DNA from: Marinobacter sp. F3R11
GTDB taxonomy: Bacteria > Pseudomonadota > Gammaproteobacteria > Pseudomonadales > Oleiphilaceae
Direction: 5' to 3'
Assembly (NCBI RefSeq): GCF_003318275.1
Contig: NZ_QOCH01000009.1
Span: 1-64,000, forward strand
DNA length: 64,000 bases
Below, piece after piece: positions 1 through 64,000 of this stretch. Numbering within the stretch: position 1 is the first letter of the stretch; every line of letters starts with the position of its first letter. The position numbers and the translations under genes were made by a program. The notes under the pieces are model-generated. The model had not been told where the DNA came from and did no database searches. It worked only from the letters and a program-made list of their open reading frames with translations.

Positions 1-48
1 ATCTGTCAACGGCCATTTTGGAAAAAACTAAAAATGACCTTAAATCGC

Positions 49-1251
49 TCAAGCAGTGATCAAAACCCGGGCGATTTTCTTCTTTCCAGCCTGAATTACG
101 CAACTGTCACCCTCTACGAACACCCGATCGCCATCGAACTGCTGACCATCCACAAAAACAGCACCACGCCCGAGGACGTCCCGGGCTGCAGCTCCATTTT
201 TAACAAGACCCGCCAACCGCAACACCGAAGCCATCAACATCTCTGACTGACCATCCAGCGAAACCTCAACCAGAGGCACGTTTTCCGGAATCTCGCCAAG
301 CGCAACCCGGTTACCCGCAGACTTATGCGCCGATTTCGCAGCGTCTTCATCGTGAAAACGGGTAATAATCTCTTCCGCCAATAACTTTTTGTAGTCCTGG
401 GGATTAGCTCCGCCTTCAACTGCTTCCCGGAACTCACTTACTTCCGCCATAGGACGGAAACTCAAAAGCTCGAAATAGCGCCACAACAACTCATCCGGTA
501 CGGACAGAAGCTTGGTATACATCTCACCCGGAGAATCGTTAACACCAATATAGTTACCGAGAGACTTGGACATTTTCTGCACGCCATCCAAACCTTCGAG
601 AATCGGCATTGTCAGTACAGCCTGGGGGCGCTGACCATAATGTTTTTGTAAAATACGACCCATCAGGAGATTGAATTTCTGATCCGTCCCCCCCAGCTCA
701 ACATCAGCCTCCAACGCAACAGAGTCGTAACCCTGTATCAGAGGATACAGAAACTCATGAATGGCAATCGGCTGCTCGGAGCGGTACCGTTTGGTAAAGT
801 CGTCCCGCTCCAGCATCCTTGCTACCGTATACTGACCAGCCAGACGAATCATGTCCGCCGCTGTCATTTTCCCCATCCATTCTGAATTGAAAACAACCCG
901 GGTTTTTTCCCGGTCCAGAATCTTGAATACCTGCTCTTTATAGGTAACTGCATTCTGAGCCACCTGCTCATCCGTCAGCGGCGGCCGGGTAGCACTCTTA
1001 CCAGTGGGATCGCCAATCTTCCCTGTAAAGTCTCCGATCAGAAAAATCACCTCATGACCGAGATCCTGAAACTGACGCAACTTGTTGATGAGAACAGTGT
1101 GCCCAAGATGGAGATCAGGAGCAGTAGGGTCGAAACCTGCCTTAACCCGGAGAGGACGACCTTCCTTCAGTTTTGCTACCAGATCACCTTCCGGAATCAG
1201 CTCGTCTGCGCCTCGCTTGATAATAGCCAGGGCTTCATCAATAGGTACCAT
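49..1251 (-). CDS. tyrS: Tyrosyl-tRNA synthetase (TyrZ/TyrS type)
   Basis: Class I aminoacyl-tRNA synthetase that charges tRNA-Tyr in the cytoplasm. The 400-residue protein has the HIGH-type motif HLGH at residues 48-51 within a nucleotide-binding fold, the KMSKS loop intact at 226-230, and a C-terminal S4-like RNA-binding domain from about residue 338. Length fits the shorter TyrZ-like form found in Pseudomonas (about 400 residues). The ATG at 1251 gives a full N-terminus. It is divergent from the M23 peptidase gene across 292 bp, the same arrangement as in Pseudomonas. Only 48 bp of sequence lie beyond its stop codon in this window and no terminator is visible there. Confidence 0.96.
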
Positions 1252-1543
1252 GAATTACTTGTCCCCAATCAGTTTCACAAAATTATCTGTTACAGACATC
1301 TACAAAAGAAATCTGTGAGTTACCCGGCGCCCTGCTAAGGTGTAAGTGCTCAGTTTTTAAACAAATCCTGAAAAGCGGGCCGGCGCATTATATCAATGAC
1401 GCCACAAGAAATCCGGCGGACAGTACAACAACCGTAATGTTCTTCGCTGTTCCACATGCTTTTTATGCGGTAATCTGTTGATCTGTACCTGAACCACAGC
1501 TTTAATTAGGTCGTTCAACCTGCCGGAATACCGATTAAAACGG

Positions 1544-2938
1544 ATGCGATACGTGCTTAAAATGTTCCCGAAAACCCATATTACTATCGCTGCGACTGCG
1601 ACTGTTGTAGTGACTGCTGCTATTTTGATGAGCCCCAGCGCAGATGTTGAAGCGAATCGGATGTCTTATTCTCTCGATCTGGAACAAGGCAGCGCATCGG
1701 AAATTATTTCCAAAACACCGCAGCAAGAGCCCACTGAATCAGTAGGGCAAACCATTACTGCTGCCACCGACCCGATGGATTCCCCGCCCGAAGCCAGCAA
1801 CCTTGTTGAGACCGAGCCAAAGCCGAGCATGGAATGGCAAACTTTCTCCATAAAGCCCGGTGACACCCTGTCTTCTCTCTTCAAAAAAGCAGGGTTCAAT
1901 GATGGCATTATGCTGTCTGTTATCCACGGCAAGGGCGAAGCTGACAAATTGCAACGCCTTTATGCCGGCGAAACCATCCGGTTCGCCACCGATGGCGAGG
2001 GCGAACTTGTCGCAATTGAGCTTCAGCGCAGCTTGCTGGAATCATTGGAAATTGTTAAGCAGGAAGGGTCATTTGAAGGCCAGACAAAGCTAAGGGAGCC
2101 GGTTTCCAAGCCTGCATTTGCGTCAGGTACAATCGAAGGTTCGCTCTATCTTGCTGCCCGAGAAGCAGGTCTGGACGACCGTTTGACGATGGAGTTAGCC
2201 GGAATTTTCGGCTGGGATATCGATTTTGTCTATGATGTCCGGAAAGGCGATCAATTTGAAGTAGTCTATGAAGAGCTATATCTGGACGGGGAAAAGTTCA
2301 GCACTGGCCGTATTCTTTCAGCCCGTTTTATAAACCGGGGCGAGGAAAATATCGCTCTTCTTTATACCGACAGCAACGGCGACACTGATTACTACACCCC
2401 TGAAGGAAAAAGTATGCGCAAAGCTTTTTTGCGCACTCCTATAAGTGCCCGGGTATCTTCACCATTTAACCTTCAACGCCGCCATCCCGTCCTTGACGTT
2501 GTCCGTCCTCACGAAGGCACAGACTATGCAGCGCCCCCCGGCACACCAATCAAAGCAGCCGGCAATGGCAGAGTTCAGTTTGCCGGATGGAAAGGCGGAT
2601 ATGGTCGCACGGTCGTCCTCAAACATGGCGACAACATAACAACGCTCTACGCGCACATGAGTAAAATAGGCAAAAACATGAAGAACGGTGTGAGGGTCAA
2701 GCAGGGCGACACTCTCGGCTATGTTGGCTCGTCCGGCATGGTCACCGGGCCTCATCTGCATTATGAATTCCGGGTCAACGGCTCTCCGCGTAATTCCAGA
2801 ACAGTAAAGCTTCCGGACGCCCAGCCTATTCCAGCTGCTGAAATGGCAAGGTTCAAGAAGTTTACCGAGCAGCAGGTTGCGCAGTTTGAAGCATTCAGAA
2901 GCAACTATCAGCACCTTGCTTTAGCTTCGGAAGACTAA
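1544..2938 (+). CDS. M23 family peptidoglycan endopeptidase (MepM-like, OapA/LysM-like N-terminus)
   Basis: Predicted zinc metallo-endopeptidase that cuts peptidoglycan cross-links in the periplasm. Residues about 11-31 form one hydrophobic segment (signal anchor). Residues about 95-165 resemble the OapA/LysM-like domain (IKPGDTLSSLFKKAG), followed by a second beta-rich domain. The peptidase domain is at about 315-420 with the zinc ligands of the HxxxD motif (H323, D327) and the HxH motif (H404, H406), plus H371, so it should be active. Two in-frame ATG codons (1544 and 1562) are possible starts; neither has a strong ribosome binding site. It ends 6 bp before anmK, so it is probably co-transcribed with that wall-recycling gene. 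Confidence 0.92.
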   Translation: MRYVLKMFPKTHITIAATATVVVTAAILMSPSADVEANRMSYSLDLEQGSASEIISKTPQQEPTESVGQTITAATDPMDSPPEASNLVETEPKPSMEWQTFSIKPGDTLSSLFKKAGFNDGIMLSVIHGKGEADKLQRLYAGETIRFATDGEGELVAIELQRSLLESLEIVKQEGSFEGQTKLREPVSKPAFASGTIEGSLYLAAREAGLDDRLTMELAGIFGWDIDFVYDVRKGDQFEVVYEELYLDGEKFSTGRILSARFINRGEENIALLYTDSNGDTDYYTPEGKSMRKAFLRTPISARVSSPFNLQRRHPVLDVVRPHEGTDYAAPPGTPIKAAGNGRVQFAGWKGGYGRTVVLKHGDNITTLYAHMSKIGKNMKNGVRVKQGDTLGYVGSSGMVTGPHLHYEFRVNGSPRNSRTVKLPDAQPIPAAEMARFKKFTEQQVAQFEAFRSNYQHLALASED

Positions 2939-2944
2939 AGCTCA

Positions 2945-4042
2945 ATGGATACCTGGATAGGACTTATGTCCGGCACCAGCATGGACGGCATTGACGCTGT
3001 GCTGGTGTCCTTTCAGGGCAAAACTGTCCGCATCCATGAAACATATTCCACTCCCTATCCCGAAGAGCTGCGCCAGCGCCTGCTGCTTGCAAGCCAGAAT
3101 CACGCGACACCAGACGAGGTAGGCGAGCTTGATACGCTGACTGGCTGGCTTTTCGCGGAGACTGCAGAACATCTGATACAAAACAGCAGCATAGACCGCT
3201 CTTCCATTCGAGCGATCGGTAGCCACGGACAGACCTTGCGGCACCAGCCTTCAGGGCCGGGCCACTTCTCTCTTCAAGTGGGCAGCCCGGCCACCATTGC
3301 AGAAAAGACCGGCATCACAACTGTAGGTGATTTTCGCAGCAGGGATATGGCTGCAGGCGGCCAGGGCGCCCCTCTGGTCCCGGCATTCCATAAGCACTTC
3401 TTTGGCTCGGGCACCGAAGACAGATGCATCCTGAATCTCGGTGGCATCGCAAATATAACCTGGATTCCATCCAACCCCGACAATCCGGTAACAGGATTTG
3501 ACACGGGACCTGCAAATGCTTTGATAGATGCCTGGTGTCAAGACCAGACCGGCCGACTCTACGATGAAGACGGCCGCTGGGCGCAAGAGGGAATTGTCGA
3601 TCAAGTCCTACTTAACGACATGCTTTCTGATGCATACTTCGACCGACCACCACCCAAAAGCACGGGAAAAGAGAAGTTCAATCTTGACTGGGTAAAAACT
3701 GTAGTGCAACGCCACGGCAAGCCCCGGCCAGAAGATGTGCAGCGCACATTACTGCAACTGTCGGTGATAACGGCAGTCCGGCAAATGCCACAATCACCAG
3801 CCATGACCGTCTACGCTTGCGGGGGAGGAACTCGAAACCGGCTACTGATGAAGGAGCTGGCCCTGGCGCTTGGCCCTATCCGTTTGCTTGATACCGGTGA
3901 ACTGGGGATTGACCCTCAATGGGTAGAGCCAACAGCGTTTGCATGGCTTGCCCGGCAAACAATGGAGCGCAAGCCGGGGAATCTGGCAGAAGTAACCGGA
4001 GCCAAGGGCCCAAGGATACTTGGCGCAATCTATCCTGCCTGA
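2945..4042 (+). CDS. anmK: Anhydro-N-acetylmuramic acid kinase
   Basis: Cytoplasmic kinase that opens and phosphorylates 1,6-anhydro-MurNAc released by lytic transglycosylases, returning the sugar to peptidoglycan synthesis. The 365-residue protein starts with the hallmark LMSGTSMDGIDAVL and carries the ASKHA-fold segments NLGGIANITW, GFDTGPAN and ACGGGTRN. Length matches E. coli AnmK (369). It follows the M23 peptidase gene by 6 bp, which joins a wall-cutting enzyme to a recycling enzyme. It converges with erpA, 39 bp away, without a clear terminator between them. Confidence 0.96.
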   Translation: MDTWIGLMSGTSMDGIDAVLVSFQGKTVRIHETYSTPYPEELRQRLLLASQNHATPDEVGELDTLTGWLFAETAEHLIQNSSIDRSSIRAIGSHGQTLRHQPSGPGHFSLQVGSPATIAEKTGITTVGDFRSRDMAAGGQGAPLVPAFHKHFFGSGTEDRCILNLGGIANITWIPSNPDNPVTGFDTGPANALIDAWCQDQTGRLYDEDGRWAQEGIVDQVLLNDMLSDAYFDRPPPKSTGKEKFNLDWVKTVVQRHGKPRPEDVQRTLLQLSVITAVRQMPQSPAMTVYACGGGTRNRLLMKELALALGPIRLLDTGELGIDPQWVEPTAFAWLARQTMERKPGNLAEVTGAKGPRILGAIYPA

Positions 4043-4081
4043 ACCAGCAACTCTTTGCAGAGCTACCAGTTTTCAATAACC

Positions 4082-4435
4082 TCAGATCGAAAATGAACTT
4101 CCACAGCCACAAGTGGAGCTGGCATTGGGATTCTGCACCACAAACTGAGAGCCCTGAAGGCCCTCCTGATAATCGATGGTAGCCCCTACCAGGTACTGAT
4201 AGCTCATCGGATCTACCAGAAGAATCGCGCCGTCCCGTTCCACAACCGTATCTTCTTCATCCTGACTCTCATCGAATGAGAACCCATACTGAAACCCGGA
4301 ACAGCCACCCCCCGTGACATACACGCGCAGCCTGAGTTCGGGATTCCCCTCTTCCTCAACCAACTCGCGTACTTTGTGGGCCGCACTTTCACTGAAAAAC
4401 AGCGGTGCTGCCATTTGCTGCTGAACTACACTCAA
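4082..4435 (-). CDS. erpA: Iron-sulfur cluster insertion protein ErpA
   Basis: A-type Fe-S carrier that delivers clusters to apo-proteins, including enzymes of isoprenoid synthesis. It has 117 residues with the HesB/IscA fold. The three conserved cysteines are present: one in [11 protein letters not shown] and two in the C-terminal [11 protein letters not shown]. The final CGCGSSF tail and the position beside argC and bactofilin match ErpA of Pseudomonas rather than IscA, since no isc genes are nearby. The 68-bp leader on the minus strand is AT-rich and may hold its promoter, but no IscR site could be assigned with confidence. Confidence 0.93.
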
Positions 4436-4503
4436 GTTCGCCTCCGGATTACCTGATACAACTATAATATAGGGATTATGGTATTCCTGAGTAAAACAAT
4501 CAA

Positions 4504-4983
4504 CTATTCGGATTTCCCACCGGAATTTTCCGCCAGCTCGATTACTTCGTCGTCAGGTTTATCGCCATTTGAACTAATGGCCGACGCTTTAACCTGCGTC
4601 AACAGTCCTGAAGGTTCGCGTTGATGAACAAGATTGCCATTTACTGACGACCCCATGGCCATCTGGATAAGGTTATAGTAAACACTGCCATTGATAGCTG
4701 CTTTCTCTGCCAGTTCAAGATGAGCAAATGCATAGACATCGCCATGAACTGTGCCGTTGATAATGACATGTGGAGCAGAAATATCGCCGGTAATCTCCCC
4801 CACCTCCGAAACGCGTAAGACCGCATCACTACCTTCCTCAGCCAACACCTTGCCGCGAATATGGCCATCGACATGCAAGCCACCAGAGAAATGCACATCT
4901 CCTTCTATGGTCGTCCGCGATGAAATCAATGTGTCAAAGTTGCCAGTGGGCAGGCGGGGTTTCTGTTTTTTCTTGCCAAGCAT
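4504..4983 (-). CDS. Bactofilin family cytoskeletal protein
   Basis: Bactofilins (formerly DUF583) polymerise into filaments on the inner face of the membrane and act in cell shape and polar localisation. The 159-residue protein has the short disordered N-terminus and a central right-handed beta-helix (about residues 16-125) built from short repeats such as [20 protein letters not shown] and [19 protein letters not shown]. The C-terminal tail is acidic and unstructured. It begins 2 bp after the end of the upstream coiled-coil membrane protein gene, so the two are probably translated together. The specific role in this organism cannot be read from sequence. Confidence 0.9.
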
Positions 4984-4985
4984 TT

Positions 4986-5726
4986 CTAATTCTCCGTTAA
5001 ATCGCCCCAGTTGAATGTGCGTTCAGCCTGCGAGGACTTGCGTCCTTCAGCCTGAGCAACCACCTGCACCTCAAGTGGTTCGAAATCATCAGGCAGAGCC
5101 AGTTTACCTTCCACGTCCTGAAAATACCGAAACCGGAATTTCACTCCAAGATCCTGAATTTCCTGAGACAAATCACGCAGTGCAATAACTTCTTTCTGGT
5201 CGTCACGCATACCGATTACGTTGACAGCCACAACACCCGAAATATAACTCTTGTTATTGCCAACCTGCGTCAGCACCAGCTTGAAACTATAAACACCGGC
5301 CTGACGATCGCTGGCGAGCGAAAAACGATCCACCTGCAACCCTTTACTTGTTTCAGATGGAGCCATGATATTTTTATAGAAAGTCAGATCAGATTGCAGA
5401 GCGCTTATACGGGTCTCAAGATCTACAATCGTCTTCCGGGCCTGCTTCAGCGCCTGCTCATCCATAAGCTGGCCCCGTTCGAGATTAACCAGCTGCTGCC
5501 GTGCTTCGCGATAGCTGGCTTCCAGAGTCGCGGTTTTGTCTTCCAGTCGTGCGCTGGACTTTTCAGCACTGGTGAAGCGAAAACCACCTTGCGCCATGCC
5601 CGCCGCATATCCCCCTGCCGCAGCGACCACTACAAAGACCAACAGAATCAACGACCGTTTTAACCTGTCTCCCGGCCGGTGGCGGACAACCACATATTCT
5701 TCGGCCGGTTTGCGTTGTTCGCTCAC
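4986..5726 (-). CDS. DUF6776-like coiled-coil membrane protein
   Basis: Unrecognised at the level of function. The 246-residue protein has a cytoplasmic basic N-terminus, one membrane segment at about residues 24-45 (SLILLVFVVVAAAGGYAAG), a coiled coil at about 55-115 and a mixed alpha/beta periplasmic domain thereafter. It is sandwiched between argC (9 bp upstream) and bactofilin (2 bp downstream). A membrane protein next to a membrane-associated cytoskeletal polymer suggests they may work together, but that is inference from position only. The family assignment is from memory of Pseudomonas neighbours in the same location. Confidence 0.75.
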   Translation of the reverse strand: MSEQRKPAEEYVVVRHRPGDRLKRSLILLVFVVVAAAGGYAAGMAQGGFRFTSAEKSSARLEDKTATLEASYREARQQLVNLERGQLMDEQALKQARKTIVDLETRISALQSDLTFYKNIMAPSETSKGLQVDRFSLASDRQAGVYSFKLVLTQVGNNKSYISGVVAVNVIGMRDDQKEVIALRDLSQEIQDLGVKFRFRYFQDVEGKLALPDDFEPLEVQVVAQAEGRKSSQAERTFNWGDLTEN

Positions 5727-5735
5727 TAACGCTCC

Positions 5736-6773
5736 TCAGGGTAGCAATGCAGGCGCTTCAAGACCCAACGTTTCTTTGAGACCCAGCATGATATTCATGT
5801 TCTGAACAGCCTGGCCCGCTGCACCTTTAACCAGATTATCTATAACCGAGGAGATGATAACAATATTGCTCTGCTCCTGACGGTGCAGTGCCATACGGCA
5901 CAAGTTTGCTCCCCGCACACTCCGGGTTTCCGGATGGCTGCCGGAAGGCATCACATCAACAAACGGCTCATCCTGATATCGTTCTTCAAACAACTGTTGC
6001 AGCCGGTCGAAATCAGCGGGATTCTTCAGCTCCGCGTACAGCGTTGCTTCTATGCCGCGAATCATTGGTACAAGATGCGGAACAAAAGTAATGCCCGTCG
6101 CTGTACCTGCAGCAGCAGACAAACCCTGCCGGATTTCAGGCAAATGGCGATGGCCTGAGGCGCCATAGGCCTTGAAGCTTTCACTCACCTCACCGTATAG
6201 CATGCCGATTTTGGCCTGCCGACCTGCTCCGCTGGCCCCGGATTTTGCATCAGCAATCAATCGGGACGGATCTACCAGCCCATGCTCCAACAGAGGCAGA
6301 AAGCCAAGCTGGACTGCCGTCGGGTAACATCCCGGATTGGCAACCAATTGCGCGCTGGCAATCTCATCACGCACAACCTCTGGCAATCCGTATACCGCCT
6401 TTGCAACCCATTCGGGGGATTCATGGGGCATTCCGTACCACTCAGCCCAAACTTCAAGATCCTTCAGACGGAAATCTGCAGACAGATCGACTACCCGCAC
6501 GCCGGAGGCCATCAGTTCAGGGATCATACGCATGGCAACGCCGTGTGGTGTCGCAAAAAACACCAGATCACACTGCGCCAGAACATTAGGGTCCGGCTCC
6601 GAAAAGGCGAGGTCGAAATGTCCGCGAAGATTCGGGTACATCTCGGCCACGGGCAGGCCGGCCTCTGATCGTGAGGTAATACAACTCACCGTAACTTCAG
6701 GGTGAACGGCGAGAATTCTGAGCAGCTCGACTCCGGTATACCCGGTGCCGCCAACGATACCTACTTTAATCAA
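5736..6773 (-). CDS. argC: N-acetyl-gamma-glutamyl-phosphate reductase
   Basis: Third step of arginine synthesis: NADPH-dependent reduction of N-acetylglutamyl phosphate to the semialdehyde. The 345-residue protein opens with the dinucleotide-binding loop VGGTGYTG (residues 7-14), contains the catalytic cysteine C149 in NPGCYPTA and the conserved stretch SGASGAGR. Length is typical of the type 1 ArgC family. It heads a minus-strand cluster with the DUF6776-like gene, bactofilin and perhaps erpA, and is divergent from the CLC gene. Confidence 0.96.
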
Positions 6774-6927
6774 CTTGCTCTCCAGCGACGTTGTATAAGG
6801 ACTTGAAAGTTAATCTCTTATACTATCATGATAAACCAACGACTTATTGCAGCTTACAGGGCGACAGTTACAATGTTGTCAGAAACCCTCTGGCAGGCCA
6901 CCCTCTTGTTCCGGAACACCGGCACCC

Positions 6928-8703
6928 ATGAATAAATTCTGGCATCAGCTTGGTGAAAAACTGATCACCGCGTTCCCGCGTAGATTTTCCGGTGTTGATT
7001 CATTACCTCAACTAGCCGTCCTCGGCCTGTTATCGGGGCTGATTACCGGCGCGGTGATTCTGATTTTCCGCCTTGCCATAGAGTGGCCGCTGGAATACAT
7101 CCTGCCGGGCGAAGGGTCTGAAGCCTTTGAGAGTCTCGACATCCTTACCCGGGGGCTGCTGCCTCTGGCCGGGGCTCTGGGTCTCGGTCTGCTACTGCAT
7201 CGTCTGACAACCCACGACCGGAAAGTCGGAGTTGCTCACGTTATGGAGCGACTGAACTACCACCAGGGTTACATCACGATGAAAAGTGCTGTAATCCAGT
7301 TCATTGTTGGTGTCACAACCGTCGTTACAGGACAATCCGCCGGCCGCGAAGGGCCCGCAGTGCATCTGGGGGCTGCGTTTTCAAGCCTGATGGGCCAGTG
7401 GATGCGGCTCCCAAACAACAGCATCCGGACACTTGTAGCCTGCGGCTGTGCTGCGGCCATTTCCGCATCGTTCAACACGCCGATTTCCGGGGTTATTTTC
7501 GCCATGGAAGTGGTGATGATGGAATATACTATTGCAGGTTTCACGCCCATCATTCTTGCAGCTGTCAGCGCGGCTATCGTAACCCAGGCTGTATACGGAT
7601 CTGAGCCCGCGTTCAGCGTCCCTGCTCTGACCATGAACTCACTGCTGGAAATACCCTGGATTCTGGTCATCGCCATCGTGATTGGAATTGCAGCGGCACT
7701 TTTCATTTACCTGGTCGACTCCATGGGGCGTTTCAATGACCGACCTGTTTTGCTGCGCGTTATCATTGCCGGTGTACTGATGGTCCCCGCCGCAGTTCTG
7801 GTGCCCGAAACCATGGGAATTGGTTACGATACGGTCAATGAAACCATAAACGGTGAGCTTGGCTTCTGGCTGCTGCTGAGTGCAGGGGCAGCCAAACTTG
7901 TGATCACAGCCCTGACTGTTGGATTAGGCATGCCAAGCAGCATTATCGGGCCAACACTGTTTATGGGAGCCACGCTTGGTGGGGCCATGGGGCTCATAGG
8001 TGCCGGGATCATACCTGGCCATGCCTCATCTGTTGGCTTTTACGCCATGCTCGGGATGGGCGCCATGATGGGTGCGGTACTGCAAGCCCCGCTGGCAGCG
8101 CTTATGGCGTTGATGGAACTAACCCGCAATCCGCATATCATTCTTCCTGGCATGCTTATTATTACGACTTCCACCCTCATCACGAGCGAGGCCTTTGGAC
8201 AGAAATCATTGTTCCTCACGGTGCTGAAAAGCCAGGGGTTGAGTTATCAAAGCTCGCCGGTTATCCAGGCATTGCGCCGGGTATCTGTGGCAGCGATCAT
8301 GGACAAGAGCATCCTGCGCATCGAAAGACATCTGACAACCGAAGAAGCCCGAAAAGCCTTGAAAGCCGAGCCCAAGTGGCTGGTGGTTGAAGGTAGCAAC
8401 GGTCCCACTGCCCTGCTACCCGCAGTTGATCTGGCTCGGTATCTGGAAGACCAGGGTGAGGTGACGGCAGGCAAGGATGAGGAACAGCCAAAATCCATTG
8501 ATCTGATGGAGATCCCGGCTAACCGCCGTGATATTGCACCGGTACAATATCAGGCCACTCTTGAAGAAGCGCTACAGGAATTCGAGACCACCAGTGCCGA
8601 AGCTCTGTATGTACAACGCCATGTGGCACCAATGATTCAACGGATTTATGGAATTGTGCTGAAATCCGATATCGAAAGCTATTACCAATACCGACGGAGC
8701 TGA
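6928..8703 (+). CDS. CLC-family chloride/proton antiporter with C-terminal cytoplasmic domain
   Basis: Inner-membrane chloride channel family protein. About ten hydrophobic segments occupy residues 25-440. The GREGPAV motif contains the gating glutamate (E141), the residue that makes bacterial members Cl-/H+ exchangers. The SFNTPISGVIFAMEV and MPSSIIGPTLFMG motifs are also present. The usual GSGIP selectivity loop is replaced by GVAHVM. About 150 C-terminal residues form a soluble region that may be a diverged CBS pair. I chose the ATG at 6928 (591 residues); a longer frame from TTG at 6847 adds an unlikely cysteine-rich leader. It ends 3 bp before hemJ. Confidence 0.9.
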   Translation: MNKFWHQLGEKLITAFPRRFSGVDSLPQLAVLGLLSGLITGAVILIFRLAIEWPLEYILPGEGSEAFESLDILTRGLLPLAGALGLGLLLHRLTTHDRKVGVAHVMERLNYHQGYITMKSAVIQFIVGVTTVVTGQSAGREGPAVHLGAAFSSLMGQWMRLPNNSIRTLVACGCAAAISASFNTPISGVIFAMEVVMMEYTIAGFTPIILAAVSAAIVTQAVYGSEPAFSVPALTMNSLLEIPWILVIAIVIGIAAALFIYLVDSMGRFNDRPVLLRVIIAGVLMVPAAVLVPETMGIGYDTVNETINGELGFWLLLSAGAAKLVITALTVGLGMPSSIIGPTLFMGATLGGAMGLIGAGIIPGHASSVGFYAMLGMGAMMGAVLQAPLAALMALMELTRNPHIILPGMLIITTSTLITSEAFGQKSLFLTVLKSQGLSYQSSPVIQALRRVSVAAIMDKSILRIERHLTTEEARKALKAEPKWLVVEGSNGPTALLPAVDLARYLEDQGEVTAGKDEEQPKSIDLMEIPANRRDIAPVQYQATLEEALQEFETTSAEALYVQRHVAPMIQRIYGIVLKSDIESYYQYRRS

Positions 8704-8706
8704 TCA

Positions 8707-9129
8707 ATGCTATGGGTTAAAGCCTTTCACATAATTTCTCTGGTGTGCTGGTTTGCGGGCATTTTTTACCTGCCCCGACTGTTTGTATACCATGCAGCCT
8801 GCGAAGATAAGCCCGGGCGCGAACGCTTCAAAATCATGGAGAGGAAACTCTACCGGGGCATTACCACTCCATCGATGATTGCCACTGTGATATTTGGCAC
8901 ATGGCTGCTCAGCTATAACGTTTCAGGCTATTTCAGTCAGGGCTGGCTACATGCAAAGCTGGTCCTGGTGGCTCTACTGATCATTTATCACTTTTATTGC
9001 GGCCATCTGGTCAAGGTGTTTCGCGACGATCTGAACACCCGCAGCCATGTCTTCTATCGCTGGTTCAATGAACTACCTGTATTCGTTCTGCTGGCCGTTG
9101 TTATCCTCGCTGTCGTTAAACCTTTTTAG
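8707..9129 (+). CDS. hemJ: Protoporphyrinogen IX oxidase HemJ
   Basis: Integral membrane enzyme oxidising protoporphyrinogen IX to protoporphyrin IX, the step before iron insertion in heme synthesis. The 140-residue protein has four hydrophobic helices and the family signatures WVKAFHIISLVCWFAGIFYLPRLFVYH, here described in part as the FHII...CWFAG block with an early conserved histidine, and the RWFNELP segment near the C-terminus. It sits in one run with thiD, thiE and hemL, so two heme genes bracket two thiamine genes. Its stop codon lies in the same reading frame as thiD, 12 bp upstream of the inferred thiD start. Confidence 0.9.
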   Translation: MLWVKAFHIISLVCWFAGIFYLPRLFVYHAACEDKPGRERFKIMERKLYRGITTPSMIATVIFGTWLLSYNVSGYFSQGWLHAKLVLVALLIIYHFYCGHLVKVFRDDLNTRSHVFYRWFNELPVFVLLAVVILAVVKPF

Positions 9130-9141
9130 GGAGTTCTAGCC

Positions 9142-9930
9142 ATTAAACACTACACCCGCCCTCAGGTACTTGTTCTTTCCGGCCTGGACCCTTCCGGCGG
9201 CGCCGGCATTCAGGCAGACATTCAGGCAATCACTTCACTGGGGTGCCACCCGTTACCGGTGCTTACCTGCCTGACAGTTCAGGACACCCGCAATGTTTAC
9301 GCTGCCGAAGCCGTCGACCCGGAACTGATCCGTGAACAACTCCGGTGCCTCTCAGAAGATGCGCCCATACACGCTGTCAAAAGTGGTGCTCTTGGTAATG
9401 CCGCGGTAGTCGATGTGTTTGTGGAGTTTCTTGAAAACCACCCAGATATCCCGGTTATCACCGACCCGGTAGTCAAGGCAGCGGGAGGTGGCGACCTTGC
9501 AGATGATGACCTGCTTTCCGCCATGAAAAAGCGGTTGTTTCCACTGGCAGAGATGATAACCCCCAATGGCATAGAACTGGCCCTGCTGGGAGAGAGTGAC
9601 AACCCAGACGCAGCGGCACGCAGGCTAATTGAGAACGGCTGTACATCGGTGCTTGCAACCGGAGGCCACGGAACCGGTCTTAGCATAACCAACACACTTT
9701 ACACTCATTCACCCACCCCGATGTCGTGGGACATAGAGCGTATCGGCGGTGAGTATCACGGGACTGGCTGCACGCTCGCAGCAGCAATCGCTGCCGGGCG
9801 GGCTCAGGGGTTATCACCCCGTGCCGCAATTTCCCAGGCTCAGAACTACGTGCACCGTACGATCCTGCACGCACTTGAGGTCGGCAGAGGCCAGCCGGTT
9901 CCGGACCGGGGCATTTTGTGGGAACGATAA
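9142..9930 (+). CDS. thiD: Hydroxymethylpyrimidine/phosphomethylpyrimidine kinase, inferred ATT start
   Basis: Kinase that phosphorylates HMP and HMP-phosphate in thiamine synthesis. The first ATG in frame (9259) would remove the family's essential N-terminal block VLVLSGLDPSGGAGIQADI, which is fully encoded upstream. The frame is open back to the hemJ stop at 9127-9129, and between that stop and the conserved block there is no ATG, GTG or TTG in frame. The best candidate is ATT at 9142, 8 bp after a good ribosome binding sequence AGGGAG at 9128-9133. This gives 262 residues, matching E. coli ThiD (266). The ribokinase-fold C-terminal motif GTGCTLAAAIAAG is intact. It overlaps thiE by 13 bp. 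Confidence 0.88.
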   Translation: MKHYTRPQVLVLSGLDPSGGAGIQADIQAITSLGCHPLPVLTCLTVQDTRNVYAAEAVDPELIREQLRCLSEDAPIHAVKSGALGNAAVVDVFVEFLENHPDIPVITDPVVKAAGGGDLADDDLLSAMKKRLFPLAEMITPNGIELALLGESDNPDAAARRLIENGCTSVLATGGHGTGLSITNTLYTHSPTPMSWDIERIGGEYHGTGCTLAAAIAAGRAQGLSPRAAISQAQNYVHRTILHALEVGRGQPVPDRGILWER

Positions 9931-10604
9931 AAACCCGTGTGCCGACGGGGCTTTACGCAATCACCGACAGCAAACTTACACCTCCGGAGACACTGATTGA
10001 GTTAGTGGAGGCGGCGATTCTGGGCGGTGCAGTAATGGTACAATACCGTGAAAAGTCCGCGCCGATGGCAGAACGCCTGACACAAGCCAGAAATCTGCAA
10101 TCGGCATGCTTTGTAGCTGGAGTACCACTACTTATTAACGATGATGCCTCGCTTGCAAAACGGGTGGGTGCTGCTGGCGTTCATCTTGGCCAGTCAGATG
10201 GATCTGCCTCTGAGGCGCGCCGCCTGCTTGGTGATGACGCCATCATTGGCATTACCTGCCATGCAGACCTGACGCTGGCGAAGGCCGCCATGGAAGCAGG
10301 CGCCGATTACCTGGCCTTTGGCCGTTTTTTCAAGTCATCAACCAAACCCGAAGCCCCAGCTGCTACAACCGACATACTGGCGCAAGCGAAATGCTTCAAC
10401 CGGCCAGTTACCGCTATAGGCGGCATCACCACCAAAAATGGTGAACAGCTGATCCAGGCCGGTGCTGATCTGCTAGCGGTTGTTGGCGGGCTTTTCGGAG
10501 ATAGCCCCGAAGCCACAAAGCAAAAGGCAGAAACATTTCAGAGGCTGTTTATCAGCCATCACCCACTCTTTTCTACCCCCGATAACAGGAGCTCTCAAAA
10601 ATGA
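9918..10604 (+). CDS. thiE: Thiamine phosphate synthase
   Basis: Couples HMP-pyrophosphate to hydroxyethylthiazole phosphate, giving thiamine phosphate. The protein (228 residues) is a TIM barrel with the family motifs [28 protein letters not shown] in part, GITCH and the phosphate-binding AIGGI near residue 160. It starts at GTG 9918, inside the end of thiD, and its stop overlaps the hemL start by ATGA, so thiD-thiE-hemL is translationally coupled. No TPP riboswitch was recognised upstream of the cluster. Confidence 0.94.
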
Positions 10605-11881
10605 CGCACTCCGAAACCCTGTTCGAGCAGGCTCAGAAGTATATCCCAGGCGGCGTAAACTCCCCCGTTCGCGCATTCCGTGGTGTGGGCGGCACCCCGA
10701 TCTTTTTTAACCACGCCCAGGGCGCTTATCTGTATGACGAAGACGGCAAAAAGTATATAGATTACATCGGTTCCTGGGGCCCCATGATTCTTGGCCACTC
10801 GGAGCAGCGCATCAAAGATGCACTGCACGCTCAGGTTGACCTCGGCGTCGGCTATGGCGCACCTACCTCAATCGAAACCGATATGGCACGCAAGGTCTGC
10901 GAACTGGTACCGTCGATTGATCTGGTCCGTATGGTGAACTCCGGTACAGAAGCCACCATGAGCGCCATTCGTCTTGCCCGCGGCTTCACAGGGCGAGACA
11001 AGATCGTCAAATTTGAAGGCTGTTATCACGGCCACGCGGATTCTCTGCTGGTAAAAGCTGGCTCCGGGGCTCTGACCCTGGGCGTACCCAACTCGCCCGG
11101 TGTCCCCGCCAGCCTTGCCGAACTCACATTAACTCTGGACTTCAACGATATTGAAGGCGTTCGCAAGACCTTCAGCAAAATCGGTGATCAGATTGCCGCT
11201 ATTATCGTAGAGCCGATTGCAGGCAACATGAACTGTATTCCTCCGGTTCCTGGTTTCCTGGAAGGACTACGGGAAGTCTGCGATGAGTATGGAACCGTGC
11301 TGATTTTCGATGAAGTAATGACCGGTTTCCGGGTATCTCTGGGTGGGGCTCAGGGCCTGTACGGAGTGACCCCGGACCTGACAGCACTGGGCAAAGTTAT
11401 CGGTGGCGGCTTACCCGTTGGTGCTTTCGGTGGCAAACGGGAAATCATGGAACACATTGCTCCCCTTGGCCCGGTGTACCAGGCGGGCACATTGAGCGGA
11501 AACCCCCTGGCGATGTGCGCCGGCCTCGCAACCTTAAACGCCATCTCTGAGCCAGGTTTCCACGATCGTCTGGCACAAAAGACGCTTGCGGTCCGTGATG
11601 GCCTCAAGGCCGCTGCTGATGCAACGGGCATCCCCCTCACTGTTCAGGGTGCAGGGGCCATGTTCGGTTTCTTCTTTACAGACGAACCCAGTGTCACGTG
11701 CTTTGACCAGGTAATGAAGTGCGACGTGGAACGCTTCAAGAAGTTCTTCCAGGGCATGCTTAAAGAGGGTGTTTACCTTGCCCCCTCCGCATTTGAGGCC
11801 GGCTTCACCAGCGCAGCACTGACCGATGAGGATATTGCCGATACGATCAAGGCAGCAAAAAAAGTAATGGCGACCCTCTAG
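10601..11881 (+). CDS. hemL: Glutamate-1-semialdehyde 2,1-aminomutase
   Basis: PLP enzyme converting glutamate-1-semialdehyde to 5-aminolevulinate in the C5 pathway of tetrapyrrole synthesis. The 426-residue protein is full length. It has the class III aminotransferase features: [13 protein letters not shown], the FDEVMTGFR aspartate and the Schiff-base lysine K265 in [16 protein letters not shown]. The ATG overlaps the thiE stop codon (ATGA). A 12-bp perfect hairpin follows it at 11947-11976. Confidence 0.97.
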
Positions 11882-11946
11882 CAACTATTCGTTTCAAAAA
11901 GGTCTGGAGGTCTGGCCGCCAGACACCGCTATGCAGGCGTCACTAT

Positions 11947-11976
11947 TCCCTGCCCGGATGCATCTCCGGGCAGGGA
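11947..11976. terminator. 12-bp perfect hairpin between hemL and the TPR lipoprotein gene
   Basis: TCCCTGCCCGGA and TCCGGGCAGGGA form a perfect 12-bp stem around a 6-nt loop. It lies between two convergent genes. There is no clean T-tract on either side, so it may be a weak or bidirectional terminator, or an RNA-stabilising 3' hairpin. Confidence 0.5.
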
Positions 11977-11995
11977 CATGCAGTTCTCTTATCAA

Positions 11996-12568
11996 TTACA
12001 GGGCCGAAGCTCGCTCTTCTGCCTGATCAGCTCCCGCCAGGTTACCCCGGGCCCGACGTATATCCGCCAGCAACAACCAACCCGCACGCTGCAGCCGGAT
12101 ATCATTCCCAGCCAGCGACAACCCCTTTAGCGTAAATTGCTCTGCCGGCCCGAGTTTGTTACCTGCCACATAGGCTTCCGACAGCTTGAAGTAGACTTCC
12201 GCTGATCTGGGCGCGATGCGTTGGGCACGCTCGAGGCGAGCAATAGCACCCTCGGCGTTGCCACTGCTCAACAGCCCGTCGGCCTCACGAACCAGGCTCA
12301 GGGCTGCAGGTGACAGCTCATCGCCGGCGTCGCGATAGCTCGGCTTGGTGCTACGCGGAGTCTGTTCCGGCTCCCGGATTTCCGGTTGTTCGCTTTTACG
12401 CCAGATCTGCGGCTCTTCATTATCCTCCGCAGTACGTGGCGGCTCCAGCGCGTCGGGTGCGCCACCATCTGCCGGCACATAAATAGAGCCGCCGGGACCA
12501 GAGGCGCATCCGGCCAGGCTCAGCAACGCGACCAACATGCCTGCATGAAAAATACCTTGCCTATTCAT
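11996..12568 (-). CDS. TPR-containing outer-membrane lipoprotein
   Basis: The 190-residue precursor has a lipoprotein signal with lipobox LAGC (acylated C21). After a proline- and charge-rich linker (about residues 30-85) come tetratricopeptide-like helices (about 85-190, for example NAEGAIARLERAQRIAPRS). The start ATG overlaps the mrcB stop codon (TCAT on the plus strand), so the two are translationally coupled. A small TPR lipoprotein encoded with PBP1b could serve as an outer-membrane partner or activator, like LpoB in concept, but it is not homologous to LpoB by eye. That role is inference. Confidence 0.85.
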   Translation of the reverse strand: MNRQGIFHAGMLVALLSLAGCASGPGGSIYVPADGGAPDALEPPRTAEDNEEPQIWRKSEQPEIREPEQTPRSTKPSYRDAGDELSPAALSLVREADGLLSSGNAEGAIARLERAQRIAPRSAEVYFKLSEAYVAGNKLGPAEQFTLKGLSLAGNDIRLQRAGWLLLADIRRARGNLAGADQAEERASAL

Positions 12569-14895
12569 TGGAACAATCCTTCAAACCAGCCTCGAATTTT
12601 CCGCTCAAGGGTACCAGAGCAAGACACTTTCTTTGTCGGCTCACTACCCGATATAAACGGCAGAAGGCGTGCATTATCGCAATACTCATCGGTTAATGCC
12701 TGCATTTCAGGATCTACCCAGTAATAATTCACACCATCAGGAACCACTGGTGAAAAGCCATGCTGGGGAACCTGGGCCATGAAGCGGGCCCATACGGGCA
12801 GTGCCCCGGAGGCCCCGGTTAAAGCTGTGGGCCCATTGTCGTCACGCCCTACCCAGGCCACCGCCAGCAAGTCACCACTGAACCCGGCAAACCAGGAATC
12901 TCGGCCATCATCGGTTGTTCCTGTTTTTCCAGCGAGCGTCAGCTCTTTTGGAACCGTGTAATAAGCCGAACGCCCAGTACCTTCCTGCATGGTTTCCTGC
13001 ATTGCGTACTGCAGTAAATGCACAGCGGCCGGGTCTGCAACCTGATCCACTTCCAGGCTGTAGCGCGAAAGCGCCTTGCCATCGGAGTCTGTCACTTCCC
13101 GGATTGTACGCAGCGGCGTATTAAATCCGGAGGTGGCCAATCCCTGATAGATCTGGGCGACAGTCACAGGACTCATGGCAACCGACCCAAGCAGCATGGA
13201 AGGGTATTCGGAAATAGGTGTAACCACACCGAAGTCTCGCAAGGTCTTGCGAACAGCAGGAACGCCAACATCCAGACCTACCCTCACTGCCGGCAGGTTG
13301 TATGAACGTGAAAGAGCACGATGCAGAGGAACCTCACCCCTTTCTTTACCATCATAGTTTTTGGGTTCCCACCGCCGGCCATCATCAAATTCCAGAGCGA
13401 AGGACTTGTCGAGCACCGGAGTCATCAGGGTGTAGCGCTCCGGCTGCTCCAGCGCGGTCAGGTATGTAAAAGGCTTGATCAGGGAGCCGATCGGACGGTG
13501 TGCGTCCAAAGCCCGGTTGAACCCCGCAAACTGAGGGTCTTTCCCACCAACAAGCGCCAGGACTTCACCGGTATCTTTAGACGTTACGACAAGAGTCGCC
13601 TCAAGAGCTTTAGCCGCATCGCCACCGGCCAGGCGTGGCACTGTATCCGTTATGGCGTATTCGGCAGCATACTGAATTGCCGGATCAAGGGTAGTAAATA
13701 TGCGCAGCCCCTCGCTACGCAAATCCTCTTCTTTGTAATCCCGCGCAAGGTGGCGCCGGACGAGATCAATGTATGCCGGATAGCGGTTTTCCGAGTACGA
13801 CGGCTTTGCACTGACCCCCAGCGATAAACCACGGGCACGGGCCGCTTTCGCCGAGTCAATGAGGCCCGCCTCTTCCATCTCACTGATCACCAGATTCCGG
13901 CGCTGGGTGGCCCGGTCCGGGTGCCTGCGCGGATTATAGTAACTTGGCCCTTTGACCATACCCACAAGGAGAGCAATCTGATGTACATCCAGATCTCTCA
14001 GTGACTCGCCAAAATAAAACTGGCTGGCAAGCCCGAACCCGTTAATACTCCGGGTCCCCGCCTGCCCAAGGTACACCTCGTTCAGATAGGTCTCCAGAAT
14101 GTCGTCTTTCTCGTAATGCAGCTCGAGCAGAATCGACATCAAAGCTTCATTCCCCTTTCGCAACAGGGTCTGATCCCGGGTAAGCAGGAAATTCTTTACC
14201 AGCTGCTGGGTCAGGGTACTACCGCCCTGAACGATCTGCCCGGCACGCAAATTCGCCAGCATGGCTCTGCCAATAGACATTGGAGCGATCCCGAAGTGAT
14301 CGTAAAAGTTCCTGTCTTCTACCGCTATCAGTGCATCCGGTAGCAGTGAGGGAACCTCATCAAGGCGCACAAGAATACGGTCTTCTTTGTGGGCAGGATA
14401 AATTCCGCCAATGCGGGCCGGCTCCAGGCGCACAATCGCGGCGTCATCTCCGGCTGATACCGAAAAGTCGTGAACCCTGTCGCCATAGATGTTCAGCGAA
14501 AGCTTCCGCCGGGGTTCATCCCCATCAGGAAAACGGAATCCCCGGGTACTGATAATAAAGTGCCCGCCATTGCGACGATAACTACCGGGTTTCACGCCAT
14601 CGCCTTTGCGATAACCAGATAGCGCCAGCTCCCGCTCCAATGCTCCGGAACTCACACCTGCGCCGTCATAAAGCTCCATAGGCCGGGCATAAACCCGCGA
14701 CGGCACCTCGAACCGCCGTCCTTCGAACCGGTCAGTAACGACTGCATCGAGATAAACCATCCAGCCAGCCAGCAACACCAGCCCAATGGCGGACACACGA
14801 AAGAACATTTTCCAGAACCAGGAGCTACGCCCTTTCCGGCTGCTTTTGCTTCGGGATTTTCTATTTGGCTTCGAGGAGGATCGGTTTTTTTTCAT
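12565..14895 (-). CDS. mrcB: Penicillin-binding protein 1B (bifunctional transglycosylase/transpeptidase)
   Basis: Class A PBP that polymerises and cross-links peptidoglycan at the inner membrane. From the ATG at 14895 it has 776 residues. There is a very basic cytoplasmic tail (residues 1-25), one membrane helix (about 28-50) and a UvrB/YrrR-like domain typical of PBP1b. The GT51 transglycosylase has E193 in VEDRNFYDHFG and GGSTLTQQLVKN, and the transpeptidase has S471-L-I-K474, S531-Y-N533 and K657-T-G-T660. All catalytic motifs are intact. A longer frame from 14937 adds 14 residues with no support. Confidence 0.95.
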   Translation of the reverse strand: MKKNRSSSKPNRKSRSKSSRKGRSSWFWKMFFRVSAIGLVLLAGWMVYLDAVVTDRFEGRRFEVPSRVYARPMELYDGAGVSSGALERELALSGYRKGDGVKPGSYRRNGGHFIISTRGFRFPDGDEPRRKLSLNIYGDRVHDFSVSAGDDAAIVRLEPARIGGIYPAHKEDRILVRLDEVPSLLPDALIAVEDRNFYDHFGIAPMSIGRAMLANLRAGQIVQGGSTLTQQLVKNFLLTRDQTLLRKGNEALMSILLELHYEKDDILETYLNEVYLGQAGTRSINGFGLASQFYFGESLRDLDVHQIALLVGMVKGPSYYNPRRHPDRATQRRNLVISEMEEAGLIDSAKAARARGLSLGVSAKPSYSENRYPAYIDLVRRHLARDYKEEDLRSEGLRIFTTLDPAIQYAAEYAITDTVPRLAGGDAAKALEATLVVTSKDTGEVLALVGGKDPQFAGFNRALDAHRPIGSLIKPFTYLTALEQPERYTLMTPVLDKSFALEFDDGRRWEPKNYDGKERGEVPLHRALSRSYNLPAVRVGLDVGVPAVRKTLRDFGVVTPISEYPSMLLGSVAMSPVTVAQIYQGLATSGFNTPLRTIREVTDSDGKALSRYSLEVDQVADPAAVHLLQYAMQETMQEGTGRSAYYTVPKELTLAGKTGTTDDGRDSWFAGFSGDLLAVAWVGRDDNGPTALTGASGALPVWARFMAQVPQHGFSPVVPDGVNYYWVDPEMQALTDEYCDNARLLPFISGSEPTKKVSCSGTLERKIRGWFEGLFQ

Positions 14896-15015
14896 GGCTG
14901 GATTATAACGAAGCCTGCACAACATAAGGCAGGCCAACTATGTGTTATTTCTGTAACCTGCCCGTTATGATAGGACAATAGAAATCAATGAGTTCAGGGA
15001 AGCGAGGAGCGCACC

Positions 15016-16593
15016 GTGAGTGAAACATCCCCAGGCAAACTGTTACTGGCACTGCAGAACCCCGAACTGTACAACCATCCGGTTGACGGATTCCAGGTTA
15101 TAGAAACTCACATTTCTCAGGTAATTCTGACCGGTCAATATGCCTATAAAATCAAAAAACCCATGGATTTCGGGTTCCTTGACTTCTCCACTCTGGAGCG
15201 CCGCAGGCACTTCTGCGAAGAAGAACTGCGCCTGAACCGGCGCCTGGCAGAACCGCTTTACCTGGAGGTGCTCCCCATAACCGGCACCCCGGAGCAACCG
15301 GTCATCGGCGGCGAAGGAGAACCGTTTGAATACGCACTGAAAATGCGCCAGTTCCGTCAGGACCAACTCTTTGATCACCTGCAGGAAACCGGCACCCTGA
15401 AGCCGGAACTTCTATCCAGCCTCGCACGGCAGGTAGCAGCTTTCCACGACAGCCTGGAGCCGGTAGCAGACGACAAACCGCTGGGCACGCCCGAAGCCGT
15501 GTATGCTGCCATGCAGGAGAACTTCGACCAGATACGGCCGATGCTCGGCGACGAGGAACTACTGGACCAGCTCGATAACCTTGAAGCCTGGACACAAACT
15601 ACCTTTGAGCGCCAACGGGAATTGATCGCCAAACGCCGTGCAGATGGTCTGGTTCGGGAATGCCATGGTGACCTGCACCTGGCAAACATCACGGTTTACG
15701 ATGGCAAGGTCACAATTTTCGACTGCATCGAATTCAACGAGCCCTTCCGCTGGATCGACGTCATTAACGATCTGGCATTTCTGTTAATGGATCTGGAATC
15801 CCGAGGGGAACCAGCTCTGGCAAACCTGGTTCTGAACACCTACCTGGAATACCGCGATGATTTCGAAGCCCTGCCCTTGCTGCCGCTCTACAAGGCCTAC
15901 CGGGCTTTGGTGCGAGCCAAGGTTGTGCTTTTCACTCTGGCCAACCCATCCCTGAGCGAAGACGAAAAAACGGCTCTCATGCAGCGATATCGCGATTATG
16001 CCCAGTTAGCCGAAAATTACAGCAACATCCCGAATCCTTATCTGCTCGCTACAGTGGGACTGTCTGCCAGTGGCAAAACCTGCGTAAGCGCCGCCCTTTC
16101 CCGCGAGCTTGGCCTCATCCGCCTGCGCTCTGACGTTGAACGTAAACGTCTGCATGGCCTGGCGCCGCTGGAAGATAGCCGCTCACCTGCCGGGGGAAAC
16201 CTGTACTCCGCCGAAGCCAATGAAAAAACCTATGAGCGTCTCGCAAAACTTGCGGGTGAACTGCTCGCTTCAGGCTTTCCGGTAATTGTCGATGCGGCCT
16301 GTCTGAAAGAGCGAGAGCGCACAATGCTTACCTCTGTCGCTGAAAACCTGGGAACGCCCTTTGCCCTGATTCACTGCGAAGCGCCAGAAGAACTGCGAAA
16401 AGAGTGGGTACGCAACCGCAAAGGCGATGCCTCGGAAGCAACTGTGGAATTGCTGGACATCCAGAAAGACTGGTTCGAGCCCCTGACAGACAATGAGAAC
16501 AGCTACACCGTTCACCTGCACACAGATCAGGAACATGTTGCAGAAGCTGTTGCAGACAGAATCCGGCAGCACTTCGGCCTGCCTACAAGATAA
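15016..16593 (+). CDS. Fused aminoglycoside-phosphotransferase-like / P-loop kinase protein
   Basis: Two-domain cytoplasmic protein of 525 residues. The N-terminal half (about 1-320) has the APH kinase fold with the catalytic loop CHGDLHLANI and the metal-binding FDCIEFN. The C-terminal part (about 330-525) is a P-loop kinase with Walker A GLSASGKT near residue 350. Such fusions (COG2187/COG0645) are common in gammaproteobacteria but their substrate is unknown, and resistance to aminoglycosides should not be assumed. It starts at GTG 15016 after an AGGGAAGCGAGGAG-like leader and is divergent from mrcB. Confidence 0.85.
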   Translation: MSETSPGKLLLALQNPELYNHPVDGFQVIETHISQVILTGQYAYKIKKPMDFGFLDFSTLERRRHFCEEELRLNRRLAEPLYLEVLPITGTPEQPVIGGEGEPFEYALKMRQFRQDQLFDHLQETGTLKPELLSSLARQVAAFHDSLEPVADDKPLGTPEAVYAAMQENFDQIRPMLGDEELLDQLDNLEAWTQTTFERQRELIAKRRADGLVRECHGDLHLANITVYDGKVTIFDCIEFNEPFRWIDVINDLAFLLMDLESRGEPALANLVLNTYLEYRDDFEALPLLPLYKAYRALVRAKVVLFTLANPSLSEDEKTALMQRYRDYAQLAENYSNIPNPYLLATVGLSASGKTCVSAALSRELGLIRLRSDVERKRLHGLAPLEDSRSPAGGNLYSAEANEKTYERLAKLAGELLASGFPVIVDAACLKERERTMLTSVAENLGTPFALIHCEAPEELRKEWVRNRKGDASEATVELLDIQKDWFEPLTDNENSYTVHLHTDQEHVAEAVADRIRQHFGLPTR

Positions 16594-16642
16594 ACGGGCG
16601 ATATGCCTGAAAAACCGGAACAGAACATCATAAGGATCGATC

Positions 16643-16999
16643 ATGGAAACCGATGCCGTTCGACATATCAAAGACCCGCTCTATGAAACAGTCCGCAAGG
16701 AAGACATCGCTGCATTCAACGCGCAAAAATCAACGCGAACCGACCTCCCCAGCTTTGCCCATGGAGACTTCAGAGGGCTGGATCTAAGAGGACTGGACGC
16801 TCACGGGCTGGACCTGAGCCACGCTTATTTTCGGGGCGCGGATCTCAGGGGTATAGATTTCAGCCATGCAATTATGGAAGGTGCCAGCATTGCCGGCGCG
16901 AAGATTTCCGGATGTTTCTTCCCGGGCAGGCTAAAGGCCGATGAGATCGTTATGTCCCTGAACCACGGCACACGAATGCGATACAGCGCAGACATATGA
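16643..16999 (+). CDS. Pentapeptide-repeat protein
   Basis: A 118-residue protein whose middle (about residues 38-92) is made of A(D/N)LXX-type pentapeptides such as FRGLDLRGLD, LDLSHAYFRG and ADLRGIDFSH, which fold as a right-handed quadrilateral helix. About ten or eleven repeats are visible, too few for a gyrase-mimic of the Qnr type. Function is unknown. Its stop overlaps the start of the Rieske gene (ATGA), so both are likely one transcript. Confidence 0.85.
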   Translation: METDAVRHIKDPLYETVRKEDIAAFNAQKSTRTDLPSFAHGDFRGLDLRGLDAHGLDLSHAYFRGADLRGIDFSHAIMEGASIAGAKISGCFFPGRLKADEIVMSLNHGTRMRYSADI

Positions 17000-17382
17000 C
17001 AGGCAGACAAACCAGCCAGTGGCAGCCGGTCTGTAACAGGACATCCTTGCTGGCAGGCCAGTTCATTGAGTTTTCACTGGCTGGCGCCGGATCCGGCGTA
17101 ACGAAGAGTGCTGACACTCTGCCACAGAGGGGGTTTGTGTTTCTGGATGGCACCACCCCCAGGGCCTACCTGAATCAGTGCCCTCACACAGGCATTGAAC
17201 TGAACTGGATGCCGGGCCGGTTTATGGACACGGACAACCTGTTCATTCAGTGCTCAACGCACGGAGCTCTGTTCAAACCCGGAGACGGTGAGTGCATCGC
17301 AGGACCCTGTCAGGGTGATGCTCTCACCACGCTGGACGTACGGGAAAACGGAGAGATGCTGGAAGTCAGACTTCCAGAATAA
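16996..17382 (+). CDS. Rieske [2Fe-2S] protein
   Basis: Small soluble Rieske domain protein of 128 residues. The cluster ligands are C62-P-H64 and C86-S-T-H89, giving the CxH...CxxH pattern of Rieske ferredoxins. There is no membrane anchor or signal. Similar small Rieske proteins are often electron-transfer components without a known partner, and no oxygenase is nearby. It overlaps the upstream pentapeptide gene by 4 bp, and its 3' end overlaps the convergent sfsA by 17 bp. Confidence 0.88.
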
Positions 17383-18097
17383 CCGGCACGGCCTCAACAA
17401 GCTCCATTTCGCCGGATGGACTGCCGTCTTCGTTAGCCAGGTTTGCACGATAAGCTATAACCTCAACCCCCGCATCACACGCTTGCCGCAATAACTGGCC
17501 GTATTGCGGGTCAATATGATCCGCAGGCCGGACAGTTTCGATCCCGGTATGGTTCACCACGAAAAACAACACCGCACGATCACCGTGCGCAACCTGAGCC
17601 ATCAGTTCTCGTATATGTTTCTGTCCACGGGTTGTCACCGCATCCGGAAAGAAGCCCTGGCCGTTTTCCTCAAGTGTCACATTCTTCACTTCCACCCAGG
17701 CATCCGGCTCTGTCTCATGTCCGGAAAGTAACAGATCGATCCGGCTTTTTTCCTCGCCGTACTTCACTTCCGGGCGACAATGACTGTACCCGGTCAATTC
17801 GCGGATACGGCCAGCCTCAATTGCCTCTCGGGCCTGCGCGTTCGGTCTGGCCGTATTTATACAGGCGAGTGTCCCGGGCGCCGTTTCAACAAGTTCCCAT
17901 GTATAGGGCAACTTACGCGCCGGGTTATCGCTGCGACTCAGCCACACCCTCGCGTTGGGTGGCTGACATCCCAGCATAGAGCCGGTATTCGGGCAATGGG
18001 CCGTTACTTCAGTGCCGTCGGGCAACCGGACATCCGCCAGAAAGCGTTTATAACGCCGGATAAGACGCCCTTCAATCAGGGGCTGAGGGAACTTCAT
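17366..18097 (-). CDS. sfsA: Sugar fermentation stimulation protein SfsA (DNA-binding, nuclease-like fold)
   Basis: The 243-residue protein matches SfsA throughout, including the N-terminal [10 protein letters not shown] and NTGSM, the central WVEVKNVTL with the nuclease-like E-x-K, and RGQKHIREL. SfsA was described as a regulator of maltose metabolism in E. coli and also has a restriction-nuclease-like core; its true role is unsettled. It is divergent from dksA, preserving the sfsA-dksA-gluQRS-pcnB order known from enterobacteria. Confidence 0.93.
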
Positions 18098-18278
18098 AGG
18101 CTCTCCAAATGCGAAGTAGGTGTCACAGGGCTGGCACCACCGTAACTAATCTGCTATTTTCCGCCAAATCCCGTTTCAGGACGATTGCTTTATCCAAACT
18201 ATTGATCGCGCCGCAGCGGGGGCTGGCGCGCAGGGAAGCAGAACGTCCTTGTGAAGTGTAAAAAAGAGGCCGGGTTAT

Positions 18279-18710
18279 ATGGCAAATACATCAAACGAAA
18301 GTTTCACCAACTTCACCCCTTATGAAATGAAGAAGGGTGAAGACTACATGAGTGCCGACATGCGGGAGCACTTCAAAGAGTTGCTGCGGCAATGGAAACA
18401 GGAGCTCATGGAAGAAGTGGACCGCACAATGCATCACATGCAGGAAGATGCGGCAAACTACGCGGATCCAAGTGATCGTGCAACCCAGGAAGAAGAGTTC
18501 AGCCTGGAACTGCGCACCCGCGACCGCGAACGCAAGCTGATCAAGAAAATCGATCAGACCGTCGAGCGCATCGACAAAGATGACTACGGTTATTGTGACC
18601 AATGCGGTGTTGAGATCGGAATCCGCCGCCTGGAAGCACGACCGACTGCCACACTGTGCATTGATTGCAAAACCCTGGCCGAAATTCGCGAGCGCCAGAC
18701 TGGTATCTGA
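18279..18710 (+). CDS. dksA: RNA polymerase-binding transcription factor DksA
   Basis: Partner of (p)ppGpp on RNA polymerase. The 143-residue protein has the long coiled coil (about residues 25-100) with the acidic tip D63-P-S-D66, and the complete four-cysteine zinc finger (C106, C109, C127, C130). This is the canonical, zinc-containing form. SpoT and omega, two other stringent-response components, are encoded later in this window. It is followed 63 bp later by gluQRS, as in many gammaproteobacteria. Confidence 0.96.
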   Translation: MANTSNESFTNFTPYEMKKGEDYMSADMREHFKELLRQWKQELMEEVDRTMHHMQEDAANYADPSDRATQEEEFSLELRTRDRERKLIKKIDQTVERIDKDDYGYCDQCGVEIGIRRLEARPTATLCIDCKTLAEIRERQTGI

Positions 18711-18773
18711 AGCGACAAGCGCGATCTGGCCGGCGATGCCCTTAAAGGCACTGCCGGTCAGCCAACCCTATTC

Positions 18774-19649
18774 ATGAACGATCTTCATAACTACCGGGGT
18801 CGTTTTGCGCCCTCACCAACCGGCCCGCTTCATTTCGGCTCACTGGTTACGGCCCTGGCCAGTTATCTGGAAGCAAAATCTCTCGGCGGGCAGTGGCTGA
18901 TCCGTATTGAGGACATCGACCCCCTTCGGGAACCTCCAGCAGCCACAAGCCAGATCCTGAACAGCCTTGATGTTCACGGGCTGTTTCCCGATGCACCCGT
19001 GCTCTTCCAATCCCGGCGCCATGGCGCCTACCACGCAGCGATCGAACACCTGCTGAGCAAAGGTCTGGCGTATCGCTGCAGTTGTTCGCGCAAACAGCTG
19101 CAGGCCAATCATGGCCGACACCCCCAACACTGCAGAGAGGTGGACGCTGTAACTCCCGGCCAGCCCTTCGCCATACGTTTTGCCCTCCATGATGAGCAGT
19201 GTTACTGGCAGGATCAATTACTGGGTCCCCAGCATCAGATTGTCCGCGCGGAAATCGACGACCCGGTCATTTTGCGCAAGGAGGGGTTTTTCGCCTACCA
19301 GCTTGCCGTAGTGGTAGATGACATAGAGCAAGGTATTACGGATGTAGTTCGCGGCTCAGACCTGCTGGACATGACGGCACAGCAACTACAGATCTACCAG
19401 GCTCTGGAGGCAACGCCACCACGATGGCTTCACATTCCTGTAATTGTTAATGATCAGGGACAAAAACTATCGAAACAAAATCACGCCCCGGCACTGAACG
19501 ACCATACCCCCGTAGAAAATCTGTTTAACGCATTGAACGCCCTGCATCAGAAACCACCTGATTCATTGCTTGGCGGATCTGTGGAAAATCTGCTGAAGTG
19601 GGCCTGCGAACACTGGGAGCGCGATGCCATTCACCTGACATCCCGGTAA
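18774..19649 (+). CDS. gluQRS: Glutamyl-Q tRNA(Asp) synthetase
   Basis: Truncated GluRS paralogue that attaches glutamate to queuosine in the anticodon loop of tRNA-Asp. At 291 residues it lacks the anticodon-binding domain of true GluRS. It carries the class I signature PSPTGPLHFGSLV, the KLSKQ version of KMSKS and the cysteine cluster CSCSRKQ...HC that binds zinc. The location between dksA and the pcnB neighbourhood is the conserved place for this gene. Confidence 0.95.
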   Translation: MNDLHNYRGRFAPSPTGPLHFGSLVTALASYLEAKSLGGQWLIRIEDIDPLREPPAATSQILNSLDVHGLFPDAPVLFQSRRHGAYHAAIEHLLSKGLAYRCSCSRKQLQANHGRHPQHCREVDAVTPGQPFAIRFALHDEQCYWQDQLLGPQHQIVRAEIDDPVILRKEGFFAYQLAVVVDDIEQGITDVVRGSDLLDMTAQQLQIYQALEATPPRWLHIPVIVNDQGQKLSKQNHAPALNDHTPVENLFNALNALHQKPPDSLLGGSVENLLKWACEHWERDAIHLTSR

Positions 19650-19699
19650 CAGTCATGGTATAAAGCCTTTCACAAACTTCAGCGCGGATCCTATGCCTG

Positions 19700-19876
19700 A
19701 TGTATATCTACCGTCTGGTTTTTCTACTGGTTCTGGCCATCTACATCTTCTCACCAAATATTCTCGATTGGTGGACTTCACCCGGGAATGCCTGGTACAG
19801 CCCTTTTGTAGTTTGGGCTGGCCTCATAGCCATCGGATTCTGGCTGGAATGGCGGCGGGACCCTGATGAGTTTTAG
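19700..19876 (+). CDS. cbrX: CbrX-like small membrane protein overlapping cbrA
   Basis: A 58-residue protein with an N-terminal membrane helix (LVFLLVLAIYIF), a tryptophan-rich middle and a second helix (FVVWAGLIAIGFWLEW), ending in WRRDPDEF. The start is ATG 19700 or ATG 19693 in another frame; only 19700 opens this frame. Its last 11 bp overlap the beginning of cbrA. In Pseudomonas a small gene in exactly this place, cbrX, is translationally coupled to cbrA, and composition and position fit. Function of the peptide itself is unknown. Confidence 0.85.
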   Translation: MYIYRLVFLLVLAIYIFSPNILDWWTSPGNAWYSPFVVWAGLIAIGFWLEWRRDPDEF

Positions 19877-22829
19877 TGCCTCAGGACTGCTGCTCGCCAA
19901 TCTGCTCTACCTAGTCCTTTTGTTCGGCATAGCCTGGGTAACAGAGCGTGGAGTAGTCCCCCGCCACTGGGTACGCCACCCGCTGGTATACACCCTTAGC
20001 CTTGGCGTGTATGCGGGCATCTGGGCAGTTTATGCGGCTGTTGGCATGGCCGCCGAATCCGGGTACGGCTTTCTTGCTTATTACCTCGGTATCAGCGGCG
20101 CCTTCCTGCTGGCCCCGGTTCTGCTCAACCCAATCATGAGAATAGGCAGGGCCTACCAACTCACCTCGCTGGCAGACCTGTTCGCTTACCGGTATCGCAG
20201 CCAGTGGGCAGGTACGCTTGTCACCTTATGCTCCGGTTGTGCCATCCTCGCCTTGCTGAGCATGCAGATACAGGCGGTATCCACATCTGCCAGCATCCTC
20301 GCTCCGGATACGTCCCCGCAACTGATCAGCGTGATGTTCAGCCTGACGGTAGTGTTGTTCGCCATGCTGTTTGGCGCCCGCCGTAATCAGGATGCCGAAA
20401 GCCACCCGGGGCTGGTACTTGCTATTGCCTTTGATTCGCTCGTTAAACTTGTTGCCCTCCTGGTTATTGGCGGCGTCGTTCTTTTCAGCGTGTTTGGCGG
20501 CATGAGCGAACTGGAAGTCTGGCTGGCCAACAACACCACCCCAGCCACCACCATGTCACTTAGCGTTGATGACGGCAGCTGGCGTGCCCTTATGCTGATG
20601 TCATTTGCCGGTGCGCTGGTACTACCGCACATGTACCACATGACGTTCAGTGAAACACCGTCACCTAAAGCCCTCGCAAAAGCCAGCTGGGGCCTCCCCC
20701 TTTACCTTTTGCTGCTGGGAATCCCCATACCGTTGATTCTGTGGGGTGGTCAGGCCCTCGGAGTTGCGACCGGTCCGAACTTCTACACGCTCGGCATTGC
20801 CCAGGCACTGGAAAGCCCCGCACTCACTTTACTGATGTATATAGCCGGCCTTTCGGCTGCCAGTGGCCTGATGATTGTCAGTACCCTGGCACTCGCCGGA
20901 ATGGTACTGAACCATGTGGTGCTGCCACTGCGAACACCAAAAGACCAGGGAGATATTTATCACTGGCTGCAATGGATCAAACGCCTGCTGATTGCAGCGA
21001 TTATCCTTCTGGCGCTGCTGTTTCATGAAACTCTCGGCAAGAATCTGGATCTTTCCATTCTCGGGGCAATTTCACTTTCCGGAACGCTACAGTTGTTGCC
21101 AGGGGCCCTTGGGGTTATTTACTGGCCGGAAGGCAACCGCCGAGGACTGATTGCCGGGCTGATTGCCGGGCTGATAATCTGGGCGATAACGCTGGTACTG
21201 CCTTTCTCACATACAGCCAATCTGCTGGAGTGGCTGAACGCGCCACTTATTCCGGATTACAGCAACTGGCACATATTTACGTTTGTCAGCCTCACAGCAA
21301 ACGTCACCGTCTTTGCTCTGATATCCGCCCTCAGCGCAAGCACTAACGAAGAGACAAGCGCCGCCCAGGCTTGCACCCTGGGCGCACTTTCACGCCCTCA
21401 GCGGCGGGAACTGCTTGCGAGCTCTTCCGCTGATTTTATACGCCGGATGTCCGAACCCCTTGGCCATGAAGTTGCGAAACGGGAAGTGGAGCGAGCTCTC
21501 GGACAACTGAAACTTCCCAATGTTGAGTATCGTCCCTATCAGCTGCGACGACTTCGTGATCAGGTCGAAATCAACCTCTCGGGCCTGCTTGGGCCGTCGG
21601 TGGCCCGCGACATGGTCAAACGCCACCTTGGCTTCAAACCTATAACCCGTGGCGGTACCGCTCAGGATATCCGCTATGTCGAACGAGCACTGGGCGATTA
21701 CCAGAATCGTCTTACCGGTCTCGCGGGCGAGCTCGACAACCTTCGCCGGCACTACCGTCAAACGCTGCAGAACCTGCCAATTCCTGCCTGTTCAGTGGGT
21801 GAGGATGGCGAGATACTTATGTGGAACCATGCCATTGAAGCGCTCACGGGGATCACAGCCGATGATGTTGTAGGTGCACGTTTGATGGCCCTGCCAGATC
21901 ACTGGCACCACCTGCTGGATGATTTCAACAGCGGCGAAGACCTGCACCGATATAAACACCGGCTGGATCTCAAAGGAAAGCCCCACTGGCTGAACCTGCA
22001 CAAAGCAGCCCTCAGCGGGCCAGACCATCCCGACGGTGGCAGCATCATCCTGGTGGAAGACCAGACTGAAATCCGCTTGCTGGAAGATGAACTGATGCAC
22101 AGCGAGCGCCTGGCCTCGGTCGGGCGACTGGCTGCAGGCGTCGCCCATGAAATCGGCAACCCCGTAACCGGCATTTCGTCTCTGGCACAGAATCTCAAGC
22201 TGGAAACCGACAACCCGGACATTCTTGATACCGCAAGCCAGATTCAGCAACAGACCCGGCGCATATCAACCATCCTGCAGTCGTTAATGAACTTCGCTCG
22301 CACTGGCAACCATGCCCAGGCCAACCGGTACGAACCAGTAAACGTTCGTCGATGCGTGGAGGAATCCATCAATCTGCTATCCCTGGGCGACAGAGTGCCC
22401 GGCATCCATTACATCAACGACTGCCCTGAAACACTTCAGATACTGGGCGATGAGCAACGGCTTGTGCAGGTTTTCGTAAACCTGCTGGCTAACGCCCGGG
22501 ACGCCTCCCCCGAGGGGGGAGTGATCCGGGTCACTGGCATGGATGACGGCTACTCAGCTATCATCGAAGTCGTTGACCAGGGATCGGGAATACCGGTAGA
22601 TCAGCTTGACCATATTTTCGAGCCCTTCTACACCACCAAGGCAACCAACAAGGGCACCGGCCTGGGCTTGTCACTGGTATACAGCATTATTGAAGAGCAT
22701 TACGGCAACATTCAGGTTGAAAGCCCTGCCGACCCGGCAACCGGGCTCGGCACCCGCATACGACTGAAGCTGCCAGCTTATGAGCCGGAGAAAGACAACT
22801 CCGCCAACCGCCCGAATGAAAGGTTCTGA
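19866..22829 (+). CDS. cbrA: Sensor histidine kinase CbrA with SSSF transporter-like domain
   Basis: Membrane sensor kinase of the CbrAB system that controls use of carbon and nitrogen sources. The 987-residue protein starts with about thirteen membrane segments of sodium:solute symporter type (residues 1-495), then a linker, a PAS domain (about 640-735), a HisKA domain with the phosphorylated H761 in [11 protein letters not shown], and a HATPase domain with N, G1 (DQGSGIP) and G2 ([12 protein letters not shown]) boxes. A perfect tandem 12-bp repeat encodes LIAGLIAG at about 21147-21172. It overlaps cbrX upstream and is followed by cbrB. Confidence 0.94.
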
Positions 22830-22836
22830 AACTGCC

Positions 22837-24234
22837 ATGCCCCGTATTTTAATCGTGGAAGATGAAGACATTATTCGCTCCGCCGTCCGCAAACTGCTTT
22901 TGCACGCTGGATATGACGTTGAAGACGTTGGCTCTGTAGAAGAAGCTGAACAAGACCACGACCCCGACAAGTTCGACCTGATCATTTCAGACCTGCGCCT
23001 GCCCGGCGCCCCCGGCACGGAGCTGATCAACCGGGCACCAAATACCCCGGTACTGATCATGACCAGTTACGCCAGCCTGCGCTCTGCGGTGGACTCCATG
23101 AAAATGGGGGCCGTGGAATATATAGCCAAGCCATTTGATCATGATGAAATGCTGGCAGCTGTGGAGGGTATTCTCGCGCGCACAATGGCACCTTCCCCGG
23201 AACGCCGGGAAGACACGGCTCCTGCGTCAGAAAACGGTGATCCGGCCACTATCATGTACGGTCAGTGCGAGCCTATGCAGCGGGTTTTCACGCTTATACG
23301 AAAAGTGGCACCAACAGAAACAACGGTGCTTGTACAGGGCGAATCCGGAACAGGTAAAGAGCTTGTTGCCCGGGCACTGCATCTTTTAAGCCCTCGGGCC
23401 GCAAAACCACTGATTTCAGTAAACTGCGCAGCCATTCCGGAGAGCCTTATTGAATCAGAACTATTCGGACACGAGAAAGGGGCGTTCACTGGTGCGGTTT
23501 CTGCCCGGACAGGGCTGATAGAAGCGGCTGATGGTGGGAGCCTGTTTCTCGACGAGATCGGTGAACTGCCAGCCGAAGCGCAGGCGCGCCTGCTGCGAGT
23601 ACTCCAGGAAAGCGAAATCCGGAAAGTAGGCTCTACCCAAAGCAGAAAGGTCAACGTGCGAATGATTGCCGCGACCCACCGGAACCTGAAAGCAATGACG
23701 CGTACCGGAGGATTCCGCGAAGATCTGTACTATCGTCTGAACGTAATGCAGATTCGAATTCCACCACTGCGCGAACGTCAGAGCGATATTCTCGGGCTTG
23801 CCCGACGCTTCCTTGTTACCCAGGGTGAAAGAGTAGGCAAACCCAATCTGAATCTCAGCCCTGAAGCAATGCGGGTTCTTGAGCGCCATCGCTGGCCAGG
23901 AAATGTACGGGAGCTGGAAAATGCCATTGAACGGGCCAGCATCCTGTGCGATGGCGACATAATTACGCCCTCACTGCTGGATCTCGACAGCGAAGGTGGT
24001 GACGAGTACATCCCTGAAACGCTGGTGGAGGGCAACAATGAGCAGGTCCACACCCATGACGCAGACAGCGCCAGCGATCTTTCACTGGAAGATTATTTTC
24101 AGCATTTTGTGCTGGAAAACCAGGATCGCATGAGCGAAACCGAACTGGCCCAAAAGCTGGGCATCAGTCGGAAGTCCCTGTGGGAACGCAGACAGCGGCT
24201 CGGCATTCCCCGGAAGAAAACCTCAGGAAACTGA
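22837..24234 (+). CDS. cbrB: Sigma-54-dependent response regulator CbrB
   Basis: NtrC-type activator, 465 residues from ATG 22837. The receiver domain has the acidic pair in VEDEDI, the phosphorylation site D52 and the lysine in YIAKPF. The AAA+ domain has Walker A GESGTGKE and the sigma-54 contact loop GAFTGA. The C-terminus is a Fis-type helix-turn-helix ([19 protein letters not shown]). An alternative start at ATG 22816 overlaps the cbrA stop and cannot be excluded. In Pseudomonas the main target of CbrB is the crcZ promoter directly downstream, and matching sites are visible at 24292-24439. Confidence 0.93.
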
Positions 24235-24291
24235 CCTATCTCAATCCGGAGCATGCCCGGCAACTCCCGAAAGAACGAACTTAGGTTCAGT

Positions 24292-24375
24292 TGTTACCGC
24301 ATGTTCCCCAAGGTAACACTCCACACGAGAAGAACCGGTTGCGGGTAACACTTATATTGGATACGGGGTAACACT
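24292..24375 (+). promoter_or_regulatory. Cluster of TGTTAC/GTAACA sites, candidate CbrB upstream activating sequences
   Basis: TGTTAC (24292-24297) is followed 15 nt later by its inverted partner GTAACA (24313-24318). Two further GTAACA copies, each within GGGTAACACTT, lie at 24345-24350 and 24368-24373. All are 50-135 bp upstream of a sigma-54 promoter, the expected distance for an NtrC-type activator. The inverted TGTTAC/GTAACA motif resembles what I recall as the CbrB target in Pseudomonas putida; binding here is inferred. Confidence 0.7.
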
Positions 24376-24424
24376 TACAGGGCAAAAAATTCTAACCACC
24401 TGTTATTGTTAGCATTTCAAAAAC

Positions 24425-24440
24425 TGGCACACCAACTGCA
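24425..24440 (+). promoter_or_regulatory. Sigma-54 (RpoN) promoter of the crcZ-like RNA
   Basis: TGGCACACCAACTGCA fits the -24/-12 consensus TGGCAC-N5-TTGC with GG and GC exactly 10 nt apart (24426-24427 and 24438-24439). Transcription would start at about 24450. It stands between CbrB-type sites and an A-rich non-coding stretch. Confidence 0.8.
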
Positions 24441-24449
24441 ACCTCTTAA

Positions 24450-24840
24450 GCGCACGACAACAAAAACAACAGTGACAAAGCAGCGCCTCAACAAAAACAA
24501 AAAGCTGCGGGGAATACGTTCAGCAACAAAAACAAAAAGAGAACGTGAGCGAATTGAGTGTTTTGAGTACTTTGCTTTTTTGGTAGTTGTTTGGCTTGTG
24601 CGAGTTGTAGAGATGCAAAGAAGAATCACCTTACAGGTGACGCAGCACCTACAGATGACTTGCCCTCTGTCTTTGACTGCTCATTGTGTTCAAAGCTTTC
24701 CGTTTGCACTGCTGAGAAGCCTCGTTTTGGGGATATACAGTGGGGTACAAAAACGAAGAAAAATCCCGGCATAAAAAAATAAAAACAAAGTAAATTGTCA
24801 AAGTTTTGAAGGCGGATTCGTGAAAACGGATCCGCCTTTT
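24450..24840 (+). ncRNA. crcZ: CrcZ-like small RNA (decoy for the Hfq/Crc repressor)
   Basis: A roughly 390-nt intergenic RNA between cbrB and pcnB, the position of crcZ in Pseudomonas. It starts from the RpoN promoter above and ends at a strong hairpin terminator. It contains repeated A-rich CA motifs that bind Hfq/Crc: AACAAAAACAA or close variants at about 24458-24470, 24489-24502 and 24524-24538, with further runs at 24746-24763 and 24771-24790. Short stems such as GCTG/CAGC separate the first motifs. Length is close to the roughly 400-nt Pseudomonas CrcZ. In that genus CrcZ titrates Hfq/Crc and relieves catabolite repression when CbrAB is active. No crc gene is in this window. Confidence 0.82.
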
Positions 24841-24842
24841 GA
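24809..24842 (+). terminator. Rho-independent terminator of the crcZ-like RNA
   Basis: A 13-bp stem (AAGGCGGATTCGT with ACGGATCCGCCTT, one G-U pair) closes a GAAA tetraloop and is followed by a short T-rich tail. It marks the 3' end of the RNA about 95 bp before the pcnB start. Confidence 0.85.
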
Positions 24843-24935
24843 TTATCTGGGGATCGCGAGATTCCGAGGCAAAGTGTGCAATTCCTGCTCAAACCGTTAA
24901 ACTCACCGTTTTGCTCAACGCAACCACGGATTTCA

Positions 24936-26318
24936 ATGCAAAAAACACTTTCCTCCATTTTCGAACAATCCGTCGATAAGCTCCGCTCTTTCATTCCCGG
25001 AAACGGCAAAAGAAAGGCACCGATCTACCAGCGACGGGAAATTCCCAGGGACCAGCACAACGTCTCACGCTCAGCTATCAGCGAACCTGCAAAAAAAGTT
25101 CTTGGCCGACTAAACAAATCCGGTTATGAGGCTTACCTTGTGGGCGGTGGTGTACGCGATATTCTTTTAGGCCAGCAGCCCAAAGATTTCGACATTGCAA
25201 CCAACGCTACTCCGGAAGAAGTTCACGACCTGTTCCGCAACTCCCGCCTTATAGGCCGACGATTCAGGATTGTTCACGTCGTGTTTGGGCGTGAAGTCAT
25301 CGAAGTAACAACCTTCCGCGGGAACGCAAGCGCCGCCGATGACAACAATCCTGACGATGATCGAAAAACCAGCGAGCACGGACTGCTGCTGCGGGACAAC
25401 GTATACGGCAATCAGGAAGAAGATGCACTGCGCCGGGATTTTACAATCAACGCGCTTTACTACTGCATCCGCGACTTTACCGTTATTGATTTTGCCAACG
25501 GCATAGAAGATCTCCGTAACCGCCAGCTCCGCCTTATTGGAGACCCCGAGACCCGTTACCGGGAAGACCCGGTCCGTATGCTTCGCGCTATCCGCTTTGC
25601 CGCCAAACTAGGCTTCGATATCGCACCGGAAACAGAATCACCCATTCAGGAACTGGCCCCCTTACTGACTCACATTCCTGCAGCTCGCCTGTTCGATGAA
25701 GTACTCAAGCTGTTTTCCGCAGGGTACGGAGAAGCCACTTATGACCTGCTGACGCACTACAATCTGTTGGCTCCGTTATTCCCTGAAACCGTCAAAGCTA
25801 TTGAAGCCGGTGAATCAGACGAGCTGATTCGCCAGGCGTTACGCAACACCGACGCCCGGATTGCTCAGGGAAAATCTGTTACCCCTTACTTTCTCTTTGC
25901 CGCCATGCTCTGGCCGGCGCTGCAGCGAGAATGGAACCATCGCCAGGATAACGGCGACCCGGTACAGCCAGCACTTCACGGCGCCATAGCCAAGGTGATT
26001 GGACGACAGGTTCAGGCAACATCCATACCCAAACGTTTCTCCGGCCCCATGAAAGAAATCTGGGAACTTCAGATGCGCCTGCCCCGCCGCCAGGGTAAGC
26101 GGGCTTTTGTTACCATGAGCCACCCGAGGTTTCGGGCAGCCTATGACTTCCTCCTGGTCCGGGAAGCCTGCGGTGAAATCGAGCCCGGACTGGGCAAGTG
26201 GTGGACCGAATTCCAGCGCCGGGATGAGCGTGAGCAAGAGCGTATGCTGTCCGAGCTAAGCAACGATGCACCGAAAAAACGCCGGCGCCGCAAACCGGTA
26301 AAACGGCCTGCACCCTGA
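24936..26318 (+). CDS. pcnB: Poly(A) polymerase I
   Basis: Adds 3' poly(A) tails that speed RNA decay. The class II nucleotidyltransferase core has GGGVRDILLG and the catalytic DFDIATNA, followed by the RRDFTINAL and RFAAKLGFDI blocks. The C-terminus is strongly basic (KKRRRRKPVKRP), as in PcnB and unlike CCA-adding enzymes. The ATG at 24936 gives 460 residues; the frame also opens at GTG 24876, and E. coli pcnB uses a rare start, so the start is uncertain. It overlaps folK at the stop codon. Confidence 0.93.
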   Translation: MQKTLSSIFEQSVDKLRSFIPGNGKRKAPIYQRREIPRDQHNVSRSAISEPAKKVLGRLNKSGYEAYLVGGGVRDILLGQQPKDFDIATNATPEEVHDLFRNSRLIGRRFRIVHVVFGREVIEVTTFRGNASAADDNNPDDDRKTSEHGLLLRDNVYGNQEEDALRRDFTINALYYCIRDFTVIDFANGIEDLRNRQLRLIGDPETRYREDPVRMLRAIRFAAKLGFDIAPETESPIQELAPLLTHIPAARLFDEVLKLFSAGYGEATYDLLTHYNLLAPLFPETVKAIEAGESDELIRQALRNTDARIAQGKSVTPYFLFAAMLWPALQREWNHRQDNGDPVQPALHGAIAKVIGRQVQATSIPKRFSGPMKEIWELQMRLPRRQGKRAFVTMSHPRFRAAYDFLLVREACGEIEPGLGKWWTEFQRRDEREQERMLSELSNDAPKKRRRRKPVKRPAP

Positions 26319-26815
26319 TGAGAATTGATGCTTTTATTGGCCTGGGCAGCAACCTTCAAGACCCAGCTGCCCAACTGGCAAGGGCTGTAGCGGAGCTTGC
26401 TGCCTTACCTGACACTACGCTCGTGGCCCAGTCGCCGTTTTACGCAAGCAAACCGGTTGGTCCACAGGACCAGCCGGACTATGTAAACGGTGCAGTGTGG
26501 CTAAGCACAGGACTTGACCCGCACACCTTATTGAATCAGCTCCAGGCCATCGAACAGGCCCACGGGCGCGAGAGACTCAGGCACTGGGGGCCACGCACTC
26601 TTGATCTTGATCTGCTGGTGTTCGGTACTCAGACGCTGGACGATGAGCGACTAACCGTCCCCCACCGTGAACTCTCTAACAGGGACTTCGCACTTCAACC
26701 TTTACTGGACCTGAAGCCTGATCTCAGGCTGCCAGACGGCACAGCAATCGCCCATCTCCGGACACAATGCCCGGACAACCGGTTGCGTAAACTTCCACCT
26801 CCGGATTACCCTTAG
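26318..26815 (+). CDS. folK: 2-amino-4-hydroxy-6-hydroxymethyldihydropteridine pyrophosphokinase
   Basis: Transfers pyrophosphate from ATP to the pterin precursor in folate synthesis. The 165-residue protein has the HPPK signatures GLGSNLQDP, the [16 protein letters not shown]-like block (here [15 protein letters not shown]) with the metal-binding DxD, and VPHREL. It overlaps pcnB and lies in the conserved pcnB-folK-panB-panC order. A second, diverged HPPK gene lies 3.9 kb downstream with folB. Confidence 0.95.
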
Positions 26816-26877
26816 CAACTGAATGCCGGTTAACTCCGGCGCGGTCTTGGCCCACATACCCAAAAGGCACGGATTTT

Positions 26878-27672
26878 ATGGCGGTTACCATCAATACCCT
26901 GCGGGAATACAAGAAAAAGGGAGAGGCCTTCTCCGCCCTCACCTCCTACGACGCCACTTTTGCCCAGGTAGTCAGCGAAGCCGGAGTCGACGTCATCCTG
27001 ATAGGCGATTCACTGGGCATGGTTCTTCAGGGCCACGACAGCACCCTACCGGTGACCATGGAGCAGATCGTTTACCACGTCAGCTGCGTAGCCAAAGGCA
27101 ACCGCGGCTCCCTGATCATGGCAGACATGCCTTTCATGAGTTATGGCACGGTAGATGCTGCTCTGGAGAATGCTGCCGATCTCATGCGTGCAGGCGCTCA
27201 CATGGTCAAGCTGGAAGGTACGGGCTGGATGAAAGACACCATTACAGCTCTTTCCGACCGTGCTGTGCCCGTGTGCGCCCATCTGGGCCTGACACCACAG
27301 TTCGTAAACAAGTTTGGCGGCTACAAGGTTCAGGGGCGCGATGAAAGGTCAGCAGACACCATGATCGAGCATGCATGCGAACTGGAAGCTGCCGGTGCTG
27401 ATGTTATTCTGCTGGAATGCGTTCCCGCACCCCTGGCGGCGCGGATCACAAAAGCAGTTGAAGTACCTGTTATAGGAATTGGCGCAGGCGCCGAAACGGA
27501 TGGCCAGATTCTGGTACTACACGATATGCTGGGCATCACTACTGGCCGCAAGCCACGCTTCGTGAAAAATTTTCTGGCAGAGACTGGCTCTGTTCAGGAA
27601 GCCATTTCCGCATACGCGGAAGCTGTGCGTGAGCGCACATTCCCCGCCGAGGAGCATACGTTCAAGGCATGA
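26878..27672 (+). CDS. panB: 3-methyl-2-oxobutanoate hydroxymethyltransferase
   Basis: First committed step of pantothenate synthesis: adds a hydroxymethyl group from methylene-THF to ketoisovalerate. The 264-residue TIM-barrel protein shows the family motifs [18 protein letters not shown] with the metal-binding aspartate, AHLGLTPQ and [11 protein letters not shown]. It overlaps panC by 4 bp (ATGA), so the two are translationally coupled. Confidence 0.97.
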
Positions 27673-28517
27673 GAACCGTACATTCACTGAAAGAGCTGCG
27701 TGCCATCCTCCGCGGCTACCGCCAGCAGGAAAAAACCATTGGCCTGGTCCCGACTATGGGCAACCTGCATGAGGGGCATATCTCACTGGTTCGCAAAGCT
27801 GCGGAAGCGGCCGATATTGTTGTGACCAGTATTTTTGTTAACCCGTTGCAGTTCGGCGCCAACGAAGATCTGGATACCTATCCTCGTACCCTGCTCGAAG
27901 ATCAGGATAAGCTCAGAGCTGCGGGAAACACTCTGGTTTTTGCACCTTCGGCTGAAGAAATCTATCCGGACGGCCTCGCCCGACACACCCGGATCATTGT
28001 GCCTGAAGTCAGTGAAGGCCACTGCGGCGCATGCCGTCCCGGACACTTTGAAGGCGTTGCGACGGTAGTAGCAGTCCTGTTCAATATGATTCAGCCCGAT
28101 TGTGCCGTGTTTGGCGAAAAAGATTTCCAGCAACTGGCGGTCATTCGCAAGATGGCGAAAGATCTCTTGATCCCGGTTGAAGTGATTGGCGCACCAACCA
28201 TACGTGAGGACGACGGACTGGCGAAAAGCTCCCGCAACAGCTACCTGTCCGAAGAAGAACGCGCAATTGCGCCAGTTATCTACCGGGTACTGAAAGCAAC
28301 ATCCGCAGAGATTGCCGGAGGGCGTGAGGACTTCGAGGTTCTTGCGCAAGAGGCAGAAAACAGCCTGCGCGATGCGGGTCTGCGTGTTGATTACTTCAAC
28401 ATTGCAAACAGCCAGACCCTGAAACCGGCCGTACCGGAAGACCGGGAAGTTACACTCCTGGCTGCAGCCTTCCTCGGCACAACCCGGCTGATAGACAACA
28501 TCTCGGTCAGCCGCTGA
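27669..28517 (+). CDS. panC: Pantothenate synthetase
   Basis: ATP-dependent condensation of pantoate with beta-alanine. The 282-residue protein has the HIGH-like [13 protein letters not shown], the [10 protein letters not shown] pantoate-binding stretch, FGEKDFQQL and the KSSRNSYLS motif, all intact. It follows panB with a 4-bp overlap. pgi begins 34 bp later and may share the transcript. Confidence 0.97.
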
Positions 28518-28551
28518 GATCATAGCCCATTCACCAGAAAAGGACTCTCTG

Positions 28552-30213
28552 ATGACATCGCCACGCTCAACACTGACATCAACACCCGAATGGCAGAAGT
28601 TGACGGCCTGCCGGGAGAGTCTGAAAAACACCCCCATGAGGGCGCTTTTTGCGGACGATCCGGCCCGGGCAACCCGTTATTTCATTAACGGCGCAGGCCT
28701 GTCTCTGGACTTCTCGAAGAACCGGCTTACAGATGATGTGTTCGAAGCCCTGATGGCACTGGCTCGCCGGTGCAAGCTGGAGGAGCGCAGAGCGGCGTTG
28801 CTTGGTGGAGACAAGGTGAACGTCACCGAGAACCGACCTGCACTTCACACGGCTTTGCGGAACCCGGAGGCAGGCTCCCTTGCCGTTGATGGCGTAGACG
28901 TAATTGCCGAAGTCAATACAACACTCAAGCGCATGGACGCATTCGTGCAAGAGGTGCTGAGCCAGTCACGCAGAGGCTATACGGGCAAGGCGTTTACCGA
29001 TGTGGTCAGCATCGGCATAGGCGGCTCCTTTCTTGGACCGAAACTGGTGACCGAGGCTTTGCAGCCTTACAGGAAAGCCAGCCTGCGCTGCCACTATGTA
29101 GCCAACATTGACGGCACTGAAATCTGTGAAACGCTGGCAAAAGTAAACCCTGAGACCACACTGTTTCTGGTTCAGTCAAAATCCTTCGGTACCCGGGAAA
29201 CTCTCGAAAACAGCAAGGTTGCCCGCGAATGGTTCATAGAACGCAGTGGCAACACTCAAGCAGTTGCCAGCCACTTTATAGCTGTAACCGCCAACAAGTC
29301 CGCTGCACAGGCCTTCGGTATTGATCCGGAAAACGTTTTCCCTATGTGGGACTGGGTAGGCGGGCGGTATTCGCTCTGGTCAGCCATCGGGCTACCTGTC
29401 GCACTGACGATCGGCATGGACAACTTCCGGGCACTGCTTGCGGGAGCGCATGCCATGGACACTCACTTCCGCGATACGCCTCTGGAGGAAAACCTGCCGG
29501 TTGTCATGGCCATGCTGGGCATCTGGTATAACAACTTCTGGGACGCGGAAACACACGCCATCCTGCCCTATGATCATTACCTCCGCAGCCTGCCAGACCA
29601 CCTGCAACAGCTGGACATGGAAAGCAGCGGAAAGCAGGTCAGTCAACAAGGGGAATCTCTGGATTACCAGACCGGACCGGTCATCTGGGGTGGCGTCGGA
29701 GCCAATGGCCAGCACGCATACCACCAGCTGATTCATCAGGGCACCCGCCTGATCCCGGCGGACTTCATCATTCCCCTGCAGACCCATAACCCGGTTGCAA
29801 CGCACCATGCAGATCTTTTTGCCAACTGCCTGGCCCAGTCCAGAGCGATGATGGCCGGAAAGACTCTGGAAGAAGCAAAAGCGGAACTGGCCGCAAGCGG
29901 CGAGTCCGAAGCTGACATTGAACGGCTGGCTCCACACAAGGTAATCCCGGGGAACCAGCCCAACAACATCCTTATGATGGAAAAGGTAACTCCGGCAAGC
30001 GTCGGGGCTCTGATCGCGCTTTACGAACATCGCACCTTTGTACAAGGCGTAATCTGGGACATTGATTCGTTTGATCAATGGGGCGTTGAGCTGGGCAAGA
30101 AGCTGGGGCAGGACATTCTGCCGAGGCTTCTGGAATCAAGTGCCGAGGGGAAAGCAAGTGATAGTGCCACGGACAACCTGATCAGTCTGTTCCGCGCATC
30201 AAACCGCCGTTGA
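28552..30213 (+). CDS. pgi: Glucose-6-phosphate isomerase
   Basis: Interconverts glucose-6-phosphate and fructose-6-phosphate. The 553-residue protein is full length and contains the phosphate-binding IGIGGSFLGP, the signature WVGGRYSLWSAIGLP, the catalytic glutamate region NFWDAETHA and the C-terminal FDQWGVELGK. Its 3' end overlaps the convergent second HPPK gene by 15 bp. Confidence 0.97.
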   Translation: MTSPRSTLTSTPEWQKLTACRESLKNTPMRALFADDPARATRYFINGAGLSLDFSKNRLTDDVFEALMALARRCKLEERRAALLGGDKVNVTENRPALHTALRNPEAGSLAVDGVDVIAEVNTTLKRMDAFVQEVLSQSRRGYTGKAFTDVVSIGIGGSFLGPKLVTEALQPYRKASLRCHYVANIDGTEICETLAKVNPETTLFLVQSKSFGTRETLENSKVAREWFIERSGNTQAVASHFIAVTANKSAAQAFGIDPENVFPMWDWVGGRYSLWSAIGLPVALTIGMDNFRALLAGAHAMDTHFRDTPLEENLPVVMAMLGIWYNNFWDAETHAILPYDHYLRSLPDHLQQLDMESSGKQVSQQGESLDYQTGPVIWGGVGANGQHAYHQLIHQGTRLIPADFIIPLQTHNPVATHHADLFANCLAQSRAMMAGKTLEEAKAELAASGESEADIERLAPHKVIPGNQPNNILMMEKVTPASVGALIALYEHRTFVQGVIWDIDSFDQWGVELGKKLGQDILPRLLESSAEGKASDSATDNLISLFRASNRR

Positions 30214-30720
30214 AATCACCCTCTCCTGCCAGCTGAAATCTATCGGCCACAGCTTCTGGTCTGCGTGGTAAGCCTGCCAGAGCTCAAGATAACTCTTCCG
30301 GCATACCGGGTGCTTCACAGCGGGAGCGATATCCGCCAGAGGGCGCAGCACAAAAGCATTCTTGAGAATCTCGCCTCTGGGTAGTTCCACACCGTCCATC
30401 TGACCCACAGCTTCACCGTATGTCAGAATATCCAGGTCCAGGGTTCTTGCGCTGAATTTAGGGGCATCACGGAGCCGGCCATTTTCCGCTTCCAGCTGCT
30501 TGAAACGTCGTGAAAGCGCACCTACAGAGAGATTGGTTCTGATACCCACAACCAGGTTCAGAAACGGAGAACCATCAAATCCCACGGCTTCACTTTCATA
30601 GACAGGGGAGATCTCAAGTTTATCAAACCAGCTCGCCAGAGCATCCAGCGCTGCACGCACGTATCGCTCCCTGTCAACATTACTGCCAATACTGATATAG
30701 ACAGGAACCTGATCAACCAT
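30199..30720 (-). CDS. folK2: Second HPPK-type pyrophosphokinase (FolK paralogue)
   Basis: A 173-residue HPPK from ATG 30720. It has the pattern SIGSNVDRERYVRAAL at the N-terminus, the metal-binding ARTLDLDILTYG, and LPRGEILKNAFVLRPL. It is longer at the C-terminus and clearly diverged from the first FolK. It overlaps folB by 8 bp, so the two folate genes are coupled. Whether it duplicates the FolK reaction or uses a modified pterin is not known. Catalytic aspartates (DLD) are retained, so I expect activity. Confidence 0.88.
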   Translation of the reverse strand: MVDQVPVYISIGSNVDRERYVRAALDALASWFDKLEISPVYESEAVGFDGSPFLNLVVGIRTNLSVGALSRRFKQLEAENGRLRDAPKFSARTLDLDILTYGEAVGQMDGVELPRGEILKNAFVLRPLADIAPAVKHPVCRKSYLELWQAYHADQKLWPIDFSWQERVISTAV

Positions 30721-31117
30721 TACCGAGCTCTCCTTTCCTGACAGACCTTTCAATACAGACCCCGACAGAACGGGCCGCTGGCACAGCTCCGGGCTTGCGC
30801 AACGTCAACCGAAGCCAGCCAACGCCAAAATCCTGCAATATAACGCCCGCCAGGACCTCTGCACCATGCTCCAGCAGTTGTGGCTTAAGCTCTTTCAGGC
30901 ACGACTCTACCCGCGCACTCACAGCTGCATAATCAAGAGCATCCGATACATCGTCAGACATTCCGGGGATACGGTTATCCCAGGCCATTTCAAGATCCAC
31001 CACCAGTGCCTGGGTTACATCGCGCTCCCAGTCATATACACCCACTACGGTTTCTACAACCAGGCCTTCGATCAATACGCTATCTGCCAAGAGGGGGCTC
31101 CCGGGACTATCCCACAT
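30713..31117 (-). CDS. folB: Dihydroneopterin aldolase
   Basis: Folate pathway enzyme releasing glycolaldehyde from dihydroneopterin, just before the HPPK step. From ATG 31117 it has 134 residues with the core DSVLIEGLVVETVVGVYDWER-type start, described here by its VVGVYDWE segment, LDYAAV, and the conserved LRKPGAVPAARSVGV. Longer reading of the frame to 31375 is not supported because the family begins at this point. It is divergent from plsY and coupled to the second HPPK gene. Confidence 0.92.
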   Translation of the reverse strand: MWDSPGSPLLADSVLIEGLVVETVVGVYDWERDVTQALVVDLEMAWDNRIPGMSDDVSDALDYAAVSARVESCLKELKPQLLEHGAEVLAGVILQDFGVGWLRLTLRKPGAVPAARSVGVCIERSVRKGELGNG

Positions 31118-31233
31118 ACTGCTGATTGAATAACACACAGACTGCGGATACTGTAACCACACTGGCCTGCAAATTGAGGGCCGGCATTTTCGCACATAAT
31201 ACCCTGATACGTCTTTGTCTCTGAGCTCGCAAA

Positions 31234-31824
31234 ATGGCCCTGAGTGACCCGATAACAACTGTTGCACTATGCACCGCCGCCTATCTGGCCGGTTCGGTGC
31301 TGTTTGCACTTCCGGTCTGCCGCTTGTGGGGGCTTCCGGACCCCAGGGCTCAGGGCTCAGGCAATCCAGGTGCAACCAACGTCTACCGGGCTGGCGGCTG
31401 GCTGCCCGCTCTCGTCACCCTGGCCCTGGATGCTGCCAAAGGCTGGCTGCCCGTCTGGCTCGCACATCACGCGGGGTTATCCACTCTGGTTCAAGCGATG
31501 GTCGCACTCTTCGCTGTTACCGGGCACATGATCCCGGCATTCTATCGCTTCAAAGGAGGCAAAGGCGTTGCAACAGCCCTGGGCGCCGGCCTTGCTCTCG
31601 CACCGGTCACAACACTTGCAATGGCGGCCCTGTGGTTACTGGTTCTTTGGCGCTGGAAGATCTCGGCACTGGCATCGGTGATCGCCATCATCAGCGGGCC
31701 GGTTATCAGCGCATTTATTGAGCCGGAAAACCTGCCCATGTTTGGCCTCCTGGCCATCCTGATCGTCGTGCGTCATCGCAACAATCTGATCCGCCTCGCC
31801 CAGGGGCGGGAAATCCGCCTCTAG
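31234..31824 (+). CDS. plsY: Glycerol-3-phosphate acyltransferase PlsY
   Basis: Inner-membrane enzyme that uses acyl-phosphate to make lysophosphatidate. The 196-residue protein has five hydrophobic segments and the three family motifs: GSGNPGATNVYRAGG, the GHMIPAFYRFKGGKGVAT block and the C-terminal LIVVRHRNNLIRL. The folB-plsY-tsaD order is the one seen in many gammaproteobacteria near rpsU. Confidence 0.96.
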   Translation: MALSDPITTVALCTAAYLAGSVLFALPVCRLWGLPDPRAQGSGNPGATNVYRAGGWLPALVTLALDAAKGWLPVWLAHHAGLSTLVQAMVALFAVTGHMIPAFYRFKGGKGVATALGAGLALAPVTTLAMAALWLLVLWRWKISALASVIAIISGPVISAFIEPENLPMFGLLAILIVVRHRNNLIRLAQGREIRL

Positions 31825-31838
31825 TGCGTGCCTCCGGT

Positions 31839-32897
31839 TCAATCCACAAGCCCCGTCAGCCGGACCTCTCCCAGAGACGGCAGTTTGTTCATGGGCCACC
31901 TGGGCACAGCCACAATCCGTTCACCGTCACATTGACCTGCCTTCATACGCTGGGCTCCAGCATAAGCAATCATCGCCCCATTATCGGTACAAAACTCAGG
32001 ACGGGCATAAAAAACCTGAGCACGCAGTTTTTCAGCCATTTTCTCAAGGCCGGCCCGCAGCCTCTTATTGGCACTCACCCCTCCGGCAATAACCAGGCGA
32101 TCACAACCCGCCTGCTCAAGCGCACGCCGGCACTTAATTACCAGGGTATCCACTGCAGCCGTTTCAAACTCCAGGGCAATATCAGCACGCACCTGATCCG
32201 TGAGCCCCTCCGCTGACTTTTTCTCCGCATTAACGGTATTGAGCGTAAAGGTCTTCAGCCCGCTGAAGCTGAAATCAAGGCCCGGCCGGTCTGTCATCGG
32301 CCGGGGAAACCGGTATCGGCCCGGAACACCCTTTTCAGCCAGAGCAGCTACCCGAGGGCCGCCCGGATAGTCCAGCCCCAGCATTTTCGCGGTTTTGTCG
32401 AAAGCCTCACCGGCAGCATCATCCACCGACTCGCCAAGCATTTCGTATTCCCCGATGCCATCCACTCGCACCAGCTGCGTATGACCGCCAGAAACCAGCA
32501 GAGCCACAAACGGGAATGCCGGCGGATTGTCTTCTAACATGGGCGCCAACAGATGGCCTTCCATGTGATGCACGCCAAGCACCGGTATGCCAAGAGCAAA
32601 ACCAAGGGCGTGGGCAACAGACCCGCCCACCATAAGAGCCCCGATCAGTCCGGGCCCCGCTGTGTAAGCAATGCCTTCAATGTCCTTGCGCGTCCGGCCA
32701 GCATCGGAGAGCACCTGATCACACAAGGGCAGCAGTTTGCGAACATGATCACGGGATGCAAGCTCTGGCACTACGCCGCCATAATCGGCGTGCATATCAA
32801 CCTGGCTGAACAATGCGTGGCTTAGCAGCCCCTCATCAGTGTCAAACAAGGCAACGCCAGTTTCGTCACAAGACGTTTCAATACCCAGAATCAGCAT
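31839..32897 (-). CDS. tsaD: tRNA N6-adenosine threonylcarbamoyltransferase
   Basis: Catalytic subunit for the t6A modification of tRNAs reading ANN codons. Starting at ATG 32897 it has 352 residues, beginning [12 protein letters not shown]. The metal-binding histidines are in [11 protein letters not shown], followed by VSGGHTQLV and the nucleotide-binding [13 protein letters not shown]. The gene is divergent from rpsU, the standard gammaproteobacterial arrangement. Confidence 0.97.
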
Positions 32898-32988
32898 ATA
32901 ACCTGGCCACATCGGTTGGTATAAATGGATAAGCGGCCCACATTTTAGCAGAAACCCGAAACTCACTGGCAGTTTCATCGAACAAACA

Positions 32989-33018
32989 TTGACCTCGCCA
33001 CGATCCAGGCGCTATCAT
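32989..33018 (+). promoter_or_regulatory. Sigma-70 promoter of rpsU-dnaG-rpoD
   Basis: TTGACC (32989-32994) and TATCAT (33013-33018) are 18 bp apart, about 120 bp upstream of the rpsU start, the expected position for the main promoter of the macromolecular synthesis operon. Confidence 0.65.
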
Positions 33019-33136
33019 TGCCGCCCTAAATTACGAACTGGTCGAGTTTTAGCCAATCGGACCAGGGTAGAGCCAGTCTGGCAATGCCGGACGCGCATAA
33101 AATTGAAACCGAATCTATCAGGTAGGTGATTGTCGA

Positions 33137-33352
33137 ATGCCAGCTGTTAAAGTGAAAGAGAACGAACCGTTTGACGTAGCACTGCGTCGCTTCAAGCGTT
33201 CCTGCGAAAAAGCGGGTGTACTCTCTGAAGTGCGTCGTCGCGAGCACTATGAGAAGCCGACTTCTGTTCGCAAGCGCAAAGCAGCCGCAGCCGTTAAGCG
33301 TCATCTCAAGAAGCTTCAGCGGGAACAGCGCAAGTTCGAGCGTCTGTACTGA
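33137..33352 (+). CDS. rpsU: 30S ribosomal protein S21
   Basis: Small basic ribosomal protein (71 residues) that helps mRNA binding on the 30S subunit. The sequence begins [20 protein letters not shown] and ends in the basic [15 protein letters not shown], a near-perfect match to the gammaproteobacterial S21. It is the first gene of the rpsU-dnaG-rpoD operon and is separated from dnaG by a hairpin terminator. Confidence 0.98.
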
Positions 33353-33422
33353 GTCCCAGCAGACGCCGCTTGACTGCAAAGCACTGATTGCCTGTACAGC
33401 CACAGGCTGCACAGAGCGACCA

Positions 33423-33462
33423 AAAAATGCCGCCGGGGCCTGGCTTCGGCGGCATTTTTGGC
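33423..33462 (+). terminator. Attenuating terminator between rpsU and dnaG
   Basis: AAAAATGCCGCCG (33423-33435) pairs perfectly with CGGCGGCATTTTT (33447-33459) around an 11-nt loop, ending in a T-run. The same position holds a known terminator in the E. coli operon, which lowers dnaG and rpoD expression relative to rpsU. Confidence 0.9.
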
Positions 33463-33502
33463 TATTGGCCCAAGTATGCAACGGGTCTGATGTGGAGCCT
33501 CT

Positions 33503-35230
33503 ATGAGCGGACTGATCCCCCAACGCTTTGTTGAAGACCTGCTCGACCGGGTAGATCTGGCAGAGCTGATCGGCTCGCGCATTACCCTGAAAAAGGCCGG
33601 AGGCAGTTATAAAGCCTGCTGCCCTTTTCACGATGAGAAAACACCGTCGTTCAATGTAAGGCCAGACAAAGGCTTCTATCATTGCTTTGGCTGCGGAGCT
33701 CATGGTGACGCAATCAGCTTCGTACGTGAGTTTGACGGTTTGGGCTTTACCGATGCCGTAGAAGAACTGGCACGCAGAGCCGGGCTGGAAGTGCCGTACG
33801 ACCAGGTTGCCAGACAGGAAATTCAGCAGGCTCGAACGCTGACAGATGCACTGGATTTTGCCAGTCGTTTTTATCAGTCATCGCTGAATAGCCAGCAAGG
33901 CACCTTTGCCCGAGACTACCTGAAACAACGCGGGCTGGATGACGACATTATCCGACAGTATCAGGTGGGGTATGCACCGGCAGCCGGCACGGCACTGTTT
34001 GACGCCGCCAGCAAGGACCTTCAGGGACCGCTGATTGAAACCGGCGCAGTCTCTGACAAATATGGCAAGCCACGGGATTTTTTCCGCAACCGGATCATGT
34101 TTCCGATCCGGAACAGCCGGGGTAAAACCATCGCTTTCGGCGGGCGGACGCTCGGCGAAGACAAGGCAAAGTACATTAACTCCCCGGAGTCAGATGTATT
34201 TCATAAAAGCCGCCAGATATATGGCCTGTTTGAAGCAAAACAGGCACTGAAGCAGCTCGACAAGTTGCTTGTGGTAGAAGGCTATATGGATGTGATTGCC
34301 CTGGCCCAGCACGGCATTCATTACGCCGTTGCGACCCTTGGCACAGCAACGAACCAGGATAGCCTGACCGCCCTGCTGAAACAGGCAAGGCACATAGTGT
34401 TCTGTTTTGATGGCGACCAGGCTGGCTTCCGAGCTGCTGACAAGGCCATGGATAACGCCCTTGAACTTATGGCCGACGGACTGCACCTGCAGTTTTTGAT
34501 GCTTCCTGAAGGTGAAGACCCGGACACACTGGTGCGCAAGGAAGGTGCCGAGGCGTTTCAGAAACGCATTGACGGCGCCACGCCACTGTCCAGGTATCTG
34601 TTTGATCGCCAGAGCGAGGGGCTGGATCTGCAACTGCCGGAAAACCGCGGCGAGCTCAGAGCCAGAACCGAGCCTCTGCTGAACAAAATGCCCAGATGCA
34701 CCCTCCGGGATGCGATGTGGCATGAAATGTTACGTTTGTGCGGCGGCCGTAACCAGTGGCAAAACCGCCAACCCCAGCAATGGGGCAACTGGAAGGGTGG
34801 ACGGAAAGATCGCGTTACCGAAGAGCGTATCGACGTAAAACTGAGCAAAGACAGCATTCTGTGCCTGGCGCTGCTGGAGGCACCGGACATTGCGAGCGAA
34901 GTCACTGAACTGGCCCGGCAGTCGCGCCAGTATAATCAAGCCCGGAACTTTGCGGGTTTTATTCTGGAACATGAAATCCGGAATCGGAAAACACTGATAG
35001 CAAGACTCGCCCTGGACAACCAGGCGCGTGAGCGGTTCTACCATCTGTTTGACGGCATAGAGCACATCCCTGCACGGGAAAGCACTCTGGCCGCAGCACG
35101 AGAGATACTGAACCCGAATGAAGAAGCATCAAGGCAGCAAAAGCTGGCCACGCTGTTGCGCAATTTTGCAAACCTTACAGCCGAGGAACGGCAAGAACTC
35201 CGAGAGCTGAGCGGGGGAACTCCCGAGTAA
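33503..35230 (+). CDS. dnaG: DNA primase
   Basis: Makes RNA primers at the replication fork. The 575-residue protein has the CHC2 zinc-binding domain with C40, H43, C61 and C64, the RNA polymerase domain, the TOPRIM core VVEGYMDVIAL with CFDGDQAGFRAADKA, and a helicase-binding C-terminus. Length is close to E. coli DnaG (581). It lies between rpsU and rpoD, and its 3' flank carries a heat-shock-type promoter for rpoD. Confidence 0.96.
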   Translation: MSGLIPQRFVEDLLDRVDLAELIGSRITLKKAGGSYKACCPFHDEKTPSFNVRPDKGFYHCFGCGAHGDAISFVREFDGLGFTDAVEELARRAGLEVPYDQVARQEIQQARTLTDALDFASRFYQSSLNSQQGTFARDYLKQRGLDDDIIRQYQVGYAPAAGTALFDAASKDLQGPLIETGAVSDKYGKPRDFFRNRIMFPIRNSRGKTIAFGGRTLGEDKAKYINSPESDVFHKSRQIYGLFEAKQALKQLDKLLVVEGYMDVIALAQHGIHYAVATLGTATNQDSLTALLKQARHIVFCFDGDQAGFRAADKAMDNALELMADGLHLQFLMLPEGEDPDTLVRKEGAEAFQKRIDGATPLSRYLFDRQSEGLDLQLPENRGELRARTEPLLNKMPRCTLRDAMWHEMLRLCGGRNQWQNRQPQQWGNWKGGRKDRVTEERIDVKLSKDSILCLALLEAPDIASEVTELARQSRQYNQARNFAGFILEHEIRNRKTLIARLALDNQARERFYHLFDGIEHIPARESTLAAAREILNPNEEASRQQKLATLLRNFANLTAEERQELRELSGGTPE

Positions 35231-35235
35231 CAGCA

Positions 35236-35265
35236 CTTGAAACTTTGCGCACTGATCACCATCTA
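35236..35265 (+). promoter_or_regulatory. RpoH (sigma-32)-type promoter upstream of rpoD
   Basis: CTTGAAA (35236-35242), then a 14-nt spacer, then CACCATCTA (35257-35265) closely matches the heat-shock consensus CTTGAAA-N11-16-CCCCATNTA. It lies about 85 bp before the rpoD start. E. coli rpoD also has a heat-shock promoter, though inside dnaG. Confidence 0.65.
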
Positions 35266-35297
35266 ACCATTCGGTGGCAGAGCATTAGAGCGACAGC

Positions 35298-35303
35298 TAT
35301 AAT
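35298..35303 (+). promoter_or_regulatory. Candidate sigma-70 -10 element for rpoD
   Basis: A perfect TATAAT, 46 bp before the rpoD ATG, with only a weak TGGCAG at the -35 position. It is flanked by the small inverted repeat ACAGC/GCTGT. Confidence 0.45.
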
Positions 35304-35348
35304 GGCTGTTTCATTTTATCTTTATTTAAGCGAGTTCACAGGGTGTCT

Positions 35349-37190
35349 ATGTCAGGCAATTCGCAGAAATCACGTTTGAAAGACCTCATCGCACGAGGCA
35401 AGGAACAAGGCTACCTGACTTACGCCGAGGTAAACGACCACCTCCCGGAAGACATTGCCGATCCGGATCAGGTCGAAGATATCATTCGCATGATCAACGA
35501 CATGGGCATTCAGGTATCTGAAGTAGCGCCTGATGCCGACACTCTGCTGATGACCGATGGCGACTCCACCGCCGACGAAGCCGCTGCGGCAGAAGCAGCA
35601 GCCGCTCTCGCCGCGGTAGAATCCGACGCTGGCCGCACCACCGACCCGGTGCGTATGTATATGCGTGAAATGGGTACCGTGGAGCTGCTGACCCGGGAAG
35701 GCGAAATTGTCATCGCCAAGCGTATCGAAGAAGGCATTCGCGATGTTATGGCGGCCGTTGCCCATTTCCCCGGCACCGCTGGCACTGTTATCCAGGCCTA
35801 TGACCGAATCATCGAGAACGAAGGTCGCATCAGCGATATAGTAACCGGCTTCCTGGATCCGGATGGTGCTGAGCCATTCATGCCAGAAGAGCCAGCAAAG
35901 CCCGAAGCAGCCAGCGACGAATCTGATGACGACGATTCCGAAGGCGAAGAGGAAGAAACCGAAAGCGGACCGGATCCCGAAGAAACCCGTTTGCGTTTCG
36001 AGCTTCTCAGGGAAAAACTGGCAACCGCTGAAACCCTGCTTGCGAAACTCGGTCGTGCAGATAAAAAAACCCAGGCAGCACTTAATGAGCTGGGACAGGT
36101 TTTTGCACCATTCAAACTTGGCAACAAAGCATTTGATGAGCTAGTCAACGTGGTGCGTTCCACTAACGACCTCGTGCGCCAGAATGAACGTGCAATACTC
36201 CAGATTTGCGTCCGCGACTGTAAAATGCCACGCAAGGATTTCATCAAATCCTTCCCTGGCAATGAAGCAAATCCGGAATGGGCCGAGAAAATCAGCAAGA
36301 GCAAAAAGCCCTACGCCGCGGCGATAGGCGAACGCATTGATGAAATAGTCCGGCTACAGAAACGCATTCAGAATGTGCAGACTGAAGTAGATCTGGATGT
36401 TGTCGATATCAAGGAAATCAACCGCCGCGTTTCTATCGGCGAGGCACGAGCTCGTCGCGCCAAGAAAGAGATGGTCGAGGCCAACCTGCGCCTGGTTATC
36501 TCAATCGCCAAGAAATACACCAACCGCGGGCTGCAGTTCCTGGATCTGATCCAGGAAGGCAACATCGGCCTGATGAAAGCCGTAGACAAATTTGAATACC
36601 GGCGCGGTTATAAGTTCTCGACTTATGCTACCTGGTGGATTCGACAGGCCATAACCCGCTCTATTGCGGACCAGGCTCGCACCATTCGTATTCCGGTGCA
36701 CATGATTGAAACCATCAACAAGCTCAACCGTATCTCTCGCCAGATGCTTCAGGAAATGGGCCGTGAGCCCACACCGGAAGAGCTGGGTGAGCGTATGGAA
36801 ATGCCGGAAGACAAGATCCGCAAGGTCCTGAAAATCGCCAAGGAGCCCATTTCCATGGAAACTCCGATCGGCGACGATGAAGACAGCCATCTGGGTGATT
36901 TCATTGAGGACATCCAGGCCCTGTCGCCGGTGGACTCAGCCACTGCAGAAGGCCTGCGGGAAGCCACACGCTCTGTCCTTGCCGGTCTCACAGCCCGTGA
37001 GTCCAAGGTACTGCGCATGCGCTTCGGTATCGAAATGAACACGGATCACACCCTTGAAGAAGTGGGCAAACAGTTCGACGTAACCCGCGAACGGATCCGT
37101 CAGATCGAAGCCAAGGCTCTGCGTAAACTGCGTCACCCTTCCCGCTCCGACCACCTGCGAGGCTTTATTGACGATCAGGGCAACGGATAA
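35349..37190 (+). CDS. rpoD: RNA polymerase sigma factor RpoD (sigma-70)
   Basis: Primary sigma factor. From ATG 35349 it has 613 residues (a GTG 6 bp upstream could add two). Region 1.1 occupies the N-terminus, followed by an acidic non-conserved region (about 185-210, rich in D and E) and the canonical regions 2 ([23 protein letters not shown] in part, and [15 protein letters not shown]), 3 and 4 (helix-turn-helix [20 protein letters not shown]). Preceded by both a heat-shock-type promoter and a TATAAT box, so it can be expressed apart from dnaG. Confidence 0.98.
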
Positions 37191-37203
37191 GCTTCACAAC
37201 AGT

Positions 37204-37248
37204 AGCGGGCGCCGCCACTCCCCGGTATAATGGCGCCCGCTTTGTTTC
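37204..37248 (+). terminator. Terminator of the rpsU-dnaG-rpoD operon
   Basis: AGCGGGCGCC (37204-37213) and GGCGCCCGCT (37232-37241) form a perfect 10-bp GC-rich stem, followed by TTGTTT. It lies 14 bp after the rpoD stop. Confidence 0.85.
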
Positions 37249-37286
37249 CTCCACGGGAAACACATTCCTGACAGCGTTCGCTGAAC

Positions 37287-37363
37287 GGGCCTATAGCTCA
37301 GTTGGTTAGAGCAGAGGACTCATAATCCTTTGGTCCCTGGTTCGAGTCCAGGTGGGCCCACCA
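37287..37363 (+). tRNA. tRNA with CAU anticodon, probably tRNA-Ile2 (lysidine-modified)
   Basis: 77 nt including an encoded CCA. All four stems pair: acceptor GGGCCTA/TGGGCCC (T6-G67 wobble), D, anticodon GAGGA/TCCTT and T arm CCTGG/CCAGG. The anticodon is CAT. C4-G69 and C5-G68 in the acceptor stem agree with tRNA-Ile2, the substrate of TilS lysidine synthase, rather than elongator tRNA-Met, so it probably reads AUA. Automatic tools may call it Met. Its 3' end is the attachment site of the integrated element that follows. Confidence 0.9.
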
Positions 37364-37365
37364 TT
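37350..37365 (+). repeat. attL: 16-bp direct repeat in the tRNA 3' end
   Basis: AGGTGGGCCCACCATT covers the end of the T arm, the acceptor strand, the encoded CCA and two downstream bases. The identical copy is at 42668-42683. Bases outside the repeat differ between the two sites. The inner 12 bp, GGTGGGCCCACC, is a perfect palindrome. Confidence 0.9.
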
Positions 37366-37398
37366 TTTAATTCCGAAGACTTCCAAACATCCCGCCAG

Positions 37399-37418
37399 CC
37401 CGCTAAAACAGCGGGTTT
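37399..37418 (+). terminator. Hairpin downstream of the tRNA
   Basis: CCCGCT-AAAAC-AGCGGG followed by TTT, 36 bp after the tRNA. It lies inside the integrated element, so it may replace the terminator that originally followed the tRNA. Confidence 0.55.
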
Positions 37419-37475
37419 ATGCTCAAAGCATTACCTAGCAGTTCCGATACATACCCCTAGCATCCAGCTAAATTA

Positions 37476-37494
37476 GGGGGTACATTCGGGGGTA
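37476..37494 (+). repeat. Left arm-type integrase sites (GGGGGTA pair)
   Basis: Two GGGGGTA copies at 37476-37482 and 37488-37494, 12 bp start to start, in the 110 bp between attL and the integrase gene. Further inverted copies of the core (TACCCC) are scattered to either side. The same pair with the same 12-bp period occurs near attR, which fits arm-type binding sites of the integrase. Confidence 0.65.
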
Positions 37495-37540
37495 TCTGGG
37501 ATTTTGTCCCAAAACATACCCCCCAACCGGAGCTACCCCC

Positions 37541-38779
37541 ATGGCCCGCGCCACCAACAAGCTCACCAGCACCCAGATTAAAAGCTCCACCTTTGAGAAG
37601 TACGGCAAGCGCACCAAGCTGGCGGACGGTAGCGGGCTGTACTTGGATATTCAGAAGGCGGGCCGGTACTGGCGAATGAAATACCGCTATGCCGGAAAAG
37701 AAAAGCTCCTAGCCCTGGGGGTATATCCTGAGACCAGCCTGAAAGATGCCCGCACCGCCCGCGACGAGGCCCGCCAGCTACTGGCTAAAGATATTGACCC
37801 TTCAGCACACCGCCGCCAGTCCGAGACACAACGCCGGGGAGCCGCAGCTAACACCTTCAAAGCCGTGGCCCTGGAATGGCTAGAGCAGGTGCACAAGAAG
37901 AACGTAGGCGCGACGACCTACCCGAAGAACGTCCGCCGCCTCGAAATGTACGCATACCCCAAGCTAGGCCGCTTCCCCATTGGCGAGATAGAGCCGCCCG
38001 ATGTTTTGGGGGTATTGCGGGAGATTGAGAACCGGGGACACGTAGACAACGCCCACCGACTGAAAACACTAATCGGGCAGGTATTCCGGTATGCCGTAAG
38101 CACAGGCCGCGCCCAACGGGACGTTACCGCAGACCTCCGGGGCATATTACCCGCGCCAAACGTGAAGCATCACGCCGCCGTAGTCACACCCGACGAAATA
38201 GCCGAACTATTGAGAAAGGTAGACACCTATTGGGGAAGCCCTACGGTATGCCTGGCCCTGAAGCTATCGCCCTACCTGTTTTTGAGGCCCGGCAACCTAC
38301 GGCACATGCGCTGGGAGGAAATCGACTGGCAAGCCGCCACCTGGACAACCGAGACCACCAAAAACGGGGAGCCCCTTATAGTTCCCCTAGCCAGCCAAGC
38401 AATCACCCTGCTGAGGGAGCTGGAGGGCATTAACGGGCGCGATGAATGGGTATTCCCTAGTGGGCACGGCAAAGGCCGACCCATGAGTGAGAACGCCGTT
38501 ACCGGAGCCCTGAACCGTCTTGAACTGAAGGGCATTATGTCTGCCCATGGATTCCGGGCTATGGCCAAGACCGTGCTAACAGAGCGCCTTGGATTCCGAA
38601 CAGAAATTATAGAAATGCAAATGGCCCACCAAGTTCGTGACGTACACGGCAGAGCCTACAACCGGACAACGTGGCTACCAGAGCGAACGGCCATGATGCA
38701 GCAATGGGCCGATTACTTGGACAACCTGAAAGACCTACAAAGCAACGTGGTGGCCATAGGACAGACCGCCAGCAAATAA
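37541..38779 (+). CDS. int: Tyrosine recombinase, P4-type integrase
   Basis: Site-specific recombinase expected to insert and excise the element at the tRNA. The 412-residue protein has the N-terminal DUF4102 arm-binding domain (LADGSGLYLDIQKAG, residues 27-41), a core-binding domain and a catalytic domain with R249, H336-x-x-R339, H363 and the nucleophile Y373 in GRAYNRTTWL. All catalytic residues are present, so the enzyme looks functional. The start ATG follows a run of arm-type repeats. Orientation away from the tRNA with attL directly behind it is typical of this family. Confidence 0.96.
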   Translation: MARATNKLTSTQIKSSTFEKYGKRTKLADGSGLYLDIQKAGRYWRMKYRYAGKEKLLALGVYPETSLKDARTARDEARQLLAKDIDPSAHRRQSETQRRGAAANTFKAVALEWLEQVHKKNVGATTYPKNVRRLEMYAYPKLGRFPIGEIEPPDVLGVLREIENRGHVDNAHRLKTLIGQVFRYAVSTGRAQRDVTADLRGILPAPNVKHHAAVVTPDEIAELLRKVDTYWGSPTVCLALKLSPYLFLRPGNLRHMRWEEIDWQAATWTTETTKNGEPLIVPLASQAITLLRELEGINGRDEWVFPSGHGKGRPMSENAVTGALNRLELKGIMSAHGFRAMAKTVLTERLGFRTEIIEMQMAHQVRDVHGRAYNRTTWLPERTAMMQQWADYLDNLKDLQSNVVAIGQTASK

Positions 38780-38870
38780 CAATTTTGGCCGTGCCTAGCT
38801 CGACGGAGTGAAAAGCGGGAACCCTACCCGCCAGGCATGGCCTACCTGAATAGGGGCGCTGGGGGGCGCT

Positions 38871-39818
38871 ATGTCACTAAAATTATCACGCTTAAAACGA
38901 TGGCTGACGCTGGAAGATGCAGCAAAATACTTATCGTTAGCTTTGGGTGAACCAGTAGAGACGAAAGACTTAATCCAGCTATCGTTGGAGCAGGAGCTGG
39001 CATTAGCTGCAATGCTGCCAGATTCAATAATGGCAGTTAAATACAGGCACAACCCGCATGCCCACGAGGAAGAGCCACCCACTTCAAGAGAAAACGATCC
39101 ACTTGGACTCTTGGACAGACTGGAGCTTATGAACCGCTTAAGCTGGGCCTTGCTTCTTGATGAAGAAACAGTGTTCGAACCAGACTTTGAGGACGTAAGA
39201 CGAGTTAGCGGCTTGTGGAGCCTTCCCTGCCTTGAAAAAAGCAACAACATTACGCTGCTTGGAAGCCGCCTTACATCTGCACTGACTCAAAGGCACATAT
39301 CCGACCAGTCGAAGCCTGGCTTTGGCCCGATTATTATTCAAAACTCAATCACTGATGAATTTTGGGGCCTAGTTGAATTTTCCTATGATGCTTTTGATGA
39401 CGAAGATGACGATAGAAAGCCTGGCAGGAAAGACTATGTTCCAATATATGAGCTGCCAGAGAATGCCTTTATAGGAGTGTCACAGACTGAACTTCAGAGT
39501 TTCATAGGAGCCCTTCAGGAACCAGAGGCCACCCCGTCAGCCAACCAACTGGAAGCCCTGCCCGATGATTTCAGCGCCTTGTATGACGCCATGGGCGCTG
39601 GCGAATTGCCCCACATGGACATTGTCATAGCGGCATGGCGCAATTTCTGGAAAGAGCGCAGGCCAGATGATGGTAAACCGTATCCGGTAAATGCCGAGGT
39701 TGCCGATTGGATAAAGAAGCGAATGGAAACCCCGTCTACGGTTTTGGCGGAGAATATGGCAAAAATCATTCGCCCAAGCTGGGCACCATTAGGCCGCCAA
39801 TCAAAGTGCAATCGATAA
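38871..39818 (+). CDS. Unknown protein of the integrative element, 315 residues
   Basis: Not recognised. The N-terminus (about residues 8-50, starting WLTLEDAAKYLSLALGEPV) looks like a helix-turn-helix of the kind that reads promoters. The middle is acidic (DAFDDEDDDRK) and the C-terminus (about 250-310) is rich in alpha-helix with YPVNAEVADWIKKR and IRPSWAPLGR. Proteins with this overall plan are often found between the integrase and AlpA in small proteobacterial elements. It might be a regulator or part of the excision control. Base composition is slightly more AT-rich than its neighbours. It starts 91 bp after the integrase. Confidence 0.75.
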   Translation: MSLKLSRLKRWLTLEDAAKYLSLALGEPVETKDLIQLSLEQELALAAMLPDSIMAVKYRHNPHAHEEEPPTSRENDPLGLLDRLELMNRLSWALLLDEETVFEPDFEDVRRVSGLWSLPCLEKSNNITLLGSRLTSALTQRHISDQSKPGFGPIIIQNSITDEFWGLVEFSYDAFDDEDDDRKPGRKDYVPIYELPENAFIGVSQTELQSFIGALQEPEATPSANQLEALPDDFSALYDAMGAGELPHMDIVIAAWRNFWKERRPDDGKPYPVNAEVADWIKKRMETPSTVLAENMAKIIRPSWAPLGRQSKCNR

Positions 39819-39919
39819 AGGGGTCACCCCTTCCGGGCCAGTAACAGCAAGGCTTTCAGGAAGTGCCAACCCCTTCACCCTAAACCCTTTTATCTATTCT
39901 GCACCCGCCAGCAATTAGA

Positions 39920-39957
39920 GGATTACCCCGAACCAAACAGGAACCAAGGGGTAATCC
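39920..39957. promoter_or_regulatory. Inverted repeat covering the alpA leader and ribosome binding site
   Basis: GGATTACCCC (39920-39929) and GGGGTAATCC (39948-39957) form a perfect 10-bp inverted repeat with an 18-nt spacer. The right arm ends 3 bp before the alpA ATG and includes its only purine-rich ribosome binding sequence. It could be an operator for a dimeric regulator or an mRNA hairpin that hides the start. The core TTACCCC also opens each downstream iteron. Confidence 0.65.
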
Positions 39958-39960
39958 GAC

Positions 39961-40188
39961 ATGACCGCACAAGCACACACCGCAGGTACCAACCGCCAGC
40001 AACTCGAGCGGATGCTACGCCGCAAGGAAGTGGAGCAGATCACCGCCCGCAGCCGAAGCGCAATCTATGAGGGCATGGCCGCTGGCACTTTTCCGAAGCC
40101 AGTAAAGATTGGAGCCCGCGCCGTTGCATGGCCTGAGTCAGTAATTCGTAACTGGATTGCTGAACGCATGGAAGGGGGCGAAGCATGA
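39961..40188 (+). CDS. AlpA-family excisionase/regulator
   Basis: A 75-residue MerR-like winged helix-turn-helix protein with the AlpA pattern LRRKEVEQITARSRSAIYEGM and FPKPVKIGARAVAWPESVIRNWI-type C-terminus (cited here only in part). AlpA-type proteins activate integrase genes or act as excisionases in P4-like elements. It is preceded by a perfect inverted repeat and overlaps the next gene by 4 bp (ATGA). Confidence 0.9.
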   Translation: MTAQAHTAGTNRQQLERMLRRKEVEQITARSRSAIYEGMAAGTFPKPVKIGARAVAWPESVIRNWIAERMEGGEA

Positions 40189-40523
40189 AAAAGGAAGCGC
40201 CCGCCGCCACAGCAAAGCGCCTACGGAAGTATATCACCCCAAGGCACCGCCGCTTAATCGTCGCCCTGCTCATAGGCCCATTGCCCCGCGAAACAGCCGA
40301 CCGTGTAGCCGGGGCCAGTAACAGCCCCCACTACATTCGCGACCTACGCGACAAGTTCCACCTGAACATTTACACCGAACGTGTGGAGCGCATCGACCGT
40401 GACGGACACAGCACCCGGCCTGGGATATACCACCTGCAAGCGGATAGCCGAGAACTTGCAGAACTGCTGATTAGCTCGGCACTGCCAGATTGGCCCACAC
40501 CGGACGACGACACGAGGGGCTGA
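40185..40523 (+). CDS. Small helix-turn-helix-like protein of the element
   Basis: A 112-residue protein with no confident family. Residues about 17-65 (RHRRLIVALLIGPLPRETADRVAG and the following helices) look like a winged helix, and a similar small protein is usual directly after AlpA in elements of this class. It overlaps alpA by 4 bp, and the next gene begins 3 bp after its stop, so all three are in one operon. A DNA-binding accessory role is inferred. Confidence 0.7.
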   Translation: MKKEAPAATAKRLRKYITPRHRRLIVALLIGPLPRETADRVAGASNSPHYIRDLRDKFHLNIYTERVERIDRDGHSTRPGIYHLQADSRELAELLISSALPDWPTPDDDTRG

Positions 40524-40525
40524 AC

Positions 40526-40936
40526 ATGGCCAAGGACAGACGCGCCAGGGCCACCGGTAAGACAGGCAACGCCCCCTTTCTACACATACCGCACAGCGTT
40601 TTGAGCAGCGATGCTTACAAGACGCTGGACGGATGGGGGGCCAAGCTGCTGCTGGACGTTGCCGGGCAGTACAAAGGCCACAACAATGGCGATTTATGCG
40701 CGGCATGGTCGGTATTGCAGGCCAAGGGCTGGAAGTCGAAAGGAACGCTCCACAGAGCCCTTAACGCCCTACTGGAAGCCGGACTTATCGAACAGACCCG
40801 GCAAGGTGGCCGCAATCGTTGTTCGCTGTATGCCGTGACTTGGAAAAACATAGACGAGTGCAAAGGAAAACTGGACGTTTCACCGACCAAAGCTCCAAGC
40901 GCCCGCTACCTGAAACTTGAGGCAATGCTGAAATGA
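40526..40936 (+). CDS. Winged-helix protein, candidate replication or iteron-binding protein
   Basis: A 136-residue basic protein from ATG 40526, which has a GAGGGG ribosome binding sequence 7 bp upstream. A frame start at 40490 is possible but lies inside the previous gene. The pattern PFLHIPHSVLSSDAYKTLDG followed by KGTLHRALNALLEAGLIEQTRQGG is a winged helix of the type seen in small replication initiators and MarR-like regulators. It lies directly before the four iterons at 40948-41075, which makes it the natural candidate to bind them. Binding and replication are inference. Confidence 0.72.
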   Translation: MAKDRRARATGKTGNAPFLHIPHSVLSSDAYKTLDGWGAKLLLDVAGQYKGHNNGDLCAAWSVLQAKGWKSKGTLHRALNALLEAGLIEQTRQGGRNRCSLYAVTWKNIDECKGKLDVSPTKAPSARYLKLEAMLK

Positions 40937-40947
40937 AAACAGAATCC

Positions 40948-41075
40948 TTACCCCGTATGTGGGCCGACTTACCCCGTATGCGGGCTAGTCAGGGAAAAGT
41001 GAGCCACCAGCAAGCGACCATTACCCCGCATGCGTACCAGTCAGGCCATTTTGTCACCACTCATTACCCCGTATG
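40948..41075 (+). repeat. Four 12-bp iterons TTACCCCGTATG
   Basis: TTACCCCGTATG occurs at 40948-40959, 40969-40980 and 41064-41075, and as TTACCCCGCATG at 41021-41032. The first two are 21 bp apart start to start, two helical turns. The fourth sits inside a longer inverted repeat (ACTCAT...ATGAGT). The stretch follows a winged-helix gene and no gene covers it, which suits a replication origin or a regulator-binding array. Confidence 0.8.
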
Positions 41076-41177
41076 AGTACACCTTTATAAGTTACCAAGG
41101 GGCAGAGCCCTTTAAATCATCATGCAATACAGCGAGCGCCATCGAGCAATCACCGCCAGCCTGAAGGAAGCAGCACC

Positions 41178-41447
41178 ATGCACATGACCGCCCAATACCC
41201 GACTGACTCTGAAGCATACAACGCAATGAAGGCCGCACCGCCGAAACATTGCCCCACAATCGACGCAACCACCCGAAACATCCTGGAGCGCCTGCTAGTC
41301 GATTTGATGCACATGCGAGATTTCGAGTTTGACACCGAGACCAACTTGAACGGATACGTTGGCATGGATGTATGCACCAGCGTACTGGCCAGGCTTATTG
41401 ATGGGCCATTGCCCGACAACGTGACCGCCCTCGCTCATCGACGTTAA
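41178..41447 (+). CDS. Small unknown protein of the element, 89 residues
   Basis: Not recognised. The 89-residue sequence is mostly helical with a conserved-looking middle (ILERLLVDLMHMRDFEFDTETNLNG). There is a GAAGGA ribosome binding sequence 9 bp before ATG 41178; ATG 41184 is an alternative that overlaps the stop of a 21-codon upstream reading frame (41122-41187) in the ATGA manner, which might be a leader peptide. It lies directly after the iteron array. Being the last credible gene of the element, it may be cargo. Confidence 0.6.
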   Translation: MHMTAQYPTDSEAYNAMKAAPPKHCPTIDATTRNILERLLVDLMHMRDFEFDTETNLNGYVGMDVCTSVLARLIDGPLPDNVTALAHRR

Positions 41448-42150
41448 ACACGGAAGCCAGCCAAGGACGGCAACGGGCAATCTGCCATTTCTACTTAGCC
41501 CTACTTCAGATTATCCCGACTATAAAAAGCGATGAAGCCCCTGTTGGTAGGCAATCGCCAGAACGCCAAACATTCTCATTTTGAAAGGCAGCCACAGGAA
41601 GTAGGCAACGCCCAGCATGTTGACGAATATTGACATTTTGAGCGGCTGGCAACCTCAGAAAACCTCAGATTGTCTCAACCGGGCAACGCCGCCAGCCTGT
41701 TAAGGAATGTTAAGGTTTATCCTGCTAGATAGGGCGCTGGTACGCAGCAAAAGTGCGCATTCAGCTATTAACAGAAGTAAACCTTTTGAGCGCCGTGGAA
41801 GGCTCACAGCACGCGCCGCTGCAATCTGGCATAAGTTATCAGGGTAATGGCGACGAAGCCGACCCAGAGAGCATGGGGCCCCCAAGGCACTGAATAGCGC
41901 CGCGAGTCGGGGCAACCACGCGGTAAAAGAGAAATTTTCGGGCATCTATGCGCCTCACCAGATGAAGCGAAAAGCACCGCCAAAGCAACCACATAGGCCT
42001 GTACAACCAGAGCATTGCTAACCGAACTGTAAGCCATTACTGACAACGCCAAACTAAAAGGTACTCCCGAACGAGCCCCGCCCATGGGTGACGTGGAGCG
42101 CGAGAGTTCACTACATAAGAAAATTATAAGGGCCAGTTGTTATATCACTA

Positions 42151-42220
42151 TCCGCCAGCCACCATAGCCAGAGGCTTTAACGCTTCCGACACTACAACAC
42201 CGAATGACCGGCTGGCGGAT
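42151..42220. repeat. 11-bp perfect inverted repeat in the element's right part
   Basis: ATCCGCCAGCC (42151-42161) and GGCTGGCGGAT (42210-42220) are perfect inverses 48 nt apart. No gene covers it. It could be a large RNA hairpin or a pair of protein-binding sites. Confidence 0.6.
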
Positions 42221-42584
42221 TATCCGACACAGGGAGAATGCAATTAGCTGGATTGTTGCAGCCCTCAAAATTTGGTTTTCCTGAACTGACCACGCAAAAG
42301 AAAGGCTACGACACCGATGTCCGGAGTGTCGGCCCCTAGGGATTAGCCTACCCCCTTCCCCTGATTCAAGCGACAGGCCAAGGATCGCAGGTAATCACAC
42401 AGGAAAACACAGGATTACAGCCCCGCACAGAAGTTGCCTGCTGGCGGAGTGTTCGACAGCCGGGAGGGGCGGGGTATATCCTTGCACCACTGGAATACCT
42501 CGACCGCCCCCATTGAAATATTTTTACGCCCCCAAAATTCGGGTTTTAAGCTCCAATAAGTACCGGAGATAGCGCCGCAGAATT

Positions 42585-42603
42585 GGGGGTATTTATGGGG
42601 GTA
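42585..42603 (+). repeat. Right arm-type integrase sites (GGGGGTA pair)
   Basis: Two GGGGGTA copies at 42585-42591 and 42597-42603, 12 bp start to start and 65 bp inside attR. Spacing and orientation equal those of the left pair at 37476-37494. Confidence 0.65.
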
Positions 42604-42667
42604 CTTTCACAAATGAGGCATGGCTGTCTTTCGCCTTTTCAAATAGTTACAAGCTAACTTCGAGAGA

Positions 42668-42683
42668 AGGTGGGCCCACCATT
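42668..42683 (+). repeat. attR: second copy of the 16-bp repeat
   Basis: AGGTGGGCCCACCATT, identical to the tRNA 3' end at 37350-37365. The flanks differ (ACTCG after this copy, TTTAA after the left one). The remainder of the tRNA is absent here, so this is the far end of the inserted element. Confidence 0.9.
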
Positions 42684-43041
42684 ACTCGAAAAGTGCATCC
42701 CCAGCATTTCCTCAAACGGCTTCAGACTATTTTCTGCCTAGCCGAGGCCTGCTTGTGACGGCTTTTTCATTACATCAAAAGCCATCTTAACAGCCACATT
42801 TCAACTTGTTACAACGTCTACGGACAGCAGCACCGGGTTCGCTAGCCAGTATTTGTTGCGGATCAGTCATGGTTCGTCGCTGACTGACTGCTATGCTTCA
42901 TCCAAAGGTGCAAACGGCACACCGCAGTTTTACGGTTCACCTCTCCGTTCATAAAAATCCGTCAATCCCTGTAGCAGGATAGTTGCGTGCATACGACACG
43001 TCCCTGCACCGCTTCTGTATACCGCTGAAAGGAGATCGCGA
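42684..43041. other. Intergenic region right of the element
   Basis: 358 bp between attR and the DUF4398 lipoprotein gene. No gene or hairpin terminator was recognised. It should contain the promoter of the lipoprotein operon, but no site could be assigned with confidence. Confidence 0.5.
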
Positions 43042-43416
43042 ATGAACAGGCATATACCGATGTTATACATCGCCGGGATTACTGGCATTGCTCTTTCTAT
43101 TGGTGGCTGTGCAAGCCCCGGAGAGCGACCAGACTCAGACCTCCAGTCCGCAGAGAGCGCTCTTCAGCAGGCCGTAGCAGCAGACGCACGTGAGTTTGAA
43201 CCTGTGCTACTCAACAATGCCCAGAATAAAGTTGCTGACGCGAAAAGCCTGATAGAACAGGAAAAATACCGGGACGCCGAACGCCTTCTTGAACAGGCCT
43301 CCGTTGATGCCCAACTGGCCGGGGCGCGCTCGGAAACAGCCAAAGCCAAACACGCTGTAGAGGAGATCAACAGCAACATCGAGTCTCTGCGCAAACAAAT
43401 CCATCAAAGCCAGTGA
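43042..43416 (+). CDS. DUF4398-containing lipoprotein
   Basis: A 124-residue precursor with a lipoprotein signal peptide (lipobox IGGC, acylated C23). The mature part is a helical DUF4398-like domain (about residues 36-115) with SAESALQQAV and NAQNKVADAKSLIEQEKYRDAERLLEQAS. Ribosome binding sequence AAAGGAG is 9 bp before the ATG. It is followed 26 bp later by a second lipoprotein with the same domain joined to OmpA. Both probably sit in the outer membrane and may interact. Function unknown. Confidence 0.87.
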   Translation: MNRHIPMLYIAGITGIALSIGGCASPGERPDSDLQSAESALQQAVAADAREFEPVLLNNAQNKVADAKSLIEQEKYRDAERLLEQASVDAQLAGARSETAKAKHAVEEINSNIESLRKQIHQSQ

Positions 43417-43442
43417 TTGCCATATCTGGAAAGGAGACTGTT

Positions 43443-44252
43443 ATGAACAAATGCAACATAACACTGGGCATTGCTGTGAGTATGTCAGTACTGGTTGCCG
43501 GCTGTGCCACAAGCCAGCCAGACAATGCGATGGTGAATGAGGCCCGCGCCTCATACGCCAAAATCAAAGACGACCCTGATGTTGCGCGCAGTGGCGATCG
43601 CCAGCTTCGCAGCGCAAGAGACGAGCTGAATCGTGCGGAGTCCTTACTGGCTGACGGCGATGACACGGTTCGCATTGAGCATGCTGCCTACCTGGCTAAC
43701 CGCCACGCCCAGATTGCCAGCGAACAGGCCGAACGCGCGAAACTGCAGGCGCAGATTGATTCCGCAGAAGAGCGCCGCCGGGAGCTGATGCTTGATCAAC
43801 GTTCGGGCGAAGCAGAGCAGGCACGCAGGGAAGCCGATATGCTGCGCAAGAGAATGGAGGAACTGCAGGCGGAACGCACTGATCGCGGCATGGTACTGAC
43901 GTTGGGAGACGTCCTGTTCGATCTCAACAAAGCTGACCTTAAAGCTTCGGGAGAGAAGACCATAGGCCGCCTGGCACAGTTCATGAGGGAGTATGAAGAC
44001 AGGAAAGTCCGTGTGGAAGGCTATACCGACAGTACAGGTAACGATTCGTACAACCAGCAGCTATCCGAGCGTCGGGCTCTGGCAGTTCGGGACGAACTGG
44101 TCGCACAGGGTGTTGAGGGCCGTCGGGTAGAAATTCAGGGCTATGGTGAACAGTTCCCGGTCGCCAGTAATGACACTTCCACTGGGCGGCAGCAAAACCG
44201 TCGAGTAGAGATTGTGATCTCGGATAAAGACGGCAATATCGAAGCCAGGTAA
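43443..44252 (+). CDS. DUF4398/OmpA-family lipoprotein
   Basis: A 269-residue outer-membrane lipoprotein (lipobox VAGC, C21). Residues about 30-115 are a DUF4398-like helical domain, about 90-145 a coiled coil, and about 150-262 an OmpA peptidoglycan-binding domain with VLFDLNKADLK, the YTDSTG loop and LSERRALAV. The start at 43443 has AAAGGAGA 7 bp upstream. Together with the upstream paralogue it probably links the outer membrane to the wall. Confidence 0.92.
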   Translation: MNKCNITLGIAVSMSVLVAGCATSQPDNAMVNEARASYAKIKDDPDVARSGDRQLRSARDELNRAESLLADGDDTVRIEHAAYLANRHAQIASEQAERAKLQAQIDSAEERRRELMLDQRSGEAEQARREADMLRKRMEELQAERTDRGMVLTLGDVLFDLNKADLKASGEKTIGRLAQFMREYEDRKVRVEGYTDSTGNDSYNQQLSERRALAVRDELVAQGVEGRRVEIQGYGEQFPVASNDTSTGRQQNRRVEIVISDKDGNIEAR

Positions 44253-44375
44253 TGCCGATACACGTCTCGCCCGGGCCTGAACTCCGGACACATTGACAAG
44301 GATCAAGCCTGCCTCTACGAAAGGACTTAAACTGAAATTGATGAACACGCTGTCACATATCAGGAGTAATGCTGA

Positions 44376-44633
44376 ATGCCATTGGAAAAACACGATCTGT
44401 TAAATGAACTGCCAGAATCTAAAGATGCTATCCATAAACTGAAGATGACTGATCAGCACTTTGCGAAAATTTTCGAAGCGTATCACGACATTGATCATGA
44501 AGTGCGCCGCATTGAGCAGGGCGTCGAGACCACGTCTGATGAATATCTTGAGGAGCAAAAGAAAAAGCGACTGAGCCTCAAGGACCAACTCTACGGAATG
44601 ATCCGCGATTACGAGGCGTCAGTAGCAAGCTGA
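44376..44633 (+). CDS. YdcH-like (DUF465) small coiled-coil protein
   Basis: An 85-residue highly charged helical hairpin with the DUF465 pattern (HFAKIFEAYHDIDHEVRRIE and LKDQLYGMI). Members occur widely in proteobacteria; function is unknown. It is followed by a clear hairpin terminator at 44651. Confidence 0.87.
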   Translation: MPLEKHDLLNELPESKDAIHKLKMTDQHFAKIFEAYHDIDHEVRRIEQGVETTSDEYLEEQKKKRLSLKDQLYGMIRDYEASVAS

Positions 44634-44650
44634 GGCCGGAGAATGCTGAC

Positions 44651-44684
44651 GCACCTTGCAGTCATCTGTGAGGTGCTTTTTTTT
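44651..44684 (+). terminator. Terminator after the YdcH-like gene
   Basis: GCACCT (44651-44656) pairs with AGGTGC (44671-44676), followed by eight T residues. Confidence 0.82.
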
Positions 44685-44732
44685 GCTCTATACAGCAAAC
44701 TGTACCGGCCCGAACAAAACAGGGAGAAGAAA

Positions 44733-45188
44733 ATGCCCGAATGGCTGCAGTGGAGCCTGATTACTACCGGTGCGATCGCCATTATTGCGTTACTGGGCTT
44801 TATCCGCCGACAAACGGTTGTGCTGTCTGAGAACCGTATACGCCAGCAAAAGGCAGAGGCCTTTCAGGCCAAACGGCGCCAGAACATGATCGACAGTATC
44901 CGTGTAATCGCTATGGCTATTGAGGAAGACCAGGTCGAATACTCAGAAGCCTGCCTCCGTATCAAGGGCCTCCTCGATCACGTTGAGCCTGCGCTCATGG
45001 AAAAAGCTCCGTATCGGGTATTTATCGAAGTATATGAACAACTTCGCCATATGCCCACTCATCAGGCTCGCCAGGATACGGATGCACGCTTTGTGGCGAA
45101 AATGGACAAAGAGCGGTTCTCGGTAGAAAAGCGCCACGCTGATGAAATTCGGCGCGCGGCAACCGCTATCCGGAACCATGCATTCTGA
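44733..45188 (+). CDS. DUF2489 membrane protein
   Basis: A 151-residue protein from ATG 44733, with an AGGGAG ribosome binding sequence 6 bp upstream. One membrane helix is at about residues 8-26 (LITTGAIAIIALLGFI), followed by a cytoplasmic helical domain with the DUF2489 features IRVIAMAIEEDQVEYSEACL (cited in part). An extended frame from 44643 runs through the terminator and is rejected. Function unknown. Confidence 0.87.
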   Translation: MPEWLQWSLITTGAIAIIALLGFIRRQTVVLSENRIRQQKAEAFQAKRRQNMIDSIRVIAMAIEEDQVEYSEACLRIKGLLDHVEPALMEKAPYRVFIEVYEQLRHMPTHQARQDTDARFVAKMDKERFSVEKRHADEIRRAATAIRNHAF

Positions 45189-45354
45189 TCAGCGCCGATA
45201 TTTGTAACTTTTTGCAACAAACAAAGGTGCAGCGCGTGATTTTATTGATGCAATATCAGCAGGTTGCCCAAGCTGTCAAAAATGACGACGCACTCAAGTT
45301 CAGGCTCCCTGCCTCAGCACCTTTTCTTTTTGCAGACCTTGTCTAAATTGAAAT

Positions 45355-45389
45355 CAGGGCGGAGTTTTTCTGCATCGATGACCGCCCTG
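45355..45389. other. Hairpin CAGGGCGG/CCGCCCTG in the intergenic region
   Basis: A perfect 8-bp stem (45355-45362 with 45382-45389) and 19-nt loop, without a T-tract. It lies between the DUF2489 gene and a strong terminator, within a 250-bp stretch that could be a 3' UTR or a small RNA. Confidence 0.45.
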
Positions 45390-45439
45390 CGTTGTTTCTC
45401 CTGTTATGTTCGGACAACTCTGCTATGAGCGAAAGCCTC

Positions 45440-45469
45440 GCCGGCCTGTATTACAGGCCGGCTTTTTTT
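45440..45469 (+). terminator. Strong plus-strand terminator before the HDOD gene
   Basis: GCCGGCCTG and CAGGCCGGC form a 9-bp GC stem around TATTA, followed by seven T residues on the plus strand. It ends transcription that converges on the HDOD gene. Confidence 0.88.
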
Positions 45470-45470
45470 A

Positions 45471-46838
45471 TTACGTGGCCATCATGCCGGCCATGGCCAT
45501 AATATTATCTTTACTGTCTACCAGCTCATCAAACTGCGCTTCCACCTGCTTGCGATCCAGCCCCAACTCGTCATAAACCTCTTGTTCTATGGCTTCGCTG
45601 GCACCCAGAGCTATGCCTCTGGCAGCCAACAGTTGCCGGCCTAACCACAAAAGCCTGGCGTATACACTGTGATCACCCTTATAACCCCGATGCTTCTGAT
45701 ACCTGAGAGCCACAGTGACTTCATCCGGCATACCCCAGTTCTCCATTAACCGTGCGGCTATCTGTTCACGGGTAATACCCAGAAGGAAATGTTCCGTTAC
45801 CGAGGAATCAAGAGTCGAGTTCACTTCCAGGGAGCGGCAGACCAAAGCGAAATGAGGAGGGAACACCTGGGCCAGCAGAAGGTATCCAAAGTTATGCAGC
45901 AGGCCTGCAAGGTATGCCAACCCGATAGCGGGGCGCTCACTTCGGGGCATCATGCTGGCCAGAATTCCCGCCGACTGGGCTTGCCATATAGCCTGCTGCC
46001 AATAGTCCACATAGCCGTCCGGGTGATCCTGGGGTGGCTTGAGCGTGTGTCCGAGGGACAGCCCCATTGCCAGGTTCATCACCATGTCAAACCCGAGCAC
46101 TCTGGATATCGCATCGTGTACAGAGCGAACCTGACCGGCGCCCGCATAGAAAGAAGAAGATGCCCAACTGACAACCTGAGCAGCCAGGCTGGGATCACTC
46201 TCAACTATATCCACCAGATCTCCCATCACCGCATTCGGGTTAACCCGCAAGTGAATGATGCGCTGGGCGGTTTCAGGTAACGGTGGAAGTTCCATTGTGT
46301 CTTCCAGACGTTGCTGAATACGCAGACTTGTGAATTTCTTCAGAGCAAACTTCAGCTGGGCATGGTCTTTGTCCGGATCGTCCAGATTGACCGAAATATT
46401 TTCCGATGCCACCGTAACCGACCGACGCTCAGCAGTTGATGTCAGCGTGCGAAAATCTTCAGCGGGCATCACCATGGCCAGATTCCCTTCCCCTAAAGCC
46501 AGGGCTACCGACGGCAAATCATCTACCCGACGGTCCACTATGGTAGGCCAGCCTGTAAGCGAAGGCAGTGCCGGAAGCTCCCGCAGCCCGGCACGCTTTG
46601 TCACACGAACCTGTTCGCGGGGCTTCATAAGACGAAAATTCCGCTCCAGTTGCTTGTTCAGGCGCTCGAGGTCAATAAAATCGTCTTTGCAACAGATGAC
46701 CTGGAGATTCCCCTGCCCGTCCTCAAGCAACACCATCCGCAACAGCTCGTGTCTGTTAGCCTGACGCGCGTCTCTCAGCGACACGCCCTTGGCTGCATCG
46801 CCCAGGGCCTGCTGAACCGTGACAGGTAATTCCATCAT
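45471..46838 (-). CDS. HDOD domain protein with YbaK-like N-terminus
   Basis: A 455-residue protein. The N-terminal part (about 1-140) resembles the YbaK/prolyl-tRNA deacylase fold but without a clear catalytic lysine pattern. The C-terminal part (about 190-400) is an HDOD domain, starting MELPPLPETAQRIIHLRVNPNAV-like (here cited in part) and containing SDPSLAAQVVSWASS and GLLHNFGYLLL. HDOD domains are non-catalytic signalling modules. It lies downstream of recG and oxyR, as in Pseudomonas (PA5346 region). Function unknown; a role in stress signalling is a guess. Confidence 0.85.
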   Translation of the reverse strand: MMELPVTVQQALGDAAKGVSLRDARQANRHELLRMVLLEDGQGNLQVICCKDDFIDLERLNKQLERNFRLMKPREQVRVTKRAGLRELPALPSLTGWPTIVDRRVDDLPSVALALGEGNLAMVMPAEDFRTLTSTAERRSVTVASENISVNLDDPDKDHAQLKFALKKFTSLRIQQRLEDTMELPPLPETAQRIIHLRVNPNAVMGDLVDIVESDPSLAAQVVSWASSSFYAGAGQVRSVHDAISRVLGFDMVMNLAMGLSLGHTLKPPQDHPDGYVDYWQQAIWQAQSAGILASMMPRSERPAIGLAYLAGLLHNFGYLLLAQVFPPHFALVCRSLEVNSTLDSSVTEHFLLGITREQIAARLMENWGMPDEVTVALRYQKHRGYKGDHSVYARLLWLGRQLLAARGIALGASEAIEQEVYDELGLDRKQVEAQFDELVDSKDNIMAMAGMMAT

Positions 46839-46936
46839 TTTCTCCCGAATGTGCCAGTTGTCATGCGACCATCAAATCAACCGCGTGGGCTTCAGTGTAG
46901 AGCATAGTCTGAATCTAAAGTTGATATCGAGTCCAG

Positions 46937-49012
46937 TCATACATCCCCATACCGCGTATTTTCACCCAGCCAGCGCCTGATCAGGGCCTGTACCAGCTGA
47001 GGCTGCTGCATGAGCCCTGGCGCCATCTCGCGCACAGGCTCAATCCAGCCCTTATCTCGTTCAAAGTCTGCCAGCCGAAACTGCATCATGCCAGTCTGGC
47101 GGGTCCCAAGCACTTCACCCGGGCCCCGTATTTCAAGATCTTTCTCCGCAATCACAAAGCCATCCTGACTGTCGCGCAGAGCCTGCAACCGTGCCTTGCC
47201 GTTAGCTGAGAGCGGCGGGTGATACATAAGCACGCAGAAGCTGGCCTGCTCACCCCTCCCCACCCTGCCACGCAGCTGATGCAACTGAGCCAGACCCAGT
47301 CTTTCGGGGTTTTCAATAATGATCAGTGATGCGTTGGGAACGTCCACACCCACTTCAATTACCGTGGTAGCAACCAGCAGGTCCAGCTCACCTTGCTTGA
47401 ATTGCTCCATAACAGCTGCTTTTTCTACGGACTTCAGCCGCCCATGAACCAGCCCGATTTTCAGGCCAGGCAGCCGTTCTGTCAGCTCCTGAGCTGTTAC
47501 CTCCGCAGCCTGACACTGCAATGCTTCCGATTCTTCAATCAGGGTACAAACCCAATAAGCCTGTCGACCATGATCACAGGCACTGCGCACACGCTCAATC
47601 ACATCGTCACGGCGACTGTCAGGGATTACAATGGTTTCAATGGGCTTGCGACCTGGCGGCAACTCATCGATCACCGAAGTATCAAGATCAGCGTATGCGC
47701 TCATCGCCAGGGTACGCGGAATTGGTGTCGCGGTCATAATCAGCTGATGTGGCGCCAAAGTGCCGCCCACGCCTTTTTCACGTAACGCAAGGCGCTGATG
47801 CACGCCAAACCGATGCTGCTCATCTACGATTACCAGTGCCAGCCGATGGAACAACACATCATCCTGGAACAATGCATGGGTTCCGATTACAACGTCTGCA
47901 GCGCCACTATGGACAGAGCCCAGGGTATCTTTACGAACCTTACCTTTAACCTTGCCGGACAGCCATGCCACCCGGACTCCCAGGGGCTGAAACCAGCTAC
48001 AGAAGTTCTGGTAGTGCTGTTCAGCCAGTATTTCTGTCGGTGCCATAAGCGCAACCTGGGCGCCAGCACTTATGGCCTGAAGAGCCGCCAGTGCAGCAAT
48101 CACTGTCTTGCCGGAACCCACATCACCCTGAACCAGCCGCAGCATCGGCAATGGCTGGCTAAGATCCTGCCGTATGTCGCTCATAACGTGGCGCTGGGCT
48201 CCTGTCAGAGCGAAGGGCAACTCCTCCAGAAATCGTTCAGACAAGTCGCCGGCAGGCAACAGAGGTAAAGACTGGCGGGCCTGAATCTGCTGCCGGACCT
48301 GAAGCATACTCAGTTGATGGGCAAGCAGCTCTTCCATGACAAGTCGCTGCTGTGCAGGATGACGCCCCTCCATGAGCAGATGCACCGGAGCATTGGTCGG
48401 GGGGGAGTGCACCAGCTGAACCGCCTCCGTAATGCCTGGCAACTGAAACTCCGCCAATAGCTCCAGCGGCAGCCAGTCACGTATCGGATGTCGCTGAAGG
48501 TACCCCAGAGCCTGCTGGCACAGGCCTCTTACCCGCGGCTGCTGTATCCCTTCAGTCAGAGGATAAACCGGCGTCAGAGTAGCCTGGCCGTCACCAGGCA
48601 TGGGTGGAGGATTGACCTGATACTCCGGGTGGTAAAACTCGTACCCGGCCCGGCCCGGACGCACTTCGCCGAAACACCGAACCCGGGAGCCTTCTGCAAG
48701 CTGGTTTTTCTGGGCCGCGTTAAAGTGAAAAAACCGCATCACCAGAAAGCCACTGCTATCTTTCAGGGTGACCTGCAGACTACGGCGGCGCCCCATCACC
48801 AGATCCGCTTTCATCACCTCACCCTCTACCACAGCCACATCTCCTACCCTCAGGCTGCCCATGGGTACAATGCGAGTGCGGTCTTCATAACGATGGGGGA
48901 GGTGAAACAGCAGATCCTGCAGAGATTCGATTCCCAGCCGTGCCAACTTCTCAGCCAGAGCGTTTCCTACACCCTTAAGCTCAGTGACCGGGATCTCATC
49001 CAGTGATGCCAT
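46937..49012 (-). CDS. recG: ATP-dependent DNA helicase RecG
   Basis: Branch-migrating helicase that rescues stalled replication forks. The 691-residue protein has the wedge/OB domain at the N-terminus, then helicase motifs Walker A GDVGSGKT, the DEQH box VDEQHRFGV, the TATPIPRTLA motif and HQLRGRVGRGEQ, and ends with the TRG region. Length matches E. coli RecG (693). It lies between oxyR (8 bp upstream) and the HDOD gene, an arrangement shared with Pseudomonas. Confidence 0.97.
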   Translation of the reverse strand: MASLDEIPVTELKGVGNALAEKLARLGIESLQDLLFHLPHRYEDRTRIVPMGSLRVGDVAVVEGEVMKADLVMGRRRSLQVTLKDSSGFLVMRFFHFNAAQKNQLAEGSRVRCFGEVRPGRAGYEFYHPEYQVNPPPMPGDGQATLTPVYPLTEGIQQPRVRGLCQQALGYLQRHPIRDWLPLELLAEFQLPGITEAVQLVHSPPTNAPVHLLMEGRHPAQQRLVMEELLAHQLSMLQVRQQIQARQSLPLLPAGDLSERFLEELPFALTGAQRHVMSDIRQDLSQPLPMLRLVQGDVGSGKTVIAALAALQAISAGAQVALMAPTEILAEQHYQNFCSWFQPLGVRVAWLSGKVKGKVRKDTLGSVHSGAADVVIGTHALFQDDVLFHRLALVIVDEQHRFGVHQRLALREKGVGGTLAPHQLIMTATPIPRTLAMSAYADLDTSVIDELPPGRKPIETIVIPDSRRDDVIERVRSACDHGRQAYWVCTLIEESEALQCQAAEVTAQELTERLPGLKIGLVHGRLKSVEKAAVMEQFKQGELDLLVATTVIEVGVDVPNASLIIIENPERLGLAQLHQLRGRVGRGEQASFCVLMYHPPLSANGKARLQALRDSQDGFVIAEKDLEIRGPGEVLGTRQTGMMQFRLADFERDKGWIEPVREMAPGLMQQPQLVQALIRRWLGENTRYGDV

Positions 49013-49020
49013 GTATCAGG

Positions 49021-49956
49021 TCAATCCATTCTGGCTTTTTCAATCACCCGGCACTGGCTTGCTGCCAGGGAAAGGACATCAATGGCTTTAGGCCTTGGGA
49101 AAGTGACTCTCCAGGCCAGAGCCACAGTCCGGAAAGGCACAGGCGGCGCAAAAGGCCGGGTAACGAGTACGTCTTCCCGGTAACCCATGGCGGTGGCTGC
49201 AGAGAGCGGGAGGACGGTAATCCCGAGGCCGGAAGCAACCATATGGCGGATGGTTTCCAGAGAACTGCCTTCAGTGACCAGCGACGGTGAGCCAAGATCA
49301 GCCCGGCGGGTAACCGCTTCTACCAATGGCGGACAGGATTCCAGCACCTGATCCCGGAAGCAGTGCCCTGGCCCCAGCAGCAGTAACTGTTCACGGGCGA
49401 GCTCGTCGCCGCTAATCTCTTCTTGCGCAGCCAGCGGGTGACCGGCAGGCAGAAGCACCACAAATGGTTCATCGTACAACGGCAGCGTCAGCACCTCCGG
49501 TTCTTCAAACGGTAGTGCAATTATAATGGCGTCCAGTTCCGACTGGCGCAGTTTCTGACGCAGGCTGGCAGTGTAATTTTCCTCGATATAGAGTGGCATG
49601 TCAGGCGCGGCGCGGCGCAACTCCGGCAGCAGATGGGGGAACAGATAGGGGCCGATAGTGTAAATGGCACCAACCTTGAGCGGTGTGCTCAACTGGTTTT
49701 TACCATCCTGAGCCATGTCGCGGATCACGCTGACCTGATCGAGAACCCGCTGGGCCTGCTCAACAATACGCTGGCCGGTTTCCGTTACCCGGATACTGCT
49801 TTTACTGCGTTCAAAAAGCGGAATACCCAACTCGTCTTCGAGTTTTTTGACCGCAACGCTGAGTGTAGGCTGACTCACATGGCAGCGCTCTGCAGCCCGG
49901 CCAAAATGCCTTTCGCGGGCAAGCGTAACAACGTATCGTAACTCGGTAAGAGTCAT
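49021..49956 (-). CDS. oxyR: Hydrogen peroxide-sensing regulator OxyR
   Basis: LysR-type activator of peroxide defence. The 311-residue protein has the N-terminal winged helix-turn-helix (LARERHFGRAAERCHVSQPT region) and both redox-active cysteines at C199 and C208 (GHCFRDQVLESC), the same numbering as E. coli OxyR. Disulfide switching should therefore work. It is followed by recG, a common gammaproteobacterial pair, and is divergent from an epimerase-like gene. Confidence 0.95.
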   Translation of the reverse strand: MTLTELRYVVTLARERHFGRAAERCHVSQPTLSVAVKKLEDELGIPLFERSKSSIRVTETGQRIVEQAQRVLDQVSVIRDMAQDGKNQLSTPLKVGAIYTIGPYLFPHLLPELRRAAPDMPLYIEENYTASLRQKLRQSELDAIIIALPFEEPEVLTLPLYDEPFVVLLPAGHPLAAQEEISGDELAREQLLLLGPGHCFRDQVLESCPPLVEAVTRRADLGSPSLVTEGSSLETIRHMVASGLGITVLPLSAATAMGYREDVLVTRPFAPPVPFRTVALAWRVTFPRPKAIDVLSLAASQCRVIEKARMD

Positions 49957-50032
49957 GGTGATCTCCGGTCAAAAGGATACGGATCTGGGTTTCACTCTGG
50001 AGTGAGTTAAAGGATAAGGATTGATATTGTCT

Positions 50033-50911
50033 ATGGCAATGACTGAATGCAATAGTATGCCGGGAATTCTCATTGCGGGCTGCGGCAAGCTCGGTGGCGC
50101 CATTGCCAATAGGCTGAAAGGCTCTGCACAGGTATATGGGTTACGCCGTAATCCATCCAGGGTGCCAGAAGGTGTAGTGGCTATCGGAGCAGATCTGACC
50201 CGCCCGGAAAGCCTGAACGGCAAGCTGCCGGAAAATCTGGACAGTGTCATCTACTGCCTGACCCCTTCGGGTTATGACGAACAGGGTTACAGAGATGCTT
50301 ATGTTAATGGCCTCCTGAACCTGCTCGGCGCCTTGGGCAAACAGAAACTCAAGCGACTCTTTTTTATCAGCAGTACCAGCGTTTATGCTCAGGACGACGA
50401 TAGCCTGATCGACGAAAGCAGCCCGACATCCCCTGCCCGGGTCACTGGCCAGCAGATACTTGCTGGTGAACAAACAGCACTTGGTAGCGGCCACCCTTCG
50501 ACAGTTGTGCGCTTCAGCGGGATTTACGGGCCATCACGCAGACGTTTTCTTGAAGAAGTTATTGAGGGCCGCATGAACCCCGTGAAACCGGCACCTTTCA
50601 GCAATCGAATTCATGAGGAAGACGCAGCAGCCGTTGTGGCCTATCTCAGTGCTCTGGCACTTTCTGGAAAGCCACTGGACGACTGTTATGTGGCCAGCGA
50701 TTGTGAGCCGGTTCGTCTTGATGAGGTGGTTGAGTGGGTCCGCCAGCAGATTCCTTGCGCCGACCCCGTAGCAGAGGCCAGAAAGGGCGGCCGGGCCGGC
50801 AGCAAGCGCTGCAACAATCAGAAGCTGCTACAAACCGGATTTACGTTTCGCTACCCGGACTTCCGGGCCGGATACCGGGAAATGATCGAAAAGGGCCAGA
50901 CCCGGAACTGA
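50033..50911 (+). CDS. NAD(P)-dependent epimerase/dehydratase-like protein (YeeZ-like)
   Basis: Extended short-chain dehydrogenase fold, about 292 residues. The N-terminal dinucleotide-binding loop GCGKLGGAIA and the SSTSVYAQ segment are visible, together with the family's SGIYGPSR stretch. There is no membrane segment. Substrate unknown. The frame also opens at TTG 50021; I favour ATG 50033, with ATG 50039 and 50057 as alternatives. It is divergent from oxyR and is followed by a terminator. Confidence 0.82.
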   Translation: MAMTECNSMPGILIAGCGKLGGAIANRLKGSAQVYGLRRNPSRVPEGVVAIGADLTRPESLNGKLPENLDSVIYCLTPSGYDEQGYRDAYVNGLLNLLGALGKQKLKRLFFISSTSVYAQDDDSLIDESSPTSPARVTGQQILAGEQTALGSGHPSTVVRFSGIYGPSRRRFLEEVIEGRMNPVKPAPFSNRIHEEDAAAVVAYLSALALSGKPLDDCYVASDCEPVRLDEVVEWVRQQIPCADPVAEARKGGRAGSKRCNNQKLLQTGFTFRYPDFRAGYREMIEKGQTRN

Positions 50912-50912
50912 A

Positions 50913-50940
50913 AAAGGCAGCCCGCTGGCTGCCTTTGTTC
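50913..50940. terminator. Terminator between the epimerase-like gene and ridA
   Basis: AAAGGCAGCC (50913-50922) and GGCTGCCTTT (50927-50936) form a perfect 10-bp stem with a 4-nt loop. A/T-rich flanks on both sides allow use in both directions between convergent genes. Confidence 0.8.
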
Positions 50941-50966
50941 TCTGTGCCCCATCGCTTGATGCCGAC

Positions 50967-51353
50967 TCAGCTCAGAACCATGACCGCTTCTATCTCTACG
51001 GGAACGCCCTTGGGTAGCGCTGAAACTTCTACAGCTGCCCGGGCAGGATATGGCTCCTGAAAATACGTCGCCATGACCTCATTAACCGTCGCAAAGTTCG
51101 CAAGGTCGGTCATATAGATATTTACCTTCACTATATCCTTCAACTCCCCTCCAGCGGCTTCGCATACAGCCTTGAGGTTATCAAATACCTGACGGGTATT
51201 GGCTGCAAAGTCTCCTGCAACCACTTCCATGGTCTCGGGGACCAGAGGAATCTGACCCGAAATGTAGACCGTATCACCCGCCTTTACAGCCTGGGAGTAT
51301 GTGCCAATTGCCTGCGGTGCATTTTCAGTCTGGATTATGGATTTATTGGTCAT
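50967..51353 (-). CDS. ridA: RidA family enamine/imine deaminase
   Basis: A 128-residue trimeric enzyme that hydrolyses reactive enamine intermediates from PLP enzymes. It shows the YjgF pattern ([25 protein letters not shown] in part), the substrate-binding arginine in [13 protein letters not shown] and the end VEIEAVMV. It lies just downstream of spoT, as in Pseudomonas. Confidence 0.95.
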
Positions 51354-51433
51354 AGCGTTTTACTTCCCCTCGTCCAAAACACGAATCGTCGCTGTTAACC
51401 ACGGGAGCTGTCAACCAGACAACTCCGCCAGGC

Positions 51434-53575
51434 TCAGTATTTTACACGGCTAATCGATGTGACAGCTTTGATATTACGGACCCGTCGCATTACACGAGCG
51501 AGGTGTCGGCGACCGTGAACCTTAACGATCACGCTAACCACACCAAAACGAGCGTTCTGCTCATCCACGCTGATACGTTCTATATTACCATCTGCCATGG
51601 CAACAGCCTTGGCAACCTCGGCAATGACACCACGCTGGCGCTCAAGCTCAACACGCAACTCTACGGAAAACTCGTCGGTAATATCCTTGGCCCAGGTAAG
51701 ATGCGTCAGCCGGGATCGGCCGTCATCATCTTCTGGCAGACGAGAACAGGTGTCGGAATGGATAACCATCCCATTGCCAGATTCCATAACCCCCACAACA
51801 GGGTCTCCGGGAATAGGCTTGCAGCAGGTTGCGAAGCGAACCAGCATCCCTTCCGTGCCACGAATGGTTACAGGCGCATCCTCACCCTTACCGGCATTTC
51901 CGACCGGCACCGGGGATTCAGAACTTTCAGCGCCACTGACAAGCTGGCGGGCAACCAGATAAGCCATGCGTTTGCCCAGGCCAATATCGCTGACCAGATC
52001 ATCAAAATTATTGACCTGATTATGGCTGACAACAGCCTGCTTCTGCTCCTCACTGATATCGGACAGGCTGGTGCCAAATCCATTGAGGGACTTCTTCAGC
52101 AGAGCACGACCAAGCTCCAGCGACTCCGCCAGTTTCTGGCTCTTGAGCGTATGACGAATACTGCTGCGGGCCTTGCCGGTAACGACAAAGCTGAGCCATG
52201 CGGGGTTGGGCCTGGCACCGGGTGCCGTAATCACTTCGACTGTCTGGCCACTCTGCAGAGGTTTACTGAGAGACCCGAGATTCCGGTTTATCCGGCAGGC
52301 TACGGTTGCGTTACCAATATCCGTGTGGATCGTATAGGCAAAATCCACTGGTGTTGCGCCCCTGGGCAACTCCATGATTTTACCCTTTGGAGTAAACACG
52401 TAGATCTCGTCCGGGAAAAGATCCACTTTCACGTGTTCAATAAATTCGAGGGAGTCGTCCGCCCGCTCACGCATTTCCATGAGACCTTTGACCCAGCGAT
52501 CGACCCTTGTCTGATTTACGCTGGTCGCACTGGTCGGCTCATTTTTGTACATCCAGTGCGCTGCGATACCATCGTTAGCAATGTGCTCCATTTCCTCAGT
52601 ACGGATCTGGATTTCGATGTTCACATGCATGCCGAACAAGGTGGTATGTAGCGACTGATAGCCATTGGCCTTCGGCATCGCAATATAATCCTTGAAGCGT
52701 CCGGGCATTGGCTTGTACAGATTATGCACGGCCCCGAGAATCCGGTAGCAGTCGTCTTCAGTATCCGTGATGATGCGGAAGGCATATACGTCCATGATTT
52801 CATAGAAGGACTTTTGCTTGAGCTTCATCTTGTTGTAGATACTGTTCAGGTGCTTCTCACGCCCGAGTATCCGGCCGGGAAGGCCACGCTCTGCCAGCTT
52901 GTCCTGAAGCTTGCCGCGAATGTCCTCAATAATCTCACGATGGCTACCGCGCAGCTTCTCTACAGCCTTGGAGATATAACGGGAACGCATCGGATGCAGC
53001 GATGAGAAACCCAGATCTTCCAGCTCAGTGGAGATCGCGTGCATACCAAGACGATTGGCAATCGGGGCGTATATATCGAGGGTTTCGGTGGCAATTCGCT
53101 GGCGCTTTTCATAGGGCATGGGCCCCAGAGTACGCATGTTGTGCAGGCGGTCAGCGAGCTTCACGAGAATAACCCGGATATCACGGGCCATGGCCAGGGT
53201 CATTTTCTGGAAATTTTCCGCCTGGGCTTCCGCGCGGGAGCGAAACTCTATCTGAGTCAGCTTGCTGACCCCGTCAACCAACTCGGCTACGTCTTCTCCG
53301 AACTGCTCAGCAAGAGCATCTTTGGGAATACCGGTATCTTCAATGACATCGTGAAGCATGGCCGCCATCAGGCTCTGATGATCGAGCTTCAGGCCGGCAA
53401 GAATATGAGCAACGGCAAGGGGATGGGTTATATAACGGTCGCCACTTTTGCGCATCTGGCCCTCATGGGCCTGCTCTGCATAATAGTAGGCCCTTCGCAC
53501 CTGATTAATGCGATTGGTATCCAGATAGGTGCTTAGCTCAACCGCCAGCCCTTCTACTGTTGCCTCAAGCGACAC
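51434..53575 (-). CDS. spoT: Bifunctional (p)ppGpp synthetase/hydrolase SpoT
   Basis: Makes and degrades the alarmone (p)ppGpp. The 713-residue protein has a complete HD hydrolase domain with H75-D76 and E79-D80 (MLHDVIEDTG), a synthetase domain (about 240-350, KSFYEIMDVYAFRII in part), a TGS domain (DEIYVFTPKGKIMELPRG) and a C-terminal ACT domain. The intact HD site identifies it as SpoT or Rel-type rather than RelA. It follows rpoZ, with a terminator in between, in the gmk-rpoZ-spoT-ridA order. Confidence 0.96.
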   Translation of the reverse strand: MSLEATVEGLAVELSTYLDTNRINQVRRAYYYAEQAHEGQMRKSGDRYITHPLAVAHILAGLKLDHQSLMAAMLHDVIEDTGIPKDALAEQFGEDVAELVDGVSKLTQIEFRSRAEAQAENFQKMTLAMARDIRVILVKLADRLHNMRTLGPMPYEKRQRIATETLDIYAPIANRLGMHAISTELEDLGFSSLHPMRSRYISKAVEKLRGSHREIIEDIRGKLQDKLAERGLPGRILGREKHLNSIYNKMKLKQKSFYEIMDVYAFRIITDTEDDCYRILGAVHNLYKPMPGRFKDYIAMPKANGYQSLHTTLFGMHVNIEIQIRTEEMEHIANDGIAAHWMYKNEPTSATSVNQTRVDRWVKGLMEMRERADDSLEFIEHVKVDLFPDEIYVFTPKGKIMELPRGATPVDFAYTIHTDIGNATVACRINRNLGSLSKPLQSGQTVEVITAPGARPNPAWLSFVVTGKARSSIRHTLKSQKLAESLELGRALLKKSLNGFGTSLSDISEEQKQAVVSHNQVNNFDDLVSDIGLGKRMAYLVARQLVSGAESSESPVPVGNAGKGEDAPVTIRGTEGMLVRFATCCKPIPGDPVVGVMESGNGMVIHSDTCSRLPEDDDGRSRLTHLTWAKDITDEFSVELRVELERQRGVIAEVAKAVAMADGNIERISVDEQNARFGVVSVIVKVHGRRHLARVMRRVRNIKAVTSISRVKY

Positions 53576-53625
53576 CGCGCCTCCGTGATATTCCGACTTC
53601 CCACTGTTTTACCTGAAACAGAAAC

Positions 53626-53653
53626 AAAAAAACCCGAATGCAGGCATTCGGGT
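53626..53653 (-). terminator. Terminator after rpoZ
   Basis: CCCGAATGC (53633-53641) and GCATTCGGG (53644-53652) form a 9-bp stem; on the minus strand it is followed by a seven-T run (53626-53632). It separates rpoZ from spoT, so spoT probably has a promoter of its own as well. Confidence 0.8.
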
Positions 53654-53760
53654 CTTTATCCTGTCCTTCCGGCAATCATCTATAGATACACTATAAAACT
53701 GCAGAGACAGATTTCAATGCTTCCCTGTGCCGCGCAGGCACAATTTGCCCGCACCAGCCC

Positions 53761-53973
53761 TTAATCTTCTTCGATTTCGTTCAGGAGATCACGGCTAACC
53801 AGGCCAGCAGCGATTTCGCGCAGAGCGATTACTGTGGGCTTGTCGTTTTCTTCAGCGACCATCGGCTCAGCACCTTTGGTGGCGAGCTGGCGGGAACGTT
53901 TGGTTGCCAGCATAACCAGCTGGAAACGGTTATCAACGTGTTCCAGACAATCTTCAACGGTAACTCGTGCCAT
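53761..53973 (-). CDS. rpoZ: RNA polymerase omega subunit
   Basis: Small RNA polymerase subunit that helps assembly and forms part of a (p)ppGpp-binding site. The 70-residue protein has [19 protein letters not shown] and the conserved RSRQL block. It is shorter than in E. coli (91) at the C-terminus. It sits between gmk and spoT. Confidence 0.96.
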
Positions 53974-54061
53974 AACTTCCCCGACAAAATAAAAATGACT
54001 GATTTAGCAGACCGCGTAGTTTACTGCCAGCGGCACAATTTGTATACAGAAAAAGCTCATA

Positions 54062-54709
<648 letters not shown>

Positions 54710-54885
54710 TCAACAACTCCTGAACTGGATCTGGCCACCATCACTGAAGGCCCGGAAAACCGGAAATTATACGGGCTTTGACCAAACACCGCATCCCGGA
54801 TGCCTCGACAACTGGTAACATTGGGCTGGCGACTGGAAACGCCGCAATATCACACCCAAGCACAGTAAAATGACGGAAAGGTAGC

Positions 54886-55773
54886 ATGGATAAATTTCTG
54901 ATTGTCATGGACCCGGCCCAAAAGCACCAAAAAGCTCTCGCCCGGGGAATCGAACTGGCGCGCGCCACCGGCGCTCACCTGGAAGTCGTGGCCTTCACCC
55001 ATGAACACCTCGGGGCACTGCCTTCAGCCCCCACCGTACAGCAGCAGGCGCGAGACGCCATGGTCGAGCTTCGCCAACGCTGGCTGGACCAGATGCTGGC
55101 ACTTTCAGATTGCAGCGACCTGACCATCACTACCCATACGGTTTGGGAAAAACACATCCATCAGTGGATCATCGAACACTGTCACCCCAACCGCTTCAGC
55201 GCCGTAATCAAAACCGGCCAACGTTCAGAGACACTGCTTTATACACCAACCGACTGGCATCTTATCCGGGAATGCCCGGTACCCGTCATGCTGGTTGCAG
55301 AGCAAAAGTGGAACCATGCCCACCCGATTCTTGCAGCTGTGGATCTGAGCTCCGGCAAGCCGGTCAAAAAGGCACTCAATACGAAAATCATCAAGCAGGC
55401 CAATGCCCTGGCAAAAGCGCTCGGGGTAGAAGTCCACCTGGTTCACGCGCTGCATATTTCTGAAATACTGGCAGATCTTGAAATTATCAATGTGGCTGAA
55501 CACGAGAAGAAACGTAAAGAAGCGCTTGAGCCAGCAATCACCCACCTGTGTAACACCTGGCACCTGCGCCGCGATCAGATCCACCTGGCTGCTGGCCCGG
55601 CACACAAGGTAATCCCCAGCGTTGCCAGCAAACTGAAAGCCGATATGGTAGTGATTGGCACCAGTGGCAAAACCGGCCTCCGGGCGAGAGTCATCGGCAA
55701 CACAGCAGAAAAAGTGCTCACCCACCTGAGAACCGACCTGCTTGCTATCAAGCCGGGAGAGGCTGGAGAGTAA
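54886..55773 (+). CDS. Tandem universal stress protein (UspA family)
   Basis: A 295-residue protein with two Usp domains (about 1-145 and 148-293). The second ends in the ATP-binding pattern VVIGTSGKTGLRARVIGNTAEKVL (the G-2x-G-9x-G(S/T) pattern, here with GN before TAEK). The first domain lacks a clear version of this motif and is probably structural. It resembles UspE-like proteins. It overlaps the RluA-type gene at the stop codon by 1 bp and is divergent from gmk. Confidence 0.92.
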   Translation: MDKFLIVMDPAQKHQKALARGIELARATGAHLEVVAFTHEHLGALPSAPTVQQQARDAMVELRQRWLDQMLALSDCSDLTITTHTVWEKHIHQWIIEHCHPNRFSAVIKTGQRSETLLYTPTDWHLIRECPVPVMLVAEQKWNHAHPILAAVDLSSGKPVKKALNTKIIKQANALAKALGVEVHLVHALHISEILADLEIINVAEHEKKRKEALEPAITHLCNTWHLRRDQIHLAAGPAHKVIPSVASKLKADMVVIGTSGKTGLRARVIGNTAEKVLTHLRTDLLAIKPGEAGE

Positions 55774-56591
55774 TGCGGAGAAAATTCGACGTTACGACCA
55801 GGCAGCCTGAAAGCGCTGCTGATGCCTTGTGCCAGGCATCAGGGCTTTCACGCCAACGCATCAAAGACGCCATGAACAAAGGCGCGTGCTGGTGGACACT
55901 TAAAGGCAAACTTGTACGTCTGCGACGTGCAACCAAAGAGGTCAAGGCGGGTACGCGACTACAACTGTACTATGACGAAAACGTACTGGACCGAAAGCCT
56001 GAACCGGCAACCCTGATAACGGACAAAACCCGGTACAGTGTATGGTACAAACCCCACGGCATGCTGGCACAGGGCTCACAGTGGGGTGATCACTGCAGCC
56101 TGTTACGCTGGGCCGAGCTTGAACTCAAGCGCCCATGCTATCTGATCCACAGGCTGGATGCCGACGCAGCAGGGCTGATGCTCATCGCCCACGACTCGAA
56201 AGCCGCCGGCGCGCTCTCCCAGTGCTTTTCCGGGCGCACCATGACCAAGCAGTACCTGGCCAGAGTAACAGGCATTATTTGTATCCAGGACCAGCTGATC
56301 GACATGCCGGTTGACGGCAAAGTCGCCATTAGCAGGGCCACTACCCTGACCACAGATGAGCCCAGTCAGACCAGCCTCTTGCAAGTAGCCATTGAAACCG
56401 GGCGAAAACACCAGATCCGCAAGCACTTGCAGAGCATCGGGCATCCGATTGTCGGGGATCGCCTTTACGGCAGGCCCGCCAAAGCCTCCCTGCAACTTCT
56501 GGCCCTCAGCCTCGAATTCGACTGCCCCCTGAGCCGGCAGAGAGTAAAGCTGGAACTACCGGAGCCTCTGAACAGACTGAGCCCAGTCTGA
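55773..56591 (+). CDS. RluA-family pseudouridine synthase
   Basis: RNA-modifying enzyme of 272 residues. An N-terminal S4-like RNA-binding region (about 10-75) precedes the catalytic domain with the signature HRLDADAAG (126-134, catalytic D129) and the C-terminal GRKHQIRKHLQSIGHPIVGD region (cited in part). The rRNA or tRNA target cannot be told from sequence. It overlaps the Usp gene by 1 bp. It is the last core-type gene before the restriction locus. Confidence 0.92.
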   Translation: MRRKFDVTTRQPESAADALCQASGLSRQRIKDAMNKGACWWTLKGKLVRLRRATKEVKAGTRLQLYYDENVLDRKPEPATLITDKTRYSVWYKPHGMLAQGSQWGDHCSLLRWAELELKRPCYLIHRLDADAAGLMLIAHDSKAAGALSQCFSGRTMTKQYLARVTGIICIQDQLIDMPVDGKVAISRATTLTTDEPSQTSLLQVAIETGRKHQIRKHLQSIGHPIVGDRLYGRPAKASLQLLALSLEFDCPLSRQRVKLELPEPLNRLSPV

Positions 56592-56789
56592 CGGGCCGGG
56601 GCTGAATCACCGATCGGAAAACCCACCCTTGGAGCTTGCCTCCGCTCTCCGACTTGGGAAAACTGATTCAAAAGTAACAGACATTACCAGGAAACAGTTG
56701 AATTAACGGCCAGGGGCAGATCAGCTGAGTGACATATTGGAAAAATACCAAGCGACAGCCAAAGCTAAAAAGCATCAAGGAGTGACGAT
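56592..56789. other. Boundary region between core genome and the restriction locus
   Basis: Just under 200 bp between the pseudouridine synthase gene and hsdR. A ribosome binding sequence AAGGAGTG lies 8 bp before the hsdR ATG. No tRNA, direct repeat or integrase is visible at this edge. Base composition falls noticeably to the right. Confidence 0.5.
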
Positions 56790-59105
56790 ATGTCGTCAGA
56801 AGCAGATACAAGAGCAAACTACATAGACCCAGCATTAAAAGCCGCACATTGGCAACCGAATAATATTATTCGGGAATATTACTTTACCGATGGCCGTAAG
56901 CTTGCTGGCGGTGTCCGTGGTCGTCGCTGTTTTGTCGATTATCTGCTCCACAAAGACAATCGTTACCTCGCTGTGGTTGAGGCGAAAAAAGAGTCCGAGC
57001 ACCCAACCAAAGGCCTTCAACAAGCCATAGACTATGCCAAGAAGTTGCTCGTTCGTTTTGTCTATTCAAGTAACGGCAAACAAACCTATGAGTTCGACTT
57101 AGAAACTGGTAAAGGCGACTACATCGAGTTTTACCCAACACCACAAGAGCTTGAAAACCGCTATATGGGTGTTAATTCGGATCTAGGTCAGCAACTTCGT
57201 AATGTGCCCTTTCATTTAGAAGGCGCAATGCAGCCGCGTTATTACCAAGAATTAGCGGTCCATGCCGCCACAGATGCCATTGGTAAAGGTAAGCCACGAG
57301 TGCTATTAACGCTGGCGACTGGTACAGGTAAAACGTTTATTGCCTTTCAAATCGTCCATAAACTGTTTCAGTCCCGTTGGAATAAAGAATCTCCGGGTAC
57401 ACGTAGGCCTAGAATTTTGTTTTTAGCCGATCGCAATATTTTGGCCGATCAAGCCATTAACACTTTCAATCCATACGAAAAAGACCTCATCAAAATAAAC
57501 GGTGAGGAGGTTCGCAAGCGTGGCGGTGTTGTGCCAACCAATGCGCATATCTTTTTTGCTATCTACCAGGCCATTGCTGAGCGTGAAAACATTGAAGGCT
57601 ATTACAAAGCGTACCCAAGTGATTTTTTTGACCTAGTCATGATTGACGAGTGTCACCGTGGCAGTGCCAATGAGACAGGCTCATGGCGAGCCATTCTTGA
57701 TCATTTTGGCAGTGCGGTGCATGTTGGCCTAACAGCTACACCAAAACGAGAAGCTAACGTGGATACCTACGACTACTTTGGTACACCCGCTTTTGAATAC
57801 TCATTAAAAGATGGCATCAACGATGGTTTCTTAACACCATATCGTGTCAAACGGGTGCGTACCAACTTAGACGAACTGGTGCTAACTAAAGATGACCAAG
57901 TGGTTGAAGGTGAATCAGGGCAAGACGTCTATCAGGTAGAAGATTACGACAAAAAAATCGTCGTAGATGAACGTACCGAACTGGTCGCAAAAGCCATTTT
58001 GGACAATATCAATCCATTAGAAAAAACCATCGTCTTTTGCGAAAACCAAAATCATGCACTGACCATGCGTGACATGATCAATAAACACAAAGAGCTGAAA
58101 GATCCCCATTACTGTGTACGTGTAACCAGTGACGAAGGTAAAGTTGGCCGCGAGCTACTGGAAAAATTCCAAGATAATGACAAAGACATCCCCACCATCA
58201 TTACCTCATCGCAAATGTTAACCACGGGTGTAGATGCCCGTAATGTGCGTAACGTAGTGCTGGACAGAACTGTCGGCTCAATGGTGGAGTTTAAACAAAT
58301 TGTCGGTCGCGGAACCCGTGTGTTTGATGGCAAAGACTATTTCACCATTGTTGATTTTCGCGGTGCCACTAACAAGTTTTACGACAAAGATTGGGATGGC
58401 GAACCTGAAGCGCCAGAGCCAGGTGGCACTGGGGAGCCAACACCACCACCTTACACACCAGAGCCACCCGAAGGAACAGATGGCCCAGAGCCTGAACCGG
58501 GTGAGCCAAAACCTCGGTTGAAAGTAAAGCTAGGCAAACACCGTGAACTGAAGGTCATTGACGTTGAAACTCGTTATATCGATGAAAACGGCAAACCTCT
58601 CACGGTGCAAGAATTTGTTGAGCGCTTGATCACCCAATTACCAGGGTTGTTTAAATCGGTTGAGGAATTGCGTCAGATTTGGTCAGACCCAGACGAGCGC
58701 GAAACCTTGCTCGGTAAACTCGTACAAGCAGGCTTTGATAAAGAGCAACTCGCCACACTACGACGCATGTTTGAAGCAGAAGAGTGCGATATCTTCGATC
58801 TGCTGGCTTTTTTAGCCTTTGAACAGCCAATGGCAACCCGCAAAGCTCGTGCCGATCAAGTACGTACTAACAGCGCCTTCTTTAATCAGTACCAACAAGA
58901 AAAGGCACAGCAGTTTTTGCACTTTGTGCTTAACCGGTATGAGCAAACCGGCAGCACCGAGCTATCGCGCGAGCGCTTGCCAGCACTTATCGAGCTATCA
59001 GGGTTGGGTACTGTCAAAGACGCCTCAACAGCATTCGGTGGAAAACCAGCCTATTTGCTGGCGGCTTTTAAACAATTACAACAACAGCTATATCACGTGA
59101 ATTGA
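56790..59105 (+). CDS. hsdR: Type I restriction endonuclease subunit HsdR (EcoAI-like)
   Basis: DNA-translocating and cleaving subunit of a type I restriction system. The 771-residue protein has the N-terminal PD-(D/E)xK nuclease with D50 and E64-x-K66 (VVEAKK), then the SF2 helicase with Walker A ATGTGKT (176-182), DECH (286-289), TATP (315-318) and the arginine-finger motif VGRGTR. A proline/glutamate-rich linker of about 40 residues (about 530-575, EPTPPPYTPEPPEG) joins the C-terminal HsdM-contact domain. Length and motifs fit the family IB (EcoAI) R subunit. All motifs are intact. One bp separates it from the ATPase gene. Confidence 0.95.
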   Translation: MSSEADTRANYIDPALKAAHWQPNNIIREYYFTDGRKLAGGVRGRRCFVDYLLHKDNRYLAVVEAKKESEHPTKGLQQAIDYAKKLLVRFVYSSNGKQTYEFDLETGKGDYIEFYPTPQELENRYMGVNSDLGQQLRNVPFHLEGAMQPRYYQELAVHAATDAIGKGKPRVLLTLATGTGKTFIAFQIVHKLFQSRWNKESPGTRRPRILFLADRNILADQAINTFNPYEKDLIKINGEEVRKRGGVVPTNAHIFFAIYQAIAERENIEGYYKAYPSDFFDLVMIDECHRGSANETGSWRAILDHFGSAVHVGLTATPKREANVDTYDYFGTPAFEYSLKDGINDGFLTPYRVKRVRTNLDELVLTKDDQVVEGESGQDVYQVEDYDKKIVVDERTELVAKAILDNINPLEKTIVFCENQNHALTMRDMINKHKELKDPHYCVRVTSDEGKVGRELLEKFQDNDKDIPTIITSSQMLTTGVDARNVRNVVLDRTVGSMVEFKQIVGRGTRVFDGKDYFTIVDFRGATNKFYDKDWDGEPEAPEPGGTGEPTPPPYTPEPPEGTDGPEPEPGEPKPRLKVKLGKHRELKVIDVETRYIDENGKPLTVQEFVERLITQLPGLFKSVEELRQIWSDPDERETLLGKLVQAGFDKEQLATLRRMFEAEECDIFDLLAFLAFEQPMATRKARADQVRTNSAFFNQYQQEKAQQFLHFVLNRYEQTGSTELSRERLPALIELSGLGTVKDASTAFGGKPAYLLAAFKQLQQQLYHVN

Positions 59106-59106
59106 A

Positions 59107-60879
59107 ATGGAATTAACACTTGCACCTAACCCGTTGCACGACCAGCCACAAACCTTAAACATCAATAAGGTTGCTACTTTAATTGGTGAAAATGGCAGCG
59201 GCAAATCCAGCATCTTACATTCCATCTTTAGAAAGCAGATTGAAGAACCTAGTGAAACGCTTCAGCTGATCTGTGCTACTTCAGGGCAAAATGAAAACTT
59301 CTCTTCCTTTTTTGAACGAAGACTAACCTCTTTACGATCAAGGAAAGATATAAGTGACATTGATTTTTCTAGCCTTTTCTTTACTCAGAAAGATGTTCGA
59401 TTCCTTACGTTTCTCGCCTACACATTCAAGAGTAACGGCTTAGTTTTTAATTTTGTTAACAACCACAAGGCATTCAAGGATCAAGTTTCAATTAAATTGA
59501 AACTGAAAATATCTGTTCCTGATACTTACATAAAGAATGTACAACAAGACCAGATAGCTGAAGCGAAAGACTATGAACACCCGTCGATAAGAAAAAGACC
59601 TTTTAATCAGCGACTTGACGCCTTTCTTGAAAAGATAGAAACACTTCCTGACCTTGATGCTCTGCTAGAAACAGGTAAAGGCCTAAAGTCAACCGAAGTA
59701 GAAGTAACTAATGAACAATTTTTTGATGTTTTTGATGGTTCTAGAGTTGATGCCACAAAATTTCTAATCGAAGGCTCATACAACGAATATTTCTTTTCAG
59801 CTTCTGAAATTTTGCTTTACCTAACTGATAATATTGAATTTTCATTGCTCAGTGATGGTGAGTATCAGTTCCTATTCGTTGCTTCACTAATTGATCTATT
59901 TGATGGCACTTCTTCCCTTTTCATGTTTGATGAAGTTGACTCACACCTGCACCATAAAAACGTTGAGTTCCTTTGGGACATCCTAAGCAAAACTAAGGGT
60001 AAGGTCATAACCACAACTCATTTAGTCGACTCAATCGCTGAGAATGACTTCGAATCATTGTTTTTGGTTGAAAATGGGCAGATAAAAAATGAGCAAAAGT
60101 CTCAAAAGTTATTGGAAAGATTGAAGATTTTATCCAAAAGTAAAGTCGTCGAGTTAGAAATAGCCTCCAAATTGAACAACATTTGCTTGATTGATTACTA
60201 CAACGATTGGAAGATTTTTGAGTTATTAGCAAAGCAGAAAGGGCTTGACTGGAGGCCTCTGTCCTCAATAAATCCTATAGCCAAATCATCTGGTTACAAT
60301 TCAGCGGGGGACAGCTTTGGTGCGTCCAAGATCAAGTGGCTGCATGAGTTGAGAGACATGAAGGAATATCTCAGAGTGTGCAAAGCTGAAGTTCACAAAA
60401 AAGATAAAGCTCTTCATCCACGCAAAATAACAAATATGTTCATGGTATGCGATCGAGACGAACTGCCAGAAGCTAACATTCACGCACAAAGCGGTGTCAA
60501 GGTAGTTGGAGTTGATTACCCTGACAAATTTGACTTAGGTTTGCCTTGTCCAGAGAGAATAAACTGCTACTTGCTGACTTGGAAACGCCGCGAAATCAAG
60601 AATTACTTGCTTTCACATACAGCACTGTCACATCACAACGTACTTGATACAATCAACAACCCTGATATTGCGCAGCGAAATCATTTACAACCAAATAACC
60701 CAGGTGATAACGACGATATTCGGCGTTTGAACGCAAAAGGTGTCATTAACACCCTGATCAATACCGAGGGTGTAGGGCAGGATAATGACAAGCTGCAAGC
60801 CTATATCGATCTGATCCCGCCAGACGAAATCAGCGAAGATATCACCAATATGTACAATTTTATTATCGGAAAACTATAA
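59107..60879 (+). CDS. ABC-type ATPase with TOPRIM/DUF4435-like C-terminus embedded in the hsd operon
   Basis: A 590-residue protein. The ATPase half has Walker A GENGSGKS (27-34), an ABC-signature-like LLSDGE (247-252), Walker B LFMFDE (271-276) and the H-loop TTTH (H305), the plan of AAA_15/AAA_21 and OLD-like ATPases. The C-terminal half (about 355-510) has a TOPRIM/DUF4435-like layout: LIDYYNDWKIFELL, the acidic CDRDE (D449, D451) and RREIKNYLL (E496). The usual first glutamate of TOPRIM is replaced, so nuclease activity is uncertain. It fits exactly between hsdR and hsdM (1 and 3 bp gaps) and is more AT-rich than both. The plan resembles the two PARIS proteins (AriA ATPase, AriB DUF4435) in one chain. 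Function is inferred only. Confidence 0.8.
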   Translation: MELTLAPNPLHDQPQTLNINKVATLIGENGSGKSSILHSIFRKQIEEPSETLQLICATSGQNENFSSFFERRLTSLRSRKDISDIDFSSLFFTQKDVRFLTFLAYTFKSNGLVFNFVNNHKAFKDQVSIKLKLKISVPDTYIKNVQQDQIAEAKDYEHPSIRKRPFNQRLDAFLEKIETLPDLDALLETGKGLKSTEVEVTNEQFFDVFDGSRVDATKFLIEGSYNEYFFSASEILLYLTDNIEFSLLSDGEYQFLFVASLIDLFDGTSSLFMFDEVDSHLHHKNVEFLWDILSKTKGKVITTTHLVDSIAENDFESLFLVENGQIKNEQKSQKLLERLKILSKSKVVELEIASKLNNICLIDYYNDWKIFELLAKQKGLDWRPLSSINPIAKSSGYNSAGDSFGASKIKWLHELRDMKEYLRVCKAEVHKKDKALHPRKITNMFMVCDRDELPEANIHAQSGVKVVGVDYPDKFDLGLPCPERINCYLLTWKRREIKNYLLSHTALSHHNVLDTINNPDIAQRNHLQPNNPGDNDDIRRLNAKGVINTLINTEGVGQDNDKLQAYIDLIPPDEISEDITNMYNFIIGKL

Positions 60880-60882
60880 GCC

Positions 60883-62361
60883 ATGTCATTACAACAAAAG
60901 ATTGACCGAATTACCGACATACTGCGCCGCGACGATGGCATTAGTGGTGCTATGCACTATACCGAGCAAACCTCGTGGGTGTTGTTCTTAAAGTTTTTGG
61001 ATGATTACGAGTCTGAAAAAGAAGATGAAGCTGTCCTGTCAGGTAAAGATTATCAACCGGTGTTGGATGAAGCGCACCGCTGGTCAAATTGGGCCTGCCC
61101 GAAAAACGCCGATGGCAAGCTAGATATCAACAAAGTTCGCACAGGCGATGACTTAACCGATTATGTGAATAACGAGTTATTCCCTTACTTAAAAGGCTTC
61201 GCCAATGCCGCCGTTACAGGTTCAGACCCTAAATCATTCGCCTATAAAATTGGTGCCATCTTCCAGTATTTAGACAACAAGGTAGCTTCTGGCCATACCT
61301 TGCGTGAAGTGCTGGATATTATCGACACGCTGAACTTCCAATCCAGTGATGAAATGTTTGAGCTCTCGCTAGTCTATGAAGGCTTATTGCAAAATATGGG
61401 CGATGCCGGAGGCTATGCGGGCGAGTTTTACACCCCGCGTCCCGTGGTACGCGCCATGATCAAGGCTATTAATCCACAAGCAGGGCAAACCATTTACGAT
61501 GCTGCTGCGGGCTCGTGTGGTTTCCTAGTTGAAACCTTTGACCACCTGAAAGCAAAAAAAAGAGAGCTTTCTACCGAACAGTGGGACTTTATCCAACGTG
61601 ACACCTTCTTTGGTTTTGAAAAAACCTCGCTGGCTTACGTTATGGGCATGATGAACATGATTCTGCATGGCATCGAGTCACCCAACTTGTTCCGTGGTAA
61701 TACGCTCACCCAGAATATCCGCGATATTCAGGAAAAAGACCGTTACGACATTATTCTGGCTAATCCGCCATTTGGTGGCAAAGAAAAGTCGCAAATTCAG
61801 CAAAACTTCCCTATCCAAAGTAACGCGACCGAATTACTGTTTTTACAGCACTTTATGAAAACCCTCAAAAGTGGCGGAAAAGCAGCCATCGTCGTGCCAG
61901 AAGGCGTGCTTTTCCAAACTAACAGCGCCTTTAAACAGGTAAAACAAGAGCTGCTGGAAAACTTTAACCTGCACACTATTTTAAGCCTACCTGCTGGGGT
62001 ATTTTTGCCGTATTCAGGGGTTAAAACCAACGTGCTGTTTTTTGAGCGCAGCGGCGGTACTAGCGATGTGTGGTACTACGAATGTGAGCCAGAGCAAAAA
62101 CTCACCAAAAACAAACCCATCACAGACGAACACCTAAAAGAGTTTGTTGAGCTGTATAACAGCCGAGAACCCACTGAGCGTTCGTGGACTGTATCGGCCA
62201 GCAAACTGGCTGAAGATTATGACCTATCCGCCAAAAACCCAGCCAAACAGAAAGATGCCGAGCATTTAGCGCCCAGCGATATCCTCAAGCTGATCCGCAC
62301 CAAAGAAAAGCTGGTATCAGGACTGTTGGATGAAATTGAAGACCTGTTGGCGGAGAAATAA
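60883..62361 (+). CDS. hsdM: Type I DNA methyltransferase subunit HsdM
   Basis: N6-adenine methyltransferase subunit that protects host DNA and forms the core of the restriction complex. The 492-residue protein has the N-terminal helical HsdM domain, EFYTPRPVVR (181-190), the AdoMet motif DAAAGSCGF (206-214) and the catalytic NPPF (294-297). Length matches EcoAI HsdM (about 490). It is 2 bp from hsdS. Confidence 0.97.
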   Translation: MSLQQKIDRITDILRRDDGISGAMHYTEQTSWVLFLKFLDDYESEKEDEAVLSGKDYQPVLDEAHRWSNWACPKNADGKLDINKVRTGDDLTDYVNNELFPYLKGFANAAVTGSDPKSFAYKIGAIFQYLDNKVASGHTLREVLDIIDTLNFQSSDEMFELSLVYEGLLQNMGDAGGYAGEFYTPRPVVRAMIKAINPQAGQTIYDAAAGSCGFLVETFDHLKAKKRELSTEQWDFIQRDTFFGFEKTSLAYVMGMMNMILHGIESPNLFRGNTLTQNIRDIQEKDRYDIILANPPFGGKEKSQIQQNFPIQSNATELLFLQHFMKTLKSGGKAAIVVPEGVLFQTNSAFKQVKQELLENFNLHTILSLPAGVFLPYSGVKTNVLFFERSGGTSDVWYYECEPEQKLTKNKPITDEHLKEFVELYNSREPTERSWTVSASKLAEDYDLSAKNPAKQKDAEHLAPSDILKLIRTKEKLVSGLLDEIEDLLAEK

Positions 62362-62363
62362 GC

Positions 62364-63575
62364 ATGGAACAGGTTTTATATTCATTGCCGGATGGGTGGG
62401 AGTGGCAAGAGTTAGCAGATGTCGTTGTTAAAACAGAAAACTTGAACCCGTTAAAACACGCAGATCAGCTGTGGACGTACATTGATATATCGTCAGTAGA
62501 TCGTGATCGATTTGCAGTTACAGATCCAAAGGAAATTCTAGGGAAAGATGCTCCATCAAGAGCGAAAAAGCATGTACAGCTAAACGACGTGATATTTGCG
62601 ACGACACGGCCAAACCTAAAAAACATAGCGTTGGTTCGGGATGAATATAGCTCACCAGTGGCATCTACAGGTTTCTGTGTTCTCAGAGCTAACAAAAAGG
62701 TTTTGCCTGCCTATTTGTTTTATTTTGTCACAACAGATTTTGTTCAAGCCCAAATTGAGCCCTATGTCGGTGGCGCTTCATATCCCGCGATTACTGATGG
62801 AAATCTTAAGAAGGCTCCAATACCGATACCAAGCATCGAAGAACAAAATCGTATCGTCGAAAAACTCGATGCACTGCTCACCCGCATCGACACCGCCATC
62901 GAGCATTTGCAGGAAAGCGTCACACTGGCTGATGCGCTATCAAAAAATGGGCTGTCAGAAATATTCGAGAGCCTAAAAGATCGTTATGAGGTCGTACCCC
63001 TATCATCTGTCGTAAAAATTAATAGTGGCATTGCGTTACCGAAACTTTTTAAAAACGGTTTCAGCGATGGTGACATTCCATTTTTCAAAGTAGCACAAAT
63101 GAACAACCATCATGAAAATATGGTTAAGCCAGAGATAACATTTAATGAAACAGTTGCCAAAGAACACAAAATAAAGCTATTTCCGAAGGGCAGCACGCTG
63201 ATTCCCAAAAGAGGTGGGGCAATCCTAACCAATAAAAAGAGAATGCTGCTTGAGGATGCGTCATATGACAGCAACATCATGGGATTAAAAGCTGACGAAT
63301 CTAAAATTTCCGACGAGTACCTTTTCGCCTTCATGCGGACAATAGATTTAGCAAATTTCGTCGATGCAAGTACGATCCCGCAAGTTAACAACAAACACAT
63401 AGATCAAATGCAAATCCCTCTGGCAAGTATCGAGGAACAGGCTGACGTGGTTAGCCGTGTAAACTTGTTGGTTAAAAAAGTCGAAACAATGAATTCTGAA
63501 ATTCAAAGACAACTGGATGATTTGCAAGCTTTGAAAAGTTCAATTCTCGATTCCGCCTTTAAAGGCGAGCTCTAA
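62364..63575 (+). CDS. hsdS: Type I specificity subunit HsdS
   Basis: Sets the DNA target of both methylation and restriction. The 403-residue protein has two target-recognition domains (about 1-155 and 210-360). Each is followed by a conserved helical spacer, first around PIPSIEEQNRIVEKLDALL and then around PLASIEEQADVVSRVNLLV, the internal symmetry that gives a bipartite target. No frameshift or inverted partner gene is visible, so it seems fixed rather than phase-variable. It ends in LKSSILDSAFKGEL, the common HsdS tail. Confidence 0.95.
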   Translation: MEQVLYSLPDGWEWQELADVVVKTENLNPLKHADQLWTYIDISSVDRDRFAVTDPKEILGKDAPSRAKKHVQLNDVIFATTRPNLKNIALVRDEYSSPVASTGFCVLRANKKVLPAYLFYFVTTDFVQAQIEPYVGGASYPAITDGNLKKAPIPIPSIEEQNRIVEKLDALLTRIDTAIEHLQESVTLADALSKNGLSEIFESLKDRYEVVPLSSVVKINSGIALPKLFKNGFSDGDIPFFKVAQMNNHHENMVKPEITFNETVAKEHKIKLFPKGSTLIPKRGGAILTNKKRMLLEDASYDSNIMGLKADESKISDEYLFAFMRTIDLANFVDASTIPQVNNKHIDQMQIPLASIEEQADVVSRVNLLVKKVETMNSEIQRQLDDLQALKSSILDSAFKGEL

Positions 63576-63584
63576 GGAGGGAAT

Positions 63585-64000
63585 ATGGCATTCGATACCA
63601 CAGTTTTTGAACAAAAAGAGTTCAGGGAAGCAATCAACAAATTCGAAGAGTTGCTCTCACACTCAAAAGCGGTTCTGTTAGGTGCAGGGGCGAGTTTTTG
63701 CGCTGGGCTTCCATTGACCAACCAGCTAACAGAAAGAGCACTAATAAGTGACAAGCTCTCCGACGATTCAAAGCAGATATTGACTGCCATACAAAATTCT
63801 TTTGCTGGCGCAAATCCAGCTTCGCATATAGAAGACTACTTAAGCGAACTCGTAGATTGGCTTGCTATCACTGCTCGCCGAACAAATCGCAATGTAACGG
63901 CTAGCAGCGTATTGATTGGAGGTACTGAATACAGCAACGATCAGCTATTGCAAGCAATAAAAGAGATAAAACTCGCTATTTTTGACGTCATTAATGTTGA
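63585..64000 (+). CDS. SIR2-like domain protein, 5' part only
   Basis: The first 138 codons of a gene cut by the window end. It starts at ATG 63585, 4 bp after a perfect AGGAGG, and 9 bp after hsdS, so it belongs to the same operon. Residues about 30-50 read VLLGAGASFCAGLPLTNQL, the GAGxS NAD-binding signature of SIR2-like NADases used in several anti-phage systems (for example ThsA, DSR). The remainder (HIEDYLSEL and so on) fits the SIR2_2 type. The effector or sensor domains downstream cannot be seen. Confidence 0.78.
   Translation, partial: MAFDTTVFEQKEFREAINKFEELLSHSKAVLLGAGASFCAGLPLTNQLTERALISDKLSDDSKQILTAIQNSFAGANPASHIEDYLSELVDWLAITARRTNRNVTASSVLIGGTEYSNDQLLQAIKEIKLAIFDVINV

Follow-up and report, generated by a model that had tools for sequence, protein, structure and literature searches.

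Background

The systems closest to the protein described here are PARIS, the OLD nucleases and the defence genes that lie inside restriction operons. According to the accessible parts of the papers concerned, the anti-restriction protein Ocr acts as the trigger of PARIS (PMC9122126), whose AriB is released and cleaves tRNAs (PMC9122126; PMC12409363). Among the OLD nucleases, class 1 stands alone, class 2 (GajA) is found with GajB, and class 3 with a reverse transcriptase, as set out in the available text of PMC10568477. OLD-ABC/TOPRIM modules in BREX and BREX-related operons have been proposed to be suicidal back-up effectors (PMC12839542, 2026), and the available sections of the same paper state that OLD-ABC-nuclease pairs had been reported earlier in RM-like systems. 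Inside type I loci, the accessible parts of the literature describe TgvAB, embedded in a type I operon of V. cholerae (PMC11411939), DarTG2, located between hsdS and hsdR (PMC12255303), and a pair formed by an RNA-binding protein and an AAA-like ATPase, found between hsdS and hsdR in four genomes (PMC11411939, PMC12255303, PMC9122126). Judging from the portions available, defence proteins of the ATPase-TOPRIM type have been described before, as have embedded defence genes (PMC10568477, PMC11411939, PMC12255303).

The ATPase gene and its operon

The window analysed here is a stretch of 64,000 nucleotides from Marinobacter sp. F3R11. Positions 59107-60879 of its forward strand are an open reading frame of 590 amino acids, encoding an ABC-type ATPase with a TOPRIM-like C-terminal half (hereafter the ATPase). 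The gene is an exchangeable cassette within a type I restriction-modification operon, whose hsdR, hsdM and hsdS all score above curated cut-offs. The hsdR gene (56790..59105, +) encodes an EcoAI/FtnUII-family type I restriction subunit of 771 aa and reaches 900.9 bits against NCBIfam NF046051 (cut-off 550). The type I methyltransferase gene hsdM (60883..62361, +; 492 aa) reaches 214.1 bits against PF02384 (cut-off 20.4), and hsdS (62364..63575, +), for a specificity subunit of 403 aa, reaches 90.4 bits against PF01420 (cut-off 22). hsdR ends at 59105 and hsdM begins at 60883, which leaves gaps of 1 bp and 3 bp on the two sides of the ATPase gene, in agreement with the preliminary description of this DNA; the lower G+C content reported there also holds, with 38.7% in the ATPase gene against 46.3% in hsdR and 46.2% in hsdM. 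The operon continues with a SIR2-like gene, of which the window holds the 5' part (63585..64000, +; 380 aa in total, ending at contig position 64727; PADLOC SIR2, 2.3e-66), and, beyond the window, with HerA (594 aa, contig 64711-66495; PADLOC HerA, 6.3e-139). These two are its last genes (7586-8728 and 8712-10496 in L006, corresponding to contig 63585-66495).

The operon sits between a USP-RluA gene pair, which adjoins gmk, and yicC. Seven relatives of the genus were scanned around gmk: yicC adjoins it directly in two, and in three its neighbour is a USP homologue. In one of these loci (L103) yicC comes about 2 kb after the USP-RluA pair, in another (L105) yicC lies about 3.6 kb past USP, and in L104 yicC was not found within the 7 kb read. 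Within the genus (window 54062-56591, L094-L100 and L103-L105) gmk and yicC are either direct neighbours or separated by USP-RluA or by several kb of other DNA. As this stretch differs among the relatives, the operon occupies a variable site. In two related loci, an HTH/IrrE-type regulator and a PIN-annotated gene were observed upstream of hsdR (L007 8126-9668; L009 8129-9671); the L007 copy of the regulator is a PADLOC RmrA match, and the window has RluA at that place.

Association with type I restriction loci

Eleven family members were compared: the window, L007-L012, L015/L016, L022, L023 and L024, the last of which is truncated by the end of its contig; L025 was taken as its N-terminal part. 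Six further sequences (L002-L005, L013 and L014) were left out because their match is confined to the ABC signature/Walker B stretch or covers less than that. The ATPase gene is followed directly by hsdM or by an hsdM-hsdS fusion in all eleven loci, and preceded directly by hsdR in ten, across two phyla, counts that are biased upward where ATPase-less hsd loci exist, because most of the loci were found via the ATPase itself. None of the eleven (0/11) was found away from hsd genes, so that the case of homologues mostly outside hsd loci, which would have spoken against the preliminary description, did not arise. In the remaining locus, L024, no hsdR was recognised upstream, where there is only a 404-aa ORF without a Pfam match. 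The L012 locus belongs to the Bacteroidota (Roseivirga), and that of L016 has an hsdR built differently, of 988 aa. A DNA search with hsdR-ATPase-hsdM is a fairer test of the linkage than the eleven-locus count, and all four plasmid records that match hsdR and hsdM carry an ATPase in the slot.

The family appears in few of the records searched. Homologues were found in 4 of 72,556 plasmid records, with no new plasmid when this search was repeated with the two most distant homologues, and a scan of genome contigs gave at least two full-length homologues. In genomes of the phylum a homologue was detected in 2 of 398, the window's own included, in those of another order in 4 of 394, one of them already known from another search, and when 369 genomes of the class were searched with a single sequence, five matches came back, of which only the window's own is full-length. 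These searches of genomes score only a few candidates in each and may overlook copies. Phage records, E. coli genomes and three scans of viral contigs yielded no homologue.

We also considered the ATPase as a general partner of EcoAI-type hsdR, and rejected this: among the 369 genomes, 30 EcoAI-type hsdR loci were read out of 45 matches, and it is absent from the other 29, of which one (L028) has under 1 kb after hsdR and one (L032) has none. Because the window's own locus is the only one of the 30 with the ATPase, the gene belongs to one lineage of EcoAI-type hsdR and not to the whole family. The HsdRs of the other loci are 33-49% identical to that of the window (best ORF). The ATPase is absent from G828, with an hsdR 45% identical, and in G756, with an hsdR 96% identical, the contig ends inside hsdR and the slot is not covered.

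The genes after hsdS are clearly variable among the ATPase loci. A Shewanella plasmid (L010) keeps SIR2 (96%), while of HerA it retains no more than the first 83 aa, soon followed by an annotated Tn3-family transposase, and V. campbellii (L008) has a 43-aa ORF resembling the start of SIR2. A 672-aa protein follows hsdS in five loci (L011 7575-9593, L007 16497-18515, L009 17876-19894, L022 13698-15716 and L023 4420-6438). Its copies are 82-88% identical to that of L011 and, from motifs judged by eye, have the look of a GHKL-type ATPase. At E 0.001 neither Pfam nor PADLOC recognises the L011 copy, and the protein is a candidate for an unnamed defence gene. On a V. fluvialis plasmid (L009), Shedu (SduA, 16500-17879) lies between hsdS and the 672-aa protein. 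The locus of L016 (1161-14094, G669) contains, in order, an hsdM-like gene, a GmrSD-like type IV gene, a second hsdM-like gene, a 391-aa ORF in the place of hsdS, hsdR, the ATPase and an hsdM-hsdS fusion.

Exchange of alleles and selection

Comparison of the window with four plasmid loci gives DNA identities of 89-92% for hsdR and 89-91% for hsdM, against 51-58% for the ATPase and 48-51% for hsdS. At the protein level HsdR and HsdM are 95-98% identical and the ATPase 38-51%. It is this depth of divergence that sets the ATPase and hsdS apart from the rest of the operon. Between the window and L010 identity falls at the start codon of the ATPase, and between the window and L007 or L008 it decays across about the first 60 codons; with all three, identity recovers about 28 codons before the stop. 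The corresponding conserved tail (60793..60876, +) has a protein identity of 96-100% to L007, L008, L009 and L010, and of 71% to L022. In the pairs among the window, L007 and L010, synonymous differences amount to 0.76-0.81 in the ATPase and 0.31-0.44 in hsdR and hsdM.

Breaks are also found within the gene. Between L007 and L009 the ATPases diverge by 35% as far as codon 274 (window residue 251) and by 9% in the remainder; between L007 and L022 the difference is 6% as far as codon 509 (window residue 501) and 39% beyond it. None of 300 shuffles reaches the break value of either pair. Another of the five pairs tested, L007-L023, has no break in the ATPase. Since hsdR and hsdM have breaks too, weaker than those of the ATPase, recombination is general in these operons. 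The ATPase gene has been replaced by divergent alleles, whole or in parts, within an otherwise near-identical operon. It acts as an exchangeable cassette like hsdS, and its variation follows neither hsdS nor the genes downstream. We rejected a coupling of the ATPase allele to hsdS, as the ATPases of L007 and L008 are 96% identical and their hsdS 29%; we also rejected a coupling to the downstream cargo, which is the 672-aa ATP-binding protein in L007 and a SIR2 remnant in L008.

Within the Vibrio-type allele group, dN/dS is 0.13-0.19 for the ATPase and 0.03-0.04 for hsdR and hsdM, over the four of six pairs that yielded a value for each of the three genes. The ATPase is thus under purifying selection in this group, and these values indicate a protein that is retained yet changing faster than its neighbours.

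The ATPase half

The N-terminal half is an ABC-type ATPase, with 44.9 bits against Pfam AAA_21 (cut-off 27). In every family member, wherever the part is aligned, the Walker A, signature, Walker B and H-loop residues are the same, which confirms the assignment made in the preliminary description from K33, D275/E276 and H305. Walker A spans residues 27-34 (59185..59208, +), with K33 in all ten members in which that part is aligned. The ABC signature LSDGE covers residues 248-252 (59848..59862, +; S249-E252 in 11/11), Walker B and the D-loop residues 271-282 (59917..59952, +; D275, E276 and D278 in 11/11), and the H-loop histidine H305 (60019..60021, +) is likewise present in all eleven. The most divergent part of this half is residues 61-249 (59287..59853, +), where pN is the highest of five regions (0.49 between the window and L007, 0.55 between the window and L010). 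It is a candidate sensor insert, a role suggested here for a divergent region. The best PADLOC matches of the protein are mad3 (5e-15), AbiLi and AriA, each of which aligns to the ATPase part.

The C-terminal half

The preliminary description saw a TOPRIM/DUF4435-like tail with an acidic core. The three acidic residues that it named, D449, D451 and E496, are conserved in all eleven members, and to these we add a pair that it had missed, D363 and D367 (60193..60207, +), also Asp in 11/11, at the site of the E-x-x-x-D of OLD-type TOPRIMs. All five (D363, D367, D449, D451, E496) are the same in every member, the window included. The TOPRIM-like core covers residues 359-501 (60181..60609, +). Within it, D449-R-D451 (60451..60459, +) is the presumed metal-binding motif, and the motif RREIKNYLL, residues 494-502 (60586..60612, +), resembles the RREIENYL of OLD/AriAB TOPRIMs.

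The TOPRIM-like half draws on a structural model, on its comparison with known structures by VIA-align and on profile alignment by hhalign, none of which is decisive alone. An AlphaFold2 model of residues 328-590, built from seven sequences, has a mean pLDDT of 73.5 and a pTM of 0.75, and we read its predicted strand-helix order as that of a TOPRIM; the whole-protein model is poorer (pLDDT 69.6, pTM 0.55). In VIA-align of the domain, eight of the ten best rows are retron Eco2, OLD or PARIS chains, from four distinct proteins, with Z of 6.1-7.0, a range under 8 and so not decisive: retron Eco2 (7.0, 6.6), whose tail we take to be a TOPRIM, BpOLD (6.6), XccOLD (6.4, 6.3, 6.3) and the PARIS chains 8ux9_A and 8v46_D (6.4 and 6.1, likewise under 8; 174 and 172 residues aligned, rmsd 4.8). 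These PARIS chains, of 305-306 residues, are probably AriB to judge from their length. PH0156 (6.9) and an Argonaute MID domain (6.3) fill the remaining two rows, and Argonaute MID domains score 6.3-5.7 in the same comparison. No non-TOPRIM fold for this half stood out. VIA-align of the whole-protein model picked up mainly the ATPase part. The best PDB match of Foldseek with the domain alone, XccOLD, has an E of 0.079, short of the 0.001 threshold, and the matches among viral models were weak too.

With hhalign, the eleven-member tail aligns to seven OLD/AriAB TOPRIMs over 203 columns with probability 91, score 50.6 and E 9.8e-7, an E-value that is optimistic because the seven were chosen by eye for TOPRIM motifs, after the RREIxNYL block had been seen in L057. 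Five of them were found with the PADLOC AriAB model and two are relatives of one of these; proteins found with that model and without clear TOPRIM motifs by eye were left out, L073 being placed in the PF20469 set. In controls, 40 column shuffles score at most 25.2, and five other proteins of the operon give noise (probability 0.54 at most). The match remains at E 1.7e-5 without the two members that have Glu at position 498, and the signal is gone (probability 0.83) once the RREIxNYL block is masked, so that the sequence match depends on this block. Against L057 alone, the tail gives 2e-5 in a single BLASTP comparison and 2.6e-5 with hhalign.

The DUF4435 match of the preliminary description is not borne out as worded. 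Pfam, at E up to 10, gave no match of any family in seven C-terminal domains, PF14491 (DUF4435) and PF20469 included, and hhalign gave noise against one DUF4435 protein (probability 0.31) and a probability of 0.16 against nine PF20469-type proteins. At the same threshold the PADLOC model for single-chain AriAB, PDLC02981 (E 0.0018), and PADLOC Csx19 (0.011) each matched one of the seven domains, in neither case that of the window, and sequence searches of the PDB gave no meaningful match. A TOPRIM-type domain of the OLD/AriAB kind with altered catalytic residues, rather than a Pfam DUF4435, is supported for the tail but not proven.

As to the altered residues, Asp (D363) stands at the place of the catalytic glutamate in 11/11 members: hhalign pairs it with the TOPRIM Glu of OLD/AriAB proteins (AriB itself is absent from the alignment) and aligns D367 with the Asp four residues after that Glu. 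Position 498, usually the Glu of I-E-N, is Lys (K498) in nine of the eleven and Glu in two (L022 and L012). Because of these two substitutions, the putative nuclease may be weak or dead; the accessible part of PMC12409363 reports that the E26A mutant of AriB is inactive. In L022 (9184-10980), the Lys/Glu difference at 498 adjoins the start of the exchanged C-terminal segment, so catalytic-looking residues may move by recombination.

Proposed function

Our main reading, to which we give a probability of about 0.5, is that the ATPase is a single-chain ABC ATPase-TOPRIM of the OLD/AriAB kind, a dedicated member of the type I operon that serves as a second-layer guard. The guard role is suggested by the anatomy of the protein and by analogy with PARIS. 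The ATPase half would sense that restriction is blocked or bypassed, for instance through a phage anti-restriction protein, and would then switch on the TOPRIM half, which might cut nucleic acid (tRNA or DNA) and stop the phage, perhaps by arresting the cell. The swapping of alleles could reflect a race with varied phage triggers. The preliminary description had proposed a fused PARIS-like or OLD-like guard; its ABC ATPase motifs, TOPRIM-like half and hsd linkage are retained here, the DUF4435 match is not, and the canonical catalytic Glu is Asp throughout.

Several other explanations have to be weighed against a dedicated guard. The ATPase gene could be an independent defence gene parked inside the hsd operon: its product, an OLD-type nuclease, would respond to a trigger of its own and share the transcript of the hsd genes without watching over them. 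Independent systems embedded in this way are published, as far as the available text of the papers goes (TgvAB, PMC11411939; DarTG2, PMC12255303), and the cargo after hsdS is indeed variable in these loci. The slot of the ATPase, however, is constant, with no member outside an hsd locus and all four plasmid hsd relatives at the DNA level carrying it; a parked gene would be expected to be absent from some copies, though few copies have been seen. We regard this explanation as rather unlikely. Alternatively, the protein might be an extra subunit of the restriction enzyme, in which a catalytically dead TOPRIM accompanies an ATPase that tunes restriction or modification. The Asp at 363 and the frequent Lys at 498 would fit such a subunit, as would the best PADLOC match to mad3, a component of a system whose mad2, mad5 and mad8 match hsdM, hsdS and HerA. 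But the invariance of D367, D449, D451 and E496 in all eleven members is unusual for a dead site, and alleles only 38-51% identical beside HsdR and HsdM at 95-98% are odd for a tightly fitted subunit, so that we think this unlikely.

The divergence of the alleles could in principle have arisen by relaxed drift inside the ATPase gene and not by cassette exchange, and the higher dN/dS of the ATPase than of its neighbours within the Vibrio-type group points in that direction. Drift would nevertheless need the ATPase to match hsdR and hsdM in synonymous divergence, which is far from what the three pairs among the window, L007 and L010 show (0.76-0.81 against 0.31-0.44), and identity changes abruptly both along the operon and within the ATPase gene; drift is accordingly highly improbable.

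Beyond the main reading of a second-layer guard, we tentatively suggest, as something possible but doubtful, that the ATPase is an obligatory guard of the type I enzyme whose trigger specificity is altered by the exchange of modules, in effect a swappable immune receptor. The modules would then be the N-terminal half (to about residue 251), the core, and the C-terminal segment from about residue 501, just past RREIKNYL, and the swappable guard might be the counterpart of the target-recognition domains of hsdS.

If the guard reading is true, some type I restriction enzymes have a built-in second line of defence with a sensor exchanged as a cassette. The natural sets with near-identical HsdR and HsdM and different guards (the window, Salinivibrio and Shewanella) would allow the phage products sensed by each allele to be sought directly. 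The family would also offer a test of whether TOPRIMs with Asp for the catalytic Glu still cut.

Comparison with known systems

Like the ATPase, the BREX back-up effectors are modules of the same kind inside an RM-like operon; their operons are BREX or BREX-related, and in the available parts of that paper we have not seen the hsdR-ATPase-hsdM order or the swapping described. Our literature search, mostly without subscription papers, likewise found no report of this arrangement or of allele exchange, which is not proof of absence. PrrC, TgvAB, DarTG2 and the pair of RNA-binding protein and AAA-like ATPase resemble the ATPase in forming a second defence layer, or a candidate for one, within hsd genes, as described in the accessible text (PMC11411939, PMC12255303, PMC9122126). 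They differ from it in belonging to other protein families or occupying another slot.

The operon as a whole resembles MADS (methylation-associated defence system), since PADLOC mad2, mad3, mad5 and mad8 match hsdM, the ATPase, hsdS and HerA, respectively. It differs in its low NCBIfam scores (89 against a cut-off of 720 bits for MAD2 and 66.6 against 400 for MAD5) and in the presence of hsdR and SIR2.

The OLD nucleases share with the ATPase a single chain in which an ABC ATPase is followed by a TOPRIM, here a probable one, and an RREIENYL-type motif is common to it and to OLD-like proteins such as L057. Unlike the OLD classes, the ATPase is located between hsdR and hsdM and has no PF20469 match. 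Class 1 is a stand-alone gene, in contrast to the ATPase with its hsd locus in 11/11 cases, and Gabija (class 2) needs the adjacent UvrD-like helicase GajB, whereas the neighbours of the ATPase are hsdR and hsdM. PARIS (AriA-AriB, including single-gene AriAB fusions) has in common with the ATPase an AAA_21-type ABC ATPase joined to a TOPRIM, again a probable one here, and a link to restriction; the ATPase departs from it in having no PF14491 match, in the change of the catalytic Glu to Asp and in the position of its gene inside the hsd operon.
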